DNA from: a bacterium | GTDB lineage: Bacteria; Bacteroidota; Rhodothermia; Balneolales; M1805 | Length of the DNA: 58,732 nucleotides | Direction: 5' to 3' | NCBI GenBank assembly: GCA_006226965.1 | Contig: SBGQ01000136.1 | Span: 1-58,732, forward strand | Shown here: positions 1 through 58,732 of the stretch, in pieces | Layout of the letters: the number at the start of each line of letters is the position of its first letter | Numbering within the stretch: the first letter of the stretch is position 1 | Translations under genes and position numbers: made by a program | Notes under the pieces: model-generated | Databases searched by the model: none | What the model saw: only the letters and a program-made list of their open reading frames with translations | Told to the model about the DNA's origin: nothing

Positions 1-30
1 TCAATAAATTTTAATAGAAATAAGAATATT

Positions 31-50
31 TTAAGACAAATCTATCTTTT
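31..50. promoter_or_regulatory. Possible weak copy of the Rrf2 operator
   Basis: TTAAGACAAATCTATCTTTT, 22 bases before the SDR start, aligns without gaps to the palindrome in front of the Rrf2 gene at 890-909 with 13 of 20 identities, including the unbroken core AGACAAAT. It is itself a poor dyad (AAGA...TCTT). The match may be chance in AT-rich DNA. If real, it would put the dehydrogenase under the downstream Rrf2 regulator. Confidence 0.25.
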
Positions 51-72
51 AACTTAAAGAAAAAGGGCAAAA

Positions 73-852
73 ATGGGTCATTTTGTAATAATTACAGGCT
101 CAAGTTCTGGTATTGGCAAATCGCTTGCTAAAGTATGTGCAAAAAATAAACGTAATCTAATTTTAGTTGCTCGAAGAATTGATGAATTAAATTTGTTAGC
201 CACTGAATTAATTGACACCTACTCTGTAAAAGTAATTTGTATAAGTTCTGATTTAACCGTTTCATCTGAAAGAGAAAAACTATTTGAAACGATTGAGGGG
301 CTTAATGTTACGATTGATATATGTATAAATAATGCAGGAATTGGCTTAAACGGCGCTTTTGTAAATTCCGATTGGAAAAAATTAAATCAATTGATGGCTT
401 TAAATATGGAAGCGCTCGTTCATGTGAGCAAATTTTATCTTTATATTGCCCAAAAACAAGGTTACGGACATTTAGTACAGATTGCATCAACAGCTTCTTT
501 TTTTGCAGGCCCATATATGGCGGTTTATTATGCGAGTAAAGCTTTTGTTTTGTCTTTTTCAAAAGGTCTAAAAGCTGAATTAGCTTCCACTCCTATTCAT
601 TTATCAGTTGTGTGTCCGGGTCCGACTAAAACTGAGTTTCAACATGTTGCTGGAATGGATACAAGTATTTTATTTACCAAAACCGGAAATGCTGTACAAA
701 CAGCCGATGAAGTTGCACTTTATGCTTTTAGAAAAATTCTAGCGAAAAAATTTTTGATTATTCCCGGTGCACTAAACAGGCTTAGTGTCAGATTTTCAGC
801 GTTTACTCCAACATTTTTTTCAAATTGGATAATAATGAAGCTCCATCATTGA
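73..852 (+). CDS. Short-chain dehydrogenase/reductase (SDR)
   Basis: A 259-residue classical SDR, predicted to be a cytoplasmic NAD(P)H-dependent oxidoreductase; the substrate cannot be read from sequence. The Rossmann nucleotide-binding motif TGSSSGIG lies at residues 8-15, the NNAG motif at 86-89, and the catalytic YxxxK is Tyr152-Lys156 with Ser139/Ser142 upstream. A basic VARR at 32-35 after beta-2 favours NADPH over NADH (family knowledge). Length and domain order are normal for the 'DltE-like' SDRs of Bacteroidota. It is followed 63 bases later by an Rrf2 regulator on the same strand, and a weak operator-like sequence precedes both genes, so co-regulation is possible but unproven. Identification as SDR is firm; the specific reaction is unknown. 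Confidence 0.93.
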   Translation: MGHFVIITGSSSGIGKSLAKVCAKNKRNLILVARRIDELNLLATELIDTYSVKVICISSDLTVSSEREKLFETIEGLNVTIDICINNAGIGLNGAFVNSDWKKLNQLMALNMEALVHVSKFYLYIAQKQGYGHLVQIASTASFFAGPYMAVYYASKAFVLSFSKGLKAELASTPIHLSVVCPGPTKTEFQHVAGMDTSILFTKTGNAVQTADEVALYAFRKILAKKFLIIPGALNRLSVRFSAFTPTFFSNWIIMKLHH

Positions 853-889
853 TTTTTTTTTTGCATATAGCTATCCAAGTATTTAATTT

Positions 890-909
890 ATCAGACAAAT
901 TAGTCTGAT
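890..909. promoter_or_regulatory. Perfect palindromic operator in front of the Rrf2 gene
   Basis: ATCAGACAAATTAGTCTGAT is a perfect inverted repeat: ATCAGAC and GTCTGAT arms of 7 bases around AAATTA. It ends 6 bases before the ATG of the Rrf2 regulator. Its position over the likely promoter or ribosome-binding region and its symmetry suit an autoregulatory site for a dimeric winged-helix repressor. This assignment is inferred from position only. Confidence 0.55.
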
Positions 910-915
910 TAAAAT

Positions 916-1368
916 ATGGTATTATCAAAAGCTTGTACTTATGGAATCTTAGCAACCCTTTATGTTGCTAAAGAAAACAAAGAATTTGTACCTATTCGCG
1001 AATTGAGCGACGAGTTGCACATCTCTTTCCACTTTTTGACAAAAATATTGCAACAGTTAACAGCACAAGGTCTATTAATTTCATTAAAAGGTCCTAAAGG
1101 CGGTGTTAAATTAGCTAAAGACCCTGCAACGATTACCTATTATGATGTAATTCGGGCAATCGATGGTGACGAAGTATTTACTGAGTGTGTTCTTGGTCTT
1201 CCCGGTTGCGGACACGAAGCTCCTTGTCCAATCCACGAATTTTGGTCACCTACACGTGATTTATTAAAAACAACTTTTGTAAGCCAAAGCTTGGAAGAAT
1301 CTGCGTATCAAATTAATGAGTTAAAATTGCGCTTAAGCTTAGGCCACTGGAATTTAGAAGAAGAATAA
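916..1368 (+). CDS. Rrf2 family regulator with probable Fe-S ligands
   Basis: A 150-residue winged-helix regulator of the Rrf2 family (IscR, NsrR, CymR relatives). The N-terminal HTH covers roughly residues 1-60, with the typical start MVLSKACTYGI and recognition region FHFLTKILQQL. Cys91, Cys98 and Cys104 are followed by His107 in the context CPIH. This reproduces the three Cys and one His that bind the [2Fe-2S] cluster of E. coli IscR (spacing C-X6-C-X5-C-X2-H here, against C-X5-C-X5-C-X2-H). A role as sensor of Fe-S status, oxidative stress or NO is therefore likely, but which one is not decided by sequence. A perfect palindrome ends 6 bases upstream, suggesting autoregulation. It is monocistronic or cotranscribed with the SDR gene upstream, and ends at a strong hairpin terminator. 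Confidence 0.93.
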   Translation: MVLSKACTYGILATLYVAKENKEFVPIRELSDELHISFHFLTKILQQLTAQGLLISLKGPKGGVKLAKDPATITYYDVIRAIDGDEVFTECVLGLPGCGHEAPCPIHEFWSPTRDLLKTTFVSQSLEESAYQINELKLRLSLGHWNLEEE

Positions 1369-1385
1369 ACGCTTATCTTCTATAC

Positions 1386-1414
1386 AAAAAAAGCAGGCTT
1401 AACCTGCTTTTTTT
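1386..1414. terminator. Bidirectional intrinsic terminator
   Basis: AAAAAAAGCAGG, loop CTTAA, CCTGCTTTTTTT. The 12-base stem with A- and T-runs on both sides can end the plus-strand Rrf2 transcript and the minus-strand transcript arriving from 1433-2899. Convergent genes flank it. Confidence 0.85.
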
Positions 1415-1432
1415 GTTTTAACACTTCATTTT

Positions 1433-2899
1433 TTACCATCGGTATTCAATTCTAACAAAAAAATTATCGTATCGTTCGCCGCCTTTAACCCGATGAAAAT
1501 CATTATCCAAATCGAGTCCATACCCCACTCGAATTTTTGCTCTGGGTTGAAATTGATATCCGACATTTAAGATTAACCTATTATTATTGGAATTAAATGC
1601 ATACGGATAAACTTCTAAAAGCGGATCATATCCTCGCGGTGTAACTTCATCTTCAATTTTATTTGGCAAATCTATAGAACGCTTTCTTAAATCCAGTAAA
1701 TGTTCTATTCCAAATAAAAACCCTTTGTAATCCGGATGAACGGATATTCTGTTATGAATATAAACTCTCGTTTCTTTATTCAAGAACTTCTTATCAACTT
1801 CTGCTAGTAATAAATAACGCCCAGCTGATTGTATCTCTTGAAAATCAACCATCCACAACCAAGAATCCCACGTAATTTGAGAGGCATTCGCAATAATGTA
1901 AAAACCTTTTTGGAATTCAATTTGCTCATTAGAATAACTAGGATTCAATTCAAGGCTATCTCTATCGGATGTTGAATACATATATTTGGCAATAGAACCC
2001 ACTGTATAGTTTTCAAACTTGTATTCAAGTAATCCACCGGCAAACCAATTTTGAAAATTGTATTTGTATTGATCTAATGGCTCTAATGCTGATTTTATTT
2101 CTGATTTTGCTTCTGTCTGATAGGTTGCAAACAGCTCGGCTCGGTAACGTTTCCCTGGTGGCGTAACAGCTGAAACATGTAGCATAAACGGCGCTTGTTT
2201 ATATCTTCTTATCGTATCTGGAAAAGCATATGGAATACCAACATTAGAATTAACCATATTATTCATGTAGTCAGCTGCTGTAAATTCCAGCTTTATTAAA
2301 CCAATTTGTTCATTCCCATATTGTGCAAATGCCGTAGCATCCAAATCATCTTGTCTGGAGCCTAAGCTATGTCTAACGCCTGCTGAAAGCATTGAGTTAA
2401 TTTCATAGGAATAGGCCACATTCATATACATGCGTGATAAAACAGGAGAACGCTCCATATAAGACCAAACCTTAATAGAATGTTTGGGGATAAGTTGAAC
2501 GTTTAATTGTAGTTCTGAAGCGGTATAAAAATCTACATCATTATAATCTCCCGTAACAAAACGAACTGCATTCGGGCTACGATAAAACAAATAGTCATCT
2601 GAGTATGTCGGATTAAAACTCATCATATTCATCTGAAATTCGTCTTCTTTTCGATTGGTATATTGATACATCCAACCGCGATCAGTCACTAAACCGTAAG
2701 GACTATTTGAGCGATCGAAAAGCATCATTTCAGATTGTGAGGCCCAGCCCATTAACGTAGCATGCTGATAATTACCGGTCAAAGTCCAATTTGCATCAGG
2801 TGGCACAACAGCTCTTTGCGCCCAAACTTGATAAACCAAAACCAATTGCACAACAAGAACTTGTGCGATTTTTAATACATTGGTTTTGGAAAAAATCAT
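1433..2899 (-). CDS. Exported outer-membrane beta-barrel-like protein, unknown function
   Basis: A 488-residue protein that I do not recognise by name. An N-terminal signal peptide (hydrophobic stretch about residues 9-27 ending VWAQ) implies export. The rest is rich in alternating hydrophobic and polar strands with many Tyr, Phe and Trp and ends in EYRW; a C-terminal aromatic residue is typical of outer-membrane barrels assembled by BAM. Segments such as LRAGVRHSLG-like 'SAGVRHSLGSR' and 'LNVGYQFQPRAKIRVGYGLD' look like antiparallel barrel strands. It is transcribed alone: the next minus-strand gene upstream ends 87 bases away and no terminator is obvious between them, so read-through from the tpiA-purD operon is possible. 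Surface transport, adhesion or capsule export are all conceivable; no function is claimed. Confidence 0.8.
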   Translation of the reverse strand: MIFSKTNVLKIAQVLVVQLVLVYQVWAQRAVVPPDANWTLTGNYQHATLMGWASQSEMMLFDRSNSPYGLVTDRGWMYQYTNRKEDEFQMNMMSFNPTYSDDYLFYRSPNAVRFVTGDYNDVDFYTASELQLNVQLIPKHSIKVWSYMERSPVLSRMYMNVAYSYEINSMLSAGVRHSLGSRQDDLDATAFAQYGNEQIGLIKLEFTAADYMNNMVNSNVGIPYAFPDTIRRYKQAPFMLHVSAVTPPGKRYRAELFATYQTEAKSEIKSALEPLDQYKYNFQNWFAGGLLEYKFENYTVGSIAKYMYSTSDRDSLELNPSYSNEQIEFQKGFYIIANASQITWDSWLWMVDFQEIQSAGRYLLLAEVDKKFLNKETRVYIHNRISVHPDYKGFLFGIEHLLDLRKRSIDLPNKIEDEVTPRGYDPLLEVYPYAFNSNNNRLILNVGYQFQPRAKIRVGYGLDLDNDFHRVKGGERYDNFFVRIEYRW

Positions 2900-2986
2900 G
2901 ATAAAAACTTTCTTTCTTTTTGCAGTTGCTTATCGGAACAGCACAGGCTCAAATTAAATCGAAATCACAAATATTTAGCGATTTCA

Positions 2987-3826
2987 TCATTTTAAACGTT
3001 GTCTGAAAATCTGATTAGGTGTAGCGATAATAAGTTGCGTATTGACAATCTGAATATCATGAACCTTCTTTCCTTTTAAATCAGGCGATAATCTCTGTTC
3101 CAACAGAACTTCTCTTCCATCAAGACTACTGATAACCAACGAGTTACCACGAATAACTATCTTTTTTGATTGATTGATACCCAGCCAATCAAGAGGTGAA
3201 TCTACTTTTAAAAAGTTTTCATACTTACCTAAAAGTGAAAACGTATAAAGAATCGTTTCTTTAGTATTTGAAAGAACTAAACCTTTTTCGGTGACCCATA
3301 AGCGTGAGTTTTCATTAACCCTACATTCATTAGGCAATAAAGCAGTAGTTCGAAACAATCCGTTTTCATCAAATAAAAACAATTTCTGCGATTGAGAATC
3401 TAAAACCCAAATTTCCCCTGTTCCCAAAGAAACTGCCTGAACCGGATTCCATCCATTCATTAATCGGGCATTTTTTGATGTAATCTCACCTAAAAACTGC
3501 AAATTTCGATCATATTGAACTACTCGTTGATTTCCCGAATCCGTAACTAATAACTTAAATCCGGCGCCAAGATGCAAATCGTTAGGATTATCAAAACGAT
3601 TCGTTCCAAAACCAACAGCACCGACAGAAAACTCAAATTCTCCTGAATCTAGTTTATACCGAGAAAGTGTTGACTTCTCACTATCTAATACAAAAACAAA
3701 GCCCTGCGGGGAAACCTGCAAGGCTTTAATATTTGAAAACGTATCGGAATATACATTCTGCTGTGCTCGAACCGGATTGAGACCCAAAAGCATCATAAAC
3801 CCGATAAGAACAGCTGTTAATTTCAT
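2987..3826 (-). CDS. Exported NHL/six-bladed beta-propeller-like protein
   Basis: A 279-residue secreted protein with a signal peptide (residues 1-21, cleavage after VRA). Repeats such as NDLHLGAGFKLLVTDSGNQRVVQYD and AVSLGTGEIWVLDSQSQKLFLFDENG-like units of about 45 residues are characteristic of NHL or 6-bladed propeller folds. These usually act in binding or as scaffolds in the periplasm or at the cell surface. The start ATG overlaps the purD stop as ATGA, so it should be translationally coupled to purD and is the third gene of the tpiA-purD operon. This is an odd partner for cytoplasmic housekeeping enzymes. No catalytic motif is visible and the function is unknown. Confidence 0.85.
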   Translation of the reverse strand: MKLTAVLIGFMMLLGLNPVRAQQNVYSDTFSNIKALQVSPQGFVFVLDSEKSTLSRYKLDSGEFEFSVGAVGFGTNRFDNPNDLHLGAGFKLLVTDSGNQRVVQYDRNLQFLGEITSKNARLMNGWNPVQAVSLGTGEIWVLDSQSQKLFLFDENGLFRTTALLPNECRVNENSRLWVTEKGLVLSNTKETILYTFSLLGKYENFLKVDSPLDWLGINQSKKIVIRGNSLVISSLDGREVLLEQRLSPDLKGKKVHDIQIVNTQLIIATPNQIFRQRLK

Positions 3827-5109
3827 ATTCGTTTTAATCCTTTTTGCCCAATATCGTTTCTATAATAGATATTATCAAACGATATTTTTTTTACGATTTC
3901 ATAAGCGTTATTGATGGCACTATTCAAAGTATCGCCTTTTCCAAGAACGTTAAGTACGCGTCCGCCATTGGTAAATATCAAACCTTCGAATTCTTTAGTT
4001 CCTGAATGAAAAACCACACTTTCTTCCGACAGAGTTTCTAAACCGTGAATCTGTTTTCCTTTTTCATAGAACTCAGGATATCCATCCGATGCTAAAACAA
4101 CACTGCAATGGAAGCCATTATAAAACAAAGGTTTATATTGGCTCAACGTACCATTCGCTGCATGTACTATCATTTCAGCAAAATCCGATTCCAATTGCGG
4201 CAAAATTACCTGACACTCAGGATCGCCAAAACGGCAATTAAACTCAACTACACGTGAATAATCGTCTTTAATCATTAAACCTACATAAAGAACACCAACA
4301 TACGGATGTCCTTTCGCTTGCATTCCCTTTAACATAGGTTCAACAATCTCTGTTTTAACTTGATTTAAGACATGATTGGATACTACAGGCGCCGGTGTAT
4401 AAGCTCCCATTCCACCTGTATTTAATCCTGTATCTCCATCGCCGATACGTTTATGATCTTGTGCCGGAGTGAGTAAAACATAATTGAGTCCGTCACATAC
4501 AGCAAATACTGAAGCTTCTTCCCCATCCATGAATTCTTCGATAACCAATTTAGTCGCAGCGGCGGCTAGGGCTTTATCGGCTTGAATATAATCTAATCGG
4601 CCAATCGCATCTTCTTTGGTTTCACAAATAAAAACGCCTTTTCCGGCAGCCAATCCATCCGCTTTTAATACAATCGGTGTTTGTGCTTTTTCACGGATAT
4701 ACGTTTTAATTGCCGAATGATCAGAAAAATCAAAACTTTGATAGGCAGCAGTCGGAACTCCGAATTCTTCCATCAAGTTTTTAGCAAATTCTTTACTTCC
4801 TTCCAATTGAGCACCGTATTTATCCGGGCCAAAAACAGCAATTCCCATGGAACGTAAATCATCAGCTATTCCGTTTACTAGAGGTAACTCCGGCCCGACA
4901 ACAACCACATCTACTTCATGCGTTTTTGCAGTTTGAATGATTGCGGCATGGTCGTTCAAATCTAATTGAACATTGATACCGCATTGTGCTGTACCTGGAT
5001 TCCCGGGAGCTGTAATCACTTCTGCCGTTTTTGGCGATTTAGCCAAAGCCCAAGAAATGGCATGTTCTCTGCCACCACTTCCGAGCACTAAAAAACGATA
5101 ACCCGGCAT
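3823..5109 (-). CDS. purD: Phosphoribosylamine-glycine ligase (GARS)
   Basis: A 428-residue enzyme of de novo purine synthesis that joins glycine to 5-phosphoribosylamine with ATP to give GAR. The N-terminal domain opens with FLVLGSGGREHAISWAL (the family signature) and contains the VVVGPELPLVNGI stretch. The ATP-grasp core has KADGLAAGKGV and the RFGDPECQ signature of GARS. It is monofunctional and of standard length, without the fused AIRS/GART domains seen in eukaryotes. It sits 2 bases after the tpiA stop codon and overlaps the downstream propeller gene by ATGA, so the three are probably one transcript. The other purine gene in the window, purC, lies 13 kb away. Confidence 0.98.
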   Translation of the reverse strand: MPGYRFLVLGSGGREHAISWALAKSPKTAEVITAPGNPGTAQCGINVQLDLNDHAAIIQTAKTHEVDVVVVGPELPLVNGIADDLRSMGIAVFGPDKYGAQLEGSKEFAKNLMEEFGVPTAAYQSFDFSDHSAIKTYIREKAQTPIVLKADGLAAGKGVFICETKEDAIGRLDYIQADKALAAAATKLVIEEFMDGEEASVFAVCDGLNYVLLTPAQDHKRIGDGDTGLNTGGMGAYTPAPVVSNHVLNQVKTEIVEPMLKGMQAKGHPYVGVLYVGLMIKDDYSRVVEFNCRFGDPECQVILPQLESDFAEMIVHAANGTLSQYKPLFYNGFHCSVVLASDGYPEFYEKGKQIHGLETLSEESVVFHSGTKEFEGLIFTNGGRVLNVLGKGDTLNSAINNAYEIVKKISFDNIYYRNDIGQKGLKRI

Positions 5110-5111
5110 GA

Positions 5112-5873
5112 TTATGATAACTTTTCAGCTGCGTTTACAATAGCTAAAAATGAATCGGCTTTTAAACTTGCGCCACCAATCAAACCGCCATCCACATCTT
5201 TTTTAGCTAATAATTCGTCTGCATTTTCCGGTTTCATACTTCCGCCGTAAAGAATGCGGACTTGTTCAGCTGTATCAGAACCATACGCATCAGTTAAAAT
5301 TCCACGAATAACAGCGTGCATTTCCTGTGCTTGTTCCGGTGATGCGGTTTCACCAGTTCCGATTGCCCAAACAGGTTCGTAAGCAATCACAACTTTTGAG
5401 ATCTCTTCTTTGCTGATGCCATCAATCAAAGCTTTAACTTGATTGCTTACAACTTCAATGTGTTTTCCTTCTTTGCGCTGTGCTAAAACTTCACCCACAC
5501 AAGGAATAGGTGTTAGACCAACTGCTAATGCTTTTTTTGTTTTTTTGTTGATGAAAGCATCCGTTTCACCGAAATATTCACGACGTTCAGAGTGACCTAA
5601 AATCACATATCCGGCACCAGCTTCTTGTACCATTTCCGCGCTGACTTCACCAGTAAACGCTCCGGAAGATTCGGTGTACATGTTTTGAACACCAACACCA
5701 ATTGAGCTACCTTTTAAACTTGCCACAACACTTGCGATTGTCAAAGCAGGCGGACAAACTACAATTTCAACTTTGGATGAAGTGTTTTTTTCTTTGATAG
5801 CAGTTGCTAACTCAGCTCCGGCTTTAGGGCTAAGATTCATTTTCCAGTTTCCGGCAATAAAATATGTTCTCAT
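5112..5873 (-). CDS. tpiA: Triosephosphate isomerase
   Basis: A 253-residue TIM-barrel enzyme that interconverts dihydroxyacetone phosphate and glyceraldehyde-3-phosphate in glycolysis and gluconeogenesis. The substrate-binding Asn/Lys are in GNWKMN at residues 8-13, the electrophilic His in ILGHSERR, and the catalytic Glu in the signature AYEPVWAIGTG. The phosphate-binding loop GGSMKPEN and the GGASL element close the active site. All catalytic residues are present and the length is normal. It is the first gene of the tpiA-purD-propeller operon and is preceded by a 91-base gap that holds a 7-base inverted repeat (5903-5909 and 5948-5954). Confidence 0.98.
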   Translation of the reverse strand: MRTYFIAGNWKMNLSPKAGAELATAIKEKNTSSKVEIVVCPPALTIASVVASLKGSSIGVGVQNMYTESSGAFTGEVSAEMVQEAGAGYVILGHSERREYFGETDAFINKKTKKALAVGLTPIPCVGEVLAQRKEGKHIEVVSNQVKALIDGISKEEISKVVIAYEPVWAIGTGETASPEQAQEMHAVIRGILTDAYGSDTAEQVRILYGGSMKPENADELLAKKDVDGGLIGGASLKADSFLAIVNAAEKLS

Positions 5874-5902
5874 GGTTGTATCTGTTTTTGAATTAAGAAT
5901 AT

Positions 5903-5954
5903 GGAGAGTATTTAATCAAATTTATGTACCTACAGGTTGACTATATAACTCTCC
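5903..5954. repeat. Inverted repeat in the tpiA leader
   Basis: GGAGAGT (5903-5909) and ACTCTCC (5948-5954) are perfectly complementary, with 38 bases between them that include the small dyad ACCT-AC-AGGT. The element lies between the stop of the thioredoxin-fold lipoprotein gene and the tpiA start. There is no T-run, so it is not a standard terminator. It could be a leader hairpin or chance. Confidence 0.3.
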
Positions 5955-5964
5955 GATTACATCG

Positions 5965-7314
5965 TTACGAATTCGGTTTTTCTTCTTTTTGAATTTCTTT
6001 CAGAAAATCGTTTACTAATCGGTCAAACTGTTGCGGATAGTATTTTCTGACGATATTCCCGTTTTTATCCACTAAAAATCGTGTCGGCACTTCAATCACA
6101 TTCAACGAATCCATCAAGGTGAGTTCATCAAAACGATGTGCTTGAGTAAAAATCCAATCCGGTTTTACTTCTTCCAAGAACGCATCAATGGTAACTTGCG
6201 GATCTAAAGGAACTGTAACCCACTTTAAACCATAGTTTTTATACATCTGATACACTGTATTTATTTGAAATACCTGAGATTGATAGTTCCTGTCAGAAAG
6301 CCCCGCAATTTCAAACACAAAATAAGAACCTGCGAAATTGGCATTACTGATTGAGTCTTTTCCTGCAGCTAATTTAAATTCCGGCATTGGATTACCCGGA
6401 GCTAAACGTTTTGTTTCAATTGAGAAATATTTTGCCCAGGATTCTGCTCCTTTTACGGTTTCAAATAATCTTTTATGCTCTTGAATTTTCGCATAAGCTT
6501 CTTCGTAGTGATTTGAATCCGCTAACAATTCCACTTGGTTACGAATAATTTGTAAGGCTTGTGGCTGAGTTTCAGCACTTCTGCGAATGCCGTCTAAATA
6601 CACAATTGCGGCATTTAAACCGGATAAACGAGCAGTTGCATCACCGGCTGCTCTAGCTAGAGCAATGCGCAGATTCGATTTTACATCAATCGACTCATAT
6701 CGCTTAATCAATAGAGAATCGTTCCATTCAATCAATAATTTCATGCTTTCAACTACGGCTTGGTCGGCGGCAATTGTTCCTGGGAATTTATCCTGCACCG
6801 ACCAATATAAATCTGACCAATTGGTTAAAACGGTACTTAATGTATCATTAGAAAGTTTTCCGGCATTAGCAAATGCAGCTACTCTTCCAAAGTTTTTACG
6901 AACTCGATTAAAGGTGTCTTGTGCATTGTATTCATACGATTTAATCATTACTGTTTGTCCATAAGCAGGCAATTCAGCTTTTATAAATAAGCTGTCTTTA
7001 TCAGATAAAATAAGAGAAGACGATGCTAGTGTTTTACCGTTTCTGCTTATATAAACCGGATACAAACCTTTTGAATCGAACTCAACAGTTGAAGCAAACT
7101 TCCCAAGACTATCTGTAACTGCATAAAAAACAGTATCAGCTTTTTGGGTTGAATCCCTTTTAATAACTAAGAATCCGATTCCGCCAAAGTTTCCGGATGT
7201 ATCAATACTATCCGCTACAGTAATTGTAGCAGAGATAAATGCTTTTTGTTTTTTATCTGAGGAACAGGCATACACACTTAAAATTACAAGAGCCAGAACA
7301 ATGAGTTTTTTCAT
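5965..7314 (-). CDS. Lipoprotein with a thioredoxin-fold domain lacking the CXXC site
   Basis: A 449-residue lipoprotein: signal peptide with lipobox and Cys17 (SVYAC). The N-terminal half (about 25-130) looks like the DUF4369-type beta-domain common in front of Bacteroidota TlpA proteins, followed by a helical stretch to about 310. The C-terminal 130 residues resemble a TlpA/AhpC thioredoxin fold: GNPMPEF opening, the DKNGNIVRKY strand and the cis-proline context EVPTRFLV. The position that should carry WCxxC reads EIAGLSDRNYQS, with no cysteine. It therefore cannot be a normal thiol oxidoreductase; a binding or chaperone-like role is inferred. It lies alone on the minus strand between gatB and tpiA. 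Confidence 0.85.
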   Translation of the reverse strand: MKKLIVLALVILSVYACSSDKKQKAFISATITVADSIDTSGNFGGIGFLVIKRDSTQKADTVFYAVTDSLGKFASTVEFDSKGLYPVYISRNGKTLASSSLILSDKDSLFIKAELPAYGQTVMIKSYEYNAQDTFNRVRKNFGRVAAFANAGKLSNDTLSTVLTNWSDLYWSVQDKFPGTIAADQAVVESMKLLIEWNDSLLIKRYESIDVKSNLRIALARAAGDATARLSGLNAAIVYLDGIRRSAETQPQALQIIRNQVELLADSNHYEEAYAKIQEHKRLFETVKGAESWAKYFSIETKRLAPGNPMPEFKLAAGKDSISNANFAGSYFVFEIAGLSDRNYQSQVFQINTVYQMYKNYGLKWVTVPLDPQVTIDAFLEEVKPDWIFTQAHRFDELTLMDSLNVIEVPTRFLVDKNGNIVRKYYPQQFDRLVNDFLKEIQKEEKPNS

Positions 7315-7373
7315 AAAAATGAATAATAATGATGTAGATTTAAACAGTTGGGTACAGTTGGATAATTTGAATT

Positions 7374-7415
7374 GAAATCGGAAATCTTAATACCATTATA
7401 AAATGTTCCGATTTC
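7374..7415. repeat. Inverted repeat between gatB and the lipoprotein gene
   Basis: GAAATCGGAA (7374-7383) and TTCCGATTTC (7406-7415) are perfectly complementary over 10 bases with a 22-base AT-rich loop. It lies 17 bases past the gatB stop. The T-run is on the wrong side for the minus-strand gatB transcript, so it may be a weak 3'-end stabiliser rather than an intrinsic terminator. Confidence 0.45.
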
Positions 7416-7431
7416 ATTTTTTTCTTTGATG

Positions 7432-8877
7432 TTATCCTAAACGAGATTCCATCAAGTCGCGAACCAATTGCGGATTCGCTTTTCCGCCGGATTTTTTCAT
7501 TACCTGACCGATAAACATACCCATTAAGCCCACTTTTCCTGATTTGTATTCAGCAACTTTATCTGGGAATGCAGCCAAAACCTCATCGATAATCGGCTCT
7601 AAAAATCCGGTATCCGATACCTGAATCAAATTCAATCGTTTTGCAATGTCTTCCGCAGTTTCATCGGAAGTAAGCAATTCGTTAAATATGGTCTGCATGG
7701 CTGATGACGAAATTTGGCTGGAATCTTTCATCGCAATCAATTTACCTAAACGCTCCGGCGCCAAAGTAAACTCACGGATATCTATTGATTGCTCGTTTAA
7801 CACGCGGCGAACCTCAGTCGTAATTACGTTTGCAACAGATTTTGGCTCGTTATGTACGGTTAGAACCGCTTCGTAATAATCTGCCACATAACGGGTTTCG
7901 GTTAGAACGTGCGCATCAAACTCACTGAGATTCAATTCGTTACGGAAACGTTCGCGGCGAACATGCGGCAATTCCGGCAATTCAGCTTTAATTTCTGCTA
8001 AAAACTCAGGTGTTACCACTACCGGCGGAATATCCGGCTCAGGAAAATAACGATAATCGTGTGCCTGTTCTTTCGAACGCATTGGTCTGGTTACCAATTT
8101 GTTCGAATCCCATAACATAGTTTGCTGTATGATTTTCTTACCTGCACGAATTTCTTGTTCCTGCATTTGTATTTCGAAATTAATCGCACGCTCCACATTA
8201 CGGAAGGAGTTCATGTTTTTAAGCTCACGACGAGTTCCGAATTTTTCTTGACCTCTTGGGCGTATAGAAACGTTTGCATCGCAACGCAATGAACCTTCTT
8301 CCATGTTACCGTCACAAATCTCTAAATACTGAACTATTTGTTTGATTTTTGTGAGATAAGCATAGGCTTCCGCAGCGGTACGAATATCCGGCTCAGAAAC
8401 GATTTCAATAAGCGGTGTTCCGGCACGGTTTAAATCCACCAATGTATTGTATGGGTCTTGGTCGTGAATCGACTTTCCCGCATCTTCTTCCATGTGAATT
8501 CGGGTAATGCCGATTCGTTTGGTTGAACCGTCTTCCAATTCGATATCAATGTATCCGCCATAACAAATGGGAGTTTCATACTGTGAAATCTGATACCCTT
8601 TTGGCAGATCCGGATAGAAATAGTTTTTGCGTGCAAAAATGGACTTTTCGGCAATTTTACAGTTGGTTGCCAAACCCATTTTGATAATAAAACGAACTAA
8701 ATTCTCATTTAAAACGGGTAATGTTCCCGGGTGACCCAAACAAAGCGGAGTAATATTTGTGTTTGGCAGGGCTCCAAACTCGGTTGAAACTGGTGCAAAA
8801 GCTTTACTTTGAGTTAGAAGTTGTGCGTGAACTTCAAGTCCGATAACAGGATCAAAAACGGTATCCTCAGTAATCAT
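7432..8877 (-). CDS. gatB: Aspartyl/glutamyl-tRNA amidotransferase subunit B
   Basis: A 481-residue GatB, the tRNA-binding kinase and amidation subunit of the GatCAB complex that converts Glu-tRNA(Gln) or Asp-tRNA(Asn) to the amide form. The signature start VIGLEVHAQL (12-21), the PDLPKGYQISQYETPIC stretch, the HMEEDAGKS motif and LVDLNRAGTPLIEIVSEPDI are all present. The C-terminal YqeY-like tail domain ends LMGMFIGQVMKKSGGKANPQLV. Length is standard. gatA and gatC are not in the window, which is common in this group where the three genes are scattered. It is probably monocistronic: 100 bases separate its start from the gene upstream. Confidence 0.98.
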   Translation of the reverse strand: MITEDTVFDPVIGLEVHAQLLTQSKAFAPVSTEFGALPNTNITPLCLGHPGTLPVLNENLVRFIIKMGLATNCKIAEKSIFARKNYFYPDLPKGYQISQYETPICYGGYIDIELEDGSTKRIGITRIHMEEDAGKSIHDQDPYNTLVDLNRAGTPLIEIVSEPDIRTAAEAYAYLTKIKQIVQYLEICDGNMEEGSLRCDANVSIRPRGQEKFGTRRELKNMNSFRNVERAINFEIQMQEQEIRAGKKIIQQTMLWDSNKLVTRPMRSKEQAHDYRYFPEPDIPPVVVTPEFLAEIKAELPELPHVRRERFRNELNLSEFDAHVLTETRYVADYYEAVLTVHNEPKSVANVITTEVRRVLNEQSIDIREFTLAPERLGKLIAMKDSSQISSSAMQTIFNELLTSDETAEDIAKRLNLIQVSDTGFLEPIIDEVLAAFPDKVAEYKSGKVGLMGMFIGQVMKKSGGKANPQLVRDLMESRLG

Positions 8878-8977
8878 GAAATACTTTTTTCGGTTGATAT
8901 TTTTTGAATTTCGGGGCTAAATGTAAGAAGAAATTGGTTGTTGATTGGGCTTGGATTTGGGTAAAAAACGTATTTCA

Positions 8978-9910
8978 CTAAAATGTATACCCTAGATTAA
9001 ATTGAATACCACGCGGCACATATGGTAACACATCCGTTACACGAAAATAAGTTGCAACTTTCAAATAAACATGTGATGAATAGTAAACTTTATACCCTAT
9101 ATCTGTTCTCAATAAATAAAATTTATCATTATTCCATTTGTTTAATACTCGATTACTCTTATACCACCATTCAGGACCAAAATCTAAAGTTATCCATCTA
9201 GCTAGATTTTCATATTGATATTGAATACCTAAAGATGGGAAGTAACTATAGAATGTTGCTTCATTATTACCCGCAAAAGTATAAACTTGTTGATTAATAA
9301 AAAATGAAAGCCCTTGTCGCTTTTTTCCGAAAAGTGCATTGAGATTAAGTCCTGTTGTAAAACCAATCTCGAATAATAATATGTTTTCTAATCCCAGATG
9401 TACACCAACGTCCACTATCCCATTTTTGATTGAATCTTTCGCAAAAATACGTTCTCTATTTTTCCTTTCAATCTCTTTATTTTCGATGGATATCTTAATT
9501 GAATCTGCTGTATCGATTATATGTTGATGTTGAATTTCTGCTTTTGACTTTAATTTTTCTACTATCGAATCGGGAAGTGAGTAAAAACCTGCTTTTAGGA
9601 ATGATACTTTTGCATCAAAATCATCACTTAAAACGGCAATTGTATCCAATTTACCCTCTGTGTAATAGTTATCAATAAATGCAAAATTTGAATTGAGCTT
9701 CCCAGCTTCATGTTTCATTTTTGAATAAGTATCGGCTTTTAAAAAGAAAAACATGATAGATAAATATGATGTTGCTATACTCTTCTCACCAACTTTTGAT
9801 GAGTCGGAAACATATTTTTTCAAGTCTTTATTTAATGTGAAATGAAAATTTTGTGCCATTATTATCTCTGAAAACAACAAGATAGCTGCAATACTAACAA
9901 TTAGCTTCAT
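8978..9910 (-). CDS. Exported protein, unknown, with C-terminal barrel-like region
   Basis: A 310-residue protein not recognised by name. A signal peptide covers residues 1-19 (ends IIMAQ). The first half after the signal is helical and charged, with a Lys/Glu-rich segment around 125-160 (EIERKNRERIFAKD). From about 165 the sequence changes to amphipathic strands rich in aromatic and Gly residues (GLNLNALFGKKRQGLSFFINQQ, IQFNLGYTF) and ends in Phe, typical of a small outer-membrane barrel. It is monocistronic, transcribed away from the pentapeptide-repeat gene. Its base composition is more AT-rich than the flanking gatB, and the function is unknown. Confidence 0.75.
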   Translation of the reverse strand: MKLIVSIAAILLFSEIIMAQNFHFTLNKDLKKYVSDSSKVGEKSIATSYLSIMFFFLKADTYSKMKHEAGKLNSNFAFIDNYYTEGKLDTIAVLSDDFDAKVSFLKAGFYSLPDSIVEKLKSKAEIQHQHIIDTADSIKISIENKEIERKNRERIFAKDSIKNGIVDVGVHLGLENILLFEIGFTTGLNLNALFGKKRQGLSFFINQQVYTFAGNNEATFYSYFPSLGIQYQYENLARWITLDFGPEWWYKSNRVLNKWNNDKFYLLRTDIGYKVYYSSHVYLKVATYFRVTDVLPYVPRGIQFNLGYTF

Positions 9911-10042
9911 ACTTAAAATATCGTTAAAAAAAATTTACTGTCATTCTAGATGCTCCATCAAATACAGATTAACTTAGAAAATGATGTTCTTTGAACGCAA
10001 AATTAGTAAAGGTTTACAATCTTTATTCAGATTTCTAAACAG

Positions 10043-10057
10043 CATATATTATATATG
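10043..10057. promoter_or_regulatory. AT palindrome upstream of the pentapeptide-repeat gene
   Basis: CATATATTATATATG is a dyad of two 7-base arms around a single T, 60 bases before the pentapeptide-repeat start and inside the divergent gap to 9910. It could be an operator for either gene; AT-only palindromes arise easily by chance. Confidence 0.25.
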
Positions 10058-10117
10058 TGAACTCCATTCAGAAATTCATATTTGTTCACCAATTTTTTGT
10101 GATTTATTTTTGACAAT

Positions 10118-10699
10118 ATGAATACAAGCGCAATTGATTACTACGAAGACGAAGACTTTTCACATCAGGATTTCACTAAAACTTCTTTTACAAAAGCTGA
10201 ATACGTTAACTGTTCGTTTTCCAATTGCAACTTTTTAGAGGTCGACATTTCCCACTCTACGTTTATTGATTGCACATTCTCATCCTGTAATCTTAGCTTA
10301 GCCCGAATAGTAGGCTGCTCTTTTCAGGATGTTAAATTTGTAAGCTGTAAAATGCTTGGTTTGCATTTCGAACACTGCAATAAATTAGGATTAGTGTTTA
10401 CCTGCGAGGAATGTGTACTGAATAACGCTGTGTTTTATCAGACCAAAATCAGAAAAAATAGTTTTATTAAATGTGATTTAAGCGAGTGTGATTTCACAGA
10501 ATGTGATGCAGCTCAAGTAGTTTTTCAAGAGTGTAATTTCTTAGACGCTCGATTCGATCGAACAAATTTAGAGCAAAGCAACTTCGCCAGTTCGTATCAA
10601 TTTCAGATTCATCCTGAAGTAAATAAAATTAAAAACGCCAGTTTCCCTGAATCTGAATTGCGCGGTTTATTAGCTCATTATCAGATTAAGATTATCTGA
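10118..10699 (+). CDS. Pentapeptide-repeat protein, Qnr/McbG-like
   Basis: A 193-residue cytoplasmic protein built of tandem A(D/N)LXX-type pentapeptides from about residue 17 to 155. These predict a right-handed quadrilateral beta-helix. The repeat centre is mostly Phe with Cys preceding (SFSNCNFLEVDIS, TFIDCTFSSCNLS, SFIKCDLSECDFTEC), giving an unusually Cys-rich helix of more than 15 cysteines. The C-terminus (NKIKNASFPESELRGLLAHYQIKI) matches the dimerisation tail seen in Qnr and related DNA-mimic proteins that shield gyrase. A link to quinolone or gyrase-toxin protection is therefore plausible but not shown: many chromosomal homologues have no proven role. It stands alone with its own promoter region and an RDD gene 81 bases downstream. 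Confidence 0.92.
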   Translation: MNTSAIDYYEDEDFSHQDFTKTSFTKAEYVNCSFSNCNFLEVDISHSTFIDCTFSSCNLSLARIVGCSFQDVKFVSCKMLGLHFEHCNKLGLVFTCEECVLNNAVFYQTKIRKNSFIKCDLSECDFTECDAAQVVFQECNFLDARFDRTNLEQSNFASSYQFQIHPEVNKIKNASFPESELRGLLAHYQIKII

Positions 10700-10780
10700 A
10701 CCTTCACGAATTCTTTGCGTCTCAAACCAAACGAATTAAGTATTTTGCAGCCATATTTTTGAGGATTACGGAGTTAGATT

Positions 10781-11821
10781 ATGAATACGGAACCATTCGA
10801 CCCGAAAACAGAGGTTACAGAACACGCATTTAAAATTCCTGAGCATATTTTAGGATTACCACTTGCAACACCTAAACGCAGATTAGCAGCTCTTTTAATA
10901 GACTTAGCGTTTGTAGGCGCAATGAGTCAACTTGGAGCATTAACTCTTTCGGGGTTAATCGGAGTTTTAGGGTATCGTAAAATCAGAAATAAATCAAAAG
11001 AAAAAGGATTTGATAAGTTCAAAAATCGATTTATAGCAGGCTTAGCCGGATTAGGCTTTTTTGTATTGAGCATCAGTATTATCAGTGCCTTCGAGAAAGA
11101 TGACTCTTCGATTTCTATGAGTCCAAAAATTGCTGTGAATAATGAACTGCAAGATATTGACTGGTCTCAATTAAAGAGTTTGGAAAATCTCAAGAAAATG
11201 GACAGTACTAAAAGTTTTAAATTGGACGAATTGATACAGGATTTAGAAAAGCTGGCTCAGCCTAGTGTTTCGAAAGAATTTTCTCATGCCGATTCTTCTT
11301 TTAATACTGCACTTCTTTCCGATTATTTAAGAAGTATTCAAACCCAATCTTACGAAGAAGCCGATTCTTTGCGTCCGCTTGTCGCAAAACTTATAGCTAA
11401 ACCTGAATTCGATTCATACAAAAAAAGAATCCGAAATCTGACTTCAAAATCAACAAAACAAGCTAAAAAAATCGAAGAGTTACAGGACAAGGTGGATAAC
11501 CCCAGTTTTGTAACCAATATCTATGCATTAGCTAACGATTTTGGTTTAGCAATTGGCTGGAGTGGGTTGTACTTTGTTTTTGCATTGGCTTGGTTTAAAG
11601 GTCAAACTTTAGGAAAACGTTTGCTCAAATTGAGAGTCATTCGATTAAACGGAAAACCTATTACAGTTTGGCTTGCGTTTGAGCGCTTAGGAGGTTATGC
11701 AGCCGGATTGGCGACAGGGTTATTAGGATTTGCGCAGATTTATTGGGACCCTAACCGACAAGCGATTCATGATAAAATTGCAAGTACAGTTGTAGTTCAC
11801 GAAAAAGAAAAAACAGAATAA
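10781..11821 (+). CDS. RDD-family membrane protein with an internal coiled-coil insertion
   Basis: A 346-residue membrane protein. The first RDD element TPKRRLAALLIDLAF is at about residues 28-42 with a transmembrane segment to about 58, and a second segment lies at 78-98. The matching C-terminal RDD element (GQTLGKRLLKLRVI...ERLGGYAAG...DPNRQAIHDK) is at about 272-338, with transmembrane helices near 248-268 and 300-318. In ordinary RDD proteins these elements are contiguous; here about 130 hydrophilic residues (105-235), with a charged helical end KQAKKIEELQDKVD, are inserted. RDD proteins are thought to be transporters or membrane accessory factors, and some exchange Na+ for protons. The role of this variant is unknown. 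It is followed 82 bases later by a haem lipoprotein gene. Confidence 0.85.
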   Translation: MNTEPFDPKTEVTEHAFKIPEHILGLPLATPKRRLAALLIDLAFVGAMSQLGALTLSGLIGVLGYRKIRNKSKEKGFDKFKNRFIAGLAGLGFFVLSISIISAFEKDDSSISMSPKIAVNNELQDIDWSQLKSLENLKKMDSTKSFKLDELIQDLEKLAQPSVSKEFSHADSSFNTALLSDYLRSIQTQSYEEADSLRPLVAKLIAKPEFDSYKKRIRNLTSKSTKQAKKIEELQDKVDNPSFVTNIYALANDFGLAIGWSGLYFVFALAWFKGQTLGKRLLKLRVIRLNGKPITVWLAFERLGGYAAGLATGLLGFAQIYWDPNRQAIHDKIASTVVVHEKEKTE

Positions 11822-11903
11822 ATCCAGATTTCTCTGCTATTTAGTTATTGAAATAAATTCAATTATATTGACGGCGAGGAAATCTTAACCTAAATAGGAG
11901 CTT

Positions 11904-12254
11904 ATGAAAATCAAATCGTTGATTGCTTTTTGCAGTTTGGGAGTAGTTGTATTTGCAGCTTGTAAATCGTCAGAAAAAATGGCAGAACCGATGGTACAAA
12001 CGGTTTCTTATGAACGTGATATTAAACCGATAATGCAACGAAGTTGTGCGCCCTGTCACTTCCCGGAAAAAGGAAGAAAAAAGCATTTAGATACGTATGA
12101 AGCGGTAAGTGCAAACATTTCAGAAATTATTTACATGGTTTCATTGCCAGCTGATAATGAAAAATTCATGCCCTTTGAAGGCAAAAAACAAGCCTTAAGT
12201 GAAACTGAAATAGAGATGTTTAAGCTTTGGAAAAAAGAAGGCAAAGGGAAATAA
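11904..12254 (+). CDS. Small c-type cytochrome-like lipoprotein
   Basis: A 116-residue lipoprotein (lipobox VFAAC, lipid Cys20) with one c-type haem site, C48-A-P-C51-H52, in the context SYERDIKPIMQRSCAPCH. The phrase is typical of the monohaem domain in planctomycete-type and Bacteroidota cytochrome-c-like proteins. A downstream Met89 (EKFMPFEGKK) is a candidate distal ligand. It would be anchored in the periplasm or outer membrane and carry electrons, or sense redox state; the partner is not known. It is followed by a terminator hairpin, then an ABA4-like gene and a second haem lipoprotein on the same strand. Confidence 0.88.
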   Translation: MKIKSLIAFCSLGVVVFAACKSSEKMAEPMVQTVSYERDIKPIMQRSCAPCHFPEKGRKKHLDTYEAVSANISEIIYMVSLPADNEKFMPFEGKKQALSETEIEMFKLWKKEGKGK

Positions 12255-12270
12255 AATCTTAATAAAATCA

Positions 12271-12302
12271 GGCTGATTACAGTTTTATAATCAGCCTTTT
12301 GT
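12271..12302 (+). terminator. Intrinsic terminator after the haem lipoprotein
   Basis: GGCTGATTA (12271-12279), loop CAGTTTTA, TAATCAGCC (12288-12296), then TTTTGTT. It follows the 11904-12254 gene by 16 bases and precedes the ABA4-like start by about 10, so the next gene probably has its own promoter or depends on read-through. Confidence 0.8.
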
Positions 12303-12311
12303 TCTGTTTAT

Positions 12312-12746
12312 ATGTTATCGAACGAAACACTTTTTACCATTCTCTCTTACATTCCCGGCCCATTTTGGCTGATGATTCTATTTGTTCCGAAAAACAAAAA
12401 AGCCATGCTTGCCGTGGATGTTTTTCTCTTTTTGATGAGTGCATTGTTTGTTGTACAAACTATTCCTGTACTCTCAGAGCTTTTCCCGATTCTGGCTCAG
12501 CCCGATTTCCCAAAAATGTATGCTTTCCTGAGTTCAGAAAAAGGTGTTTTAGGGTCTTGGAATCACATGATTTTATCCGATGTCTGGATTGGTCGCTGGG
12601 TTGCGCAAGATAGTTTACAGTTTGAAAAAAGCTTGATTATTCGTCTGATTATTATCCCTGTAATTTTATTCTTTGGCCCGTTTGGCCTGTTTTTTTATCT
12701 CCTTTTCAGGATGATAAAAAAAAGAAGTATTTCATTTAATGATTAA
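12312..12746 (+). CDS. ABA4-like (DUF4281) membrane protein
   Basis: A 144-residue integral membrane protein with about four helices (near 5-25, 32-52, 108-138 and a shorter one at 80-95). The conserved core GSWNHMILSDVWIGRWVAQDS followed by GPFGLFFYLLFR is the signature of the ABA4/DUF4281 family. In plants ABA4 is needed for neoxanthin formation; the bacterial members have no settled function. A carotenoid link is suggestive here because a phytoene synthase gene lies 3 kb away, although on the other strand. The start chosen is the ATG at 12312, which gives the full conserved N-terminus; a reading frame beginning at 12299 is a shadow. It is flanked by two haem lipoprotein genes. Confidence 0.88.
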   Translation: MLSNETLFTILSYIPGPFWLMILFVPKNKKAMLAVDVFLFLMSALFVVQTIPVLSELFPILAQPDFPKMYAFLSSEKGVLGSWNHMILSDVWIGRWVAQDSLQFEKSLIIRLIIIPVILFFGPFGLFFYLLFRMIKKRSISFND

Positions 12747-12824
12747 TCATATCGATAAATACTTGCATATCAGTCTCAACAAACTGTTAGATTCTTTTTA
12801 TCAATTTACAAGCAATCTTAGATT

Positions 12825-13394
12825 ATGAAATTAAATGGTTCTGTCTTAGTTCTCTCATTGTTCACCATAGCTTTTTGTGGAAAACAGAAACCTGAAACAA
12901 ATCCACAGAAACCTTTAAGCCTAACAATAGCTGACAGCATTACAATTATTGCTCAGAAAACATTGGGCGGTACGTTAATGAAACAGATAGCTGATGGCGG
13001 AGCAATGGTTGCTCTTGATTTTTGTAATCATCAAGCCATACCAATTACTGATTCTGTTGCCAATTTTTACCAAGTCAATATTCAGAGAATAGCAGAGAAA
13101 AACAGAAATCCTAAAAACGGTTTTTCATCAGAATTAGATAAAGAAGTTTGGGAATCCTATTTAACAGGTAAGGAAACAGGCATGGTAAAAAAAATCGATC
13201 CCAATGGAAATACTATTTTCTATAAGCCCATCAGAATAGGCATGGAAACCTGCCTGAATTGCCACGGAGATGCCAACCAAATTAAACCGGATGTTCTAAC
13301 TAAACTTACAGAATTGTACCCTAACGATAAGGCAACAGGATTTAAAATGAATGATTTAAGAGGTCTATGGAAAATCACGAACCTTAAACCTTAA
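12825..13394 (+). CDS. DUF3365 (Tll0287-like) haem lipoprotein
   Basis: A 189-residue lipoprotein (lipobox TIAFC, Cys18) with a DUF3365 domain, a PAS-like fold found in stand-alone periplasmic haem proteins and in sensors. The c-type haem site is C143-L-N-C146-H147 in METCLNCHGDA, followed by the family's PNDKATGFKMNDLRGLWK ending. The same domain appears as the sensor part of the broken chemotaxis receptor at 28655-30199. It probably binds haem in the periplasm for redox or gas sensing; the exact role is unknown. The last codons and the stop lie in a 7-base tandem repeat (13383-13410). The gene is convergent with agmatine deiminase, with 20 bases between stops. Confidence 0.9.
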   Translation: MKLNGSVLVLSLFTIAFCGKQKPETNPQKPLSLTIADSITIIAQKTLGGTLMKQIADGGAMVALDFCNHQAIPITDSVANFYQVNIQRIAEKNRNPKNGFSSELDKEVWESYLTGKETGMVKKIDPNGNTIFYKPIRIGMETCLNCHGDANQIKPDVLTKLTELYPNDKATGFKMNDLRGLWKITNLKP

Positions 13395-13410
13395 ATCTTA
13401 AATCTTAAAC
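13383..13410. repeat. Four-copy 7-base tandem repeat
   Basis: CTTAAAC, CTTAAAT, CTTAAAT, CTTAAAC in tandem, covering the last codons and the TAA stop of the DUF3365 lipoprotein and running to 5 bases before the agmatine deiminase stop. Slippage of one unit would only alter the last few residues, so phase variation is not expected. Confidence 0.8.
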
Positions 13411-13414
13411 CAGT

Positions 13415-14464
13415 TTACACATACCATTGCTGAGTGATACAATGTATTGAGCCTTGCCCGAATACTAAATCGGAACAAGGAATACCCACAATTTTACGCC
13501 CAGGGAAAAAGCCTTCAAATTGTTCACGAACCTGTTCATCATAACGTTTATCATAAAACGGCAATAATACCACGTCATTTGCGATATAGAAATTTGCATA
13601 ACTAGCCGGAACAAATTCACTTCCGTCTACAGTTGTTCCTTCAATTTTTGTAGTTGGCATCGGAATAGTAACTATATCAAACGGATTACCTTCCAAATTG
13701 CGGGCATCTTTTAAAATCTGCAAGTTTTCGTGTAGAGCGCGGTAATTCACATCATTTTCGTCATCTGTAATCATGGTCATAATGGTATTACGATTCACAA
13801 ATCGACTCAAATCGTCGATATGTCCGTCTGTATCATCACCGGCAAGACCGTCTTTTAACCAGATAACTTTTTTTAGACCTAAAAACTCTTTTAAGATATC
13901 TTCAATTTGTTGCTTATTCAAATGGGGATTACGTGTTGGAGTTAACAGAACAGATTCTGTTGTTAATATAATACCTTCACCGTTTACATCAATCGAACCC
14001 CCTTCTAAGATAATTCCGGGCTCAAAGGTTTTAATTCCAAACTCTTTGGCAACATATTCAGGAATGGCATTATCATCGTTAAACGGAGGATATTTCCCGC
14101 CCCACGCATTGTATCCCCAGTTAGTAATAGCAAACTCATTTTTATCATTCTGAACAAAAATTGGACCGCAATCTCTAGCCCAAACATCATTTGTCTTTTT
14201 TAAATGGAATTGAACGGCACCCTCTTTTATTCCGCGTTCTTTTAGTAAGCCAGTTACGTAGTTTTTTGTTTTTGCATCGTTTACAAACAAATGAACCTGA
14301 TCGAAACCTACCATTGCTTGAATGATATCCAAATAGACTTTATGAACTCTTGGAAGGCGTTCTCCCGGCCAAGTATCAGGGTTATTCGGCCAATGTAATT
14401 CTGTTCCTGAATGTCTTGTCCATTCAGCCGGCATAAAATAGTTGCGATGGGTAGATGTAGTCAT
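13415..14464 (-). CDS. aguA: Agmatine deiminase
   Basis: An enzyme of the agmatine deiminase/PAD-Porph family that hydrolyses agmatine to N-carbamoylputrescine and ammonia. Visible family motifs are the PAEWTRHSGTELHWP start, VWARDCGPIF, LEGGSIDVNGEG, DDTDGHIDDLSRF (catalytic Asp/His) and the nucleophile Cys in GSIHCITQQ eight residues from the end. The ATG at 14464 is chosen because it gives MTTSTHRNYFMPAEW, the usual beginning; an upstream ATG at 14500 would add 12 unconserved residues. The next enzyme of the pathway, N-carbamoylputrescine amidase, is at 50614-51477. Peptidyl-arginine deiminase activity is the main alternative but the length and the partner favour agmatine. Confidence 0.94.
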   Translation of the reverse strand: MTTSTHRNYFMPAEWTRHSGTELHWPNNPDTWPGERLPRVHKVYLDIIQAMVGFDQVHLFVNDAKTKNYVTGLLKERGIKEGAVQFHLKKTNDVWARDCGPIFVQNDKNEFAITNWGYNAWGGKYPPFNDDNAIPEYVAKEFGIKTFEPGIILEGGSIDVNGEGIILTTESVLLTPTRNPHLNKQQIEDILKEFLGLKKVIWLKDGLAGDDTDGHIDDLSRFVNRNTIMTMITDDENDVNYRALHENLQILKDARNLEGNPFDIVTIPMPTTKIEGTTVDGSEFVPASYANFYIANDVVLLPFYDKRYDEQVREQFEGFFPGRKIVGIPCSDLVFGQGSIHCITQQWYV

Positions 14465-14584
14465 GCTAAAGATGTTTATTACTTTAAAATCGGGGCGCAA
14501 AAATACAAATAATTGTAAGCTGATTAATGCATGATTTCATGAAATAAACATATTCTAGAATTGAAGTCCGATTCTCACTTTAAA

Positions 14585-14620
14585 ACAAAAAAGCCCCGCT
14601 GAATAACTCAACAGGGCTTT
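14585..14620 (-). terminator. Intrinsic terminator of fbp
   Basis: On the minus strand AAAGCCC pairs with GGGCTTT (14614-14620 and 14590-14596), with an inner TGA/TCA step, followed by a T-rich run. It lies 11 bases past the fbp stop. Confidence 0.75.
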
Positions 14621-14630
14621 ATTTTAGCTT

Positions 14631-15656
14631 CTACGAAACTGGGACCTCTTTATATTCTTTCAGAAATTTTTCGGCCATTTCTACATTTTCTTTTGAACCG
14701 ATAAAAATCGGACATCTCTGATGGATATCCGTCGGCTTAACTTCCAAAATTCGCTTGAGTCCGTCTGATGCCTTTCCGCCGGCTTGCTCAATTATAAATG
14801 CCAGTGGATTACATTCATACATTAAACGAAGTTTTCCATTCGGGTAACTTTTACTTCGCGGATATATGAAAATTCCGCCTTTTAATAAAATTCGATGTAC
14901 ATCAGCTACCATAGAACCTATATATCGCGCTGAATAGGGACGCATGGTCTCTTTATCCTCCTCCTGACAGTACTTCACGTATTTCTTTAGACCCTGCTCC
15001 CAAGAGTTGTAAGAGCCTTCGTTAATGGAGTAAAACGGCCCCATTTTAGGAATTTTTACGTCTTGGTCGGCAAGGAAAAACTCACCGATACTTGGGTCTA
15101 ATGTAAAAGTAGAAACTCCAAGTCCGGTAGTGTATGCCAACATCGTACTTGAACCGTAAATCACATAACCGGCAGCAACTTGGGATAATCCATCCTGAAT
15201 GGCATCATCAATGGTCGGGTAATCGGCTCGATGCGATTTGCGTACATAAACAGAAAAAATAGTACCGATTGAAACGTTTACATCAATATTTGATGAACCG
15301 TCGAGCGGATCGGTGTACACAATATATTTTCCGGAAGAGGATTTTAAGCGAATAATTCCGTCGCTTTCCTCAGAAATAATCATACATACATTATTGGAGC
15401 GGCTTAGTGCAGAAATCATCTGCTCATTGGAAAAAACATCTAATTTTTTTACCCGCTCACCATGAACATTTTCGGAACCTTCAAAACCTAAAATATTCGT
15501 GATTCCCGCTTTATTGACCTCTCTGGATATGATTTTTGCTGCCAAACCGATATCTCTTAGTAATTGAGATAATTCACCCGTAGCACCGGGAAATCGATTT
15601 TGAGCTGAAATAATAAATTCTTCCAGCGTTATCAGGCGTTCATTTTTTTGATTCAT
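14631..15656 (-). CDS. fbp: Fructose-1,6-bisphosphatase, class I
   Basis: A 341-residue class I FBPase that removes the 1-phosphate from fructose-1,6-bisphosphate, the committed step of gluconeogenesis. The metal-binding signature YTDPLDGSSNIDVNVSIGTIF is intact, the sugar-phosphate region includes GGIFIYPRSKSYPNGKLRLMYECNP, and the catalytic loop FIIEQAGGKASDG is present. N-terminal residues match the allosteric helix region of the class. Length is normal. It is transcribed alone between a terminator and the phytoene synthase gene. With pckA at 51698 and tpiA at 5112 it supports growth on non-sugar carbon. Confidence 0.98.
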   Translation of the reverse strand: MNQKNERLITLEEFIISAQNRFPGATGELSQLLRDIGLAAKIISREVNKAGITNILGFEGSENVHGERVKKLDVFSNEQMISALSRSNNVCMIISEESDGIIRLKSSSGKYIVYTDPLDGSSNIDVNVSIGTIFSVYVRKSHRADYPTIDDAIQDGLSQVAAGYVIYGSSTMLAYTTGLGVSTFTLDPSIGEFFLADQDVKIPKMGPFYSINEGSYNSWEQGLKKYVKYCQEEDKETMRPYSARYIGSMVADVHRILLKGGIFIYPRSKSYPNGKLRLMYECNPLAFIIEQAGGKASDGLKRILEVKPTDIHQRCPIFIGSKENVEMAEKFLKEYKEVPVS

Positions 15657-15753
15657 GTGTAAACTTGGTTAACAGATGCCCAAATTTACGCAAAAAAGCG
15701 CTTTCACCGACTAGTGATATTTGCTTGAATCACAAATACTTTTGATTAAAATC

Positions 15754-16716
15754 TTATAAGAGATAAGAACGAACAATTGAACTCGGCAAAATAGCTAATT
15801 TCTCTTTGGTTGATAAAAACACACGCTTTTTTAACACCTTATATTCGCATTGCTCTACTTTATCCAGAATACGTGCATAATTATAACGAGCTAACCAAAC
15901 AGGCAAACGGGAATCTCGATCTAGCATCGCAATACCCTTCTCTGCTGATTTATAATATTCTCGAGCTCTGTCAACTTGAAATTTGAGCAACTGCCGAATT
16001 TCAGGCGTAACTATTCCGACCCGCAAATCAGTTTCTGTTACACCAAAGGCATCCATTTCATCTTGCGGCAAATAAATTCGATTCCGTTCTAAATCTTCAC
16101 CTACATCCCGAATAATATTTGTCAACTGCATGGCAATGCCTAAATCGACTGCATATTTCAATGCTTCCGGTGATGAATAACCAAAGATTTCGGAAGTCAT
16201 AAGCCCTACAACGGAAGCCACTTTGTATGAATAATCGTATAGTTCGTCGAAATTCTTGTAGCGATTTTTGTACAAATCCATGTAAACACCGTCAATTAAC
16301 AGCAATACATGTTCTTTTTTTATCTGATAAGTTTGAAGCGCGTGAGCAATAGCTCTAAAAATCTTATTCGTAGCATAACCTGTATCAAAGGTTACTTTTA
16401 CTTGCTCACGAATAACATCTAGTCGTTGCTGAATTTCATTCAAATCCAGTTTTCTGTTTACCTGTAAGTCAATTGCTTCATCAACGGTATCGTCTATAAA
16501 ACGGCAAAGTGCATAAACAGCAAATATGGCTCGCTGTTTTTTATTGGGCAGAAAGCGTGTTGCCAAATAAAATGTTTTAGCATGTTCACGGGTGATGTTA
16601 CGACAAAACGTATATGCTTCTTGCAAGTTTTCATCACCAACTTCTGTAATAACAGAGGTATGTAAACTGGTTCTTTCGTAAAAGGGTCGGAACGTGAAGT
16701 CTTTTGTTAATTCCAT
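15754..16716 (-). CDS. crtB: Phytoene synthase (squalene/phytoene synthase family)
   Basis: A 320-residue prenyl synthase that condenses two geranylgeranyl diphosphates to phytoene, the entry to carotenoids. The first Asp-rich motif is D75-D76-T-V-D79-E80 in CRFIDDTVDEA, and the second is N200-I-I-R-D204-V-G-E-D208 followed by RNRIYLPQDEM, the CrtB-type signature. The HAKTFYLATRFLP start is also typical. No crtI, crtE or other carotenoid gene adjoins it, so the substrate is inferred from motifs; a squalene synthase of the HpnC/HpnD type is less likely. It is divergent from the LacI-type regulator, and a cre-like operator lies in the shared gap, so the regulator may control it. Confidence 0.88.
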   Translation of the reverse strand: MELTKDFTFRPFYERTSLHTSVITEVGDENLQEAYTFCRNITREHAKTFYLATRFLPNKKQRAIFAVYALCRFIDDTVDEAIDLQVNRKLDLNEIQQRLDVIREQVKVTFDTGYATNKIFRAIAHALQTYQIKKEHVLLLIDGVYMDLYKNRYKNFDELYDYSYKVASVVGLMTSEIFGYSSPEALKYAVDLGIAMQLTNIIRDVGEDLERNRIYLPQDEMDAFGVTETDLRVGIVTPEIRQLLKFQVDRAREYYKSAEKGIAMLDRDSRLPVWLARYNYARILDKVEQCEYKVLKKRVFLSTKEKLAILPSSIVRSYLL

Positions 16717-16764
16717 CGCAATGCTCGTTTAATAAATTATTAACCCTTAAAAGCAAGTTTGCTC

Positions 16765-16778
16765 TGAAAGCGTTCCCA
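16765..16778. promoter_or_regulatory. cre-like operator between crtB and the LacI-type gene
   Basis: TGAAAGCGTTCCCA fits the LacI/CcpA-family consensus TGNAANCGNNNNCA at every fixed position and contains the near-dyad GAAAGCGTTC centred on the CG-type core. It lies 49 bases before crtB and 85 before the LacI-type gene. The regulator's HTH (TVSRVLN) and hinge helix (ARKLAS) belong to the class that binds CG-centred palindromes. Confidence 0.5.
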
Positions 16779-16862
16779 ATTTGATGATTTTTTTACTAAT
16801 TTACTTCAATAAAATTTTTTAACAAGATTAATGGCAAGTGCTTACAAGGAACGGGGCAAACC

Positions 16863-17882
16863 ATGAGTAAAAAGATAACCATCTATGATGTGGCTCAGCA
16901 AGCGGGTGTGGCAATTTCAACCGTTTCCCGTGTTTTAAATAAATCACCCTACGTATCAGACGACACGAAAGACAAAGTTTTAAAAGCAATTAAGGAGTTA
17001 CAATTTCGTCCGCAGGTAAATGCCCGAAAATTAGCTAGTAAAGAAGCACAGACTTTATCAATCGCAGTTCCAACTTTTACTACTCCATTTTTTAACGAAA
17101 TTCTCAAAGGTGTTAAAGATGAATTGAATCATCTCGATTTAGATTTCATCATCTACAATTTAGGTTCACAAAATTCAAAAGCGAACCTTTTAAAATTCTT
17201 AGATCGCGGAACACCTGATGCTTTCATGATTTTTTCGATAGAAATCGACGAAGAAATTGATGAAATCTTAAAATCGCTAAACATTCCGATTATTCTCGTA
17301 GATACCAAACATGCTGATTATGATTATTTCTATTGGGATAATTTTAAAGGCGGCTACTTGGCCGGACAGCATTTGGCAAGACAAGGTTTTTTAAATATCG
17401 GTCTGATTAATTCGATGGTAAACTCAGGTTTTATTAAAGAGCGTGAACGCGGTTTTATGCAAGCCATGTACGACTATAAAATTAAAATTCCTGCAAATAA
17501 CATTGTTTCTGGTATCACTAAAAAACACTCCGGATTTAGTGAAGAAGCTGGTTATGAAGCCGTTCAGATTTTAAGTAAACAAACTGATAAAATGCCGGAA
17601 GCGTTATTTTGTGCAAACGACACGATTGCAATTGGTGCCTTACATGCTATTGAAGAACTGAATTTAAAAGTACCAGATGATATTGCATTAGTTGGCTACG
17701 ATAATATTAAAATTTCGCATTTTGTCGGGCTTTCTACTATAGACCAAAAGATGTACGAAGTAGGAATGAATGCTGTAAAACGCCTTTCAGAACGTATTCG
17801 CAGAAAAGAACTTCCTTTGGAACAGCGAATTATTGATCCTGAATTGATTAAAAGGAAATCAACCAACAAAAAAATCCTTTAA
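16863..17882 (+). CDS. LacI/GalR family transcriptional regulator
   Basis: A 339-residue repressor. The HTH at residues 5-24 reads ITIYDVAQQAGVAISTVSRVLN, the hinge helix NARKLAS is at about 53-59, and the rest is a periplasmic-binding-protein-like effector domain with the usual ALFCANDTIAIGALHAIEE and VPDDIALVGYDN motifs. The effector cannot be told from sequence. purC starts 9 bases after its stop, so the two are probably cotranscribed; this recalls PurR, also LacI-type, which represses purine genes in enterobacteria, but orthology is not claimed. A sugar-responsive regulator is equally possible. Autoregulation through the cre-like site at 16765 is inferred. Confidence 0.96.
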   Translation: MSKKITIYDVAQQAGVAISTVSRVLNKSPYVSDDTKDKVLKAIKELQFRPQVNARKLASKEAQTLSIAVPTFTTPFFNEILKGVKDELNHLDLDFIIYNLGSQNSKANLLKFLDRGTPDAFMIFSIEIDEEIDEILKSLNIPIILVDTKHADYDYFYWDNFKGGYLAGQHLARQGFLNIGLINSMVNSGFIKERERGFMQAMYDYKIKIPANNIVSGITKKHSGFSEEAGYEAVQILSKQTDKMPEALFCANDTIAIGALHAIEELNLKVPDDIALVGYDNIKISHFVGLSTIDQKMYEVGMNAVKRLSERIRRKELPLEQRIIDPELIKRKSTNKKIL

Positions 17883-17891
17883 TTTTCATTC

Positions 17892-18848
17892 ATGGAAAAT
17901 TTAGATTTTAATAACTGCATAACCCGTACAAACTGTGCGGGTTTTTCTGTTTACAGGGGCAAAGTTCGCGACGTTTACACTATTAATGAACAAAAATTAG
18001 CCATTGTAGCATCAGATAGAATTTCAGCCTTTGATCATATACTGAAAGAAGCGATTCCTTATAAAGGACAAATTCTTAATTCACTTGCCGCATATTTTTT
18101 TGAACACGTTAAAGACATAGTTCCGATTCACATTTTAGATATTCCACATCCGAATATCACCATCGGAAAAAAATGTACCCCTATTGAAATTGAAGTAGTG
18201 ATTCGCGGTTATCTAACCGGTCACGCATGGAGAACCTATAAAAGTGGCTTGCGCGAACTTTGCGGAGTTAAGCTGCCTGAAGGTCTAAAAGAAAACGAAC
18301 GCTTCACTTCCCCCATTTTAACCCCTGCCACAAAAGCAAAAGAAGGTCACGACGAAGATATTTCAGAAGTTGACTTATTAGAACGTGGCATAGTTGCACC
18401 CGAAATTTGGGAACAGGTTCGTTCATATGCTTTTAAACTTTTCGAAAGAGGCTCCAAATTAGCTGAAGAACGCGGATTATTATTAGTTGATACCAAATAT
18501 GAGTTTGGTTTGTACAATGGCGAAGTCACCTTAATTGATGAAGTTCACACCGCTGATTCTTCTCGTTATTTTTATAAAGATGATTACGAACACACTTTTC
18601 CGAAAGGTGAAAAACCAAAACAGCTTTCCAAAGAGTTTGTTCGTGAGTGGTTGATGGACAATGGTTTCCAAGGAAAAGACGGTCAGGTTTTACCTTCTAT
18701 GCCGGAATCCTTTCGTGAAGAAGTTTACACCAGATATAAATCTCTGTACGAAACTCTAACGGGTAAAAAATTTACCCCGGTTTCCACAAAAGACTTTGAT
18801 ATAACTCTTGAAAATGTTCTAAAACAACAAACTGGCGATAATTTTTAA
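17892..18848 (+). CDS. purC: SAICAR synthase
   Basis: A 318-residue phosphoribosylaminoimidazole-succinocarboxamide synthase. It couples CAIR and aspartate with ATP in de novo purine synthesis. The signature stretches are YRGKVRDVY, VASDRISAFDHIL, EVVIRGYLTGHAWRTYKSG and LVDTKYEFG. The length corresponds to the long form found in yeast and many Bacteroidota rather than the 240-residue E. coli form. It follows the LacI-type gene by 9 bases. Its 3' side is a 240-base gap containing hairpins and a terminator, convergent with the hybrid kinase. Confidence 0.98.
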   Translation: MENLDFNNCITRTNCAGFSVYRGKVRDVYTINEQKLAIVASDRISAFDHILKEAIPYKGQILNSLAAYFFEHVKDIVPIHILDIPHPNITIGKKCTPIEIEVVIRGYLTGHAWRTYKSGLRELCGVKLPEGLKENERFTSPILTPATKAKEGHDEDISEVDLLERGIVAPEIWEQVRSYAFKLFERGSKLAEERGLLLVDTKYEFGLYNGEVTLIDEVHTADSSRYFYKDDYEHTFPKGEKPKQLSKEFVREWLMDNGFQGKDGQVLPSMPESFREEVYTRYKSLYETLTGKKFTPVSTKDFDITLENVLKQQTGDNF

Positions 18849-18929
18849 TTTTTTTTTGATTAAAATCGGCGTTTAGTTGACTTAATGAACATTTTACTCG
18901 TTTTTACAAGATTATTTGCAACATATCAC

Positions 18930-19049
18930 TTGTGTTATGCGTAGTGGATGCGTAGCTTCATAGACGACACAACATAACACGACACACTATTAGAAAACCC
19001 TTCTAATGTAACTACCCTAAGCCTGACCCGCTTGGGGTTTTCTTTTTTT
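18930..19049 (+). other. Structured intergenic element with alternative hairpins, possible small RNA
   Basis: Between purC and the hybrid kinase lie three stacked structures. TTGTGTTATG (18930-18939) pairs with CATAACACGA (18973-18982) with one G-U. ATTAGAA-AACCC-TTCTAAT (18989-19007) is a perfect hairpin. GAAAACCC (18993-19000) can instead pair with GGGTTTTC (19035-19042), which overlaps the terminator stem. Short direct repeats GCGTAG and ACGACACA occur inside. The terminal hairpin and T-run end at 19049. No promoter is clear. It could be an independent RNA, a processed purC 3' end, or simply a complex terminator. Confidence 0.4.
19015..19049 (+). terminator. Intrinsic terminator after purC
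   Basis: CCC-T-AAGC (19015-19022), loop CTGACCC, GCTTGGG (19030-19036), then a T-rich run TTTTCTTTTTTT to 19049. It serves the plus strand. Confidence 0.75.
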
Positions 19050-19091
19050 ATGAAGCGATGTTTTGCAATACTATTCGTATTCGACACCCTC

Positions 19092-22000
19092 TTACTGTAA
19101 TTGCTCCGAAAGCTGAATAAAAAATCGGAAATCTTTTTGCTCTATTTTCTCGAGAATAGCTTCTTTAATAGTTTTCTCAAGTTCATGAGATTTTATTAAA
19201 TCTGTAAGAGAATCAAAATCCATTAAATCTATAGCATCAATTAATAACCGTTTAGTCTTACTATCGAGTTTTAATAATGCAGCATGTACGCTTACAACTA
19301 AATCTTCAGGCTCTGTTTTCACATGAGCAGATTCTAATTTTACCGCTTTACTATCTAATTCAACCACTCTTCTTAAAATTTGAATTAAATCAATGTCTTT
19401 AAATGGTTTGTGTAAAAAGCCATGAAAACCTAATGATTCGAGTTCGTGCTTAAACTCTTCGAATCCTCCTGCAGAAACAGCAATAACAGGTAATTCAGGT
19501 TGTAATTCTTTAATCTTTTTAAATGCGGATTTCCCGTCCATCACAGGCATATAAATATCCAGCATAATCACATCGAATACATGTTGCTGAACTTGTTTGA
19601 CTGCTTCAAGACCATTTTCAGCCTTAATTACATCGAAACCAAAATGAATGAGATAGTCACTCATAAGTTCTCTGTTCTCGAATTTATCATCCACGACTAA
19701 AGCTCTCAAGCCGGTTTTCACCTTAAATTTCTGAACTAAATCAGCTGAATCAACCGGGGAAATACTATTTGTCTTGTTTGAAACTTCTGATAAAGGCAAC
19801 TCAAGTGTAAATATCGATCCACTACCAACTTTTGAAATAACGGAGATGCTTCCGCCCAACAAATCTGCCATACCTTTCACAATAGATAAGCCCAAACCTG
19901 TACCATCGCTGTAACTTGTATTTACTTGTTTAAACGGATCAAATATTTGTTTTAATTGACTTTCCGGAATTCCAACACCTGTGTCAATTACTTCAAAAAT
20001 CAATTTTTTCTTAACAAAATTAGCACTTAATCTAATAGTTACTGAACCTTCACCCGTGTATTTAATTCCATTACCAATCAAGTTGATTAAAATCTGACGT
20101 AACTTTTTTTGATCAGTCACAATGAACTTGGGTACATATTCATCAATGTAAGTCTCGTAGAGCAATTTTTTTCTCTGAGACTGAACCTGAAATAAGTTTT
20201 CCATCTCATTGATTAACTCAATTACATCCACCGTTTCTAAATAGATATCCATTTTACCGGACTCAATTTTTGAAAGATCTAAAATGTCATTAATCATTAA
20301 TAACAGGTGTTCACCGCTGGAATAAATTGTATTCAAATATTTTTTTTGTTGTGAAACGTCCGTTTTTTGTCGTACCAATAAACTCGCAAAACCCATGATG
20401 GCATTTAATGGAGTGCGTAATTCATGGCTCATATTTGCAAGAAAAATTGATTTTGCTGCATTCGCTTTTTCAGCATTATTTTTTGCTTTAAGCAGCTCCA
20501 CTTCTGTTTGAATACGACTTGTAATATCTATACAAATACCTATTACTTCACTCACTTTTCCATGTCGACCCAAAACAGGTAATAGCCTCGCATCAAAAAT
20601 CTTATCCTCAACTTGAAGCGTTAATACTTGTTCACTTCCGTTTTGGCAAGCGATTAACTCCGGGGAATCAGAAAACGCGGGGAATATCTGATTTACATGT
20701 TTGGGTTTAATACCCGTTTTTTCAATGAATTCATCAGCACTTTTACCCGAAAACAAGGTGAAATTAAGCTGATTATCAATCGCAAAAAGAATAATCGGTG
20801 AGCTATTCAACACTAATTGCAGTCGATATTCAGTTTGGTATAATAATCGACTAATGCGAAGCTCATTTTTTGAACTCTTCCAATAATTTTGAGCAAACCA
20901 AAGAATCAGCGCTGTAACTAAAGCATATAGAAGTTTCATATACCAACGCAGATACCAAATCGGTAACACAGAAAAGCTCAACACATTACTATTGCTTATT
21001 CCGTGCCCACGGTTAATTGCCCGAAATTCAATGGTATAATCTCCGACTTCAAAATTTCTGAGTGTAATACTATTTTCCTGTGAAAATGACGACCATTTTT
21101 GATGATTTAACCTGTATTGATAAAACGTTTTGCTTTGCGGATAGATGTAGGAGATGAATTCAAATTCTATATCCTGGCTCACATCAACATCTTGAATAAA
21201 TACCGGACGAATATATTCCTGCAAACCGCCGATTTTTACTTTTTGAACATATGGTGCCGGCGTTTGGCGACTCGTAAAATGTGTAGCTTTTTGAAACGAT
21301 AAGCCATCATTTGTACCTACAAATAATCGACCCATATTATCCACAATCAGACTTCTGTAGTTTATTGATAAGGACTTTAATCCGTCTTTTTCTTCATATT
21401 TCAAAAGCTGTCCGTCCCTCAACAAAAAGAGTCCGTTTTCTGCGCCAATCCAAACTCCTTCTTCCGTATCAACTGCTATACTTTTTATTAAATAATTCGG
21501 GAAGTCGTCAAATCCCTTTTCTTTTTTTACTGTCCCATTCTTATAGGTATATACGCCATAACTACTTGCCAACCAAATACTTCCCGTATTATCGACATCC
21601 ATTTGATGCACTGAAAAATCCAATTCTTCCGGCGAAGTTAATTCCTGTTGTGCCGTAAGGTTTTCAAAGCGATTATTTATTTCATCAAACCTAAATAAAT
21701 ATGCGGTAGTCGATGTTCCACTTGCATAAATGTAACCGTCTTTACCTTCTACGATGTCCAAAGGTCTGGATGTCAATCCTTGTGACTCTCCAAAAAATTC
21801 AATTGAATCATCCTGTTTTAAAACATAAATCCCATTGAGTTCGCCAACATTTATCCAAATTCTACCTTTAGAATCTGCTTGCATATTAAAAATTGATGGG
21901 TTGTGAATTTGGTTACCGCTTGAAACCTTTAAAGAGCGCTTTTTATTGGCTTTTCCGGCCTCAACAATATGTAATTCTCCATTCGAATCACCCACAATCA

Positions 22001-23159
22001 CCCTATTTCTTACTTTTGTAACAGACAGAACTACATCGGAATCAACCTTGATTTGTCTTATTTGAACCTGTTCTGATTCATTAAAATGAATTTCCCAAGC
22101 TTTGTTATTGATAACTGCATAAACTGTTGAATCTGATTTTGACAAAAACTGCACATAGGGAAAGTCTGTCTGGGCATTAATTGTTTGAAATACAGTTTCT
22201 TCAATCATGTACAAGCCATAATCCGTTGCGACCCATAAGTTTTGATCGCCGTCTTCATAAACGGTATTCGATGCAGGAATGGATTCTATTTCTATCTGTT
22301 TAAAATCGCTTATGAAACCCGTTTTAGACAACAGGACTTTTCCATCACGATAAAACGCCAACAATTCACCGCTCGTTTTTTGAAATACAGTAGTTATATA
22401 TCCCTTAATCGGCGTAGTTGAAACGTTTACTTTTTGCTTGTGGATACTCAACGTTTTTAAACCAAGGTTGGTCGCAACCAAAAACTCATTTTCACTGAGT
22501 TTAATTATACTGTTTACAAACTCGTTCGTGCGTTTTTGCTCATGTATCACCTGAAAATCACCTGAAATATCATTAAACAAAAACACATCCATTTTTTGAT
22601 TAATCAAAACAAAATCATGGGTAGAATGATCGTTTTCAAATAAATAGTAAGGATTTACATAACTGCTTGTTATATATTTTTCAGGTACTGTATAATGTGT
22701 GAGCTTTCCATTCTCTTCTTTGGCAATACCTCTGTATTCGATATACCATTTCCGATTTTTGGTATCCTCTAATATTCGTTTAGGAAAATTGACAGAGGTT
22801 TCAGATTCAAGAGTATCACTTTGAAACAACTTTCTGGTCTCAAATCTCCCGCTTTTAATTTCAATTTGATGAATACCGTTATCTGACAAGATTTGCAGAG
22901 TTTGGTCACCATTCCTGTAGATATGTTTCATATAACTTACAGGAACTCCTTTTACTTGCTTAAAGGTGTAACCGTCGAATGTAACAACGCCTTGGTCGGT
23001 ACCAACCCAAATAAGTCCGTTATAATCTTGGGTTACAGACTTTGTGAATAAGGTGGGTAAACCTTGGTCGATACCATACTTGGTAATACTATAGTTTTGT
23101 GCATTAATAGTATTAATGGCAAAAAATAAACCAACTACACATACACAAAGCCTAATCAT
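19092..23159 (-). CDS. Hybrid two-component histidine kinase with sensory propeller
   Basis: A 1355-residue membrane sensor. A signal peptide (1-20, ending INAQ) is followed by a long periplasmic region with repeated two-component-propeller units (GLIWVGTDQGVVTFDG, GGVWIGAENGLFLLRDG-like), then a Y_Y_Y domain (about 650-725). One transmembrane helix lies near 738-758. The cytoplasmic part has a PAS domain (about 785-890), HisKA with the phospho-acceptor His near 912 in NMSHELRTPLNAIMGF, HATPase (about 1020-1130; VIDTGVGIP, GTGLGLSIV) and a receiver domain (about 1150-1275) with Asp near 1200 in IMLDIYMPVMDG. No AraC-type HTH follows, so it is not a classical one-protein HTCS; a phosphorelay partner elsewhere is needed. 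The last 80 residues could be a degenerate helical output region. Ligand unknown; many such proteins sense glycans. Confidence 0.95.
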   Translation of the reverse strand: MIRLCVCVVGLFFAINTINAQNYSITKYGIDQGLPTLFTKSVTQDYNGLIWVGTDQGVVTFDGYTFKQVKGVPVSYMKHIYRNGDQTLQILSDNGIHQIEIKSGRFETRKLFQSDTLESETSVNFPKRILEDTKNRKWYIEYRGIAKEENGKLTHYTVPEKYITSSYVNPYYLFENDHSTHDFVLINQKMDVFLFNDISGDFQVIHEQKRTNEFVNSIIKLSENEFLVATNLGLKTLSIHKQKVNVSTTPIKGYITTVFQKTSGELLAFYRDGKVLLSKTGFISDFKQIEIESIPASNTVYEDGDQNLWVATDYGLYMIEETVFQTINAQTDFPYVQFLSKSDSTVYAVINNKAWEIHFNESEQVQIRQIKVDSDVVLSVTKVRNRVIVGDSNGELHIVEAGKANKKRSLKVSSGNQIHNPSIFNMQADSKGRIWINVGELNGIYVLKQDDSIEFFGESQGLTSRPLDIVEGKDGYIYASGTSTTAYLFRFDEINNRFENLTAQQELTSPEELDFSVHQMDVDNTGSIWLASSYGVYTYKNGTVKKEKGFDDFPNYLIKSIAVDTEEGVWIGAENGLFLLRDGQLLKYEEKDGLKSLSINYRSLIVDNMGRLFVGTNDGLSFQKATHFTSRQTPAPYVQKVKIGGLQEYIRPVFIQDVDVSQDIEFEFISYIYPQSKTFYQYRLNHQKWSSFSQENSITLRNFEVGDYTIEFRAINRGHGISNSNVLSFSVLPIWYLRWYMKLLYALVTALILWFAQNYWKSSKNELRISRLLYQTEYRLQLVLNSSPIILFAIDNQLNFTLFSGKSADEFIEKTGIKPKHVNQIFPAFSDSPELIACQNGSEQVLTLQVEDKIFDARLLPVLGRHGKVSEVIGICIDITSRIQTEVELLKAKNNAEKANAAKSIFLANMSHELRTPLNAIMGFASLLVRQKTDVSQQKKYLNTIYSSGEHLLLMINDILDLSKIESGKMDIYLETVDVIELINEMENLFQVQSQRKKLLYETYIDEYVPKFIVTDQKKLRQILINLIGNGIKYTGEGSVTIRLSANFVKKKLIFEVIDTGVGIPESQLKQIFDPFKQVNTSYSDGTGLGLSIVKGMADLLGGSISVISKVGSGSIFTLELPLSEVSNKTNSISPVDSADLVQKFKVKTGLRALVVDDKFENRELMSDYLIHFGFDVIKAENGLEAVKQVQQHVFDVIMLDIYMPVMDGKSAFKKIKELQPELPVIAVSAGGFEEFKHELESLGFHGFLHKPFKDIDLIQILRRVVELDSKAVKLESAHVKTEPEDLVVSVHAALLKLDSKTKRLLIDAIDLMDFDSLTDLIKSHELEKTIKEAILEKIEQKDFRFFIQLSEQLQ

Positions 23160-23172
23160 ATGTTTATTTCAC

Positions 23173-23988
23173 TTACCAAGTAGCTATGCGTAAGCTATCT
23201 TTTTGTTCTTGAACCTTCTGAATTAACGATTTCTTGTAATCAAATCCAAACGAAGCACCTTCCCACTCTCCATACATCGGATTGGGGATAATGATGAACC
23301 GTTTTCCAAATTCGTTTCGGAATTTTTCAACTTCACTTTTTCGTATAGTATTTGTTTTCTTTTGAAAAACTTCATCAAAATCTCCGAGATTATCACCGAT
23401 AAGAAGAACAATATCATGCGTTTCAGAGACTACATTTCGGCGTTCCGTTTTATCACTTGTTTTAGATTTCGTTATAACATGTTGTTCATCAGCAAAAGGA
23501 ATTCCCTTTTTTTTAAGGTTTGAAATGGTTGCAGCTTTTTCTGCATCGCTTCTGTTTGTGATGTAAAAAGGCTCAAAACCCAACTCTACCGCCTTTAATA
23601 AAAACTCTTTTGCACCCGGTAAAATATTAGCCTCTTCTAAACTCACCCATTCTGACCATCCTTTTGGGTAGGTAACTCGATTTGCAGCAACTGCAGCCTG
23701 ATAGGGTGAGTTATCCATAACCGTTTCATCTAAATCTAACACTACGGCTAACTTTTTTGTATGAGGTTCAGCTTTTATTTCAGAAAGACGATAGGTGGCT
23801 ATATTATATGCTTGGATATACAAGGCTTGTGCCTCAGCACTTTGCTGATACCAAAATACAGCTTTAAAATCAGGGTGAAATGCGTCTTTTTTAGGGGTTT
23901 TTCCTGTATTTTCCTGAGCAGATACAGAATTTATTATGGATACAGTAATGAGCAATAACCAAACAAATCGTCTAGTAAGTCTATTCAT
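23173..23988 (-). CDS. 5'-nucleotidase/acid phosphatase, lipoprotein e(P4)-like HAD family
   Basis: A HAD-superfamily class C acid phosphatase, about 271 residues with this start. The nucleophile motif is VLDLDETVMDNSPYQ, motif II lies in FYITNRSD, and motif IV is in LLIGDNLGDF. Family members dephosphorylate nucleotides in the periplasm to feed nucleoside or NAD uptake. The start at 23988 (MNRLTRRFVWLLLITVS) gives a signal peptide ending SVSAQ; an earlier ATG at 24066 would add 26 unconserved residues. There is no lipid-attachment Cys, so it is soluble periplasmic rather than a true lipoprotein. Its first codons overlap, head-to-head, the start of the gene on the opposite strand. It follows the hybrid kinase with 13 bases between them, so it probably heads that transcript. 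Confidence 0.92.
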   Translation of the reverse strand: MNRLTRRFVWLLLITVSIINSVSAQENTGKTPKKDAFHPDFKAVFWYQQSAEAQALYIQAYNIATYRLSEIKAEPHTKKLAVVLDLDETVMDNSPYQAAVAANRVTYPKGWSEWVSLEEANILPGAKEFLLKAVELGFEPFYITNRSDAEKAATISNLKKKGIPFADEQHVITKSKTSDKTERRNVVSETHDIVLLIGDNLGDFDEVFQKKTNTIRKSEVEKFRNEFGKRFIIIPNPMYGEWEGASFGFDYKKSLIQKVQEQKDSLRIATW

Positions 23989-24604
23989 TTTAAGCCTCTT
24001 TTTATTTTCATGCAGTTCTAAACCGGAAATGACCGGAATTAAAGTTGAACACGGTAAAATAACCATTTCCAGCGCGGATTCGTTACGTCCGGGACTTAAT
24101 TTTATAAAATTTGATGGTTTAGCTAATCCATTATCTGTTGAGATTACTCAAAACGGCACTACAATCCCGTTAAACTGGCGCGGAAACCAATTAACATTCC
24201 CATTATTGGATGAATCTGATCCGGTAATTCGCATAAATAACGAAGAAGTCCTACTTCCTTTCTCAGATATCGGAAAACTTTCGTTACAGTCAGATTCCAC
24301 CTGGGTAGCAGTTCACACTCCACGAATTGGCAAATACAAAGACAATTCGCTCACTTTTACTGTTTACACCTTGCAAGACAGCCATTGGAAAAAATTCGAT
24401 AAAGCTATTCGTTTTCAACCTTGGATGAATATGGGCAACGGTTATGGACACGGCTCTCAATACAACACACAGCCTGTTTTAGTAGATACACTAGGCACAC
24501 TTTTGCAAAGAGGTACCGTGATGTTTTCTATGCCGGGCAGATGGGAACTACGTTTCTTTGTTAATGGCGACACACTTGCCGGAGCCGTTCAGGTTTTTAA
24601 TTAA
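23948..24604 (+). CDS. Lipoprotein with FixH/YtkA-like domain
   Basis: A lipoprotein of 218 residues from this ATG (an in-frame ATG at 23936 would give 222). Its signal peptide ends in the lipobox LFSC. After a non-conserved beta-rich region, the C-terminal half contains PWMNMGNGYGHGSQYNTQPV followed by TVMFSMPGRWELRFFVNG. This matches the pattern of FixH/YtkA-like domains (a Met/Gly/His-rich loop, then a GxxxFSMPGxWE strand pair), some of which bind copper or assist oxidase assembly. The match is by motif memory and not certain. No shorter start preserves the signal peptide, so the 5' coding overlap of 41 bases with the phosphatase on the other strand is real in both readings. No gene follows in the same direction. 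Confidence 0.8.
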   Translation: MSNNQTNRLVSLFILSLFLFSCSSKPEMTGIKVEHGKITISSADSLRPGLNFIKFDGLANPLSVEITQNGTTIPLNWRGNQLTFPLLDESDPVIRINNEEVLLPFSDIGKLSLQSDSTWVAVHTPRIGKYKDNSLTFTVYTLQDSHWKKFDKAIRFQPWMNMGNGYGHGSQYNTQPVLVDTLGTLLQRGTVMFSMPGRWELRFFVNGDTLAGAVQVFN

Positions 24605-24696
24605 TTGATTTTTAACGTTTTAGTAAAACATATTGACGAAAACATTTTCGCCGTTTATGATTTAAACTGAATCTAGATGTTCCTATCTGTGGTACA

Positions 24697-26172
24697 TCAT
24701 ATTCCAAGTTTTTTGAGCATTTTTTTATTGGTGAATATCAAAATCCCCATCAACAATGCCCACTGTACAACACAGCTTGCAACGGAATACGGATCAAACG
24801 GATTGTACCACGTATCGGGAGAAAACTCGACAGCGCTTCTAAACATCCACCAACCCAATAATACGATTGCTTCAATCGGTATGATGAACTGAATAAGCCA
24901 ATCCCACCATTTGCCTAATGTATCGGAAGTATGTTCAGAATAAATTTTTTCTGTTCGAAAACTTAAAACGTCGTGTTTTATAATAACAAATGCGATGAAT
25001 GCACCGGAAATCATCAATCCGAGTCCCCAAACAAAGTCTTGGTTAGCAAAGAACGTTAAATTACTCGCTGATGGAATTCCGGCTAAAAAACCAACAACCG
25101 TAACAGCGATTACTGCTTTTTTGCGATCAATACCAACGTCTTTACCCATCGTTGTTGCCAGTTCAACCATAGAAATCAAAGAACTGAATGCAGCAAAACT
25201 TAATCCTAGAAAAAAGAGAACTGCGAAAACTGAACCGCCGGGCATCTGTAAAAACAATTGTGGCATCCAAATAAACGTTAAACCTGTCGATGCCGGACCC
25301 GAATCTTTCATTACTGATAAGATTTCCGCTTGTGGGTAATGTGCTCCTAAAATGGAAAATACCGTTGAGAAGATGATAATAGCGGCAATCATAGAAACCA
25401 CATTATTCCCGATTCCGGTCTGAAAAGCAGAAGTTGTTATTGAATCTGATTTTTGCATATATATCGCATAGGTCAGTATTAAACCCCAGCCGGCTCCAGT
25501 ATCCCACGCATTCTGTGTTAATGCTTCGAGCCAAATTCCCGGATTTTTGAGTGTAGCCCAATCCGGTGTAAATAAATATCGTACACCCTCCCAACTATCC
25601 GGCAAAGTAAGAGCGCGACCTAATGAAACGAGTAAAATGAGTATCAAAACCGGAATCAACACTTTATTAACTTTTTCGATGGATTTGATTCCTCTCATAA
25701 CCACGAGTCCGCTTCCTAACATCGCAAGGAAATGAAACACTACAGGTAAACCTGAAGATTGGAATCCATCCCAAAGAGCTTTAGACTCGACTAAATTACT
25801 TGGCAATGGAAATAGTAAAGCCTGACCAAAGTAATACATACACCAACCTGTAACCACGCTGTAATAAAACATGATGGCAATGGCAACAAACCCGACAAAA
25901 GAACCCATCCAAGCAAATTTATTACCGATTTGAAGTGCAAAAGCTGATGCTAAACTTCTTCTGCTACTTTTTCCGATTGCGTATTCAGCGATAATAAGCG
26001 GAACAGACCACATAAAGAGAAAAATCACCCAAGCAAATAAAAAAGCGCCGGCACCGTCAGCCCCGGCATTTTGTGAAGCAATACGGGGAAATCTCCAAAT
26101 ATTCCCTGTACCGATTGCAATCCCTAATACACTTAAAATTAAGCCCCATCGGCTCGAAAACTGTTCTTTCAT
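24697..26172 (-). CDS. Sodium-dependent transporter, NSS/SNF family
   Basis: A 491-residue inner-membrane symporter of the neurotransmitter:sodium family (LeuT, MhsT relatives), importing an amino acid or related amine with Na+. About twelve transmembrane helices are visible. The first unwound helix with the substrate and sodium site reads GIAIGTGNIWRFPRIASQNAGADGAGAF, the family signature, and the helix-6 region AWDTGAGWGLILTYAIYMQ is also conserved. Substrate specificity cannot be read. It is transcribed alone or after the Crp/Fnr gene 66 bases upstream on the same strand. Confidence 0.96.
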   Translation of the reverse strand: MKEQFSSRWGLILSVLGIAIGTGNIWRFPRIASQNAGADGAGAFLFAWVIFLFMWSVPLIIAEYAIGKSSRRSLASAFALQIGNKFAWMGSFVGFVAIAIMFYYSVVTGWCMYYFGQALLFPLPSNLVESKALWDGFQSSGLPVVFHFLAMLGSGLVVMRGIKSIEKVNKVLIPVLILILLVSLGRALTLPDSWEGVRYLFTPDWATLKNPGIWLEALTQNAWDTGAGWGLILTYAIYMQKSDSITTSAFQTGIGNNVVSMIAAIIIFSTVFSILGAHYPQAEILSVMKDSGPASTGLTFIWMPQLFLQMPGGSVFAVLFFLGLSFAAFSSLISMVELATTMGKDVGIDRKKAVIAVTVVGFLAGIPSASNLTFFANQDFVWGLGLMISGAFIAFVIIKHDVLSFRTEKIYSEHTSDTLGKWWDWLIQFIIPIEAIVLLGWWMFRSAVEFSPDTWYNPFDPYSVASCVVQWALLMGILIFTNKKMLKKLGI

Positions 26173-26238
26173 GTATGTAAACCTACTCGTTAGACAGGCT
26201 GAATGTAGGCTTTTTTTGCGTTTTTCAGAATGGAATAC

Positions 26239-26934
26239 TTAACCCATTCGGCTGGTAAATTCCAATTTCTCGAACGCTTTTAGTCTGATGTCTTTATCAG
26301 ACAATTGAATCCATCCGTCTTTTTCGAATGATTTAAGCAGTTTTACGGTGCTTTCTGTACTCATTCCTGCGAATTCTGCAATGTCTTTTCTGCTGAGTAA
26401 TTGAAATACTGAATCACCTTTATTTGAAATCGAATGCAAATACAATAAAGCTTCTGCTAATCGCCCGTTCATTTGCTTTTTCAGAACTGATTGCAGTTTT
26501 TCAAACAAATCAGTTTGTTGTTCGCACTGCTTTTGAAATAAACGTAAACCGAAATCTCCGTTTTGTTTGATAAGGCCGCTCATAACTGATTTCTCAATCA
26601 AAAAAGCTTTGCAATCTGTTAAGGCTACCGTTGAATACGCATACTGGGTTTTCGTAAAAATGGCAGATAGCCCGATGAAATCACCTGGTTCTACGATTTT
26701 CGTATTAAAATTTTTGCTTTCGTCTAATTCAACGTGCTGCTTGGCTAATCCATCCACCAAAAACAAAACATATGACGCAAAAGCTCCTTGTTTCGTTAAA
26801 TTCTCTCCTTTTCTAAACCACAATTGCGTTTTACCTGATTGAATTGTTTGAATCTCAGCAGGACTTAATTGCTGAAAACAAGGTAAATCCAATTCACATA
26901 AATAGTCGTTATCTGCTTCTGTAAGTGTTTTCAT
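26239..26934 (-). CDS. Crp/Fnr family regulator with FNR-like cysteines
   Basis: A 231-residue regulator: cyclic-nucleotide-binding beta-roll (about 20-120), long dimer helix, and a winged HTH (about 165-220) whose recognition helix MSTESTVKLLKSF keeps the Glu of FNR and CRP at the base-contacting position. Cys13 and Cys19 (CELDLPC) have the C-X5-C spacing of FNR Cys23/Cys29, and Cys108 (TDCKAFLIE) lies where FNR has Cys122. Three of four Fe-S ligands are therefore plausibly placed; a fourth is not evident. The cAMP-contact motif of CRP is absent. It is divergent from the atypical thioredoxin operon, and the 195-base gap carries an FNR-like palindrome at 27014. Role as an oxygen or redox regulator of that operon is inferred. 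Confidence 0.94.
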   Translation of the reverse strand: MKTLTEADNDYLCELDLPCFQQLSPAEIQTIQSGKTQLWFRKGENLTKQGAFASYVLFLVDGLAKQHVELDESKNFNTKIVEPGDFIGLSAIFTKTQYAYSTVALTDCKAFLIEKSVMSGLIKQNGDFGLRLFQKQCEQQTDLFEKLQSVLKKQMNGRLAEALLYLHSISNKGDSVFQLLSRKDIAEFAGMSTESTVKLLKSFEKDGWIQLSDKDIRLKAFEKLEFTSRMG

Positions 26935-27013
26935 GGTTCAAAAAGATAAAGAAACGTGATTCATAAATCATTTAAGTATTCTCGTTTTATCAAAATCTAC
27001 ATCAAGAAAAAAA

Positions 27014-27027
27014 TTGAGCTATCTCAA
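27014..27027. promoter_or_regulatory. FNR-box-like palindrome TTGAG-N4-CTCAA
   Basis: TTGAGCTATCTCAA is a perfect dyad with the half-site length and 4-base spacer of the FNR box TTGAT-N4-ATCAA. It lies 80 bases before the Crp/Fnr gene and 103 before the thioredoxin-like gene, in their shared promoter region. The outer bases AT of the canonical half-site are GC-type here, which would match a variant recognition helix. Confidence 0.5.
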
Positions 27028-27129
27028 CTCCATCTCGGATTTATTCGGAGTCAAAACTCTTTTATTTAGTCCGGCATCATTTTAAGTTTACTCCAAGAAA
27101 ACAAACCCTCAACTTTAAAGACAAACGTC

Positions 27130-27486
27130 ATGTTATACACTAATTTAAACCATATTGAATCCGCAGCTCAGCACGCAAAAATTTTAGAACAAAACGAAAA
27201 TGTAATGGTTATCTGCGGACGCATGGGACCAATGTGTATTCCTGTTTACGGTATCGCTGAAGAATTAGAAGAAGAATATACTAACGTAAAATTCTTCGAC
27301 ATGGAATTCGACAATCCTGAAGCGTATGTAATTCGTAACCTTCCTGAAGTTCGTGGTTTTATGGGCATTCCATTCACCATTTATTACAAAAACGGCAAAG
27401 TAGTTAAAGCTACTTCAAGCATTCAATCGATGGGACAAGTACGTGCCATTTTAGACGAACAATTCGGACAACCTGTAGAAGCTTAA
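27130..27486 (+). CDS. Atypical thioredoxin with a C-X6-C site
   Basis: A 118-residue cytoplasmic thioredoxin-fold protein. The central strand VMVICGRMGPMCIPVY places Cys29 and Cys36 six residues apart (C-G-R-M-G-P-M-C) instead of the WCGPC of thioredoxin. The cis-proline loop GIPFTIYYKNGKVV is intact. The protein is the length of a simple thioredoxin. The gene for a thioredoxin-reductase-like flavoprotein starts 4 bases after its stop, so the two probably act as a pair and are coupled in translation. Similar C-GRMGP-MC proteins occur in Bacteroidota next to reductases (from memory). Whether the two cysteines form the redox disulfide is unknown. An FNR-like site upstream suggests redox control. 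Confidence 0.9.
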   Translation: MLYTNLNHIESAAQHAKILEQNENVMVICGRMGPMCIPVYGIAEELEEEYTNVKFFDMEFDNPEAYVIRNLPEVRGFMGIPFTIYYKNGKVVKATSSIQSMGQVRAILDEQFGQPVEA

Positions 27487-27490
27487 TTCC

Positions 27491-28447
27491 ATGAGCAACA
27501 ACCATTTTGATGCCATCATTTTGGGTGGCGGGCCTGCCGGATTATCGGCAGGCATTTATTTATCCCGCGCTCGGGTAAACACACTCATTCTCAACGAAGG
27601 TACTATTGGCGGACAAATGGTACTCACTCATGAAATTGCGAATTATCCCGGAGTTGAACACATCAGCGGATATGCTTTATCGAATATCATGAAAAATCAG
27701 GCAAAAGAATTTGGTTGTACCATTAAAGCAAATCTGCAAATTGATGAGTTAATGCTCGACAGTGATACAAAGACTGTACGATTAAAAGACGGACGTGAAT
27801 TTACAAGCGATGCTGTTATCCTTTCCCCCGGCGGACGCTCCAGAACATTAGGTGTTCCCGGTGAAGCACAACTCAAAGGCAAAGGCATCTCTTATTGTGC
27901 AACTTGTGACGGAGATTTCTTTACAGACAAAGAAATAATCGTTGTCGGCGGTGGAAATTCAGCACTAGAAGAAGCTGTTTCACTCACAAAATACGCGAGT
28001 AAAGTTACCATTGTGCATCAATTCGACCATTTCCAGGCATTTGAACATGCCGTAGAAGAAGCCAAAAATCATCCTAAAATTGATTTCATCATGGAATCGA
28101 CCATTAGTGAGTTTTACGGTGATGAAAAATTGCAAGCCGTTGATATTAAACATATTCCCAGCGGTAAAATCGAACGAAGACTTATCGACGGCGTTTTCAT
28201 TTTTATAGGATATGTCCCGAATACTGAAACGCTCGAAGGTAAAATTGCGCTAAACAAATGGGGAGAAATACTTGTTGATGCTGATATGAAAACGAATATC
28301 GAAGGTGTTTATGCAGCCGGTGACAGTATTGCAAAAAGGTATCGCCAAGTAACAACTGCCGTTTCCGACGGTACGATTGCTGCCTTAGCTTCTTCTCATT
28401 TTCTGAATGAAAAAAAGAAGCGACCCAAAGAAGAACTTATTGTGTGA
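27491..28447 (+). CDS. trxB: Thioredoxin reductase-like flavoprotein
   Basis: A 318-residue FAD/NAD(P)-dependent oxidoreductase of the low-molecular-weight thioredoxin reductase type. The FAD-binding GGGPAGLSAGIY is at residues 12-23, the redox-active C136-A-T-C139 in YCATCDGDF, the NAD(P) site VVGGGNSALEEA, and the second FAD element GVYAAGDSIAKRYRQVTTAVSDG at the end. All are intact. It should reduce the atypical thioredoxin encoded immediately upstream, using NAD(P)H. Whether it also reduces a standard thioredoxin is not shown. It is the last gene of the operon and ends at a strong terminator. Confidence 0.96.
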   Translation: MSNNHFDAIILGGGPAGLSAGIYLSRARVNTLILNEGTIGGQMVLTHEIANYPGVEHISGYALSNIMKNQAKEFGCTIKANLQIDELMLDSDTKTVRLKDGREFTSDAVILSPGGRSRTLGVPGEAQLKGKGISYCATCDGDFFTDKEIIVVGGGNSALEEAVSLTKYASKVTIVHQFDHFQAFEHAVEEAKNHPKIDFIMESTISEFYGDEKLQAVDIKHIPSGKIERRLIDGVFIFIGYVPNTETLEGKIALNKWGEILVDADMKTNIEGVYAAGDSIAKRYRQVTTAVSDGTIAALASSHFLNEKKKRPKEELIV

Positions 28448-28460
28448 TGGTTACGATTCC

Positions 28461-28494
28461 AAAGGATACTCAGCGAAATGAGTATCCTTTTTTT
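28461..28494 (+). terminator. Intrinsic terminator after trxB
   Basis: AAAGGATACTCA (28461-28472), loop GCGAAA, TGAGTATCCTTT (28479-28490), then TTTT. A 12-base perfect stem. Confidence 0.9.
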
Positions 28495-28654
28495 ATGTAA
28501 ACTCTTTCAAAGCTAGTTACTTAAGACAAGTAATAGTTAAGTATTTTATTCAAATAAATCCACATTCATTTTCATTAAATAATTATTAATTATAACTATT
28601 TGCTTTGCGAAAGTATTTTATTTATGATAAACTACACTTTTATCTTAAACTAGT

Positions 28655-30199
28655 ATGTCCTTAAGCAAAAGAATCGGTCTTATTATCTCCGTTGCGGTTG
28701 TATCTGTCACACTTATAGCCATCACCGTTACCTATACCCTATCAAAAGAAAATCGCCAAGAATCATTAAAGGTTGAAATGTCCACCATTTTAGATCAATC
28801 TTTAAAAGTTCTTAAACAAACAGAAGCCTTGCATCAAGAAGGGGCAATCAACTTAAAAAAACTGGCAGATGAGGCTAAATCTGCTAAGGTTAACACCATT
28901 GAAGAACTTCGGAAACTCCCTGTTTACAAAGCTATTCCGGTTGTTATGGCGTGGACATCAGCAACAGATGCAGCGCACAAATAAGGCTTTGAGTTTTACA
29001 CGCCTGCTAGCCCGGGCTTAGTTCCACGAAACAAAGAAAATGCGCCAAAAGAAGAACATTTAGCCGCGTTTAATGCTTTTAAAGACGGTTCTGATGAATA
29101 TTTTGCAACCATCCGAAACGGAAAAGCACTTATGCTTGCACGTTCATTAAAAGCATCAGATGGATGTTTGAGTTGCCACGGAAATCCGGAGAACAGCCCC
29201 AGCGGCGACGGACGCGATATCTTTGGTTACGAAATGGAGGGCATCAAAAAAAATGCCGTTCGCGGTGCTTTTGTTATCGTTGCACCATTTGAAGACGATG
29301 CAGTTCTAGAAGCCACCATCAACCGAACTCTAATTGCAGCCGGAATCACACTTATTGTGATTATTTTCTTGAGTTCATTTTATTTGAGGAGATTCGTTTT
29401 TAGTCCGATTGAAGAAGTTATTGACCAACTCCACTCCTCTGCATCTGTTAATAAAACAATCAGCGAAGAGATTACAAGTTCATCAAAGCAACTTACACAG
29501 CACGTGGGGGAAGTGAATAATTCCTTGCAACTTGCCAGCAGCTCCATTGAGTTGCTTAACAAAGAAATGGAATCACACCATCAGTTTATTTATTCCACAA
29601 AATCGGTTTTTCAGGATACACATGTAAATGCCGAGCGTGCCGGAAAAGAAGTGAATGAAATGTCTGATGTTATTCGGGATATGAGTACTTCAGGAAATGA
29701 ATTAAAAAATCTGCTTAAAACAATTTCTGAAATTGCTTTTCAAACAAATTTATTAGCATTAAACGCTGCCGTTGAAGCTGCAAGAGCCGGCAGTTTCGGA
29801 ACAGGCTTTGCCGTTGTAGCGGAAGAAGTACGGCATTTGGCTAACAGAGCTACAGAAGTTGCTAAACGCTCGGCAGATACCATTGAACAAACAATTGCGA
29901 AACAAGAACTAGGTTTGCAATTAGATGAAAAAATTCAGAGTTCTTTAGGTTCAATTTTGAAAGACGTAAACCAGCTTGAGATTACTTTACAAGAAATGTC
30001 CGGTTCCAGCAGTCTTCAAAAAAATGAAATTTCATCGATTAGTAAAGCCATGGAAGGCATTGATTTAGTAATGCAAAATAACCTTAATCGCTCACAACAT
30101 TCGTTTGAAATGGTGAACAATATGCACCACCAAATTGACACGTTAACAGGTGCTGTGGATGTGTTAGAAGAAAATATTTACGGGCAAAAAAAAGCCTGA
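28655..30199 (+). pseudogene. Haem-sensing methyl-accepting chemotaxis protein interrupted by an in-frame TAA
   Basis: Two open frames in the same phase, 28655-28984 and 28985-30199, form one receptor of 514 codons broken only by TAA at 28982-28984 after the residues TDAAHK. The frame then continues [21 protein letters not shown], the expected next stretch of a DUF3365 sensor. Domains in order: N-terminal transmembrane helix, DUF3365 with a c-type haem site CLSCH (DNA 29165-29179), a second transmembrane helix ([18 protein letters not shown]), and a full MCP signalling domain with the hairpin tip [21 protein letters not shown]. No frameshift is needed. TAA is a normal stop elsewhere here. It may be a recent nonsense mutation, an assembly error, or readthrough; the downstream half could start at the ATG at 29132 but would lack the first helix. 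Confidence 0.85.
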
Positions 30200-30212
30200 A
30201 TTAATCAGGCTT
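30186..30212 (-). terminator. Terminator hairpin carrying both stop codons
   Basis: AAGCCTGA (30192-30199), loop ATTAA, TCAGGCTT (30205-30212). The TGA stop of the chemotaxis receptor is the end of one arm and the TGA stop of the DUF3467 gene is the start of the other. On the minus strand it is followed by eight T, so it ends the DUF3467 transcript. The T-run lies within the last codons of the receptor gene. Confidence 0.8.
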
Positions 30213-30519
30213 CCGGAATAGGTCCGCGGAAATTCATCGGGAATTCTGGTCGGTCTTTAGCGTTAATTGGACCAAACTGATCTTCGAACTTTCGCACATT
30301 ATCTTGTAGAGCATTCATTAAACGTTTTGCGTGATCTGGTGTAAGTATCATTCGTTTTACGACACGAGCTTTCGGCACACCAGGCATCACCGCAATAAAA
30401 TCGAGCACAAACTCTGATGGCGAATGTGTAATCATTGCCAAGTTGGCGTATGTACCGTTGGCTTCTTGTTCGGTTAGTTCAATTTCGAGTTGTTGGGGTT
30501 GTTTTGGATCTTGATTCAT
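30205..30519 (-). CDS. DUF3467 protein
   Basis: A 104-residue cytoplasmic protein. The pattern EANGTYANLAMITHSPSEFVLDFIAVMPG, followed by RMILTPDHAKRLMNALQDNV, is that of the DUF3467 family, small proteins widespread in bacteria with no known function. It starts 21 bases after the stop of the cystathionine beta-synthase-like gene on the same strand, so it may be cotranscribed with it. The stop codon is embedded in its terminator. Confidence 0.9.
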   Translation of the reverse strand: MNQDPKQPQQLEIELTEQEANGTYANLAMITHSPSEFVLDFIAVMPGVPKARVVKRMILTPDHAKRLMNALQDNVRKFEDQFGPINAKDRPEFPMNFRGPIPEA

Positions 30520-30540
30520 CGATTTATCTGTTTATTGTTT

Positions 30541-31923
30541 TTAATTCTCGTTCGCTGAGATAGCGTTTATCAAATCGCTTTTGGTGAGGATTTGAAAATC
30601 TCCACCTCCTAATTTCACTAATACAGCCTGCGTTTGTTTGTTCAGCATTTTAGAAATTTGATCTAAGCGAACTTCACTGGTTACTTCAGGGAATGGTTCA
30701 TTCATCACCGAAGAAACCGTTTTGTTTTTTGCTGCCGGATCGCTGATTAATTGATTTAAAATCAAACCTTCATTAATGCTTCCGACCTGCTTTTCACCGT
30801 CAAAAACAGGTAATTGTGAAATATCGGTTTCATTCATTTTGTTGATGGCATCCTGTAAAGAATCGGTCGGTCTCAATTTGGCAAGACTAGAAGTTTTACC
30901 ACGTAAATCCAGAATTTCATTCGCCATGAGTGCCGTTGCATCGTCCATATACCCATTCTGACGCATCCACTCATCATTATAAATCTTTGACGTGTAACGC
31001 GTTCCGCTATCAGGTAAAATAATTACCATAACATCATTTTCAGTGAGATTATGTTCTCGAGCGTATTCGATTCCGCCCCAAACTGCGGCACCGCAAGAAC
31101 CGCCAACAAACAGGCCTTCTTTTCTTGCCAAAGCACGAGTTACTACAAAACACTCTTTATCAGGCACTTGAATAACAGCATCTAAAACGGAAAAATCCAT
31201 GTTTTTGGGGAGAATATCTTCACCGATTCCTTCAACCACATATGGTGCAATTTTGGATTTATCAAAAATCCCGGTTTCAAAATACGATTTGTAAATCGAA
31301 CCAACGGAGTCGATACCGATTACTTTAACATTTGGATTTTTTGACTTCAAGTAACGAGCTGTTCCCGAAATGGTACCGCCTGTTCCCATTCCTGCTACAA
31401 AATGAGTTACTTTGCCTTCGGTTTGCTCCCAGATTTCAGGCCCTGTTGTAAGTTCGTGAGCTTTTGCATTACTTGGATGATCGTATTGATTCGGGTAATA
31501 CGAATTCGGAATTTCTTTAGCCAATCGTTTAGCAACGGAGTAATAAGAACGCGGATCATCTGGCTCTACATTGGTGGGACAAATACGCACTTCTGCGCCT
31601 AAAGCACGGAGTAAATTCACCTTTTCCATACTTTGTTTATCTGTTGTTGTGAAAATACACTTGTAGCCTTTAACAACAGCAGCCAAAGCCAAACCCATCC
31701 CGGTATTGCCTGAAGTTCCTTCAATAATTGTTCCGCCCGGTTTAATTAAACCTTCTTTTTCGGCATCCTCAATCATTTGAATGGCGATTCTGTCCTTAAC
31801 GCTTTGTCCCGGATTAAAATACTCAACCTTTACAAGTACCGTTGCTTTAACATCTTTTGCAAGATGATTTAGTTTGATGAGGGGTGTATTCCCTACAGTC
31901 TCCAAAATTGAATTATGCCACAT
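30541..31923 (-). CDS. Cystathionine beta-synthase-like PLP enzyme with CBS domains
   Basis: A 460-residue protein of the cysteine synthase/cystathionine beta-synthase family, PLP-dependent fold type II, acting on serine or O-acetylserine with homocysteine or sulfide. The PLP lysine is Lys43 in NPGQSVKDR, the phosphate-binding loop GTSGNTG is at 69-75, and the substrate-side loop GTGGTISGTARYLK follows at about 177. The last 110 residues (about 340-460) form a CBS pair (DSLQDAINKMNETDISQLPVFD and VTSEVRLDQISKMLNK), which in the eukaryotic enzyme binds S-adenosylmethionine. The two-domain layout favours cystathionine beta-synthase over cysteine synthase. No haem-binding N-terminal extension is present. 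The start is 59 bases from the divergent SpoIID gene. Confidence 0.95.
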   Translation of the reverse strand: MWHNSILETVGNTPLIKLNHLAKDVKATVLVKVEYFNPGQSVKDRIAIQMIEDAEKEGLIKPGGTIIEGTSGNTGMGLALAAVVKGYKCIFTTTDKQSMEKVNLLRALGAEVRICPTNVEPDDPRSYYSVAKRLAKEIPNSYYPNQYDHPSNAKAHELTTGPEIWEQTEGKVTHFVAGMGTGGTISGTARYLKSKNPNVKVIGIDSVGSIYKSYFETGIFDKSKIAPYVVEGIGEDILPKNMDFSVLDAVIQVPDKECFVVTRALARKEGLFVGGSCGAAVWGGIEYAREHNLTENDVMVIILPDSGTRYTSKIYNDEWMRQNGYMDDATALMANEILDLRGKTSSLAKLRPTDSLQDAINKMNETDISQLPVFDGEKQVGSINEGLILNQLISDPAAKNKTVSSVMNEPFPEVTSEVRLDQISKMLNKQTQAVLVKLGGGDFQILTKSDLINAISANEN

Positions 31924-31982
31924 ATAAAATTTTATTTTTTAACATTTTCCCGCTCGAATATACACATTGTGGCAAACGAATT

Positions 31983-33212
31983 ATGAAAGTTCTTTACTTT
32001 TGCACTGTGAAAATCCTGATTGCATTCATTTTTTCCTTGGTTTTATTTTTTGATGGAGCCCTACACGCTCAACAAGTTTCTCTTTCCAGATTGAATGAAG
32101 TTCGTGTTTGGTTATTTAGTGATATTCAGGTTGATGAACTTCGTGCTTCACCAAAAAACAGCCCTTTCGAATTGGTATTAGATTCAAAAAAAACGATAGA
32201 AATTGAACCATCTGAATGGATTTCCATTCGCAAACAAGGTTCATTCTTTTCTATTTCACATGGTAACTCGAAGTGGAAAGTAAAAGAGTTTGAAATTAAG
32301 ACCGATGAAATTGGTTTGGTAAATCTCGTTTCAGTGAAGTCGAGTTATCGCTACTATCGAGGTGAACTAAGATTTAACTCAAAAACCGGAATTCGTCCGC
32401 TTAACGTCGTTTCCCTCGAAGATTATGTGGCGAGTGTTGTTGGCAGCGAAATGAATTTTGAAAATCCTGAGGCCTTAAAAGTACAAGCTGTTATTTCCAG
32501 AACCTATGCACTTTGGAATTTGGGCACAGCTGGAAAAAAAGACTGGTACGATTTAACCGACCATACGATGAACCAGGTTTATAATGGCGAATTAATTGAA
32601 AAACCATGGTACCGTGATGCGGCATTGGCTACTTCGGGTGAGATTGCAACGTTTACTAACAAAGTAATTTTGGCCGTGTTTTCCAGTACTTGCGGCGGAC
32701 ACACATCAGATAACGAAACGACTTGGAGCGGGAAAGCTCTTCCCTATTTACGCGGACTTTCAGACCATGATGCTTGTAAAAAATCCCCTCACTTTTCATG
32801 GAATTTCAGTCTTTCAAAAAAAGAATGGAATACTTGGTTTTCGAATCATTATCCGTCTTACAAAGGTGACATCGAAATAAAAAAACGTACCTCTGATGAT
32901 CGAGTTTCTGAATTGAGCACTACGTATTCGCAAGGTATCATCAAAGCAAATGATTTTCGTCTGAAACTGATAAAAAGCTTCGGTGCGCGTTCATTAAAAA
33001 GCACCGCATTTGAAATCATAAAATCACCCGATAGCATCTCTTTCGTCGGCAAAGGAATGGGACACGGAATCGGAGTTTGCCAATGGGGAACGTTGGGCTT
33101 AGCTGAATCAGGCTGGAATTACAAAGACATCCTGCGTTTTTATTATGGAGGCATCGAAATAAAAGATGTATATTTCGACCCGAAAAAAGAATATCTGGAA
33201 TTAGCGAATTAA
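31983..33212 (+). CDS. SpoIID/LytB domain protein
   Basis: A 410-residue exported protein with the SpoIID amidase-enhancer domain. The start at 31983 gives MKVLYFCTVKILIAF..., with a signal peptide ending LHAQ; the frame is open 33 codons further upstream but that would overlap the divergent gene. Family motifs are RGELRFNSKTG, VVSLEDYVASVVGSEM, SSTCGGHTSDNETTWSG and GKGMGHGIGVCQWGTLGLAESGW near the end. SpoIID of Bacillus is a lytic transglycosylase that trims peptidoglycan; in non-sporulating Gram-negatives such proteins are linked to cell-wall turnover. The next gene starts 1 base after its stop, so the two are one operon. Confidence 0.95.
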   Translation: MKVLYFCTVKILIAFIFSLVLFFDGALHAQQVSLSRLNEVRVWLFSDIQVDELRASPKNSPFELVLDSKKTIEIEPSEWISIRKQGSFFSISHGNSKWKVKEFEIKTDEIGLVNLVSVKSSYRYYRGELRFNSKTGIRPLNVVSLEDYVASVVGSEMNFENPEALKVQAVISRTYALWNLGTAGKKDWYDLTDHTMNQVYNGELIEKPWYRDAALATSGEIATFTNKVILAVFSSTCGGHTSDNETTWSGKALPYLRGLSDHDACKKSPHFSWNFSLSKKEWNTWFSNHYPSYKGDIEIKKRTSDDRVSELSTTYSQGIIKANDFRLKLIKSFGARSLKSTAFEIIKSPDSISFVGKGMGHGIGVCQWGTLGLAESGWNYKDILRFYYGGIEIKDVYFDPKKEYLELAN

Positions 33213-33213
33213 T

Positions 33214-33489
33214 ATGTTTTTACCACGTCAGGCACCAAAAGATTACGAATGCGGTTACAATTTGGAACTTATGATTGAGGCTTTACCTCAAATCCCTGAA
33301 TTGCATGATCGTATGAATTACGCTAAACGTATCGTGGGCTTAATCAAACAAAGCCATATTAATTGGGTTGATGATTACGGAAACAGTCCCGCTGCCTGGG
33401 AACATTTTTTTCATTTAGCAAGCTACGACCCACGTAAATACGGAATTCAAAATCCGTATGAAGTCGGCGGAATTGACGACGCCCGTTAG
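33214..33489 (+). CDS. Small conserved-looking protein, possibly DUF4290
   Basis: A 91-residue cytoplasmic protein that begins 1 base after the SpoIID stop. The stretches NLELMIEALPQIPELHDRMNYAKRIVGLIKQ and AAWEHFFHLASYD resemble, from memory, the DUF4290 family of Bacteroidota, which has the pattern M-I ... D-R ... A-x-x-I ... W-x-H. No function is known. It is co-oriented and probably cotranscribed with SpoIID. Its own coding character and tight spacing support a real gene. Confidence 0.78.
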   Translation: MFLPRQAPKDYECGYNLELMIEALPQIPELHDRMNYAKRIVGLIKQSHINWVDDYGNSPAAWEHFFHLASYDPRKYGIQNPYEVGGIDDAR

Positions 33490-33506
33490 TTAGTATTCAA
33501 CTTTAA

Positions 33507-35321
33507 TCACTTTATCAGCGTAATCGGAACTACTTTTTTTCTGTTCTGATACATAAGTTGTACCCAATACGTCCCTGACGTAAATCCATCCATGGAAACA
33601 GAGATATTCTGTGTACCCGCACTGTAATATTGCTCATTATAAGTAAGCACTTCTTTTCCATGAATAGTATATACACTTGCTTTCACCATACCCGGTTTTG
33701 ATAACTGAAATTGTACCGTAGTCTGCGGATTAAAAGGATTCGGATAGGCCTTCATTATTTTAAAATCATTATCCGTATTCCCAAAATTGGATTCTGGTTC
33801 AATGGATGTGCTCACTGTTGTCATAGACATGGTTGAATACGACAAGCCATCAGAGTCAGATTGAATTTTTAACACGTGATTTCCTGCAGAAATAATAAAT
33901 GGACCTTTACTTATGTATTTAAATGTATCACTTGGTGAGACTCTGGAAAACATAGTCAACCATTCCTCATCCAAATAAACCGAAAAACGAGAGTTGCTTA
34001 GTTGTGCTTTAACGCCTATATCAAGATTAATCTCTTTTTCCTCATCAAAATAAAAACTGTATTCCGCCCAACTACCTGCTTTTTCCGTATTCAGAGTAAA
34101 CATCTCGTTTTCACTCTTTATTTGAAATGGTAAATCGTTTTGAATTGGATTATCGTAAAAGGTATATGGGTACGGAGCCCAAAATGAGATATCTAAACCA
34201 CCTTTATCAATCCAAGCCAAAGAAAAATCGTTAAATGTTGAGGGAGTAGTTTCTAAAAACGATTTCTGTGTTTCAATACCGCCGGATGAACGAATTGTAA
34301 TTGAATAATCTTCACTCCAAGCCGTATTGTTATCGATTAGTTTAAGCGTTGCTTTATATTCTCCCTTTGGTAAAAACGGGATTGGAAGTGAATCAGCGTA
34401 AGAAATCAGCGTATCTACATGCAAATCCGGAATCCGAAGTTGTACGAAATCTACAGTTCCGTCTTCATCTATTGAAGGCAAATGAATTTTATCAGTATCG
34501 CTTCCTTTTACATCGAATGCCCGTTCATTTGTATCTAAATAAGGCAATTTATTTACATCCTGATATACCCGTACCCAATCTACCTGAAATGAAGTAGGGA
34601 AAGGCGTATTTTCATCAGGGTTATCTAAAAAATCTCCGCCTACTGCCAAGTTTAAGATGATATAAAAAGCTTCATCAAAAGGATAATTATCTGCGATTAC
34701 CTGCTCTCTGTTAATGGTGAAATGAGGAAAACTATCAACTGAAAAAACAAAACCATTGTTTGTCCATTCAACGGCATAGACGTGAAAATCCTCCGTTAAA
34801 TCGACATACATTTCGGTAGTTTTTCCGATAAGTTGACGGCTGCCACCCCTTGCAAAATGAATCGTGCTCAGCTGTTCTTTTACTCTGTTTCCGCGGAATT
34901 CCATGATGTCTATTTCGCCGCTATTCGGCCAACCGCCGTAAACTGAATATTGAGGCATCAGCCAAAATGCCGGCCAAAATCCTCTTCCGTTTGGTTGTTT
35001 AATTCTAGCTTCAAAGCGTCCGTATTTCCAAAAATGAAAATCTTTAGTAAAAATTCTGGCTGATGTATAATTGCGTCCGCCATAGTATTCTTTGTGTGCT
35101 TCTAATAATAAAATTCCGTCTTCAATCCGGACGTTTTTACTTCTTGATGTATAAAACTGAAGCTCGTTATTGTAGGCTGTACCTTCCCAAACATTCCAAG
35201 AACTTGGGTTTACAGCAGTACCGTTAAATTCATCAGCCCAAACCAATTCGTATCTCTGCGCAGACAATTGAGATACATGTATCAATACAAAAAGTAATAG
35301 TGTAATAGCTCTGCAATTCAT
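33507..35321 (-). CDS. Secreted GH16 glycosidase with type IX secretion C-terminal domain
   Basis: A 604-residue secreted enzyme. A signal peptide (1-21, ending LSAQ) precedes a GH16 catalytic domain (about 24-255), the fold of laminarinases and related endo-beta-glucanases and agarases. The catalytic motif is E136-I-D138-I-M-E141 in GEIDIMEF; Glu136 should be the nucleophile and Glu141 the acid/base. A central beta-sandwich (about 340-500; GSWAEYSFYFDEEKEINLDI) resembles CBM6-type binding modules. The C-terminal 85 residues (AYPNPFNPQTTVQFQLS...) are a T9SS sorting domain, so the protein is exported through the type IX system and probably attached at the surface. It lies 4 kb from the SusC/SusD pair but with unrelated genes between; a loose glycan-use role is inferred. 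Confidence 0.95.
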   Translation of the reverse strand: MNCRAITLLLFVLIHVSQLSAQRYELVWADEFNGTAVNPSSWNVWEGTAYNNELQFYTSRSKNVRIEDGILLLEAHKEYYGGRNYTSARIFTKDFHFWKYGRFEARIKQPNGRGFWPAFWLMPQYSVYGGWPNSGEIDIMEFRGNRVKEQLSTIHFARGGSRQLIGKTTEMYVDLTEDFHVYAVEWTNNGFVFSVDSFPHFTINREQVIADNYPFDEAFYIILNLAVGGDFLDNPDENTPFPTSFQVDWVRVYQDVNKLPYLDTNERAFDVKGSDTDKIHLPSIDEDGTVDFVQLRIPDLHVDTLISYADSLPIPFLPKGEYKATLKLIDNNTAWSEDYSITIRSSGGIETQKSFLETTPSTFNDFSLAWIDKGGLDISFWAPYPYTFYDNPIQNDLPFQIKSENEMFTLNTEKAGSWAEYSFYFDEEKEINLDIGVKAQLSNSRFSVYLDEEWLTMFSRVSPSDTFKYISKGPFIISAGNHVLKIQSDSDGLSYSTMSMTTVSTSIEPESNFGNTDNDFKIMKAYPNPFNPQTTVQFQLSKPGMVKASVYTIHGKEVLTYNEQYYSAGTQNISVSMDGFTSGTYWVQLMYQNRKKVVPITLIK

Positions 35322-35511
35322 TTTATGTGAACTTATCTGTTAAGATTTCAAGAAATGCAGATGTGTGTTTCGCTCAATATATAAAGTGAACAAGTAAAGG
35401 GAAAATACTACATGTAAAAGCTTATTAATAGTAGAATTATTTGATGAATTGTGTGATTCATGGTATTTTTTGAGGCTTAAGAAATTCAATAACATTTAGT
35501 CACATTCATTC

Positions 35512-36192
35512 ATGGCACATACAAATTTTAAAACAACCGCTGAAGAAGTAGATCCGGTTACAGGTTATATCGAAAAAACACAGTCATTTATCGACAATAA
35601 TAAAAGCGGAATTATTGGTGGAGTTGTTGCTGTTTTAGTTTTAATTGGTGCCGTTTTAGGATATAGCTATTACAGTAAATCTCAGGAAGTTAAAGCTCAG
35701 GCATTACTAGCAAACGCTCAAATGTATTTCACTAACTCTGATTATGAGCTTGCATTAAAAGGTGACATGAACTCTTTTACAAAGGGTTTTGTTGATATCA
35801 TTAATGATTACAGCGGTACGAATGCAGCAAATTTATCGGTTTATTACGCAGGTGTTTGCGAATTCAATTTAGGTAATTATGATGCTGCTTTAGGTTACTT
35901 AAAGAAATATGATGTACCGTCAGGCATTTTAGGTGTTAGTCCGATTGCTTTAGAAGCTACTACTTATTATCAGTTAGGTCAGTTTGAGGACGCTGCAAAA
36001 ACTTATGAAAAAGCTGCGAATTGGTTTAAAACCAATACTTCTACCCCACTGTATTTAATTGAAGCAGCAAAAGCACATGTTGCTGCCGGTAATAAAGCAA
36101 AAGCCCTTTCTACCATTAACGAAGTTATCAGCGAATACCCAACTGGTAGCCACATTGCTGAAGCCCAACGTGTTAAAGGAATGGCTTCTTAA
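35512..36192 (+). CDS. Membrane-anchored tetratricopeptide-repeat protein
   Basis: A 226-residue protein. A hydrophilic N-terminal 35 residues precede a single transmembrane helix (GIIGGVVAVLVLIGAVLGYSYY, about 34-55), and the rest is helical with TPR-like repeats (LSVYYAGVCEFNLGNYDAALGYLKKY, ALEATTYYQLGQFEDAAKTYEKAANWF, AKAHVAAGNKAKALSTINEVISEYP). The topology resembles YfgM and other single-pass TPR proteins, with the repeats outside the inner membrane. These usually act as scaffolds or chaperone contacts. It is monocistronic with a strong terminator. No enzyme motif is present. Confidence 0.9.
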   Translation: MAHTNFKTTAEEVDPVTGYIEKTQSFIDNNKSGIIGGVVAVLVLIGAVLGYSYYSKSQEVKAQALLANAQMYFTNSDYELALKGDMNSFTKGFVDIINDYSGTNAANLSVYYAGVCEFNLGNYDAALGYLKKYDVPSGILGVSPIALEATTYYQLGQFEDAAKTYEKAANWFKTNTSTPLYLIEAAKAHVAAGNKAKALSTINEVISEYPTGSHIAEAQRVKGMAS

Positions 36193-36207
36193 TATCTTTC
36201 CTTTCCA

Positions 36208-36244
36208 AAAAAAGCTCGCTGATTAGGTTCAGCGAGCTTTTTTT
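36208..36244 (+). terminator. Intrinsic terminator of the TPR gene
   Basis: GCTCGCTGA (36214-36222), loop TTAGGT, TCAGCGAGC (36229-36237), with A-run before and seven T after (36238-36244). Perfect 9-base GC-rich stem. Confidence 0.92.
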
Positions 36245-36245
36245 A

Positions 36246-36566
36246 TGTTGAAATCTGAGTTTTAAAGGCGATATATGTTCGTTTTCAGATTTAAACATTT
36301 CTGAAATCAACACTAATCTGCATTATCCTAACTATTTTAAGTTTTAAAAGAATTGGATTTTCGAATGTACTTTGGATTCTCTTTTTAAATAGTTAAATCA
36401 ATTCTTAGTTGACATCTCCCCCAACCCTCTTCTGTTCATTTTCTGTGATATTCTCTGATTTTCATACGTAAGAGGCTTTTCGTTCCTAAATCGTTACATC
36501 CGAAATCCGATTCGAAGCGTAGCGAAGAACCGCGAAGCGAAATCCGAAATCATTATATCAACTCAT
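36246..36566. other. 321-base gap with short repeats, no gene
   Basis: Convergent-side gap between the TPR terminator and the LytTR regulator. It contains AT-rich sequence, then a GC-richer patch at 36498-36552 with two copies of CGAAATCCGA (36501-36510, 36538-36547) and two of CGAAGCG (36513-36519, 36533-36539) plus one GCGAAG. No open reading frame or promoter is convincing. Confidence 0.6.
36501..36547. repeat. Direct-repeat patch CGAAATCCGA / CGAAGCG
   Basis: CGAAATCCGA at 36501-36510 and 36538-36547 flank a block with CGAAGCG at 36513-36519 and 36533-36539. Such patches can be dispersed extragenic repeats, but a single copy in this window does not show dispersal. Confidence 0.5.
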
Positions 36567-37328
36567 TTACTTATGATCTAATATTTCTTTGTAATTGCGA
36601 CTCATGTTTAGTTTTGTTCCGTCTTTCATCACAACTAAATAATCCCCGTGAAACCAAGGCTGTAATTCTTTTACTTTATCGATATTCACTACTGTTGAGC
36701 GATGAACTCTAAAAAATTGTTCCGGGTCGAGGTTGCTGAGCATATTCGTTAAGGTATCTCTCACCAACTGATGTTTTCCTAAAGAATGTATTTTTACATA
36801 ATTACCGGAGGATTCCAGATAATCAATTTCATTGGCTTCGATAAAAAACACCTTATCAGAGTTTTTTACCATTATGCGTTTTACATAGTTCTTTTTAGCG
36901 TTTAAATCTTCTAAAATGCGAACTACTTTCTCTTGTAAGTCGTCTGTTTTTTGATTGATAATAATCTGTTTTGCACGTTCAAGAGTATTAAAGAAACGCT
37001 CGTTCTCGAAAGGTTTTAACACATAATCCATGGCATGAACTTCAAATGCTTTTAGGGCAAATTCATCATAAGCTGTTACAAAAATTGTTGCAGGAATTTT
37101 ATTCGGGCCAACTGTCTCAATAAGTTGAAAACCGGACATTTCAGGCATCTGAATATCAACAAATAAAATATCCGGAGTCTGAGTTTCAATTACTTTGAGT
37201 GCTTCTAATCCATTGGCGCACACACCAATAACAGTAACCGATGAATCTTGCTCTAATAAAGATGAGATACGTTTTCTGGCTAATGGTTCATCATCTACGA
37301 TTAAACAAGTAAAAATTTTAGCAGTCAT
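36567..37328 (-). CDS. LytTR-type response regulator
   Basis: A 253-residue response regulator. The receiver domain (about 6-125) has the acidic pair in LIVDDEPLA, the phospho-acceptor Asp58 in DILFVDIQMPEMSG, and the Lys in DYVLKPF. The DNA-binding LytTR domain (about 150-250) has YVKRIMVKNSD, EANEIDYLESSGNYVKI, and HRSTVVNIDKV. It is the last gene of a three-gene operon with the two LytS-like proteins upstream, 2 bases after the kinase stop. LytTR regulators bind pairs of short direct repeats; candidate repeats of this type lie upstream of the SusC gene (44638-44750), an untested connection. Confidence 0.97.
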   Translation of the reverse strand: MTAKIFTCLIVDDEPLARKRISSLLEQDSSVTVIGVCANGLEALKVIETQTPDILFVDIQMPEMSGFQLIETVGPNKIPATIFVTAYDEFALKAFEVHAMDYVLKPFENERFFNTLERAKQIIINQKTDDLQEKVVRILEDLNAKKNYVKRIMVKNSDKVFFIEANEIDYLESSGNYVKIHSLGKHQLVRDTLTNMLSNLDPEQFFRVHRSTVVNIDKVKELQPWFHGDYLVVMKDGTKLNMSRNYKEILDHK

Positions 37329-37330
37329 AT

Positions 37331-38446
37331 TTACGATTCTAAATAAGGAATAATGATTTCAACTTTTAATCCGCCTAAGCTTGATGGTGACATGGAATAT
37401 TCATGCCAGTCATACAAAATTTCGAGTCTGTTCATGGTATTTAACACGCCGATACCGGCTTCATGCTTTTCATGCGACTCACTCAATCCCGGGCCGTTGT
37501 CCTCTACGGTAAGTATCAAATTTTTGTTTTCTTTTTTTGCCGTTATTTTGATGATACCAAAAGATGCGCTTTTAGAAATTCCATGCTTAATCGCATTTTC
37601 AATAACGGGCTGTAATACCATTGAAGGTACTATTGCTCTTGGGGCAAATTCATCTATTTCATAATAAACTCTCAAACGATCAGCGAATCGAGTCTGTTCA
37701 ACCCCTAAATACGCCTCGATAAATTGCATCTCTTCATTTAAACTTATTAATTGACGCTCTAAATTTTCGTGCGAACGCTGCATCAGACTTTTTAATCGAT
37801 TCAGATTTTCCTTTGCAAGTGCCACATTTTCATGAAGCAATGCATTTATATTATGAAGTGCATTGAATACAAAATGCGGTTGAATCTGCATTTTAAGTGC
37901 TTCTAATCGAACTATTGATAGTTGTGACTCTAAATCAATGGAACGTAGCTGACCTATTCTAATCTCGTTATAGTAGCTTGCGAGATAATACCAGGCTAAT
38001 AAAATGATATATATAAACACATCTATAATCGTGTAATACGCCATGTTTGAGTTCATCAAACGAATGAATTCAACATTAAAATTAAATACACTATCGAATC
38101 CACGAATGTAAGAGACTATTGTAATGTAGAGTGCCGCATGTACAAATGTTATCAGGGTAGAACTAAGCACATGAATAACAGAATTCTTAATCCATACATA
38201 TGACTTCTTGGGAATAGAGTTATATTCGTATCTGCGGATTAGAAATAAAATCAAGGGAATAAATAGCAAAAATAAGGCCCACAATAAAGAAGCGCTCTCA
38301 ATAAAGTTCCACAACTTCATCGAATTTGTCGCAAAATCAGATGTTCTGTATTGATAACGATCGTAGGATTTGGTTACCGTTGTTACAACCAACATTATAT
38401 ATACGACAAAACCGATCAGTATTGTTTTAAGTTTCCCGTTCTTCAT
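37331..38446 (-). CDS. LytS-type sensor histidine kinase
   Basis: A 371-residue membrane kinase. About four transmembrane helices lie between residues 8 and 155, without a recognised extracytoplasmic domain. The His_kinase domain begins with the phospho-acceptor H191 in QIQPHFVFNAL, and the ATP-binding G-box is VEDNGPGLSESHEKHEAGIGVLN. All catalytic elements are present. It is in an operon: the degenerate relative upstream ends 1 base before its start and the regulator begins 2 bases after its stop. The signal sensed is unknown. Confidence 0.96.
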   Translation of the reverse strand: MKNGKLKTILIGFVVYIMLVVTTVTKSYDRYQYRTSDFATNSMKLWNFIESASLLWALFLLFIPLILFLIRRYEYNSIPKKSYVWIKNSVIHVLSSTLITFVHAALYITIVSYIRGFDSVFNFNVEFIRLMNSNMAYYTIIDVFIYIILLAWYYLASYYNEIRIGQLRSIDLESQLSIVRLEALKMQIQPHFVFNALHNINALLHENVALAKENLNRLKSLMQRSHENLERQLISLNEEMQFIEAYLGVEQTRFADRLRVYYEIDEFAPRAIVPSMVLQPVIENAIKHGISKSASFGIIKITAKKENKNLILTVEDNGPGLSESHEKHEAGIGVLNTMNRLEILYDWHEYSMSPSSLGGLKVEIIIPYLES

Positions 38447-38447
38447 A

Positions 38448-39584
38448 TCAATTCCTTAGATAATTGATTTCTAGAACATCATTATTTGCATTGAAACGGT
38501 TCGTTATCTTAGAAATATTTTCTATTTGCAGTACAATCTCCAAACTGCCGTTTTTGTAATCAATGAAAAAGCTAAACTCTTCATCAACTTGTTGTTTTAT
38601 TGATTGCTCTATGAGCTTAAAGGGAGTTGAGCTAAGCAATTGCTCCATGGTTCTGCTGTCAACAATTGCATCGTGTAAAACAACCTGTAAAACTAATCTA
38701 TCCTTTGCAATTTTAGCGTGATAAGAAATCGATGAAATCGTTTTCAACAAATCTGATTTTTGATAAATCAAATCTTCAAGAAGCAAAATAATATAATTCA
38801 CAGATGGCACTCTGTACGATGCAAATTCTGAGGCAATATGCGATTGAAATGGTATTGAAGATTGCGCTCGATAACTTAATAATTCGGTGTATTTACTAAG
38901 TAGTGAGTGGTTTTGTTCTATTGTTAAGAACTCTTGATTTAATTTTTTTAGTTGAATTCGTATCAACTCACTCAATCTGTGAATAAGTGCTTCTGATTTT
39001 TCCGGCGATGTATCACAATGCTGTATTGCGGCATCTATAGAATTAATCATTAAATAGGGATGGATATTGGCATGAAGTTGCTCAAATTTAGTTTTGCTAA
39101 TCTCATTTCTGAGTCTTGTCTCTTCTAAACGGGTATGAACTTTCTTTTTGTAAAGTTGATAGGTATAAAAAAGCAGTGCTAAAATTACATAGTACAATAC
39201 CCTTAACTGAAAGAATGCGATAAAATCATAACGCAGTCGAATCCAAGTAAATGTATAGGCGTCTTCCCAATACCAATCGTTAACCACAACCTGTATAAAA
39301 TTATGAAATACAAAAACAACCAGCGCAATAAGGATATGAAACAATACTATTTTTATCGTTAAATCATGATTTAACGGAAATTTATAAAACCCCCAAAAAA
39401 TGACAGGTGTTGCTACCATCCAAGGGAATAAACAAGCTAATTCATAAAACCAAACCGTTTCATAACGAATCGGTTCTGTTGAACCTATCATAGTTGCAAC
39501 CGTTGTTAGCATCATAAAAAACGACACTATTACCCAGAATAGACTGGAGAACAAAAACAATTTTCGAAATTCTGATGCCAGCAT
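38448..39584 (-). CDS. Degenerate LytS-like membrane protein (pseudokinase)
   Basis: A 378-residue protein with the architecture of its neighbour: about four transmembrane helices (12-32, 50-66, 78-100, 128-142) followed by a His_kinase-like region. The expected QINPHFLFN motif reads H175-P-Y177-L-M-I-N181, so the phospho-acceptor His is Tyr177, although the flanking His175-Pro176 and Asn181 remain. The C-terminal part lacks the DNGPG and GxGL ATP-binding motifs. It therefore should not be a kinase. It heads the operon and probably modulates the active kinase, for example as a heterodimer partner or signal receptor. That role is inferred. Confidence 0.88.
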   Translation of the reverse strand: MLASEFRKLFLFSSLFWVIVSFFMMLTTVATMIGSTEPIRYETVWFYELACLFPWMVATPVIFWGFYKFPLNHDLTIKIVLFHILIALVVFVFHNFIQVVVNDWYWEDAYTFTWIRLRYDFIAFFQLRVLYYVILALLFYTYQLYKKKVHTRLEETRLRNEISKTKFEQLHANIHPYLMINSIDAAIQHCDTSPEKSEALIHRLSELIRIQLKKLNQEFLTIEQNHSLLSKYTELLSYRAQSSIPFQSHIASEFASYRVPSVNYIILLLEDLIYQKSDLLKTISSISYHAKIAKDRLVLQVVLHDAIVDSRTMEQLLSSTPFKLIEQSIKQQVDEEFSFFIDYKNGSLEIVLQIENISKITNRFNANNDVLEINYLRN

Positions 39585-39692
39585 AAAAAAATTTAACTAT
39601 TAAATATAATGACACTCCCTTTTACCACAAGATACGTGTGATGAAGCGAGGTAAATGCGTGGCAAAACGGATTTTATTCATAAAAGTTTATC

Positions 39693-39720
39693 AAAAAAAA
39701 GGCTACCCGAAGGTAGCCTT
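39693..39720 (-). terminator. Intrinsic terminator of susD
   Basis: AAGGCTACC (39699-39707), tetraloop CGAA, GGTAGCCTT (39712-39720); on the minus strand eight T follow. It lies 17 bases past the SusD stop. Confidence 0.92.
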
Positions 39721-39737
39721 AAATTGTCTTATTCCTA

Positions 39738-41288
39738 TCAAGACGGTGCTTGACCATCGTCAATCGGATTAAATGTAATCTCGTGAACCGGAACTGGCCA
39801 ATACGGAGCGTAATTAAAAATGATTGTAGCGTTTTTGTCAAGTTTTTCAACTACACCATTTGTTCTTTTAAACACCCAGACACCAGAACGTCCACCGCCA
39901 TCAGCTGCCGGAAGAATCCACTTATAACGTCTAGCATCATAGAAACTAAGTGCACCATGGCGACCGGCTAAAGCTACACGACGTTCGCGACGTATGATTT
40001 CCCAAGATATAGAGTTTGCATCTTCAGCGGCTAAACCAGCATTTTGAATAGTTCTGACTGTGTTTATTAACGTTGCAGCCTCACCCGGTTTATTCAGAGC
40101 TAGTTTTGCTTCTGCGGCCATTAATAGGTTTTCTTCAGCCGAGATCAAGAAGAAATCTAAATCGCCAACATTTGCTTCAGCATACGGAGGATCAATAAAG
40201 AATGGTGAAATAAAGTTATCACCTCTTGCTCCAGTGTACTGGAATACAGTGTCAGAAATTGCTCCTGAATTTCCGGCAGATGCATCTACACTAAATGCAG
40301 CTAAGCGATTATCTCCAGGATAGAAATCTTGAATTAAACGCTGAGAAACAAAGCCCCATCCTAACCAGTAACGGTAAATTGGTGATGTAGAACCTAAATA
40401 GGTAGCATTATCAGCGCGAAGACGGAAACTACCTGTTGTAGTTTGCACACCAGCGGCAGTCCATGTTTCAATTTGTTGCCAATCAGCAGCAGTCATATCT
40501 GAACGATACTTATTAACTAATAAAGTACGAGCCTTTAACGTATTTGCTAATTGAGCTAAACTTGCACTCGTAGGAATCGGAGCAAATTGTGCTGGAACTA
40601 CGGCAGATGCAATTTGATCGAAACCACTAGCATTTGCAATTACTGAATCAGCAAGACGATTGATTTCTGCAATCATCACATCTTTTTCAAGATAATTGTC
40701 ATTTGTTTGACCGTACGTATCAATTATCAATGATTTTTCATAGGTAGATACTACACGGCTATATGCAAATGCTTTCCAGAAATAAGCCCAGGCACGGTAG
40801 CCTTTTTCTTTTTCGTTTGCGTTACCAGAAAATGAAACAGTTCCTGCATTTAAGGTTTGCAAGATTAAATTTGCTTCATTGTTGATGCGGTACATTTGTC
40901 TCCACTCATATAAGAGTACAGGCTGAGATTCAGTTCTGTCATCGATTTGTTGTAACACATCGGGTTGTGGAACTCCACGGTCGTTATCAATTGGTCTTCT
41001 GGTTTCACCATCAGAAAAAGTGATAAAGTTCGGTGTAGAAATTGAACGCCAGTTATAATTACCATAAGGTACTACAAAGGCATCTCCCATTGTTTCGTGT
41101 GCGAACCAGCTAATCCATTCGAACCAGCCTTGTCCCATTGCTTCGTACACCCCGGTTGAGGCACGTTGTAAACCTTCTTCGTTATTTAAAACATCCGGAG
41201 TCGGTTCGTTGGGATTCACCACTTTCAATTCTTTACAAGCGAAAGCAATAAAAACCAAAGCAACTAAAGAAAGTGATAGTTTTTTCAT
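39738..41288 (-). CDS. SusD/RagB family surface lipoprotein
   Basis: A 516-residue lipoprotein (lipobox VFIAFAC, Cys18). SusD-like proteins are helical TPR-type surface lipoproteins that cap the matching SusC channel and bind its substrate. Family features are the N-terminal VVNPNEPTPDVLNNEEGLQRASTGVYEAM, the YRAWAYFWKAFAYSRV helix, and the ending NTVRTIQNAGLAAEDANSISWEIIRRERRVALAGR. It follows SusC by 19 bases on the same transcript. The substrate is not clear; many SusCD pairs handle glycans but some carry peptides. No glycosidase adjoins the pair. It ends at a strong terminator. Confidence 0.96.
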   Translation of the reverse strand: MKKLSLSLVALVFIAFACKELKVVNPNEPTPDVLNNEEGLQRASTGVYEAMGQGWFEWISWFAHETMGDAFVVPYGNYNWRSISTPNFITFSDGETRRPIDNDRGVPQPDVLQQIDDRTESQPVLLYEWRQMYRINNEANLILQTLNAGTVSFSGNANEKEKGYRAWAYFWKAFAYSRVVSTYEKSLIIDTYGQTNDNYLEKDVMIAEINRLADSVIANASGFDQIASAVVPAQFAPIPTSASLAQLANTLKARTLLVNKYRSDMTAADWQQIETWTAAGVQTTTGSFRLRADNATYLGSTSPIYRYWLGWGFVSQRLIQDFYPGDNRLAAFSVDASAGNSGAISDTVFQYTGARGDNFISPFFIDPPYAEANVGDLDFFLISAEENLLMAAEAKLALNKPGEAATLINTVRTIQNAGLAAEDANSISWEIIRRERRVALAGRHGALSFYDARRYKWILPAADGGGRSGVWVFKRTNGVVEKLDKNATIIFNYAPYWPVPVHEITFNPIDDGQAPS

Positions 41289-41307
41289 GATTAATATCCT
41301 TTAAAAA

Positions 41308-44300
41308 TTAAAATGTTGCTCTTACGCCGAAACTGAAAGAGCGGAAATTCGGGTACGTATTGTAATCGTAACCTCTAACAGTAGATGCAGCACCACCTTC
41401 TGTTACTTCCGGGTCAAAACCTGTGTAATCTGTAAATGTGAGTAAGTTTCTACCACTCACACTCAATACAAGATTCTTAACTAAACTTTGGTTGGTTACT
41501 GAACTGAGCAATTGAGCAATGTCATAGCTCACTGATAATTCACGCAATCTTACATAGGAACCATCTTCAATAAAGAAGTCGTTCTTTTGTCCGGTCTTAT
41601 AAGCCGACCAGTAGTAGTTAGCAAAAGCACCGGTTTCATCACCTACAGTAATTGCATTCGATACATCTTTGTGAACAAAGGCCTGATACATTCTTTGTTT
41701 TGTACCGTTGTAAATATCGCCGCCACTTACATAATCCCATTGCATAGAAACTTTCAAGTTATTCTTAATCGAAAACTCGTTTCTGAAGCCCATGGTGAAA
41801 TCAGGTGTCGGATCTCCGATTACCTCTTGGTTGGTTCTGTATTGGATAGCTTTCGTAGTTTTATTTACTACACGTCCGTCAACAATTGCATAGTTACCTA
41901 CGTTTGCTTCAGCGATATAACGATTACCGTTTGCATCAACTTCATCTAAAGATTTGATAGCTGCAAAACCATAATGAGCACCGAATACATCACCCTCATT
42001 AAAGTAATACAAGTTTCCAGACTCAACAGACAAAGTAACTGCTTCGTTATTTGAAATATCGTCAACAGTAGTTTTGTTTTTACCGAAAATTAATGTGCTA
42101 GTCCAGTTAAAGTTTTTAGTGTACGCGACTAATGCATTCACTGTGAAATCAAATCCATATGAATCTAATTTGAAAGCATTATCAACAATACTAGTTGCGC
42201 CGGTTGACGGAGCTACGGCAACACCTTGAATAACGAAATCGTTAATTCTGCTAAAATAGGAGAAGTCAGCATCTAAAGATGAGAACCAAGTTTGCCCTAA
42301 TTTGAACGTTACATTTCCACCAAATTCTGTTTCTTTTGAAATTTGAACTCCTAAGTTAGCGTTCGAAATAGAAGTTTGTGAGCTTAGTGTTCCGTTTGAT
42401 CCAATCAAACTTTGGGTTAAGGTTACAATTCGTTGGAATGGAGAAGGCTGTGTTCCTGCTTCACCGTAAGCTGCTCTTAATTTGAAATCAGAAACCGTAT
42501 TCTCGATTGGATTCCAGAAATCAAAGGTGGATAAACGAATCATTACATCACCACGAGGGAAGAATTCAACTTTTTCACCTTCATTAAATGCAGAAGAACG
42601 GTCGTAACGTCCACCAACTGAGAATGCAAAAGCATCACCGTAATCAAAACGTTGATTCAACAAGATTCCATAAGTAACAAACTCAGAAACATATTGACCT
42701 GTAGTCGGATTGTTTGTTGAAGCTAGAGTGTTTAAGCCTCTCAAGGTTGGTAAACCTGTACCGTTTGCTGAAACTCGGTCGTAATTCGTTTCGCGATAAT
42801 CATAAGCAAGCTGTGTAACAGACTGAATCGGTAAATCCATTTTGAAATCTTCCTGAAAGTTGAATTTCAAGAAACCAGTTAAAATGGTATTGATTTTTGT
42901 TTGCTTGTAATTATCTACGTTTACAAACCCTTCTTTTACGAATAATGGGTTGTGCAATGGCTGAATTTGACTTGTATTAATCTGGGTTTCAGTAAACTCA
43001 GCATTGTAATGATCTACCCCTAATTTGTAATCAACTTCTATGAAACGAAATGGACGGTAGTTCACATTAATGCTTGGCATAAAACGGTTAATCACCAAAT
43101 CTTTTGTATTTACTTCTTTAAAAAACAAAGAGTTATACTGAACATTACCAATGGTTTGGGTTGGCCAGTAAAAACCGGAATTCGGGTCTTTATCTTTAAT
43201 ATTGATGAAGCGATCATTCCCTAATACATAGTATAAAGGAGACTCAATGTTGTTACCTGATTCAGTATTACCGCGAGATGTTGAGTTAGAAACATCAACC
43301 TTTGCATTTACTTTTACCTGTTCAGATAGGTTTGTAGTGTAATTCACACCAAAGTTTTTTCTGCCGAAATTGGTAAAACGCTCAATACCGCTCTGATCCA
43401 AGTTAGATGCAGATAAACTGTATGTTGAACTTTTATCACCACCTGAAACAGTTAAAGCATATTCACTTTGGCGTCCGGTTTGCATTAAAGCGCCAAGGTT
43501 ATCATACAAAGTCAATGGCTCACCGTTTAATTGATAAGATTTATCAATTTTACCGTTTAAATCAGTATCAATAGCTGACCAAACACCTTCTGCTGCATTA
43601 TAGGATAAACCGGCGATATTACCGTTTGCATCAACCGGATAACCATGCAAATTAGTGAACGCAACATTACCACGCATGAAGTTATCAAAACGCTCATTAA
43701 CTGTTAAATTAACGCGTGTCTGACCCGCAGTTCCTTTTTTTGTGATAATGTTAATAACACCGTTTGCACCTTGAGCACCATAAAGAGCTGATGCAGAAGC
43801 ACCTTTTACTACTTCAACTTTTTCGATGTTGTTAAGATCTAAACCAGCAAATAAGCTGATTCCTTGGTTATCACCACCTGTTGGAGATGTTCCGATAGAA
43901 CCTGATTCAACTTCAATACCATCAACAATAATTAATGGAGTTGTATTTCCGAACGTGTTAATACCACGTAACTGAATTGCAGCACCCGCGCCCGGCATAC
44001 CTACGTTAGTAATAGTTGCACCGGCAATTTTACCTGTTAAAGCCTGATCAATTGATGTAACCGGAGCTACACGTAATTCATCTCCGCCAACAGATTCAAC
44101 ACTAACGGCTAATTTTCTTTTTGAAGTTTCTGTACCGACACCGGTAACCACTACCTCATCTAAACCAAAGAAATCTGAATCTAGTGAAATGGTAAGCTCA
44201 ACTTCCTGAGTTCCAACTTCTACTTTTTGTTCTTTGGATTTATAACCAACATAACTTACTTGTAAAGTGTATGTACCCGGCGATAATAATGAGATGGTAT

Positions 44301-44481
44301 AATTACCCTCAACATTAGTTGCCGCACCTCTGCCCAACTCTTTTATTAAGACGTTTGCACCGGGTAGTGCCTCATCTGTTTTTGAGTCGGTAACTTTACC
44401 GGTAATTTTTCCGGTTTGAGCAAAACCCAAAACTGGAACGAGAACCAGCGCAAGTAATACGACGTGTAACTTTCGTATCAT
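41308..44481 (-). CDS. SusC/RagA family TonB-dependent transporter
   Basis: A 1057-residue outer-membrane channel. A signal peptide (1-21, ending GFAQ) is followed by a carboxypeptidase-regulatory-like domain (about 24-110; GKITGKVTDSKTDEALPGANV), a plug domain (about 115-225; LNNIEKVEVVKGASASALYGAQGANGVINIITKKG is the SusC signature), and a 22-strand barrel to the C-terminal Phe (FGVRATF). It imports large substrates with energy from TonB. SusD follows 19 bases downstream. The 339-base upstream gap holds a structured leader and direct repeats, suggesting special control. Length is normal for the family. Confidence 0.97.
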   Translation of the reverse strand: MIRKLHVVLLALVLVPVLGFAQTGKITGKVTDSKTDEALPGANVLIKELGRGAATNVEGNYTISLLSPGTYTLQVSYVGYKSKEQKVEVGTQEVELTISLDSDFFGLDEVVVTGVGTETSKRKLAVSVESVGGDELRVAPVTSIDQALTGKIAGATITNVGMPGAGAAIQLRGINTFGNTTPLIIVDGIEVESGSIGTSPTGGDNQGISLFAGLDLNNIEKVEVVKGASASALYGAQGANGVINIITKKGTAGQTRVNLTVNERFDNFMRGNVAFTNLHGYPVDANGNIAGLSYNAAEGVWSAIDTDLNGKIDKSYQLNGEPLTLYDNLGALMQTGRQSEYALTVSGGDKSSTYSLSASNLDQSGIERFTNFGRKNFGVNYTTNLSEQVKVNAKVDVSNSTSRGNTESGNNIESPLYYVLGNDRFINIKDKDPNSGFYWPTQTIGNVQYNSLFFKEVNTKDLVINRFMPSINVNYRPFRFIEVDYKLGVDHYNAEFTETQINTSQIQPLHNPLFVKEGFVNVDNYKQTKINTILTGFLKFNFQEDFKMDLPIQSVTQLAYDYRETNYDRVSANGTGLPTLRGLNTLASTNNPTTGQYVSEFVTYGILLNQRFDYGDAFAFSVGGRYDRSSAFNEGEKVEFFPRGDVMIRLSTFDFWNPIENTVSDFKLRAAYGEAGTQPSPFQRIVTLTQSLIGSNGTLSSQTSISNANLGVQISKETEFGGNVTFKLGQTWFSSLDADFSYFSRINDFVIQGVAVAPSTGATSIVDNAFKLDSYGFDFTVNALVAYTKNFNWTSTLIFGKNKTTVDDISNNEAVTLSVESGNLYYFNEGDVFGAHYGFAAIKSLDEVDANGNRYIAEANVGNYAIVDGRVVNKTTKAIQYRTNQEVIGDPTPDFTMGFRNEFSIKNNLKVSMQWDYVSGGDIYNGTKQRMYQAFVHKDVSNAITVGDETGAFANYYWSAYKTGQKNDFFIEDGSYVRLRELSVSYDIAQLLSSVTNQSLVKNLVLSVSGRNLLTFTDYTGFDPEVTEGGAASTVRGYDYNTYPNFRSFSFGVRATF

Positions 44482-44528
44482 ATATTTATTTACCTCTTTG
44501 TTCTTTGTTTATTACTTCAGAGAAAGCC

Positions 44529-44601
44529 GGGGTTGCACTCAATAAACCTTAAGCAGGTTGGCAATTCGTAATCCTTCTCCTGTGCAGTCCGCACGCAGAG
44601 G
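44529..44601 (-). promoter_or_regulatory. Structured RNA leader of susC, class unassigned
   Basis: On the minus strand, CCU-[CUGC]-GUGC-GGACU-GCAC-AGG forms a bulged helix (44601-44579), and AACCT-GCTTA-AGGTT forms a hairpin (44559-44545) enclosed by UUGC/GCAA pairing (44564-44561 with 44536-44533). The region then runs GC-rich (CCCCGGC) into an A/T-rich stretch about 50 bases before the start codon. I could not match the known TPP, cobalamin, SAM, THF or preQ1 consensus patterns. The paired elements were found by eye; covariation is untested. Confidence 0.45.
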
Positions 44602-44637
44602 TCAATCTATTAGCTAGTTATGAACCTCAGAATCGAT

Positions 44638-44750
44638 TTGGGATAAGGAGTTTTATTTGGATGACGAACAGGGTTATTCCGTGATAAAAATTGGGCGGCG
44701 TGACGAAATGAGGTTTCCGAATTGGGATAAAAGGAGAAGTTTTGTGATAA
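44638..44750. repeat. Four GRGATAA-like direct repeats upstream of susC
   Basis: TTGGGATAA (44638-44646), CCGTGATAA (44679-44687), TTGGGATAA (44722-44730) and TTGTGATAA (44742-44750), start-to-start 41, 43 and 20 bases, close to four, four and two helical turns. They lie between the SusC start and the downstream end of the next gene. Same-face spacing is what a regulator binding direct repeats, such as a LytTR protein, would need. Confidence 0.45.
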
Positions 44751-44820
44751 ATAGTTCTTGTTTCTTTTGGTTTACAAAGTTTGATTCTACAGTAACTCCA
44801 CACATTCTTTAAAGTTCAGC

Positions 44821-45747
44821 TTATTCATACGGCCAAAGCACTTCTTTCTTTTCGTTGAATAGTCTAATCAATATTGGTCGAATCATTACACCTATATCAG
44901 TAGATAAACCCATCAGATATAATTCGTTTTCGCCATAACAAACTAAATGAGCAGCATAATGCATATCGAGTTGTTCTATCTGATGTACATCACCATTTTG
45001 AGAAACTTCTTTAAATTTTCTGCTCCCCCAATCGGCAACTACTAATGAATGATTTTCTAAGTCATAATCGTAATCAAAAATCTTATTCATCCCCAATGGA
45101 GCATTTTCAGGATGCTCTTCAAGTAGTGATTTCCATACTTTTATTGTTTTAAAATCTTCAGACAGTAACGTTATCTGTACACCGTCACTAATAAGAATTT
45201 GGTTGTTCTTTAGCTTACGAAGCCCGTTTATCTCATATGAGTGAGTGTATAACAACTCAAGCTCATTGTTCTTCAGCTTATAAATATTCGGGTATTTTGC
45301 ACAAACCAGCTGTTCCTCTTCATCAACATAAAACCCATTTGACCCAATATTAAACCTTTCTACTTCACCACCATACAACTTAATAACTGCTAACGTTGTA
45401 TCCATTTTATACAATACAAATTGACGTTTAGCCTCATTTCCATCACGATACGTTTCTAAGAAATAAAATGCCTCATTATTTGCGTAGCAAAAGACATCAC
45501 TTCCGCTATAGGTTGACACAAAAATAGGAACTACTTCGTTTGTTCCTTTGTCTATTGTAAAAAGCGCTGCATAATGTCCGCTATCCTCGAGGGGATGAAC
45601 AAATGTCCAAAACGGTTGATTATTAAACACGACTAAATCACCCTGAGGGTGCGCTTTACACACTACAAAAAAAACGAATGTCACAATAAACGTAATTGAG
45701 ACAACCTTTAATTGATTAATTCTATTTTTGAATTCAAATTTGACCAT
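44821..45747 (-). CDS. Exported beta-propeller-like protein, unknown
   Basis: A 308-residue protein not recognised by name. The N-terminus (residues 1-35) has a basic stretch and one hydrophobic segment (VVSITFIVTFVFFVVC), so it is exported or membrane-anchored; a Cys30 in FVVCKAH could be a lipidation site but the lipobox is poor. The rest is beta-rich with short blades such as GFYVDEEEQLVCAKYPNIYKLKNNELELL and HSLVVADWGSRKFKEVSQNGDVHQIEQ, suggesting a 6- or 7-bladed propeller. A 20-base palindrome 31 bases before the start may be its operator. It is upstream of susC on the same strand but separated by the 339-base regulatory gap. Confidence 0.75.
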   Translation of the reverse strand: MVKFEFKNRINQLKVVSITFIVTFVFFVVCKAHPQGDLVVFNNQPFWTFVHPLEDSGHYAALFTIDKGTNEVVPIFVSTYSGSDVFCYANNEAFYFLETYRDGNEAKRQFVLYKMDTTLAVIKLYGGEVERFNIGSNGFYVDEEEQLVCAKYPNIYKLKNNELELLYTHSYEINGLRKLKNNQILISDGVQITLLSEDFKTIKVWKSLLEEHPENAPLGMNKIFDYDYDLENHSLVVADWGSRKFKEVSQNGDVHQIEQLDMHYAAHLVCYGENELYLMGLSTDIGVMIRPILIRLFNEKKEVLWPYE

Positions 45748-46131
45748 ACATATTCAACTTAATTGTATTGTTTTAATCAGTACAGTAGTTACAGTACTTT
45801 TTAACCACACGTATCTAATTAGTCTACTTGCAACGCAATAAATACAAACTATACCCTTATAGTCCATCCAATATTTTTGGATTTCATTGAGAAATTGACT
45901 GTAATGGGTTTAGACCTAGCTACAAATAGAAAAGTTGAAGAATCATCTCAAATAAATTGGGATTAAAGATTTCATTTAGAGGCTAAGCGGAGTATATGTG
46001 GGGTTAAATCTTTCTAAACTGCCTTTGAGAATTATTGATTGATGAATTATCAAACAAACAATCAATCTTTATTTCCATTTATTTTATTAAAAATATACGT
46101 AGTCGCAATAACCATAAACCGTGAAATAATA
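45748..46131. other. 384-base gap, one palindrome, no gene
   Basis: Gap between the propeller-like gene and the nitroreductase gene, both on the minus strand. It is AT-rich, with a palindrome at 45779-45798 and a loose inverted repeat ATTGATTG...CAATCAAT near 46030-46065. No open frame of convincing quality and no RNA gene was seen. Confidence 0.6.
45779..45798. promoter_or_regulatory. Operator-like palindrome
   Basis: AGTACAGTAGTTACAGTACT is a 20-base dyad with 9-base arms, one symmetric A/A mismatch, and a 2-base centre. The centre is too tight for an RNA hairpin, so a dimeric DNA-binding protein is more likely. It ends 31 bases upstream of the 44821-45747 gene. Confidence 0.4.
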
Positions 46132-46806
46132 CTAATACACTCTCATAATCTCATCCAGCCTCTTGCGCTGAATCTTAGGCACTTTGCAATCATCAGACGG
46201 AAAACCGACCGGCATTAACAAAATCGGAGTTTCATTTTGTGGGCGATCTAAGATTTCATTCAGAAATTTCATTGGATTTGGAGTGTGTGTTAAAGTCACC
46301 AACCCGGCATGATGAATGGCTGTAATCAACATTCCAGCTGCAATTCCCACCGATTCATTCACATAATAATTTTTCTTTTTTTCTTCTTGATGAACTCGAT
46401 ACGATTCCTTAAACACAACAATTAAAGCCGGAGCCACATCGATATAAGCTTTCACGGCATCGGTTCCGAAAGGTGCTAAATCCTCTTTCCATTCCGGAGT
46501 AAAACGCTCGTCATAGTTCTTCTTTTCTTCTGCTTCAGCAGCTAAACGAATTTGATGCTTTATTCCCGGGTTTGTAACCAATGCAAAAAACCAAGGTTGT
46601 TTGTGCGCTCCGCTTGGCGCAGTTCCGGCCGTTGCAATTATGTGTTCTAACACTCCCTCGGGAATGGGTTCATCCGAAAAGTATCGAACGGAACGGCGCT
46701 CATCCATTTCCAAAAAAAACTCACGAGCTCTTTGCTGCATTTCAATAGCACTATGGCGTTTGGGCTGATAAGGAATAAATGGATGTTCGATCGACATGAG
46801 CTTCAC
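46132..46806 (-). CDS. Iodotyrosine deiodinase-like nitroreductase
   Basis: A 224-residue FMN enzyme of the nitroreductase fold. The sequence matches the iodotyrosine deiodinase subgroup rather than ordinary nitroreductases: ERRSVRYFSDEPIP start, AGTAPSGAHKQPW, and the active-site lid. In that subgroup the lid carries Glu-x3-Tyr with Lys 21 residues after the Tyr; here these are Glu94, Tyr98 and Lys119, exactly placed. These residues hold the zwitterion of a halotyrosine over the flavin. The C-terminal LMPVGFPSDDCKVPKIQRKRLDEIM is also typical. It should reductively dehalogenate iodo-, bromo- or chlorotyrosine, as shown for the Haliscomenobacter enzyme. No membrane anchor is present. It is divergent from a PD40 lipoprotein gene. 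Confidence 0.92.
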   Translation of the reverse strand: MKLMSIEHPFIPYQPKRHSAIEMQQRAREFFLEMDERRSVRYFSDEPIPEGVLEHIIATAGTAPSGAHKQPWFFALVTNPGIKHQIRLAAEAEEKKNYDERFTPEWKEDLAPFGTDAVKAYIDVAPALIVVFKESYRVHQEEKKKNYYVNESVGIAAGMLITAIHHAGLVTLTHTPNPMKFLNEILDRPQNETPILLMPVGFPSDDCKVPKIQRKRLDEIMRVY

Positions 46807-46906
46807 ATTTGGTTTTGAGTTGGAATCAAGATAAACTAAACTCGGCTTTTATGTTCGTCTTTATATGAAAGCCGGATTCTTTTAAAGCACACAATCGGGG
46901 TTTATT

Positions 46907-47848
46907 ATGGTTCGTTTTTTCGTTTATTGCTTTGTTTTGATGACTTTTGCTACAGGATGTAAACAGAATAAAAAACATAATTCATTAGAGCGTACAGTAA
47001 AAAGTGATTCTTTGGAATTAGTTTCTGAAGGTATTTCTACACTTTTATATGAGCGAGATTTCACAATACACCCATCAGGAAAATGGATATTATTCTCACG
47101 CGGGAATTTCGACCAATCGCAGATGGGAATTGTGTTATATGAATCGGAAAGCAAACAGGAAATAGCTTCTATTTCCGGAGTTTATCGTGATATCGAACCG
47201 TTTTTTAGTCCAAATGGAGAAATGCTATTTTTCGCGTCCAATCGTCCGTTTCCGGGAAGACCAGAATCCAAAGATTACAATATTTGGAGTGTGCCATTTA
47301 ATGCTGAATTAGGCACATTTGGGGAAGTTGTACCTCTTCCTGAAATCATTAACACTACTGGCGATGAATTTTATCCCAGTGTTACACAATCCGGAAATAT
47401 GTACTTCACAGCCGATTATAAAGGAATCAGTCAAAAAGAAGATATTTGGTTAAGCAAATGGATGAATGGCAAATACCAGCAACCGGAATTGCTGCCTGCT
47501 GAAATTAATACAGCGTTTTATGAGTTCAACGCTTTTGTAGCACCTGACGAATCGTTTATTCTGTATTCTGTTTATGGGAAACCCAATACTCCAGGAGGCG
47601 GTGATATCTGGATAAATCGAAAATCTGCGGATGGAAAATGGTTATCAGCAGAGATTCTTCCACAACCAATTAATTCATCCGCATTAGATTATTGTCCTTT
47701 TGTTGATATTCCAAACGGAGTCTTGTATTTCAGTTCGAACCGTAAAGCAACGAAATCTAATTCCGGTTTTACATTAAAGTCCTTAAAAGAACAAGCTACA
47801 CGTCCTATTAACGGTTTCGGAGATATTTACCGAATTCGATTTCAGTGA
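46907..47848 (+). CDS. PD40 (TolB-like) beta-propeller lipoprotein
   Basis: A 313-residue lipoprotein (lipobox TFATGC, Cys18). The protein has repeated PD40-type units of the form DF-x-P-S-x-D/N-G: YERDFTIHPSGKWILFSRGNF, IEPFFSPNGEMLFFASNRP, GDEFYPSVTQSGNMYFTADY, NAFVAPDESFILYSVYGKP and YCPFVDIPNGVLYFSSNRK. Such proteins form propellers related to TolB and the C-terminal part of Bacteroidota OmpA-like receptors; the role is probably binding. It is followed 60 bases later by the serine hydrolase gene on the same strand and may be cotranscribed. Confidence 0.92.
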   Translation: MVRFFVYCFVLMTFATGCKQNKKHNSLERTVKSDSLELVSEGISTLLYERDFTIHPSGKWILFSRGNFDQSQMGIVLYESESKQEIASISGVYRDIEPFFSPNGEMLFFASNRPFPGRPESKDYNIWSVPFNAELGTFGEVVPLPEIINTTGDEFYPSVTQSGNMYFTADYKGISQKEDIWLSKWMNGKYQQPELLPAEINTAFYEFNAFVAPDESFILYSVYGKPNTPGGGDIWINRKSADGKWLSAEILPQPINSSALDYCPFVDIPNGVLYFSSNRKATKSNSGFTLKSLKEQATRPINGFGDIYRIRFQ

Positions 47849-47908
47849 AACTTTGTGATTGTAGTTAAGTAGAGCGCTGCCAACTAAGCTATCACTTAAG
47901 ATAATCAC

Positions 47909-49231
47909 ATGAAAAAAACACTCGCTGCCATACTTTTTTTGGCTTTTAGCATACCGGCATTTGCACAGACTAAACAATGGGAAAAACTTGATGCCTACTT
48001 TGATACACTTGAGGTTCATCACAAATTAATGGGAAGTGTTGCCGTTCAACAAGGCGACTCAATTATTTATACGCGACAATTGGGATTCAAAAATACTACA
48101 ACACATGAGCGTCCCGATTCAGAAACACGTTTTCATATTGGTTCAATCACGAAAACCTTTACATCCACTCTCGTTTTAAAGGCTATTGAACAAGGAAAAT
48201 TGAGTTTAGATACACCGCTTAGCAAATTTTATCCAAAGATTGCCAATGCTGATTCTATAACTATAAAAATGCTTCTAACACACAGAAGCGGCATTCAGGA
48301 TTTTACAAACAAACCCGAATATGAAACTTGGTATACTCAAAAAAAATCTCAAAAAGAGTTAGAAGAGATTATTACTAAAGGCGGAAGTGACTTCAACCCA
48401 AATAGTAAAATGAGTTACAGTAACTCCAATTACCTTTTACTCACGTTTATTGTTGAAAAAGTAATGAAGAGCACCTATGCGAAGTTACTCGACCAATACA
48501 TCATTAAGCCTGCAGGTTTAACTCGCACCGTTTATCAAGGAGAAATTAAAGATTCTCAAAATGATGCCCATTCTTATAAGTACGAAAATGATAATTGGGT
48601 GAAAGAAAAAGAAACAGATCTTTCAATTCCACTTGGAGCCGGTTCTATTCGTTCAACTCCAAGTGATTTAACAAAATTTTATCGCGCTTTATTCACAGGA
48701 AAACTTTTGACTGAGGACTCAATTAATAAGCTAAAAAATGATGGAAATCGCATTGGTTTGGGCGTTTTTATTTTCCCGTTTAACGATAAAATCAGCTACG
48801 GGCATAATGGTGGAATTGACGGATTTAATTCAATGGCATCTTATTTTGAAGGCACTGAAATTGCATTTGCAATTACATCGAACGGCACAAAATACTCGTT
48901 AAACAATGTGGCTATTGCTGTGTTGAGTGAAACATTCGGAACCGATTATGAAATTCCGGTCTTCAAGAACATCAAACTTACATCTGAAGAACTTGATGTC
49001 TATTTAGGTGTCTATGCGAGCACGACTTTTCCTTTGAAAATCACTGTAACTAAAGAGGGAAATCAATTATTCGGTCAACCAGACGGACAACCCAAATCCC
49101 CTTTCTCTTCGATTGATGTACATACATTTGAATTTGAACAAGCCGGTGTGGTTTTAAAATTCAATCCGGAAACTAACGAAATGAGTTTAAAACAAGGTCC
49201 GCAAGAAATTCAGTTTAAAAAACAACAATAG
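47909..49231 (+). CDS. Serine hydrolase, class C beta-lactamase fold
   Basis: A 440-residue exported protein. A signal peptide (1-20, ending AFAQ) precedes a beta-lactamase/transpeptidase-like domain (about 25-350) with the catalytic S79-I-T-K82 (SxxK), Y170-S-N172 (YxN) and the third motif HNGG near residue 294. The final 90 residues form a separate beta-rich domain (DUF3471-like). The family covers D-aminopeptidases, esterases and penicillin-binding-like proteins; a true beta-lactamase is not implied. It ends at a bidirectional terminator shared with gmd. Confidence 0.94.
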   Translation: MKKTLAAILFLAFSIPAFAQTKQWEKLDAYFDTLEVHHKLMGSVAVQQGDSIIYTRQLGFKNTTTHERPDSETRFHIGSITKTFTSTLVLKAIEQGKLSLDTPLSKFYPKIANADSITIKMLLTHRSGIQDFTNKPEYETWYTQKKSQKELEEIITKGGSDFNPNSKMSYSNSNYLLLTFIVEKVMKSTYAKLLDQYIIKPAGLTRTVYQGEIKDSQNDAHSYKYENDNWVKEKETDLSIPLGAGSIRSTPSDLTKFYRALFTGKLLTEDSINKLKNDGNRIGLGVFIFPFNDKISYGHNGGIDGFNSMASYFEGTEIAFAITSNGTKYSLNNVAIAVLSETFGTDYEIPVFKNIKLTSEELDVYLGVYASTTFPLKITVTKEGNQLFGQPDGQPKSPFSSIDVHTFEFEQAGVVLKFNPETNEMSLKQGPQEIQFKKQQ

Positions 49232-49331
49232 ATATTGATGATACGCTTTCATTTGATATTACTATAAAGAACAACTTCACTAGATCAGAAACTTGTGTTT
49301 AATTAGTACAAAATCTGCTTTTAGTTTTGAT

Positions 49332-49369
49332 AAAAAAAGGGTCATGATTTCTATCACGACCCTTTTTTT
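49332..49369. terminator. Bidirectional intrinsic terminator
   Basis: AAAAAAAGGGTC-A-TGA (49332-49347), loop TTTCTA, TCA-C-GACCCTTTTTTT (49354-49369), with one A/C mismatch. It serves the serine hydrolase on the plus strand and gmd on the minus strand. Confidence 0.88.
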
Positions 49370-49371
49370 AT

Positions 49372-50451
49372 TTAATTACTTTTTGATTTAATTAACTCAA
49401 GTTCCAGAGTTTTCATATCCCCTTGAACCATGTCTTTAACTAAACCGTCCAAATCATACTCCGGCTCCCAACCTAATTGGGTTTTTGCCTTCGTCGGGTC
49501 GCCTATAAGTAAATCTACCTCAGTCGGACGGAAATATTTCGGGTCAACCTGAATAACGACCTCTCCGGTTGCCGCATTCTTACCCACTTCGTTGACTCCT
49601 TCCCCATCCCATTCCAGTTTGATTCCCGCTTCGGCAAACGCTACATCACAAAAATAACGAACCGTATACGTTTTTCCGGTTGCCAATACAAAGTCTTCCG
49701 GTTTCTCTTGCTGTAACATCATCCACATGCCTTTTACATAATCTTTGGCATGACCCCAATCACGTTTAGCATCCAGATTTCCCAGAAACAGCTTTGATTG
49801 TACACCTTTGGCGATACGAACCGCTGCGCGGGTAATTTTACGTGTTACAAAGGTCTCTCCTCTGATGGGAGATTCATGGTTGAACAGAATTCCGTTACAA
49901 GCATACATACCATAAGCTTCACGATAGTTTACAGTTATCCAATAGCCGTACAATTTGGCTACCGCATACGGTGAACGCGGATAAAACGGAGTATTCTCAT
50001 CATAAAAACCTTGTTCGTTTTTGTTCTCTGTCATCCCGCCATACAGTTCCGAGGTGGAAGCCTGATAGAATTTGGTTTTCTTTGTGAGTCCTAGAATGCG
50101 GATGGCTTCGAGAATACGAAGGGTTCCCAATGCGTCGCCGTTAGCGGTGTATTCAGGCGTTTCGAACGATACCTGAACATGAGACTGCGCAGCTAGGTTA
50201 TAAATCTCATCGGGTTGTACTTCCTGAATAATCCGAATCAGGTTGGTTGCGTCGGTTAAATCACCGTAATGCAAATAAAAAGGACGACCTTTAAAGTGTG
50301 GGTCGGTATATAAATGGTCTATGCGTCCGGTATTAAATGAACTCGAACGACGCTTGATTCCATGAACCGTATACCCTTTTTCTAACAATAATTCGGCTAA
50401 ATACGCCCCATCCTGACCGGTAACTCCGGTTATTAATGCTGTTTTCATCAA
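49372..50451 (-). CDS. gmd: GDP-mannose 4,6-dehydratase
   Basis: A 359-residue extended SDR that converts GDP-mannose to GDP-4-keto-6-deoxymannose, the precursor of GDP-fucose, GDP-rhamnose and GDP-perosamine for surface polysaccharide. The nucleotide-binding [15 protein letters not shown] is at residues 9-23, [19 protein letters not shown] follows, and the catalytic YxxxK is in [15 protein letters not shown]. The [19 protein letters not shown] stretch is also diagnostic. Length is normal. The usual partner genes (fcl, rmd, per) are not in the window, so the end sugar cannot be told. It is monocistronic. Confidence 0.98.
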
Positions 50452-50613
50452 AAAAAATTGAAGTTTATAGTCTTCTATTATTACAATTTAAAAGTAGGGA
50501 TTTGTTTGGTTGCAAAAAGAATTAATTAAAACACTTAGAATAGCTTATTGCTAAGGGTTTTAACTGCTAAATTCTCACAGAATATGCAACAAAGTTTTCA
50601 AACTTCGCCTTTA

Positions 50614-51477
50614 TTAATCCACTAAATAACGTTTTGTTAAATCGCCGAACTCATCAATTCTTCGGTCTCTGAAAAACGGCCATATACGACGTTGAGCATC
50701 CATTTTCGCGATATCAACTTCAGCGACGAGTATTTCTTCCTGATCTCCAGCCTGTGCAATTACTTCACCAAACGGTGCAGAAACAAAAGAATGTCCCCAA
50801 AACTTTGTACCGTTTTCAACACCAATACGATTTACAGAAGCAACATAACAACCGTTTGCAATACTATGCGAACGCTGAATGGTTTGCCATGCATCACGAA
50901 AACGAACTTTTTCTTGTTCTGACTCATGCTCTAATGTCCCAATAGCAGTCGGATAAAATAAAATCTCAGCGCCATGCATAGCAGTGAGTCGGGCAGCTTC
51001 CGGATACCATTGATCCCAACAAATAAGCACTCCAATAGTGGCAAACTTAGTCTCAAAAATTTTAAACCCAATATCACCGGGTGTGAAATAAAACTTTTCG
51101 TAAAACCCTGGATCGTCGGGAATATGCATTTTGCGATACTTACCCAAATAGGTTCCATCTGCATCAATCACAGCTGCCGTATTATGATAAATTCCCGGCG
51201 CTCTTTTTTCGAAATACGGAACGATTAAAACCACTCCCAATTCTTTTGCTAAATCTGACATCGCATTTGAAATAGGACCGGGAATAGCCTGAGCCCATTC
51301 GAAGTAAGCCTCGTCTTCAACATGACAAAAATAAATGGTATTAAACATCTCCTGTAAACAAATAATCTGAGCTCCTTTTTGTGCGGCTTCTCTAATTTTT
51401 TGTAAATGATTTTGAAGATTTTTTTCCGGGTTTTGATGTCCAACTGTTTGAACCAATCCTAATTTCACTTTTGCCAT
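50614..51477 (-). CDS. aguB: N-carbamoylputrescine amidase
   Basis: A 287-residue carbon-nitrogen hydrolase (nitrilase superfamily) that cleaves N-carbamoylputrescine to putrescine, ammonia and CO2. The catalytic triad motifs are Glu in ICLQEMFNT, Lys in YRKMHIPDD and Cys in GVLICWDQWYPEAARL. These match the AguB subgroup, including the ending RDRRIDEFGDLTKRY. The start at 51477 gives MAKVKLGLVQTVG; an earlier ATG at 51522 would add 15 unconserved residues. It completes the pathway begun by agmatine deiminase at 13415-14464. Arginine decarboxylase, the first step, is not in the window. Confidence 0.96.
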   Translation of the reverse strand: MAKVKLGLVQTVGHQNPEKNLQNHLQKIREAAQKGAQIICLQEMFNTIYFCHVEDEAYFEWAQAIPGPISNAMSDLAKELGVVLIVPYFEKRAPGIYHNTAAVIDADGTYLGKYRKMHIPDDPGFYEKFYFTPGDIGFKIFETKFATIGVLICWDQWYPEAARLTAMHGAEILFYPTAIGTLEHESEQEKVRFRDAWQTIQRSHSIANGCYVASVNRIGVENGTKFWGHSFVSAPFGEVIAQAGDQEEILVAEVDIAKMDAQRRIWPFFRDRRIDEFGDLTKRYLVD

Positions 51478-51562
51478 GGACAATTTTAACAGGTTACATA
51501 TTGATTTTCGCCAAAGATACAAAGCTTAATCTGCTTGAACTCGAAATTTTTATCTCTACTTT

Positions 51563-51597
51563 TTGGGGAACAGCATTCGAAATAATTCGTATTTTTG
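51563..51597 (+). promoter_or_regulatory. Possible Bacteroidota-type promoter of pckA
   Basis: TATTTTTG at 51590-51597 matches the -7 consensus TANNTTTG at every fixed position. TTG at 51563-51565 could be the -33 element, with a spacer of 24 bases, slightly longer than usual. This would leave a leader of about 95 bases before pckA. Confidence 0.4.
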
Positions 51598-51697
51598 AGT
51601 CAGAAAAGCGGTTCCATAGTACCATTTTTCTCAAAACAAACATGAGCAAGAGAACATAATTTCAGCTCAACACATCACGTTCACAAAAACAACATGT

Positions 51698-53299
51698 ATG
51701 TCAGTACAACAAACAACTAAACCAAGCCATACCGTTGGATTGGACTATTTAGGATTTAATGATAAAGTAACTGCAAAATGGAATTTAAGTCCTGCAGAAT
51801 TATATGAGGAAGCTTTAGCTAATAATGAGGCAACACTTACAGATAGTTATGCGCTTCGGGTATTAACCGGAAAGTTTACCGGACGATCACCTAAAGATAA
51901 ATTTGTTGTTGAAGAACCATCCGTGATGGAGCATATTGATTGGGGTTCCGTAAATCAACCTATTTCAAATGAAGTTTTCGACAACTTACACAAGAAGATG
52001 TTAAAGCATCTTGATGGAAAAAAGCTATATGTTGTTGATGCCAATTGTGGTGCTGACGACGAATACAGCTTGCCTATTCGTGTAGTTTCAGAAGCAGCTT
52101 ATCACGCACTTTTTGCGAGAAACATGTTTATTGTACCTTCTGAATCTGCCATTGAAAACCACAGCCCGCAATTCACCGTTTTAGCAGCGCCCAGTTTTAA
52201 TGCAGACCCTAAAGTTGACGGAACACGTACAGAAACTTTCATTCTTTGCTCATTTGAAAAGAAATTAATCTTAATCGGCGGCACATTGTATTCCGGCGAA
52301 GTAAAAAAAGGCATTTTCTCTGTAATGAATTATTTATTGCCTTTTAAAGGTGTTATGCCGATGCACTGTTCCGCGAATGTGGATGATCATGGGAATTCTG
52401 CCGTTTATTTTGGACTATCCGGAACAGGAAAGACAACTCTATCTGCCGACCCTTCAAAAACACTTATTGGAGATGACGAACACGGCTGGAGTGATAACGG
52501 TATTTTCAATTTTGAAGGAGGTTGTTATGCAAAAACAATCAACCTTTCACAAGAAGGTGAACCGTTAATTTATGCTACAACACAGCGTCCCGGTACAATC
52601 TTGGAAAACGTACCTTTAGATGAAAAACGCCGTCCGATTTTCGACTCTGCTGAGCTTACAGAAAACACACGTTGTTCATATCCATTGGATTTCATTCCTA
52701 ATGCGAGTGAAACCGGTGTTGCTGGTCATCCAAAAAATATCGTTTTCTTAACTTCTGATGCCTACGGTGTTTTACCGCCAATCAGCAAGCTCACACCAGA
52801 GCAAGCTATGTATCATTTTATTTCCGGATATACGGCTAAAGTTGCAGGGACTGAGCGTGGTGTAACCGAACCGACTCCAACTTTCTCAGCTTGTTTTGGC
52901 GCACCGTTTATGCCTTTACATCCGAATGTTTATGCTGAATTGTTAGCTAAAAAGATTGTTGAACATGGTTCCAATGTATGGCTTGTAAATACGGGATGGA
53001 CCGGCGGACCGTACGGTGTCGGAACACGAATGAAATTAAAATATACCCGCAGAATGTTGGAAGTAGCTCTTGAAGGCGGCTTAAACCAAGTGGCTTTTGA
53101 AACTGAAAACTTTTTCGGTTTATCTATTCCTAAATCTGTTGATGGTGTTCCGTCTGAATTGCTAAACCCAAGAAATACTTGGAATGACAAGAATGCTTAT
53201 GATGAAAAGGCTCGTCAGTTAGCAGGAATGTTTAAAGAAAATTTTAAAAAGTTTTCAGCGCAGGTTAGTGAGTCTGTAATTTCTGCCGGACCACGATAA
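51698..53299 (+). CDS. pckA: Phosphoenolpyruvate carboxykinase (ATP)
   Basis: A 533-residue ATP-dependent PEPCK that turns oxaloacetate into phosphoenolpyruvate, the first step of gluconeogenesis from TCA intermediates. The P-loop is GLSGTGKTTLS at about 239-249, preceded by MPMHCSANVD and followed by the metal-binding IGDDEHGWSDNGIFNFEGGCYAK. The RVLTGKFTGRSPKDKFVV start is typical. The length and motifs separate it from the GTP enzyme. With fbp and tpiA in the same window it indicates a gluconeogenic lifestyle. It ends at its own terminator. Confidence 0.98.
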   Translation: MSVQQTTKPSHTVGLDYLGFNDKVTAKWNLSPAELYEEALANNEATLTDSYALRVLTGKFTGRSPKDKFVVEEPSVMEHIDWGSVNQPISNEVFDNLHKKMLKHLDGKKLYVVDANCGADDEYSLPIRVVSEAAYHALFARNMFIVPSESAIENHSPQFTVLAAPSFNADPKVDGTRTETFILCSFEKKLILIGGTLYSGEVKKGIFSVMNYLLPFKGVMPMHCSANVDDHGNSAVYFGLSGTGKTTLSADPSKTLIGDDEHGWSDNGIFNFEGGCYAKTINLSQEGEPLIYATTQRPGTILENVPLDEKRRPIFDSAELTENTRCSYPLDFIPNASETGVAGHPKNIVFLTSDAYGVLPPISKLTPEQAMYHFISGYTAKVAGTERGVTEPTPTFSACFGAPFMPLHPNVYAELLAKKIVEHGSNVWLVNTGWTGGPYGVGTRMKLKYTRRMLEVALEGGLNQVAFETENFFGLSIPKSVDGVPSELLNPRNTWNDKNAYDEKARQLAGMFKENFKKFSAQVSESVISAGPR

Positions 53300-53318
53300 T
53301 AGTAAGTTACTTTTTTAC

Positions 53319-53353
53319 AAAAGGCTCTCGGAAAACTCTTAGAGCCTTTTTTT
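53319..53353 (+). terminator. Intrinsic terminator of pckA
   Basis: AAAAGGCTCT (53319-53328), loop of 12 bases, AGAGCCTTTT (53341-53350), then three further T. It lies 20 bases past the stop. Confidence 0.85.
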
Positions 53354-53383
53354 ATAGGTATAAACCGTTGAAATGCAATACAA

Positions 53384-53716
53384 CTACTTATGCTTCACAA
53401 CAGAACTAAGCATAAACCCTGCTCCGCCTAATAAACCGCCAATAAAAAAATGAATTACAAAAAGCAGAGACTGATGTGGCAACATGAATACCTCAGCTAT
53501 TCTAGAACTTAACAAAAAATCATTTTGCCAACTTAAAACTAAACTCAAACCTAGCCACACCAATCCTGTAAGTTTAAACCCTAATAAAAACTTATGATTG
53601 TCAAAAGGGTACTTCAACAAAAAACCAAACAACACAGATAGAAGTAGTTGAACCCACCATGGCAAGAAATAACTTACTCCGACACTTACTAAAACATAGA
53701 TTATCAGCGTGAACAT
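53384..53716 (-). CDS. Small four-helix membrane protein, unknown
   Basis: A 110-residue hydrophobic protein with about four transmembrane segments (about 3-22, 24-40, 45-63, 84-104) and few charged residues. I do not recognise a family. It begins 1 base after the stop of the penicillin acylase gene, so it is the second gene of that operon. The tight spacing and lack of rival reading frames support a real gene. A role in handling the acylase or in membrane physiology cannot be argued from sequence. Confidence 0.8.
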   Translation of the reverse strand: MFTLIIYVLVSVGVSYFLPWWVQLLLSVLFGFLLKYPFDNHKFLLGFKLTGLVWLGLSLVLSWQNDFLLSSRIAEVFMLPHQSLLFVIHFFIGGLLGGAGFMLSSVVKHK

Positions 53717-53717
53717 A

Positions 53718-56141
53718 TTAGAACTCCCATGTATAGCTGGCGGTTTTCATTTTATCAGCGGAAGGATATAATTTTACGACTTTCCCTTTATTAACCCGCC
53801 AACTTTCCAATCTATCCAGATAATGTACAGAGCCGGGATTTCCGGATTGTCCGCCCGGATACGTAACATATGCCCATGAATTCCAAGCATCCATTTCAAC
53901 AACCATTCTCCAAGACGGGCCATGAGTACCACGAATAGCATTAATACTTTCTGAAAATCCACTTGTGGCAATATAACCTGAATTAAAACCCGGGATTCCA
54001 GCAATATGCTTCAAATCTGTCTTGTTATACTTTGCCCAAATCCATTCTTTAGTTGAAGAACCAAATTGATTTTTCAACATTTTTATAGCATCACTAAAAG
54101 CTTCTTGTATAAGATCTAAAGAGGTTTCTTTTTGATTCGAGTCTACTTTATCAAACCAAATACTTGTCGGATTTTCAACTACTAACCAATCCGTATTATC
54201 GAGCCATGGTTTTGAAATCGGCACGTTAACGGCATCCAATTCGTCCCAAGTAAGTTTATGCAAACTTCGTCTCCATTGATGAAAAATACTTGGCGCAATT
54301 TGTTTGTCTTCATTTACAAAGTCCCAAGATTCAATTAAATGCTTAAAAACCAACATTGAATCGGGTAATTCAATTTCTGATAATGCGTGTAAATAAACCG
54401 GAACGAGTTTCTTTGCCACTAAACTGTATGAATCTAATTGCATTTTTTGGATGTCTTCAACCATAAAATCATTCTTTTCTGATAGAAGCTGATTAATACG
54501 ATTCGGTCTGGAAAATCCGGCCATTTTATAATCAAAGTAATATGGATAAGTGTCAGAAACCGGAATTTGATTCGCGCTGCTTACAAAGTTACGTTTGGGA
54601 TTTATTTCGTGAGGTAAATCATCAAAAGGAATGGACTCCTTCCAATCGTATGCAGAGCTAGAACCATCAGCAATAAACATTCCTTGATAATCCCATTTCT
54701 TAGGAATTTTTCCGTTCACCCACATCCCGATTGTATCGGTTGAACTTGCAAAAGCCCAATTTAATGCCGGAGCACCAAAATCAGATAAGGCTTTAGTGTA
54801 TTGTTTAACTGATTGAGACTTCAACATCTCAAACAAAGCATTTAATTCATTTCCGTCTTCATAAGCCACCCAACGCAGAGCTGCCCCAAAAGGAATTTCG
54901 GTATGTGTTTTCGAATCTGAGTCTGAATTAAACACAACCGGTCCGTGATGGGTATATACCACATTTTCAATACTATCTGATCCGTCACGATTTTTTATTC
55001 TCTCTTTTTTTATGGTTGTAGGCAGCCATTTTCCATCAAATAAATATTCTGCCATCGTTGAATCTCGAAACGTTATCTGATAAAAATCTGCGACATCGCT
55101 TCCTGAGTTTGTAACTCCCCAACTCAAAAACGGTGTAAATCCGATACTAATGCAAGGCGCACCGGGAATATTTACACCATGTGCAGAAAACTCCGGAGTA
55201 TTCAGACTTTGTTCATACCAAATAGAAGGCAAACTCATGGTTAAATGCGGGTCCGAGCTTAAAATGGGTTTTCCGTTTTTTGTTTTTGATGCTCGCAAAG
55301 CCCAGTTATTGCTGCCGTTGTCTGCATCCGGTTCAATCGGAATCTTCTGTTTGGTTAAATCCGCTTTGAAATAGTTCTTTAGATTAAACGGCGCGGGTTC
55401 TTTTTTCGAAACGGTATTACCCAACTCACTTATAATCGGCTGTAATTCATCAAAATCTTTAAATAAAACATCCGTAAAAAATGACTCTCCGAATAGTGCT
55501 CTGGTGTTTGAATTCCTTAAATCATTAAAAAAACCGGTTAGAGTATAGGTGATATTTTTTAAAACGAGAATTGTTTTTAATGGCTCCCATCTTTCAGGCT
55601 CAATATCTAATAATTTGTATTCAATCGGGTAATCTTCTTTTGATAAGGACTCTATGTATATATTAACTCCTTGTGCATAAGCCGTTAAAATTTCTGCGGT
55701 TACTGAATCGTTCATCGCTTTTTCCGTTGCGCGTTCGGCAGCAGCCGATAAGCCTAAACGTCGAAAATAACGGTCATTTTCAATCAAATCATTTCCTAAC
55801 CACTCAGCTAGTCTTCCCGATGTCAAACGGGTTGAAACTTCCATTTGAAACAACCTATCTCTTGCCGCTACATATCCCTGTAAAACAAATAAATCGTGGT
55901 TATTCTCAGCAAATATATAAGGCACACCATTTCCGTCGAAATGAATCGTTGCTTTATCAATTAAAGAACCTCTAACAAATTCAGGAATGGTTTCATCCGC
56001 TTCCAAACCATTTTTCACATAACCTTGAGACGGAGAAAAGAACATACCCAAACGTGGCAATGGTCCCATTTTCAGCGAAAAAAGAACCACTACTAATACA
56101 AAGAATAATCCCGTAAATAGCCTTTTTAACTTCATCATCAT
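53718..56141 (-). CDS. Penicillin acylase family Ntn-hydrolase
   Basis: An 807-residue exported enzyme of the penicillin G acylase/acyl-homoserine lactone acylase family. The N-terminus holds a single hydrophobic signal or anchor (8-23). The alpha chain has the pattern GVPYIFAENNHDLFVLQGYVAARDRLFQME. Self-cleavage should free Ser277 as the nucleophile of the beta chain in DNGSNNWALRASKT. The beta chain keeps SSDPHL, HGVNIPGAPCISIGFTPFLSWGVTN and YPGGQSGNPGSVHY near the end. Family substrates include beta-lactam side chains, acyl-homoserine lactones and lipopeptides; none can be chosen here. A small membrane gene follows 1 base downstream. Two further ATGs immediately after the first leave the exact start open by 1-2 codons. 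Confidence 0.95.
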   Translation of the reverse strand: MMMKLKRLFTGLFFVLVVVLFSLKMGPLPRLGMFFSPSQGYVKNGLEADETIPEFVRGSLIDKATIHFDGNGVPYIFAENNHDLFVLQGYVAARDRLFQMEVSTRLTSGRLAEWLGNDLIENDRYFRRLGLSAAAERATEKAMNDSVTAEILTAYAQGVNIYIESLSKEDYPIEYKLLDIEPERWEPLKTILVLKNITYTLTGFFNDLRNSNTRALFGESFFTDVLFKDFDELQPIISELGNTVSKKEPAPFNLKNYFKADLTKQKIPIEPDADNGSNNWALRASKTKNGKPILSSDPHLTMSLPSIWYEQSLNTPEFSAHGVNIPGAPCISIGFTPFLSWGVTNSGSDVADFYQITFRDSTMAEYLFDGKWLPTTIKKERIKNRDGSDSIENVVYTHHGPVVFNSDSDSKTHTEIPFGAALRWVAYEDGNELNALFEMLKSQSVKQYTKALSDFGAPALNWAFASSTDTIGMWVNGKIPKKWDYQGMFIADGSSSAYDWKESIPFDDLPHEINPKRNFVSSANQIPVSDTYPYYFDYKMAGFSRPNRINQLLSEKNDFMVEDIQKMQLDSYSLVAKKLVPVYLHALSEIELPDSMLVFKHLIESWDFVNEDKQIAPSIFHQWRRSLHKLTWDELDAVNVPISKPWLDNTDWLVVENPTSIWFDKVDSNQKETSLDLIQEAFSDAIKMLKNQFGSSTKEWIWAKYNKTDLKHIAGIPGFNSGYIATSGFSESINAIRGTHGPSWRMVVEMDAWNSWAYVTYPGGQSGNPGSVHYLDRLESWRVNKGKVVKLYPSADKMKTASYTWEF

Positions 56142-56259
56142 TACCTAACACAATAAATTTCAATGTAGGACAATTTTCTTAATTATTTGTTCCGAATTCA
56201 TATTAAATACATAATACACCAGTATCTTCAAACCAATTTAGAGCTTAGTATATTAGTTT

Positions 56260-57669
56260 ATGGAATTCGACGTAGTCTTTCTATCCCGTCTCCAGTTTGC
56301 TTTTACCATAATGTTCCACTACATCTTCCCGCCTCTTTCTATCGGACTGGGAGCAATTATGGTGATTATGGAAGGCTTATTTCTGAAAACCAAAAATCCG
56401 GTTTATGAGCATATGACTCGTTTCTGGACAAAGATTTTTGCTGTAAACTTTGCTATGGGTGTTGCATCAGGCATAGTTATGGAATTTGAGTTTGGAACCA
56501 ACTGGGCAACCTATTCTCGATTTGTAGGCGATGTTTTTGGATCTGCATTAGCTGCCGAAGGCATCTTCGCCTTTTTTCTTGAATCCGGATTTTTAGCCAT
56601 TTTAGTTTTCGGCTGGGACAGAGTATCACCCAAAATGCACTTTTTCAGCACCTTAATGGTATCAATGGGCTCCATCTTCTCTTCTGTCTGGATTGTTGTT
56701 GCAAACTCATGGATGCAAACTCCGTCAGGATATCATATTGTCGGGGAAGGCTTAGCAGCGCGAGCAGAGATTGTCGATTTCTGGGCAATGGTTTTTAACC
56801 CGTCTAGTGTTGATCGACTCACGCATACTTTAATCGGTGCATTTATTTTAGGAGCTTTTTTTGTGATGAGTATAAATGCTTATTACATCCTAAAAGGCAG
56901 ACATCTTGAAATCTCAAAAAAAGGATTCAAAATTGCCTTAGCATTCGGAACCGTATTTTCACTTTTGGCTTTAGTTTCAGGACATTCCAATGCAAATATG
57001 ATTGCCAAACATCAACCTGCGAAATTAGCAGCTTTTGAAGGTCACTTTTACACTGGAACCCAAGGCGCCGATTTGTACATCTTCGGTTGGCCCAATGAGC
57101 TGGAAAAACGTGTTGATTTTGGAGTAAAAATTCCCGGCATGTTGAGCTTTTTGGTTCACAACAACTTTAATACTCCGGTTACTGGTTTAGATCAAATTCC
57201 AGCAGAAAATCACCCGCCTATTAAAATTCCGTTTTTAACCTATCATGTGATGATTAGTCTGGGAATGGCATTTATCGGATTAACTCTACTATCCTGTTTC
57301 TATTGGTGGAAAGGGACTTTATTTTCAAAAAAATGGTTGATGAGAACCTATATTTTTGCTGTAATCGGGCCTTATATTGCCAATCAAGCCGGATGGATTG
57401 CCGCCGAAGTGGGTCGTCAGCCTTGGATTGTGTACAACCTGTTACGAACGAGTGATGCTCACTCAAAAGCTGTTAGTGCTAATATGGTATTAACCAGTAT
57501 CATTCTTTTTGGGTTGATTTATGCGCTTCTCTTTTTTGTTTGGGTGTATGTATTGAATGAAAAAATTCAGCACGGACCGGATGACGGAACTCATCCACAC
57601 GAAAAACAAACCGAAGGCTTATTGCAAGCTGCAGTTGATAGCACTTCTGACTACATCACCGGAAAATAA
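56260..57669 (+). CDS. cydA: Cytochrome bd oxidase subunit I
   Basis: A 469-residue integral membrane subunit of the quinol oxidase that reduces O2 to water with high affinity. The N-terminal helix carries His20 in [15 protein letters not shown], a haem ligand. The [28 protein letters not shown] stretch and [23 protein letters not shown] (about 378-400) are signature regions. The Q-loop is of the short form, as in CioA-type and Bacteroidota enzymes, not the E. coli long loop. cydB starts 34 bases later. It enables microaerobic respiration and resistance to NO, in line with the regulators in this window. A shorter reading frame from 56187 is a shadow. Confidence 0.98.
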
Positions 57670-57703
57670 AAGCAGAAAACCGAAACCTTTTAAGCTTCTA
57701 ACA

Positions 57704-58720
57704 ATGGATATTTACATTTTTTGGTTTGCCACATTAGGCGTTTTATTGATGGGTTATGCCATATTAGACGGATTCGATTTAGGTGTAGGCATTATTCATC
57801 TTACCGCAAAAACCGATCACGAACGTCGTATTTACATGAACTCAATCGGTCCGCTTTGGGACGGAAATGAAGTTTGGCTGGTAACCTTTGGCGGAGCTTT
57901 ATTCGCTGCTTTCCCGGACGCGTATGCAACGGCATTTTCGGGATTTTACTTGCCATTCATGTTACTTTTATTCGGCTTGATTTTTCGTGCCGTTTCACTT
58001 GAATTTCGCTCAAAACAAGAATCCCTTGCGTGGAGAAAATTTTGGGACGGCTCCTTTTTTGTGGCGAGCACCTTAGTAACCTTTTTATTTGGTGTTGCTG
58101 TCGGCAACTCCATCATGGGAATTCCCATAGGCGCTGATAAAGAATTCGCCGGAACTTTACTCGACTTATTACAACCTTACTCCTTATTAATCGGCGTTTT
58201 AGCCATTGCAACATTCGCCATGCACGGTTCCATATTTTTGTATTTAAAAACGGAAGGAGAAACACAGGAACGCCTTCATCCGCTCATGTGGAAAACGTTT
58301 GGCTTTTTTATGGTGATGTATGTTTTAGCAACCATTGCAACATTAGTCGGAAATCCTGAGGTTATTAACAACTTTAAAGATTATCCAAGCGGATGGGTAA
58401 TTGTATTACTGAACGTTTTAGCTATTGCCAATATTCCAAGAGCCATTTTTCAAGGGAAACCGTTCTATGCATTTATTAGCAGTTCGGCTACCATAGCAGC
58501 ACTTACCTTTTTATTCGGCGCCGCTTTATTCCCCAATTTGATGATTTCTTCCCTTAAACCGGAATATTCATTAACCCTTTATAACGCTGCCTCATCCGTT
58601 AAAACACTTCATTTAATGCAAACTATTGCCTTTATCGGAATGCCGTTTGTCCTCACCTATACCTTTATTATTTATTGGGTTTTCAGAGGAAAAACAAAGC
58701 TGAATAAATTCAGTTATTAA
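57704..58720 (+). CDS. cydB: Cytochrome bd oxidase subunit II
   Basis: A 338-residue membrane subunit that packs against CydA. The start at 57704 gives MDIYIFWFATLGVLLMGYAILDGFDLGVG, the characteristic first helix; the frame is open 49 codons further upstream but that part overlaps cydA and is not conserved. Other motifs are MNSIGPLWDGNEVWLVTFGGALFAAFPDAYA and RAVSLEFR. About eight to nine helices are visible and the length is normal. It ends 12 bases before the window edge. No short CydX-like gene could be checked because the sequence stops. Confidence 0.97.
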   Translation: MDIYIFWFATLGVLLMGYAILDGFDLGVGIIHLTAKTDHERRIYMNSIGPLWDGNEVWLVTFGGALFAAFPDAYATAFSGFYLPFMLLLFGLIFRAVSLEFRSKQESLAWRKFWDGSFFVASTLVTFLFGVAVGNSIMGIPIGADKEFAGTLLDLLQPYSLLIGVLAIATFAMHGSIFLYLKTEGETQERLHPLMWKTFGFFMVMYVLATIATLVGNPEVINNFKDYPSGWVIVLLNVLAIANIPRAIFQGKPFYAFISSSATIAALTFLFGAALFPNLMISSLKPEYSLTLYNAASSVKTLHLMQTIAFIGMPFVLTYTFIIYWVFRGKTKLNKFSY

Positions 58721-58732
58721 AACTAATTATTA

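Follow-up and report, generated by a model that had tools for sequence, protein, structure and literature searches.

Tll0287-like domains have been described as Cache domains that carry a covalently bound c-haem (Deshpande et al. 2026, preprint, PMC12889525). According to the sections of that preprint drawn on here, a Tll0287-like domain that is joined to a signalling module behaves like a sensor of nitric oxide (NO), one that stands alone resembles a redox protein, and the signalling sCache_heme members are slow to release NO. In-frame stop codons in bacterial genes have been surveyed by Belinky et al. (2021, PMC7918605), who, in the portion of the study used here, found them to be widespread, mostly short-lived and close to population polymorphism, and argued that many are read through; their test for readthrough requires orthologues that share the stop. 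With regard to termination itself, the relevant part of PMC5289835 gives UAA as the least leaky bacterial stop and UAAU as the strongest terminator.

The receptor gene studied here lies in the window, i.e. the whole stretch of 58,732 nucleotides that was analysed. It resembles the sCache_heme chemoreceptors, as the cited sections of PMC12889525 present them, in its Pfam domain (PF11845), its CXXCH motif, the place of the sensor between two membrane helices and the fusion to an MCPsignal domain. It differs from them in being interrupted by a stop codon and in being known here from sequence alone. Likewise, a single in-frame stop with the frame kept on both sides is what the gene has in common with the cases of Belinky et al. 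(PMC7918605); however, that study, in the part used here, required orthologues sharing the stop, and none was found for the window gene in our order and phylum samples. The features of the locus are as follows:

28461 to 28490, plus strand: terminator-like hairpin 3' of the upstream thioredoxin reductase-like gene, with a stem of 12 pairs and TTTT after it (by consensus match only)
28655 to 28984, plus strand: N-terminal fragment of 109 aa, with a cytoplasmic start, the first membrane helix and a long sensor-domain helix, ending in TAA (from the frame, hydropathy and an AlphaFold model)
28982 to 28984, plus strand: in-frame TAA, codon 110, next base G (read from the sequence)
28985 to 30199, plus strand: continuation of the frame, 404 aa, with the remaining Tll0287-like sensor, the second membrane helix, the MCP signalling domain and the natural TGA
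28787 to 29287, plus strand: Tll0287-like (DUF3365, sCache_heme) domain, residues 45-211 when read across the TAA (PF11845, 58.9 bits, cut-off 24.1)
29165 to 29179, plus strand: c-haem attachment motif CLSCH, residues 171-175 (from the sequence; CXXCH is present in 49/49 aligned relatives)
29312 to 29404, plus strand: second membrane helix, approximately residues 220-250 (hydropathy)
29612 to 30067, plus strand: MCP signalling domain with a conserved, intact hairpin tip (Pfam match and alignment with relatives)

A preliminary description of this DNA had placed both open frames in the same phase with no need of a frameshift, and this is confirmed: the receptor frame runs in one phase from the ATG at 28655 to the TGA at 30197-30199, with the TAA at 28982-28984 as its sole break. 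Read through, the frame comprises 514 codons, with 404 sense codons beyond the TAA, and the chance of an open frame of that length is about 2e-12 given the base composition of the window. On either side of the TAA, the 49 codons up to the first possible start included, codon usage is close to the median of this genome's genes. Before the TAA the codon log-odds average 0.128, after it 0.145, and over the first 49 codons after it 0.172; the sampled reference genes have a median of 0.141 when read in frame, against −0.244 (99th percentile 0.037) when read out of frame. CXXCH and the family-invariant positions are retained in the alignment with relatives. Scanning these 49 codons revealed no start codon; the first in-frame ATG beyond the TAA is at 29132 and opens an ORF of 355 aa. 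The hairpin at 28461-28490 separates the receptor from the upstream gene, and the receptor is therefore probably transcribed alone. At the other end of the gene, a GCCTGA-attaa-TCAGGC hairpin at 30194-30210, preceded by a run of A, is directly visible and overlaps the natural stop of the receptor; it would serve as terminator for the convergent minus-strand gene at 30205-30519.

The expected domains continue across the TAA, as had also been proposed. The Tll0287-like match starts ahead of the stop, with residue 45 as its first, and its score goes up from 52.7 bits for the C-terminal portion to 58.9 bits when the frame is read through, hence the domain spans the TAA. Searched on its own against Pfam, the part after the TAA matches MCPsignal (114.3 bits, cut-off 34.6) as well as the C-terminal Tll0287-like portion (52.7 bits, cut-off 24.1), and the 109 residues before the TAA, searched alone, gave no family above cut-off. 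The first membrane helix appears as a hydropathy peak at residues 3-30; the Tll0287-like domain sits between this helix and the second one, after which the MCP domain follows. The earlier assignment of the gene as a haem-sensor chemotaxis receptor cut inside its periplasmic DUF3365 domain is upheld. The Pfam search of the receptor gave no HAMP hit down to E 0.1; HAMP is common, albeit not universal, in methyl-accepting chemotaxis proteins and hence not defining. Read through, the frame encodes a receptor with two membrane helices, a c-haem Cache sensor and an MCP output. An AlphaFold model built from four sequences (mean pLDDT 62, low to moderate), which served solely to locate the TAA, has helices between residues 3 and 109, and puts the stop (residue 110) just past the helix at 95-109 and ahead of the first strand at 113-115. 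In this predicted fold the TAA precedes all strands of the sensor as well as the CLSCH haem motif, and a truncated product would consequently have none of the strand core, no haem site and no signalling domain.

The interruption was found in no relative. An order survey gave 22 Tll0287-like matches in 21 of 128 genomes, and a phylum sample 145 such matches in 121 of 394 genomes; an internal stop was observed in 1/22 and 1/145, respectively, in both cases the window receptor, so that the stop is shared by 0/21 other order matches and 0/144 other phylum matches. Searching 244 genomes of the class with the post-TAA part (E 1e-5 or better) recovered only three other homologues, L010 (genome G051, 511 aa), L011 (G008, 558 aa) and L012 (G047, 503 aa, cut by the end of its contig). 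All three belong to the same order and are uninterrupted Tll0287-MCP receptors with the same layout and domain order, and no indel breaks the signalling helices. These nearest homologues are 28-30% identical to the window receptor over the frame, too distant for the TAA mutation to be dated via sister species, and the matches listed include none from its own genus or family. A scan of genome contigs gave one distant locus, from Cytobacillus. For the alignment column of the TAA, 51 loci were tried and 49 retained (L029 and L119 had no domain hit and were dropped); the column is variable, with leucine in 17, tyrosine in 7, lysine in 6 and others in the remainder, and thus does not name the lost residue.

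The evolutionary rate of the gene was judged from summed branch lengths. In a full-frame tree of seven full-length receptors the window branch measures 1.09, against 0.99 for L011 and 0.82 for L010 from the same node, and in a tree of the post-TAA part the corresponding values are 1.03, 1.05 and 0.91. The part after the TAA has evolved no faster than in relatives, and the closeness of the window branch to theirs indicates that the gene evolved as an ordinary constrained receptor until recently. Against this stands the part before the TAA, which resembles the relatives less than would be expected. Its tree topology was unsupported and only identities were used: this part is 23-25% identical to relatives, compared with 28-32% for the part after the TAA, whereas between L010 and L011 it is the pre-TAA part that is better kept (48% vs 41% after). 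It is a separate observation that the pre-TAA part (28655-28981) is unusually diverged, the relatives sharing 48-77% with each other there. The lack of further stops caps neutral change only at approximately 64 substitutions in 1542 bases (95%); it agrees with a recent mutation and gives no date.

The background rate of such interruptions in the same genome is low. Matches to MCPsignal (12), HATPase_c (72), CheW (7) and Flagellin_N (5) included zero true internal stops; one HATPase_c gene, on contig C27, was flagged as a second TAA-interrupted gene and rejected, the TAA being the natural terminator of its ORF. Across 467,733 sampled bases, the window included, 22 same-frame neighbours were coding-like on both sides of the stop, and in 19 of them a start codon lies at most 6 codons from the stop. 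The remaining three are a CheW gene with an MCP gene after it (C127 near 5521, rejected as a second split), a frame judged to be due to chance, with short segments and another stop close upstream (L141, C45 near 85949), and the window receptor. No second gene split like the receptor was thus found in the sampled bases, and with one true case in the survey and family matches free of internal stops the genome is not riddled with them. Loss of chemotaxis as a whole is not supported as a cause, since the 12 MCPsignal, 7 CheW and 5 Flagellin_N matches are all without internal stops and the genome otherwise has its machinery for chemotaxis. Three separate CheA/CheW-type clusters, on contigs C101, C56 and C127 of this genome (G000), and several flagellin genes suggest that it has more than one chemosensory system. 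A stand-alone Tll0287-like protein of 189 aa with a CLNCH motif and a lipoprotein-like start is encoded at 12825-13394 on the plus strand, 15 kb from the receptor; this protein and the interrupted receptor are the only Tll0287-like matches above the Pfam cut-off in the genome.

The lone lesion, the continued codon signal, the kept family residues and the stop-free relatives make a nonsense mutation the best explanation. We consider it probable that a single recent mutation of this kind, fixed in the strain or polymorphic, interrupts an otherwise well-kept haem-sensor chemoreceptor gene, whose relatives have the frame without the premature stop. The preliminary description had offered three options, among them a fresh nonsense mutation of a named residue: the mutation is the best supported of the three, whereas the residue is not inferable from so variable a column. 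The main rival is a consensus or assembly error, in which case the true codon would be a sense codon and the receptor gene uninterrupted. A lone substitution that spoils a frame with no other flaw, in a draft of 184 contigs, does have the look of a single wrong base. Still, such an error is rather unlikely here: the sampled bases hold no second split, so there is no visible sign of an error-rich assembly, and short-read consensus sequences seldom contain isolated wrong bases. Conversely, the stop could be genuine and the receptor nonetheless be made in two parts, the second through internal initiation. The ORF from the ATG at 29132 would hold the haem motif, the second membrane helix and the MCP domain; however, this first start lies 49 codons past the TAA, inside the sensor domain, where 19/22 of the sampled neighbours have theirs within 6 codons, and the product would be without the first membrane helix, which would be needed for export of the haem domain. 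A split receptor of this type is accordingly given almost no credence.

Readthrough, with some ribosomes passing the TAA to give low levels of full receptor, is very unlikely as well. The frame beyond the TAA is perfectly kept, the base after the stop is G and not the U of the strongest context (PMC5289835, in the part cited), and readthrough has been proposed for many of the in-frame stops in PMC7918605, as far as that study is used here. Yet UAA is the stop that PMC5289835, in the same part, ranks as least leaky in bacteria, and TAAG is an ordinary terminator in this genome: of the 223 sampled ORFs that reach 250 aa, 163 end in TAA, 29 of these as TAAG. The same count rejects genome-wide recoding of TAA, in agreement with the earlier exclusion of a change in the whole code. 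No tRNA with a UUA anticodon was present among the 36 tRNAs found after scoring 150 of 355 first-look candidates, a set that is incomplete, as it holds no Ala or Ile tRNA. Likewise, no stable RNA structure was found in the 100 bases after the TAA, which fold worse than average (z +1.49, 188/200 shuffles at least as stable). A programmed or recoded stop would be recognised by conservation among orthologues, a decoding tRNA or downstream RNA structure; the TAA is common to no relative in the order and phylum samples, and the true readthrough considered earlier thus finds no positive evidence in these data.

Returning to the nonsense mutation, we infer that it is recent and that translation terminates at the TAA. 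Termination after 109 residues would leave a short membrane-anchored helix with neither haem site nor signalling domain, and the sequenced cells would, on that account, almost certainly be devoid of the receptor. By analogy with the sCache_heme domains, an uninterrupted form of it would have been a sensor of nitric oxide or redox state, steering movement by NO. A further reading, to which we assign very little probability, is that the TAA is maintained in the population, where it acts as a switch or damper, with low readthrough or frequent reversion setting the share of cells that have a haem-based chemoreceptor for NO or redox state.

The observation holds, but it is an ordinary one. For routine annotation it means that the gene should be flagged as interrupted, and not entered as two proteins. 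It would carry more weight if the TAA proved to be polymorphic or read through, since the strain's habitat would then be tied to a haem-based chemoreceptor for NO or redox state that is lost or damped.
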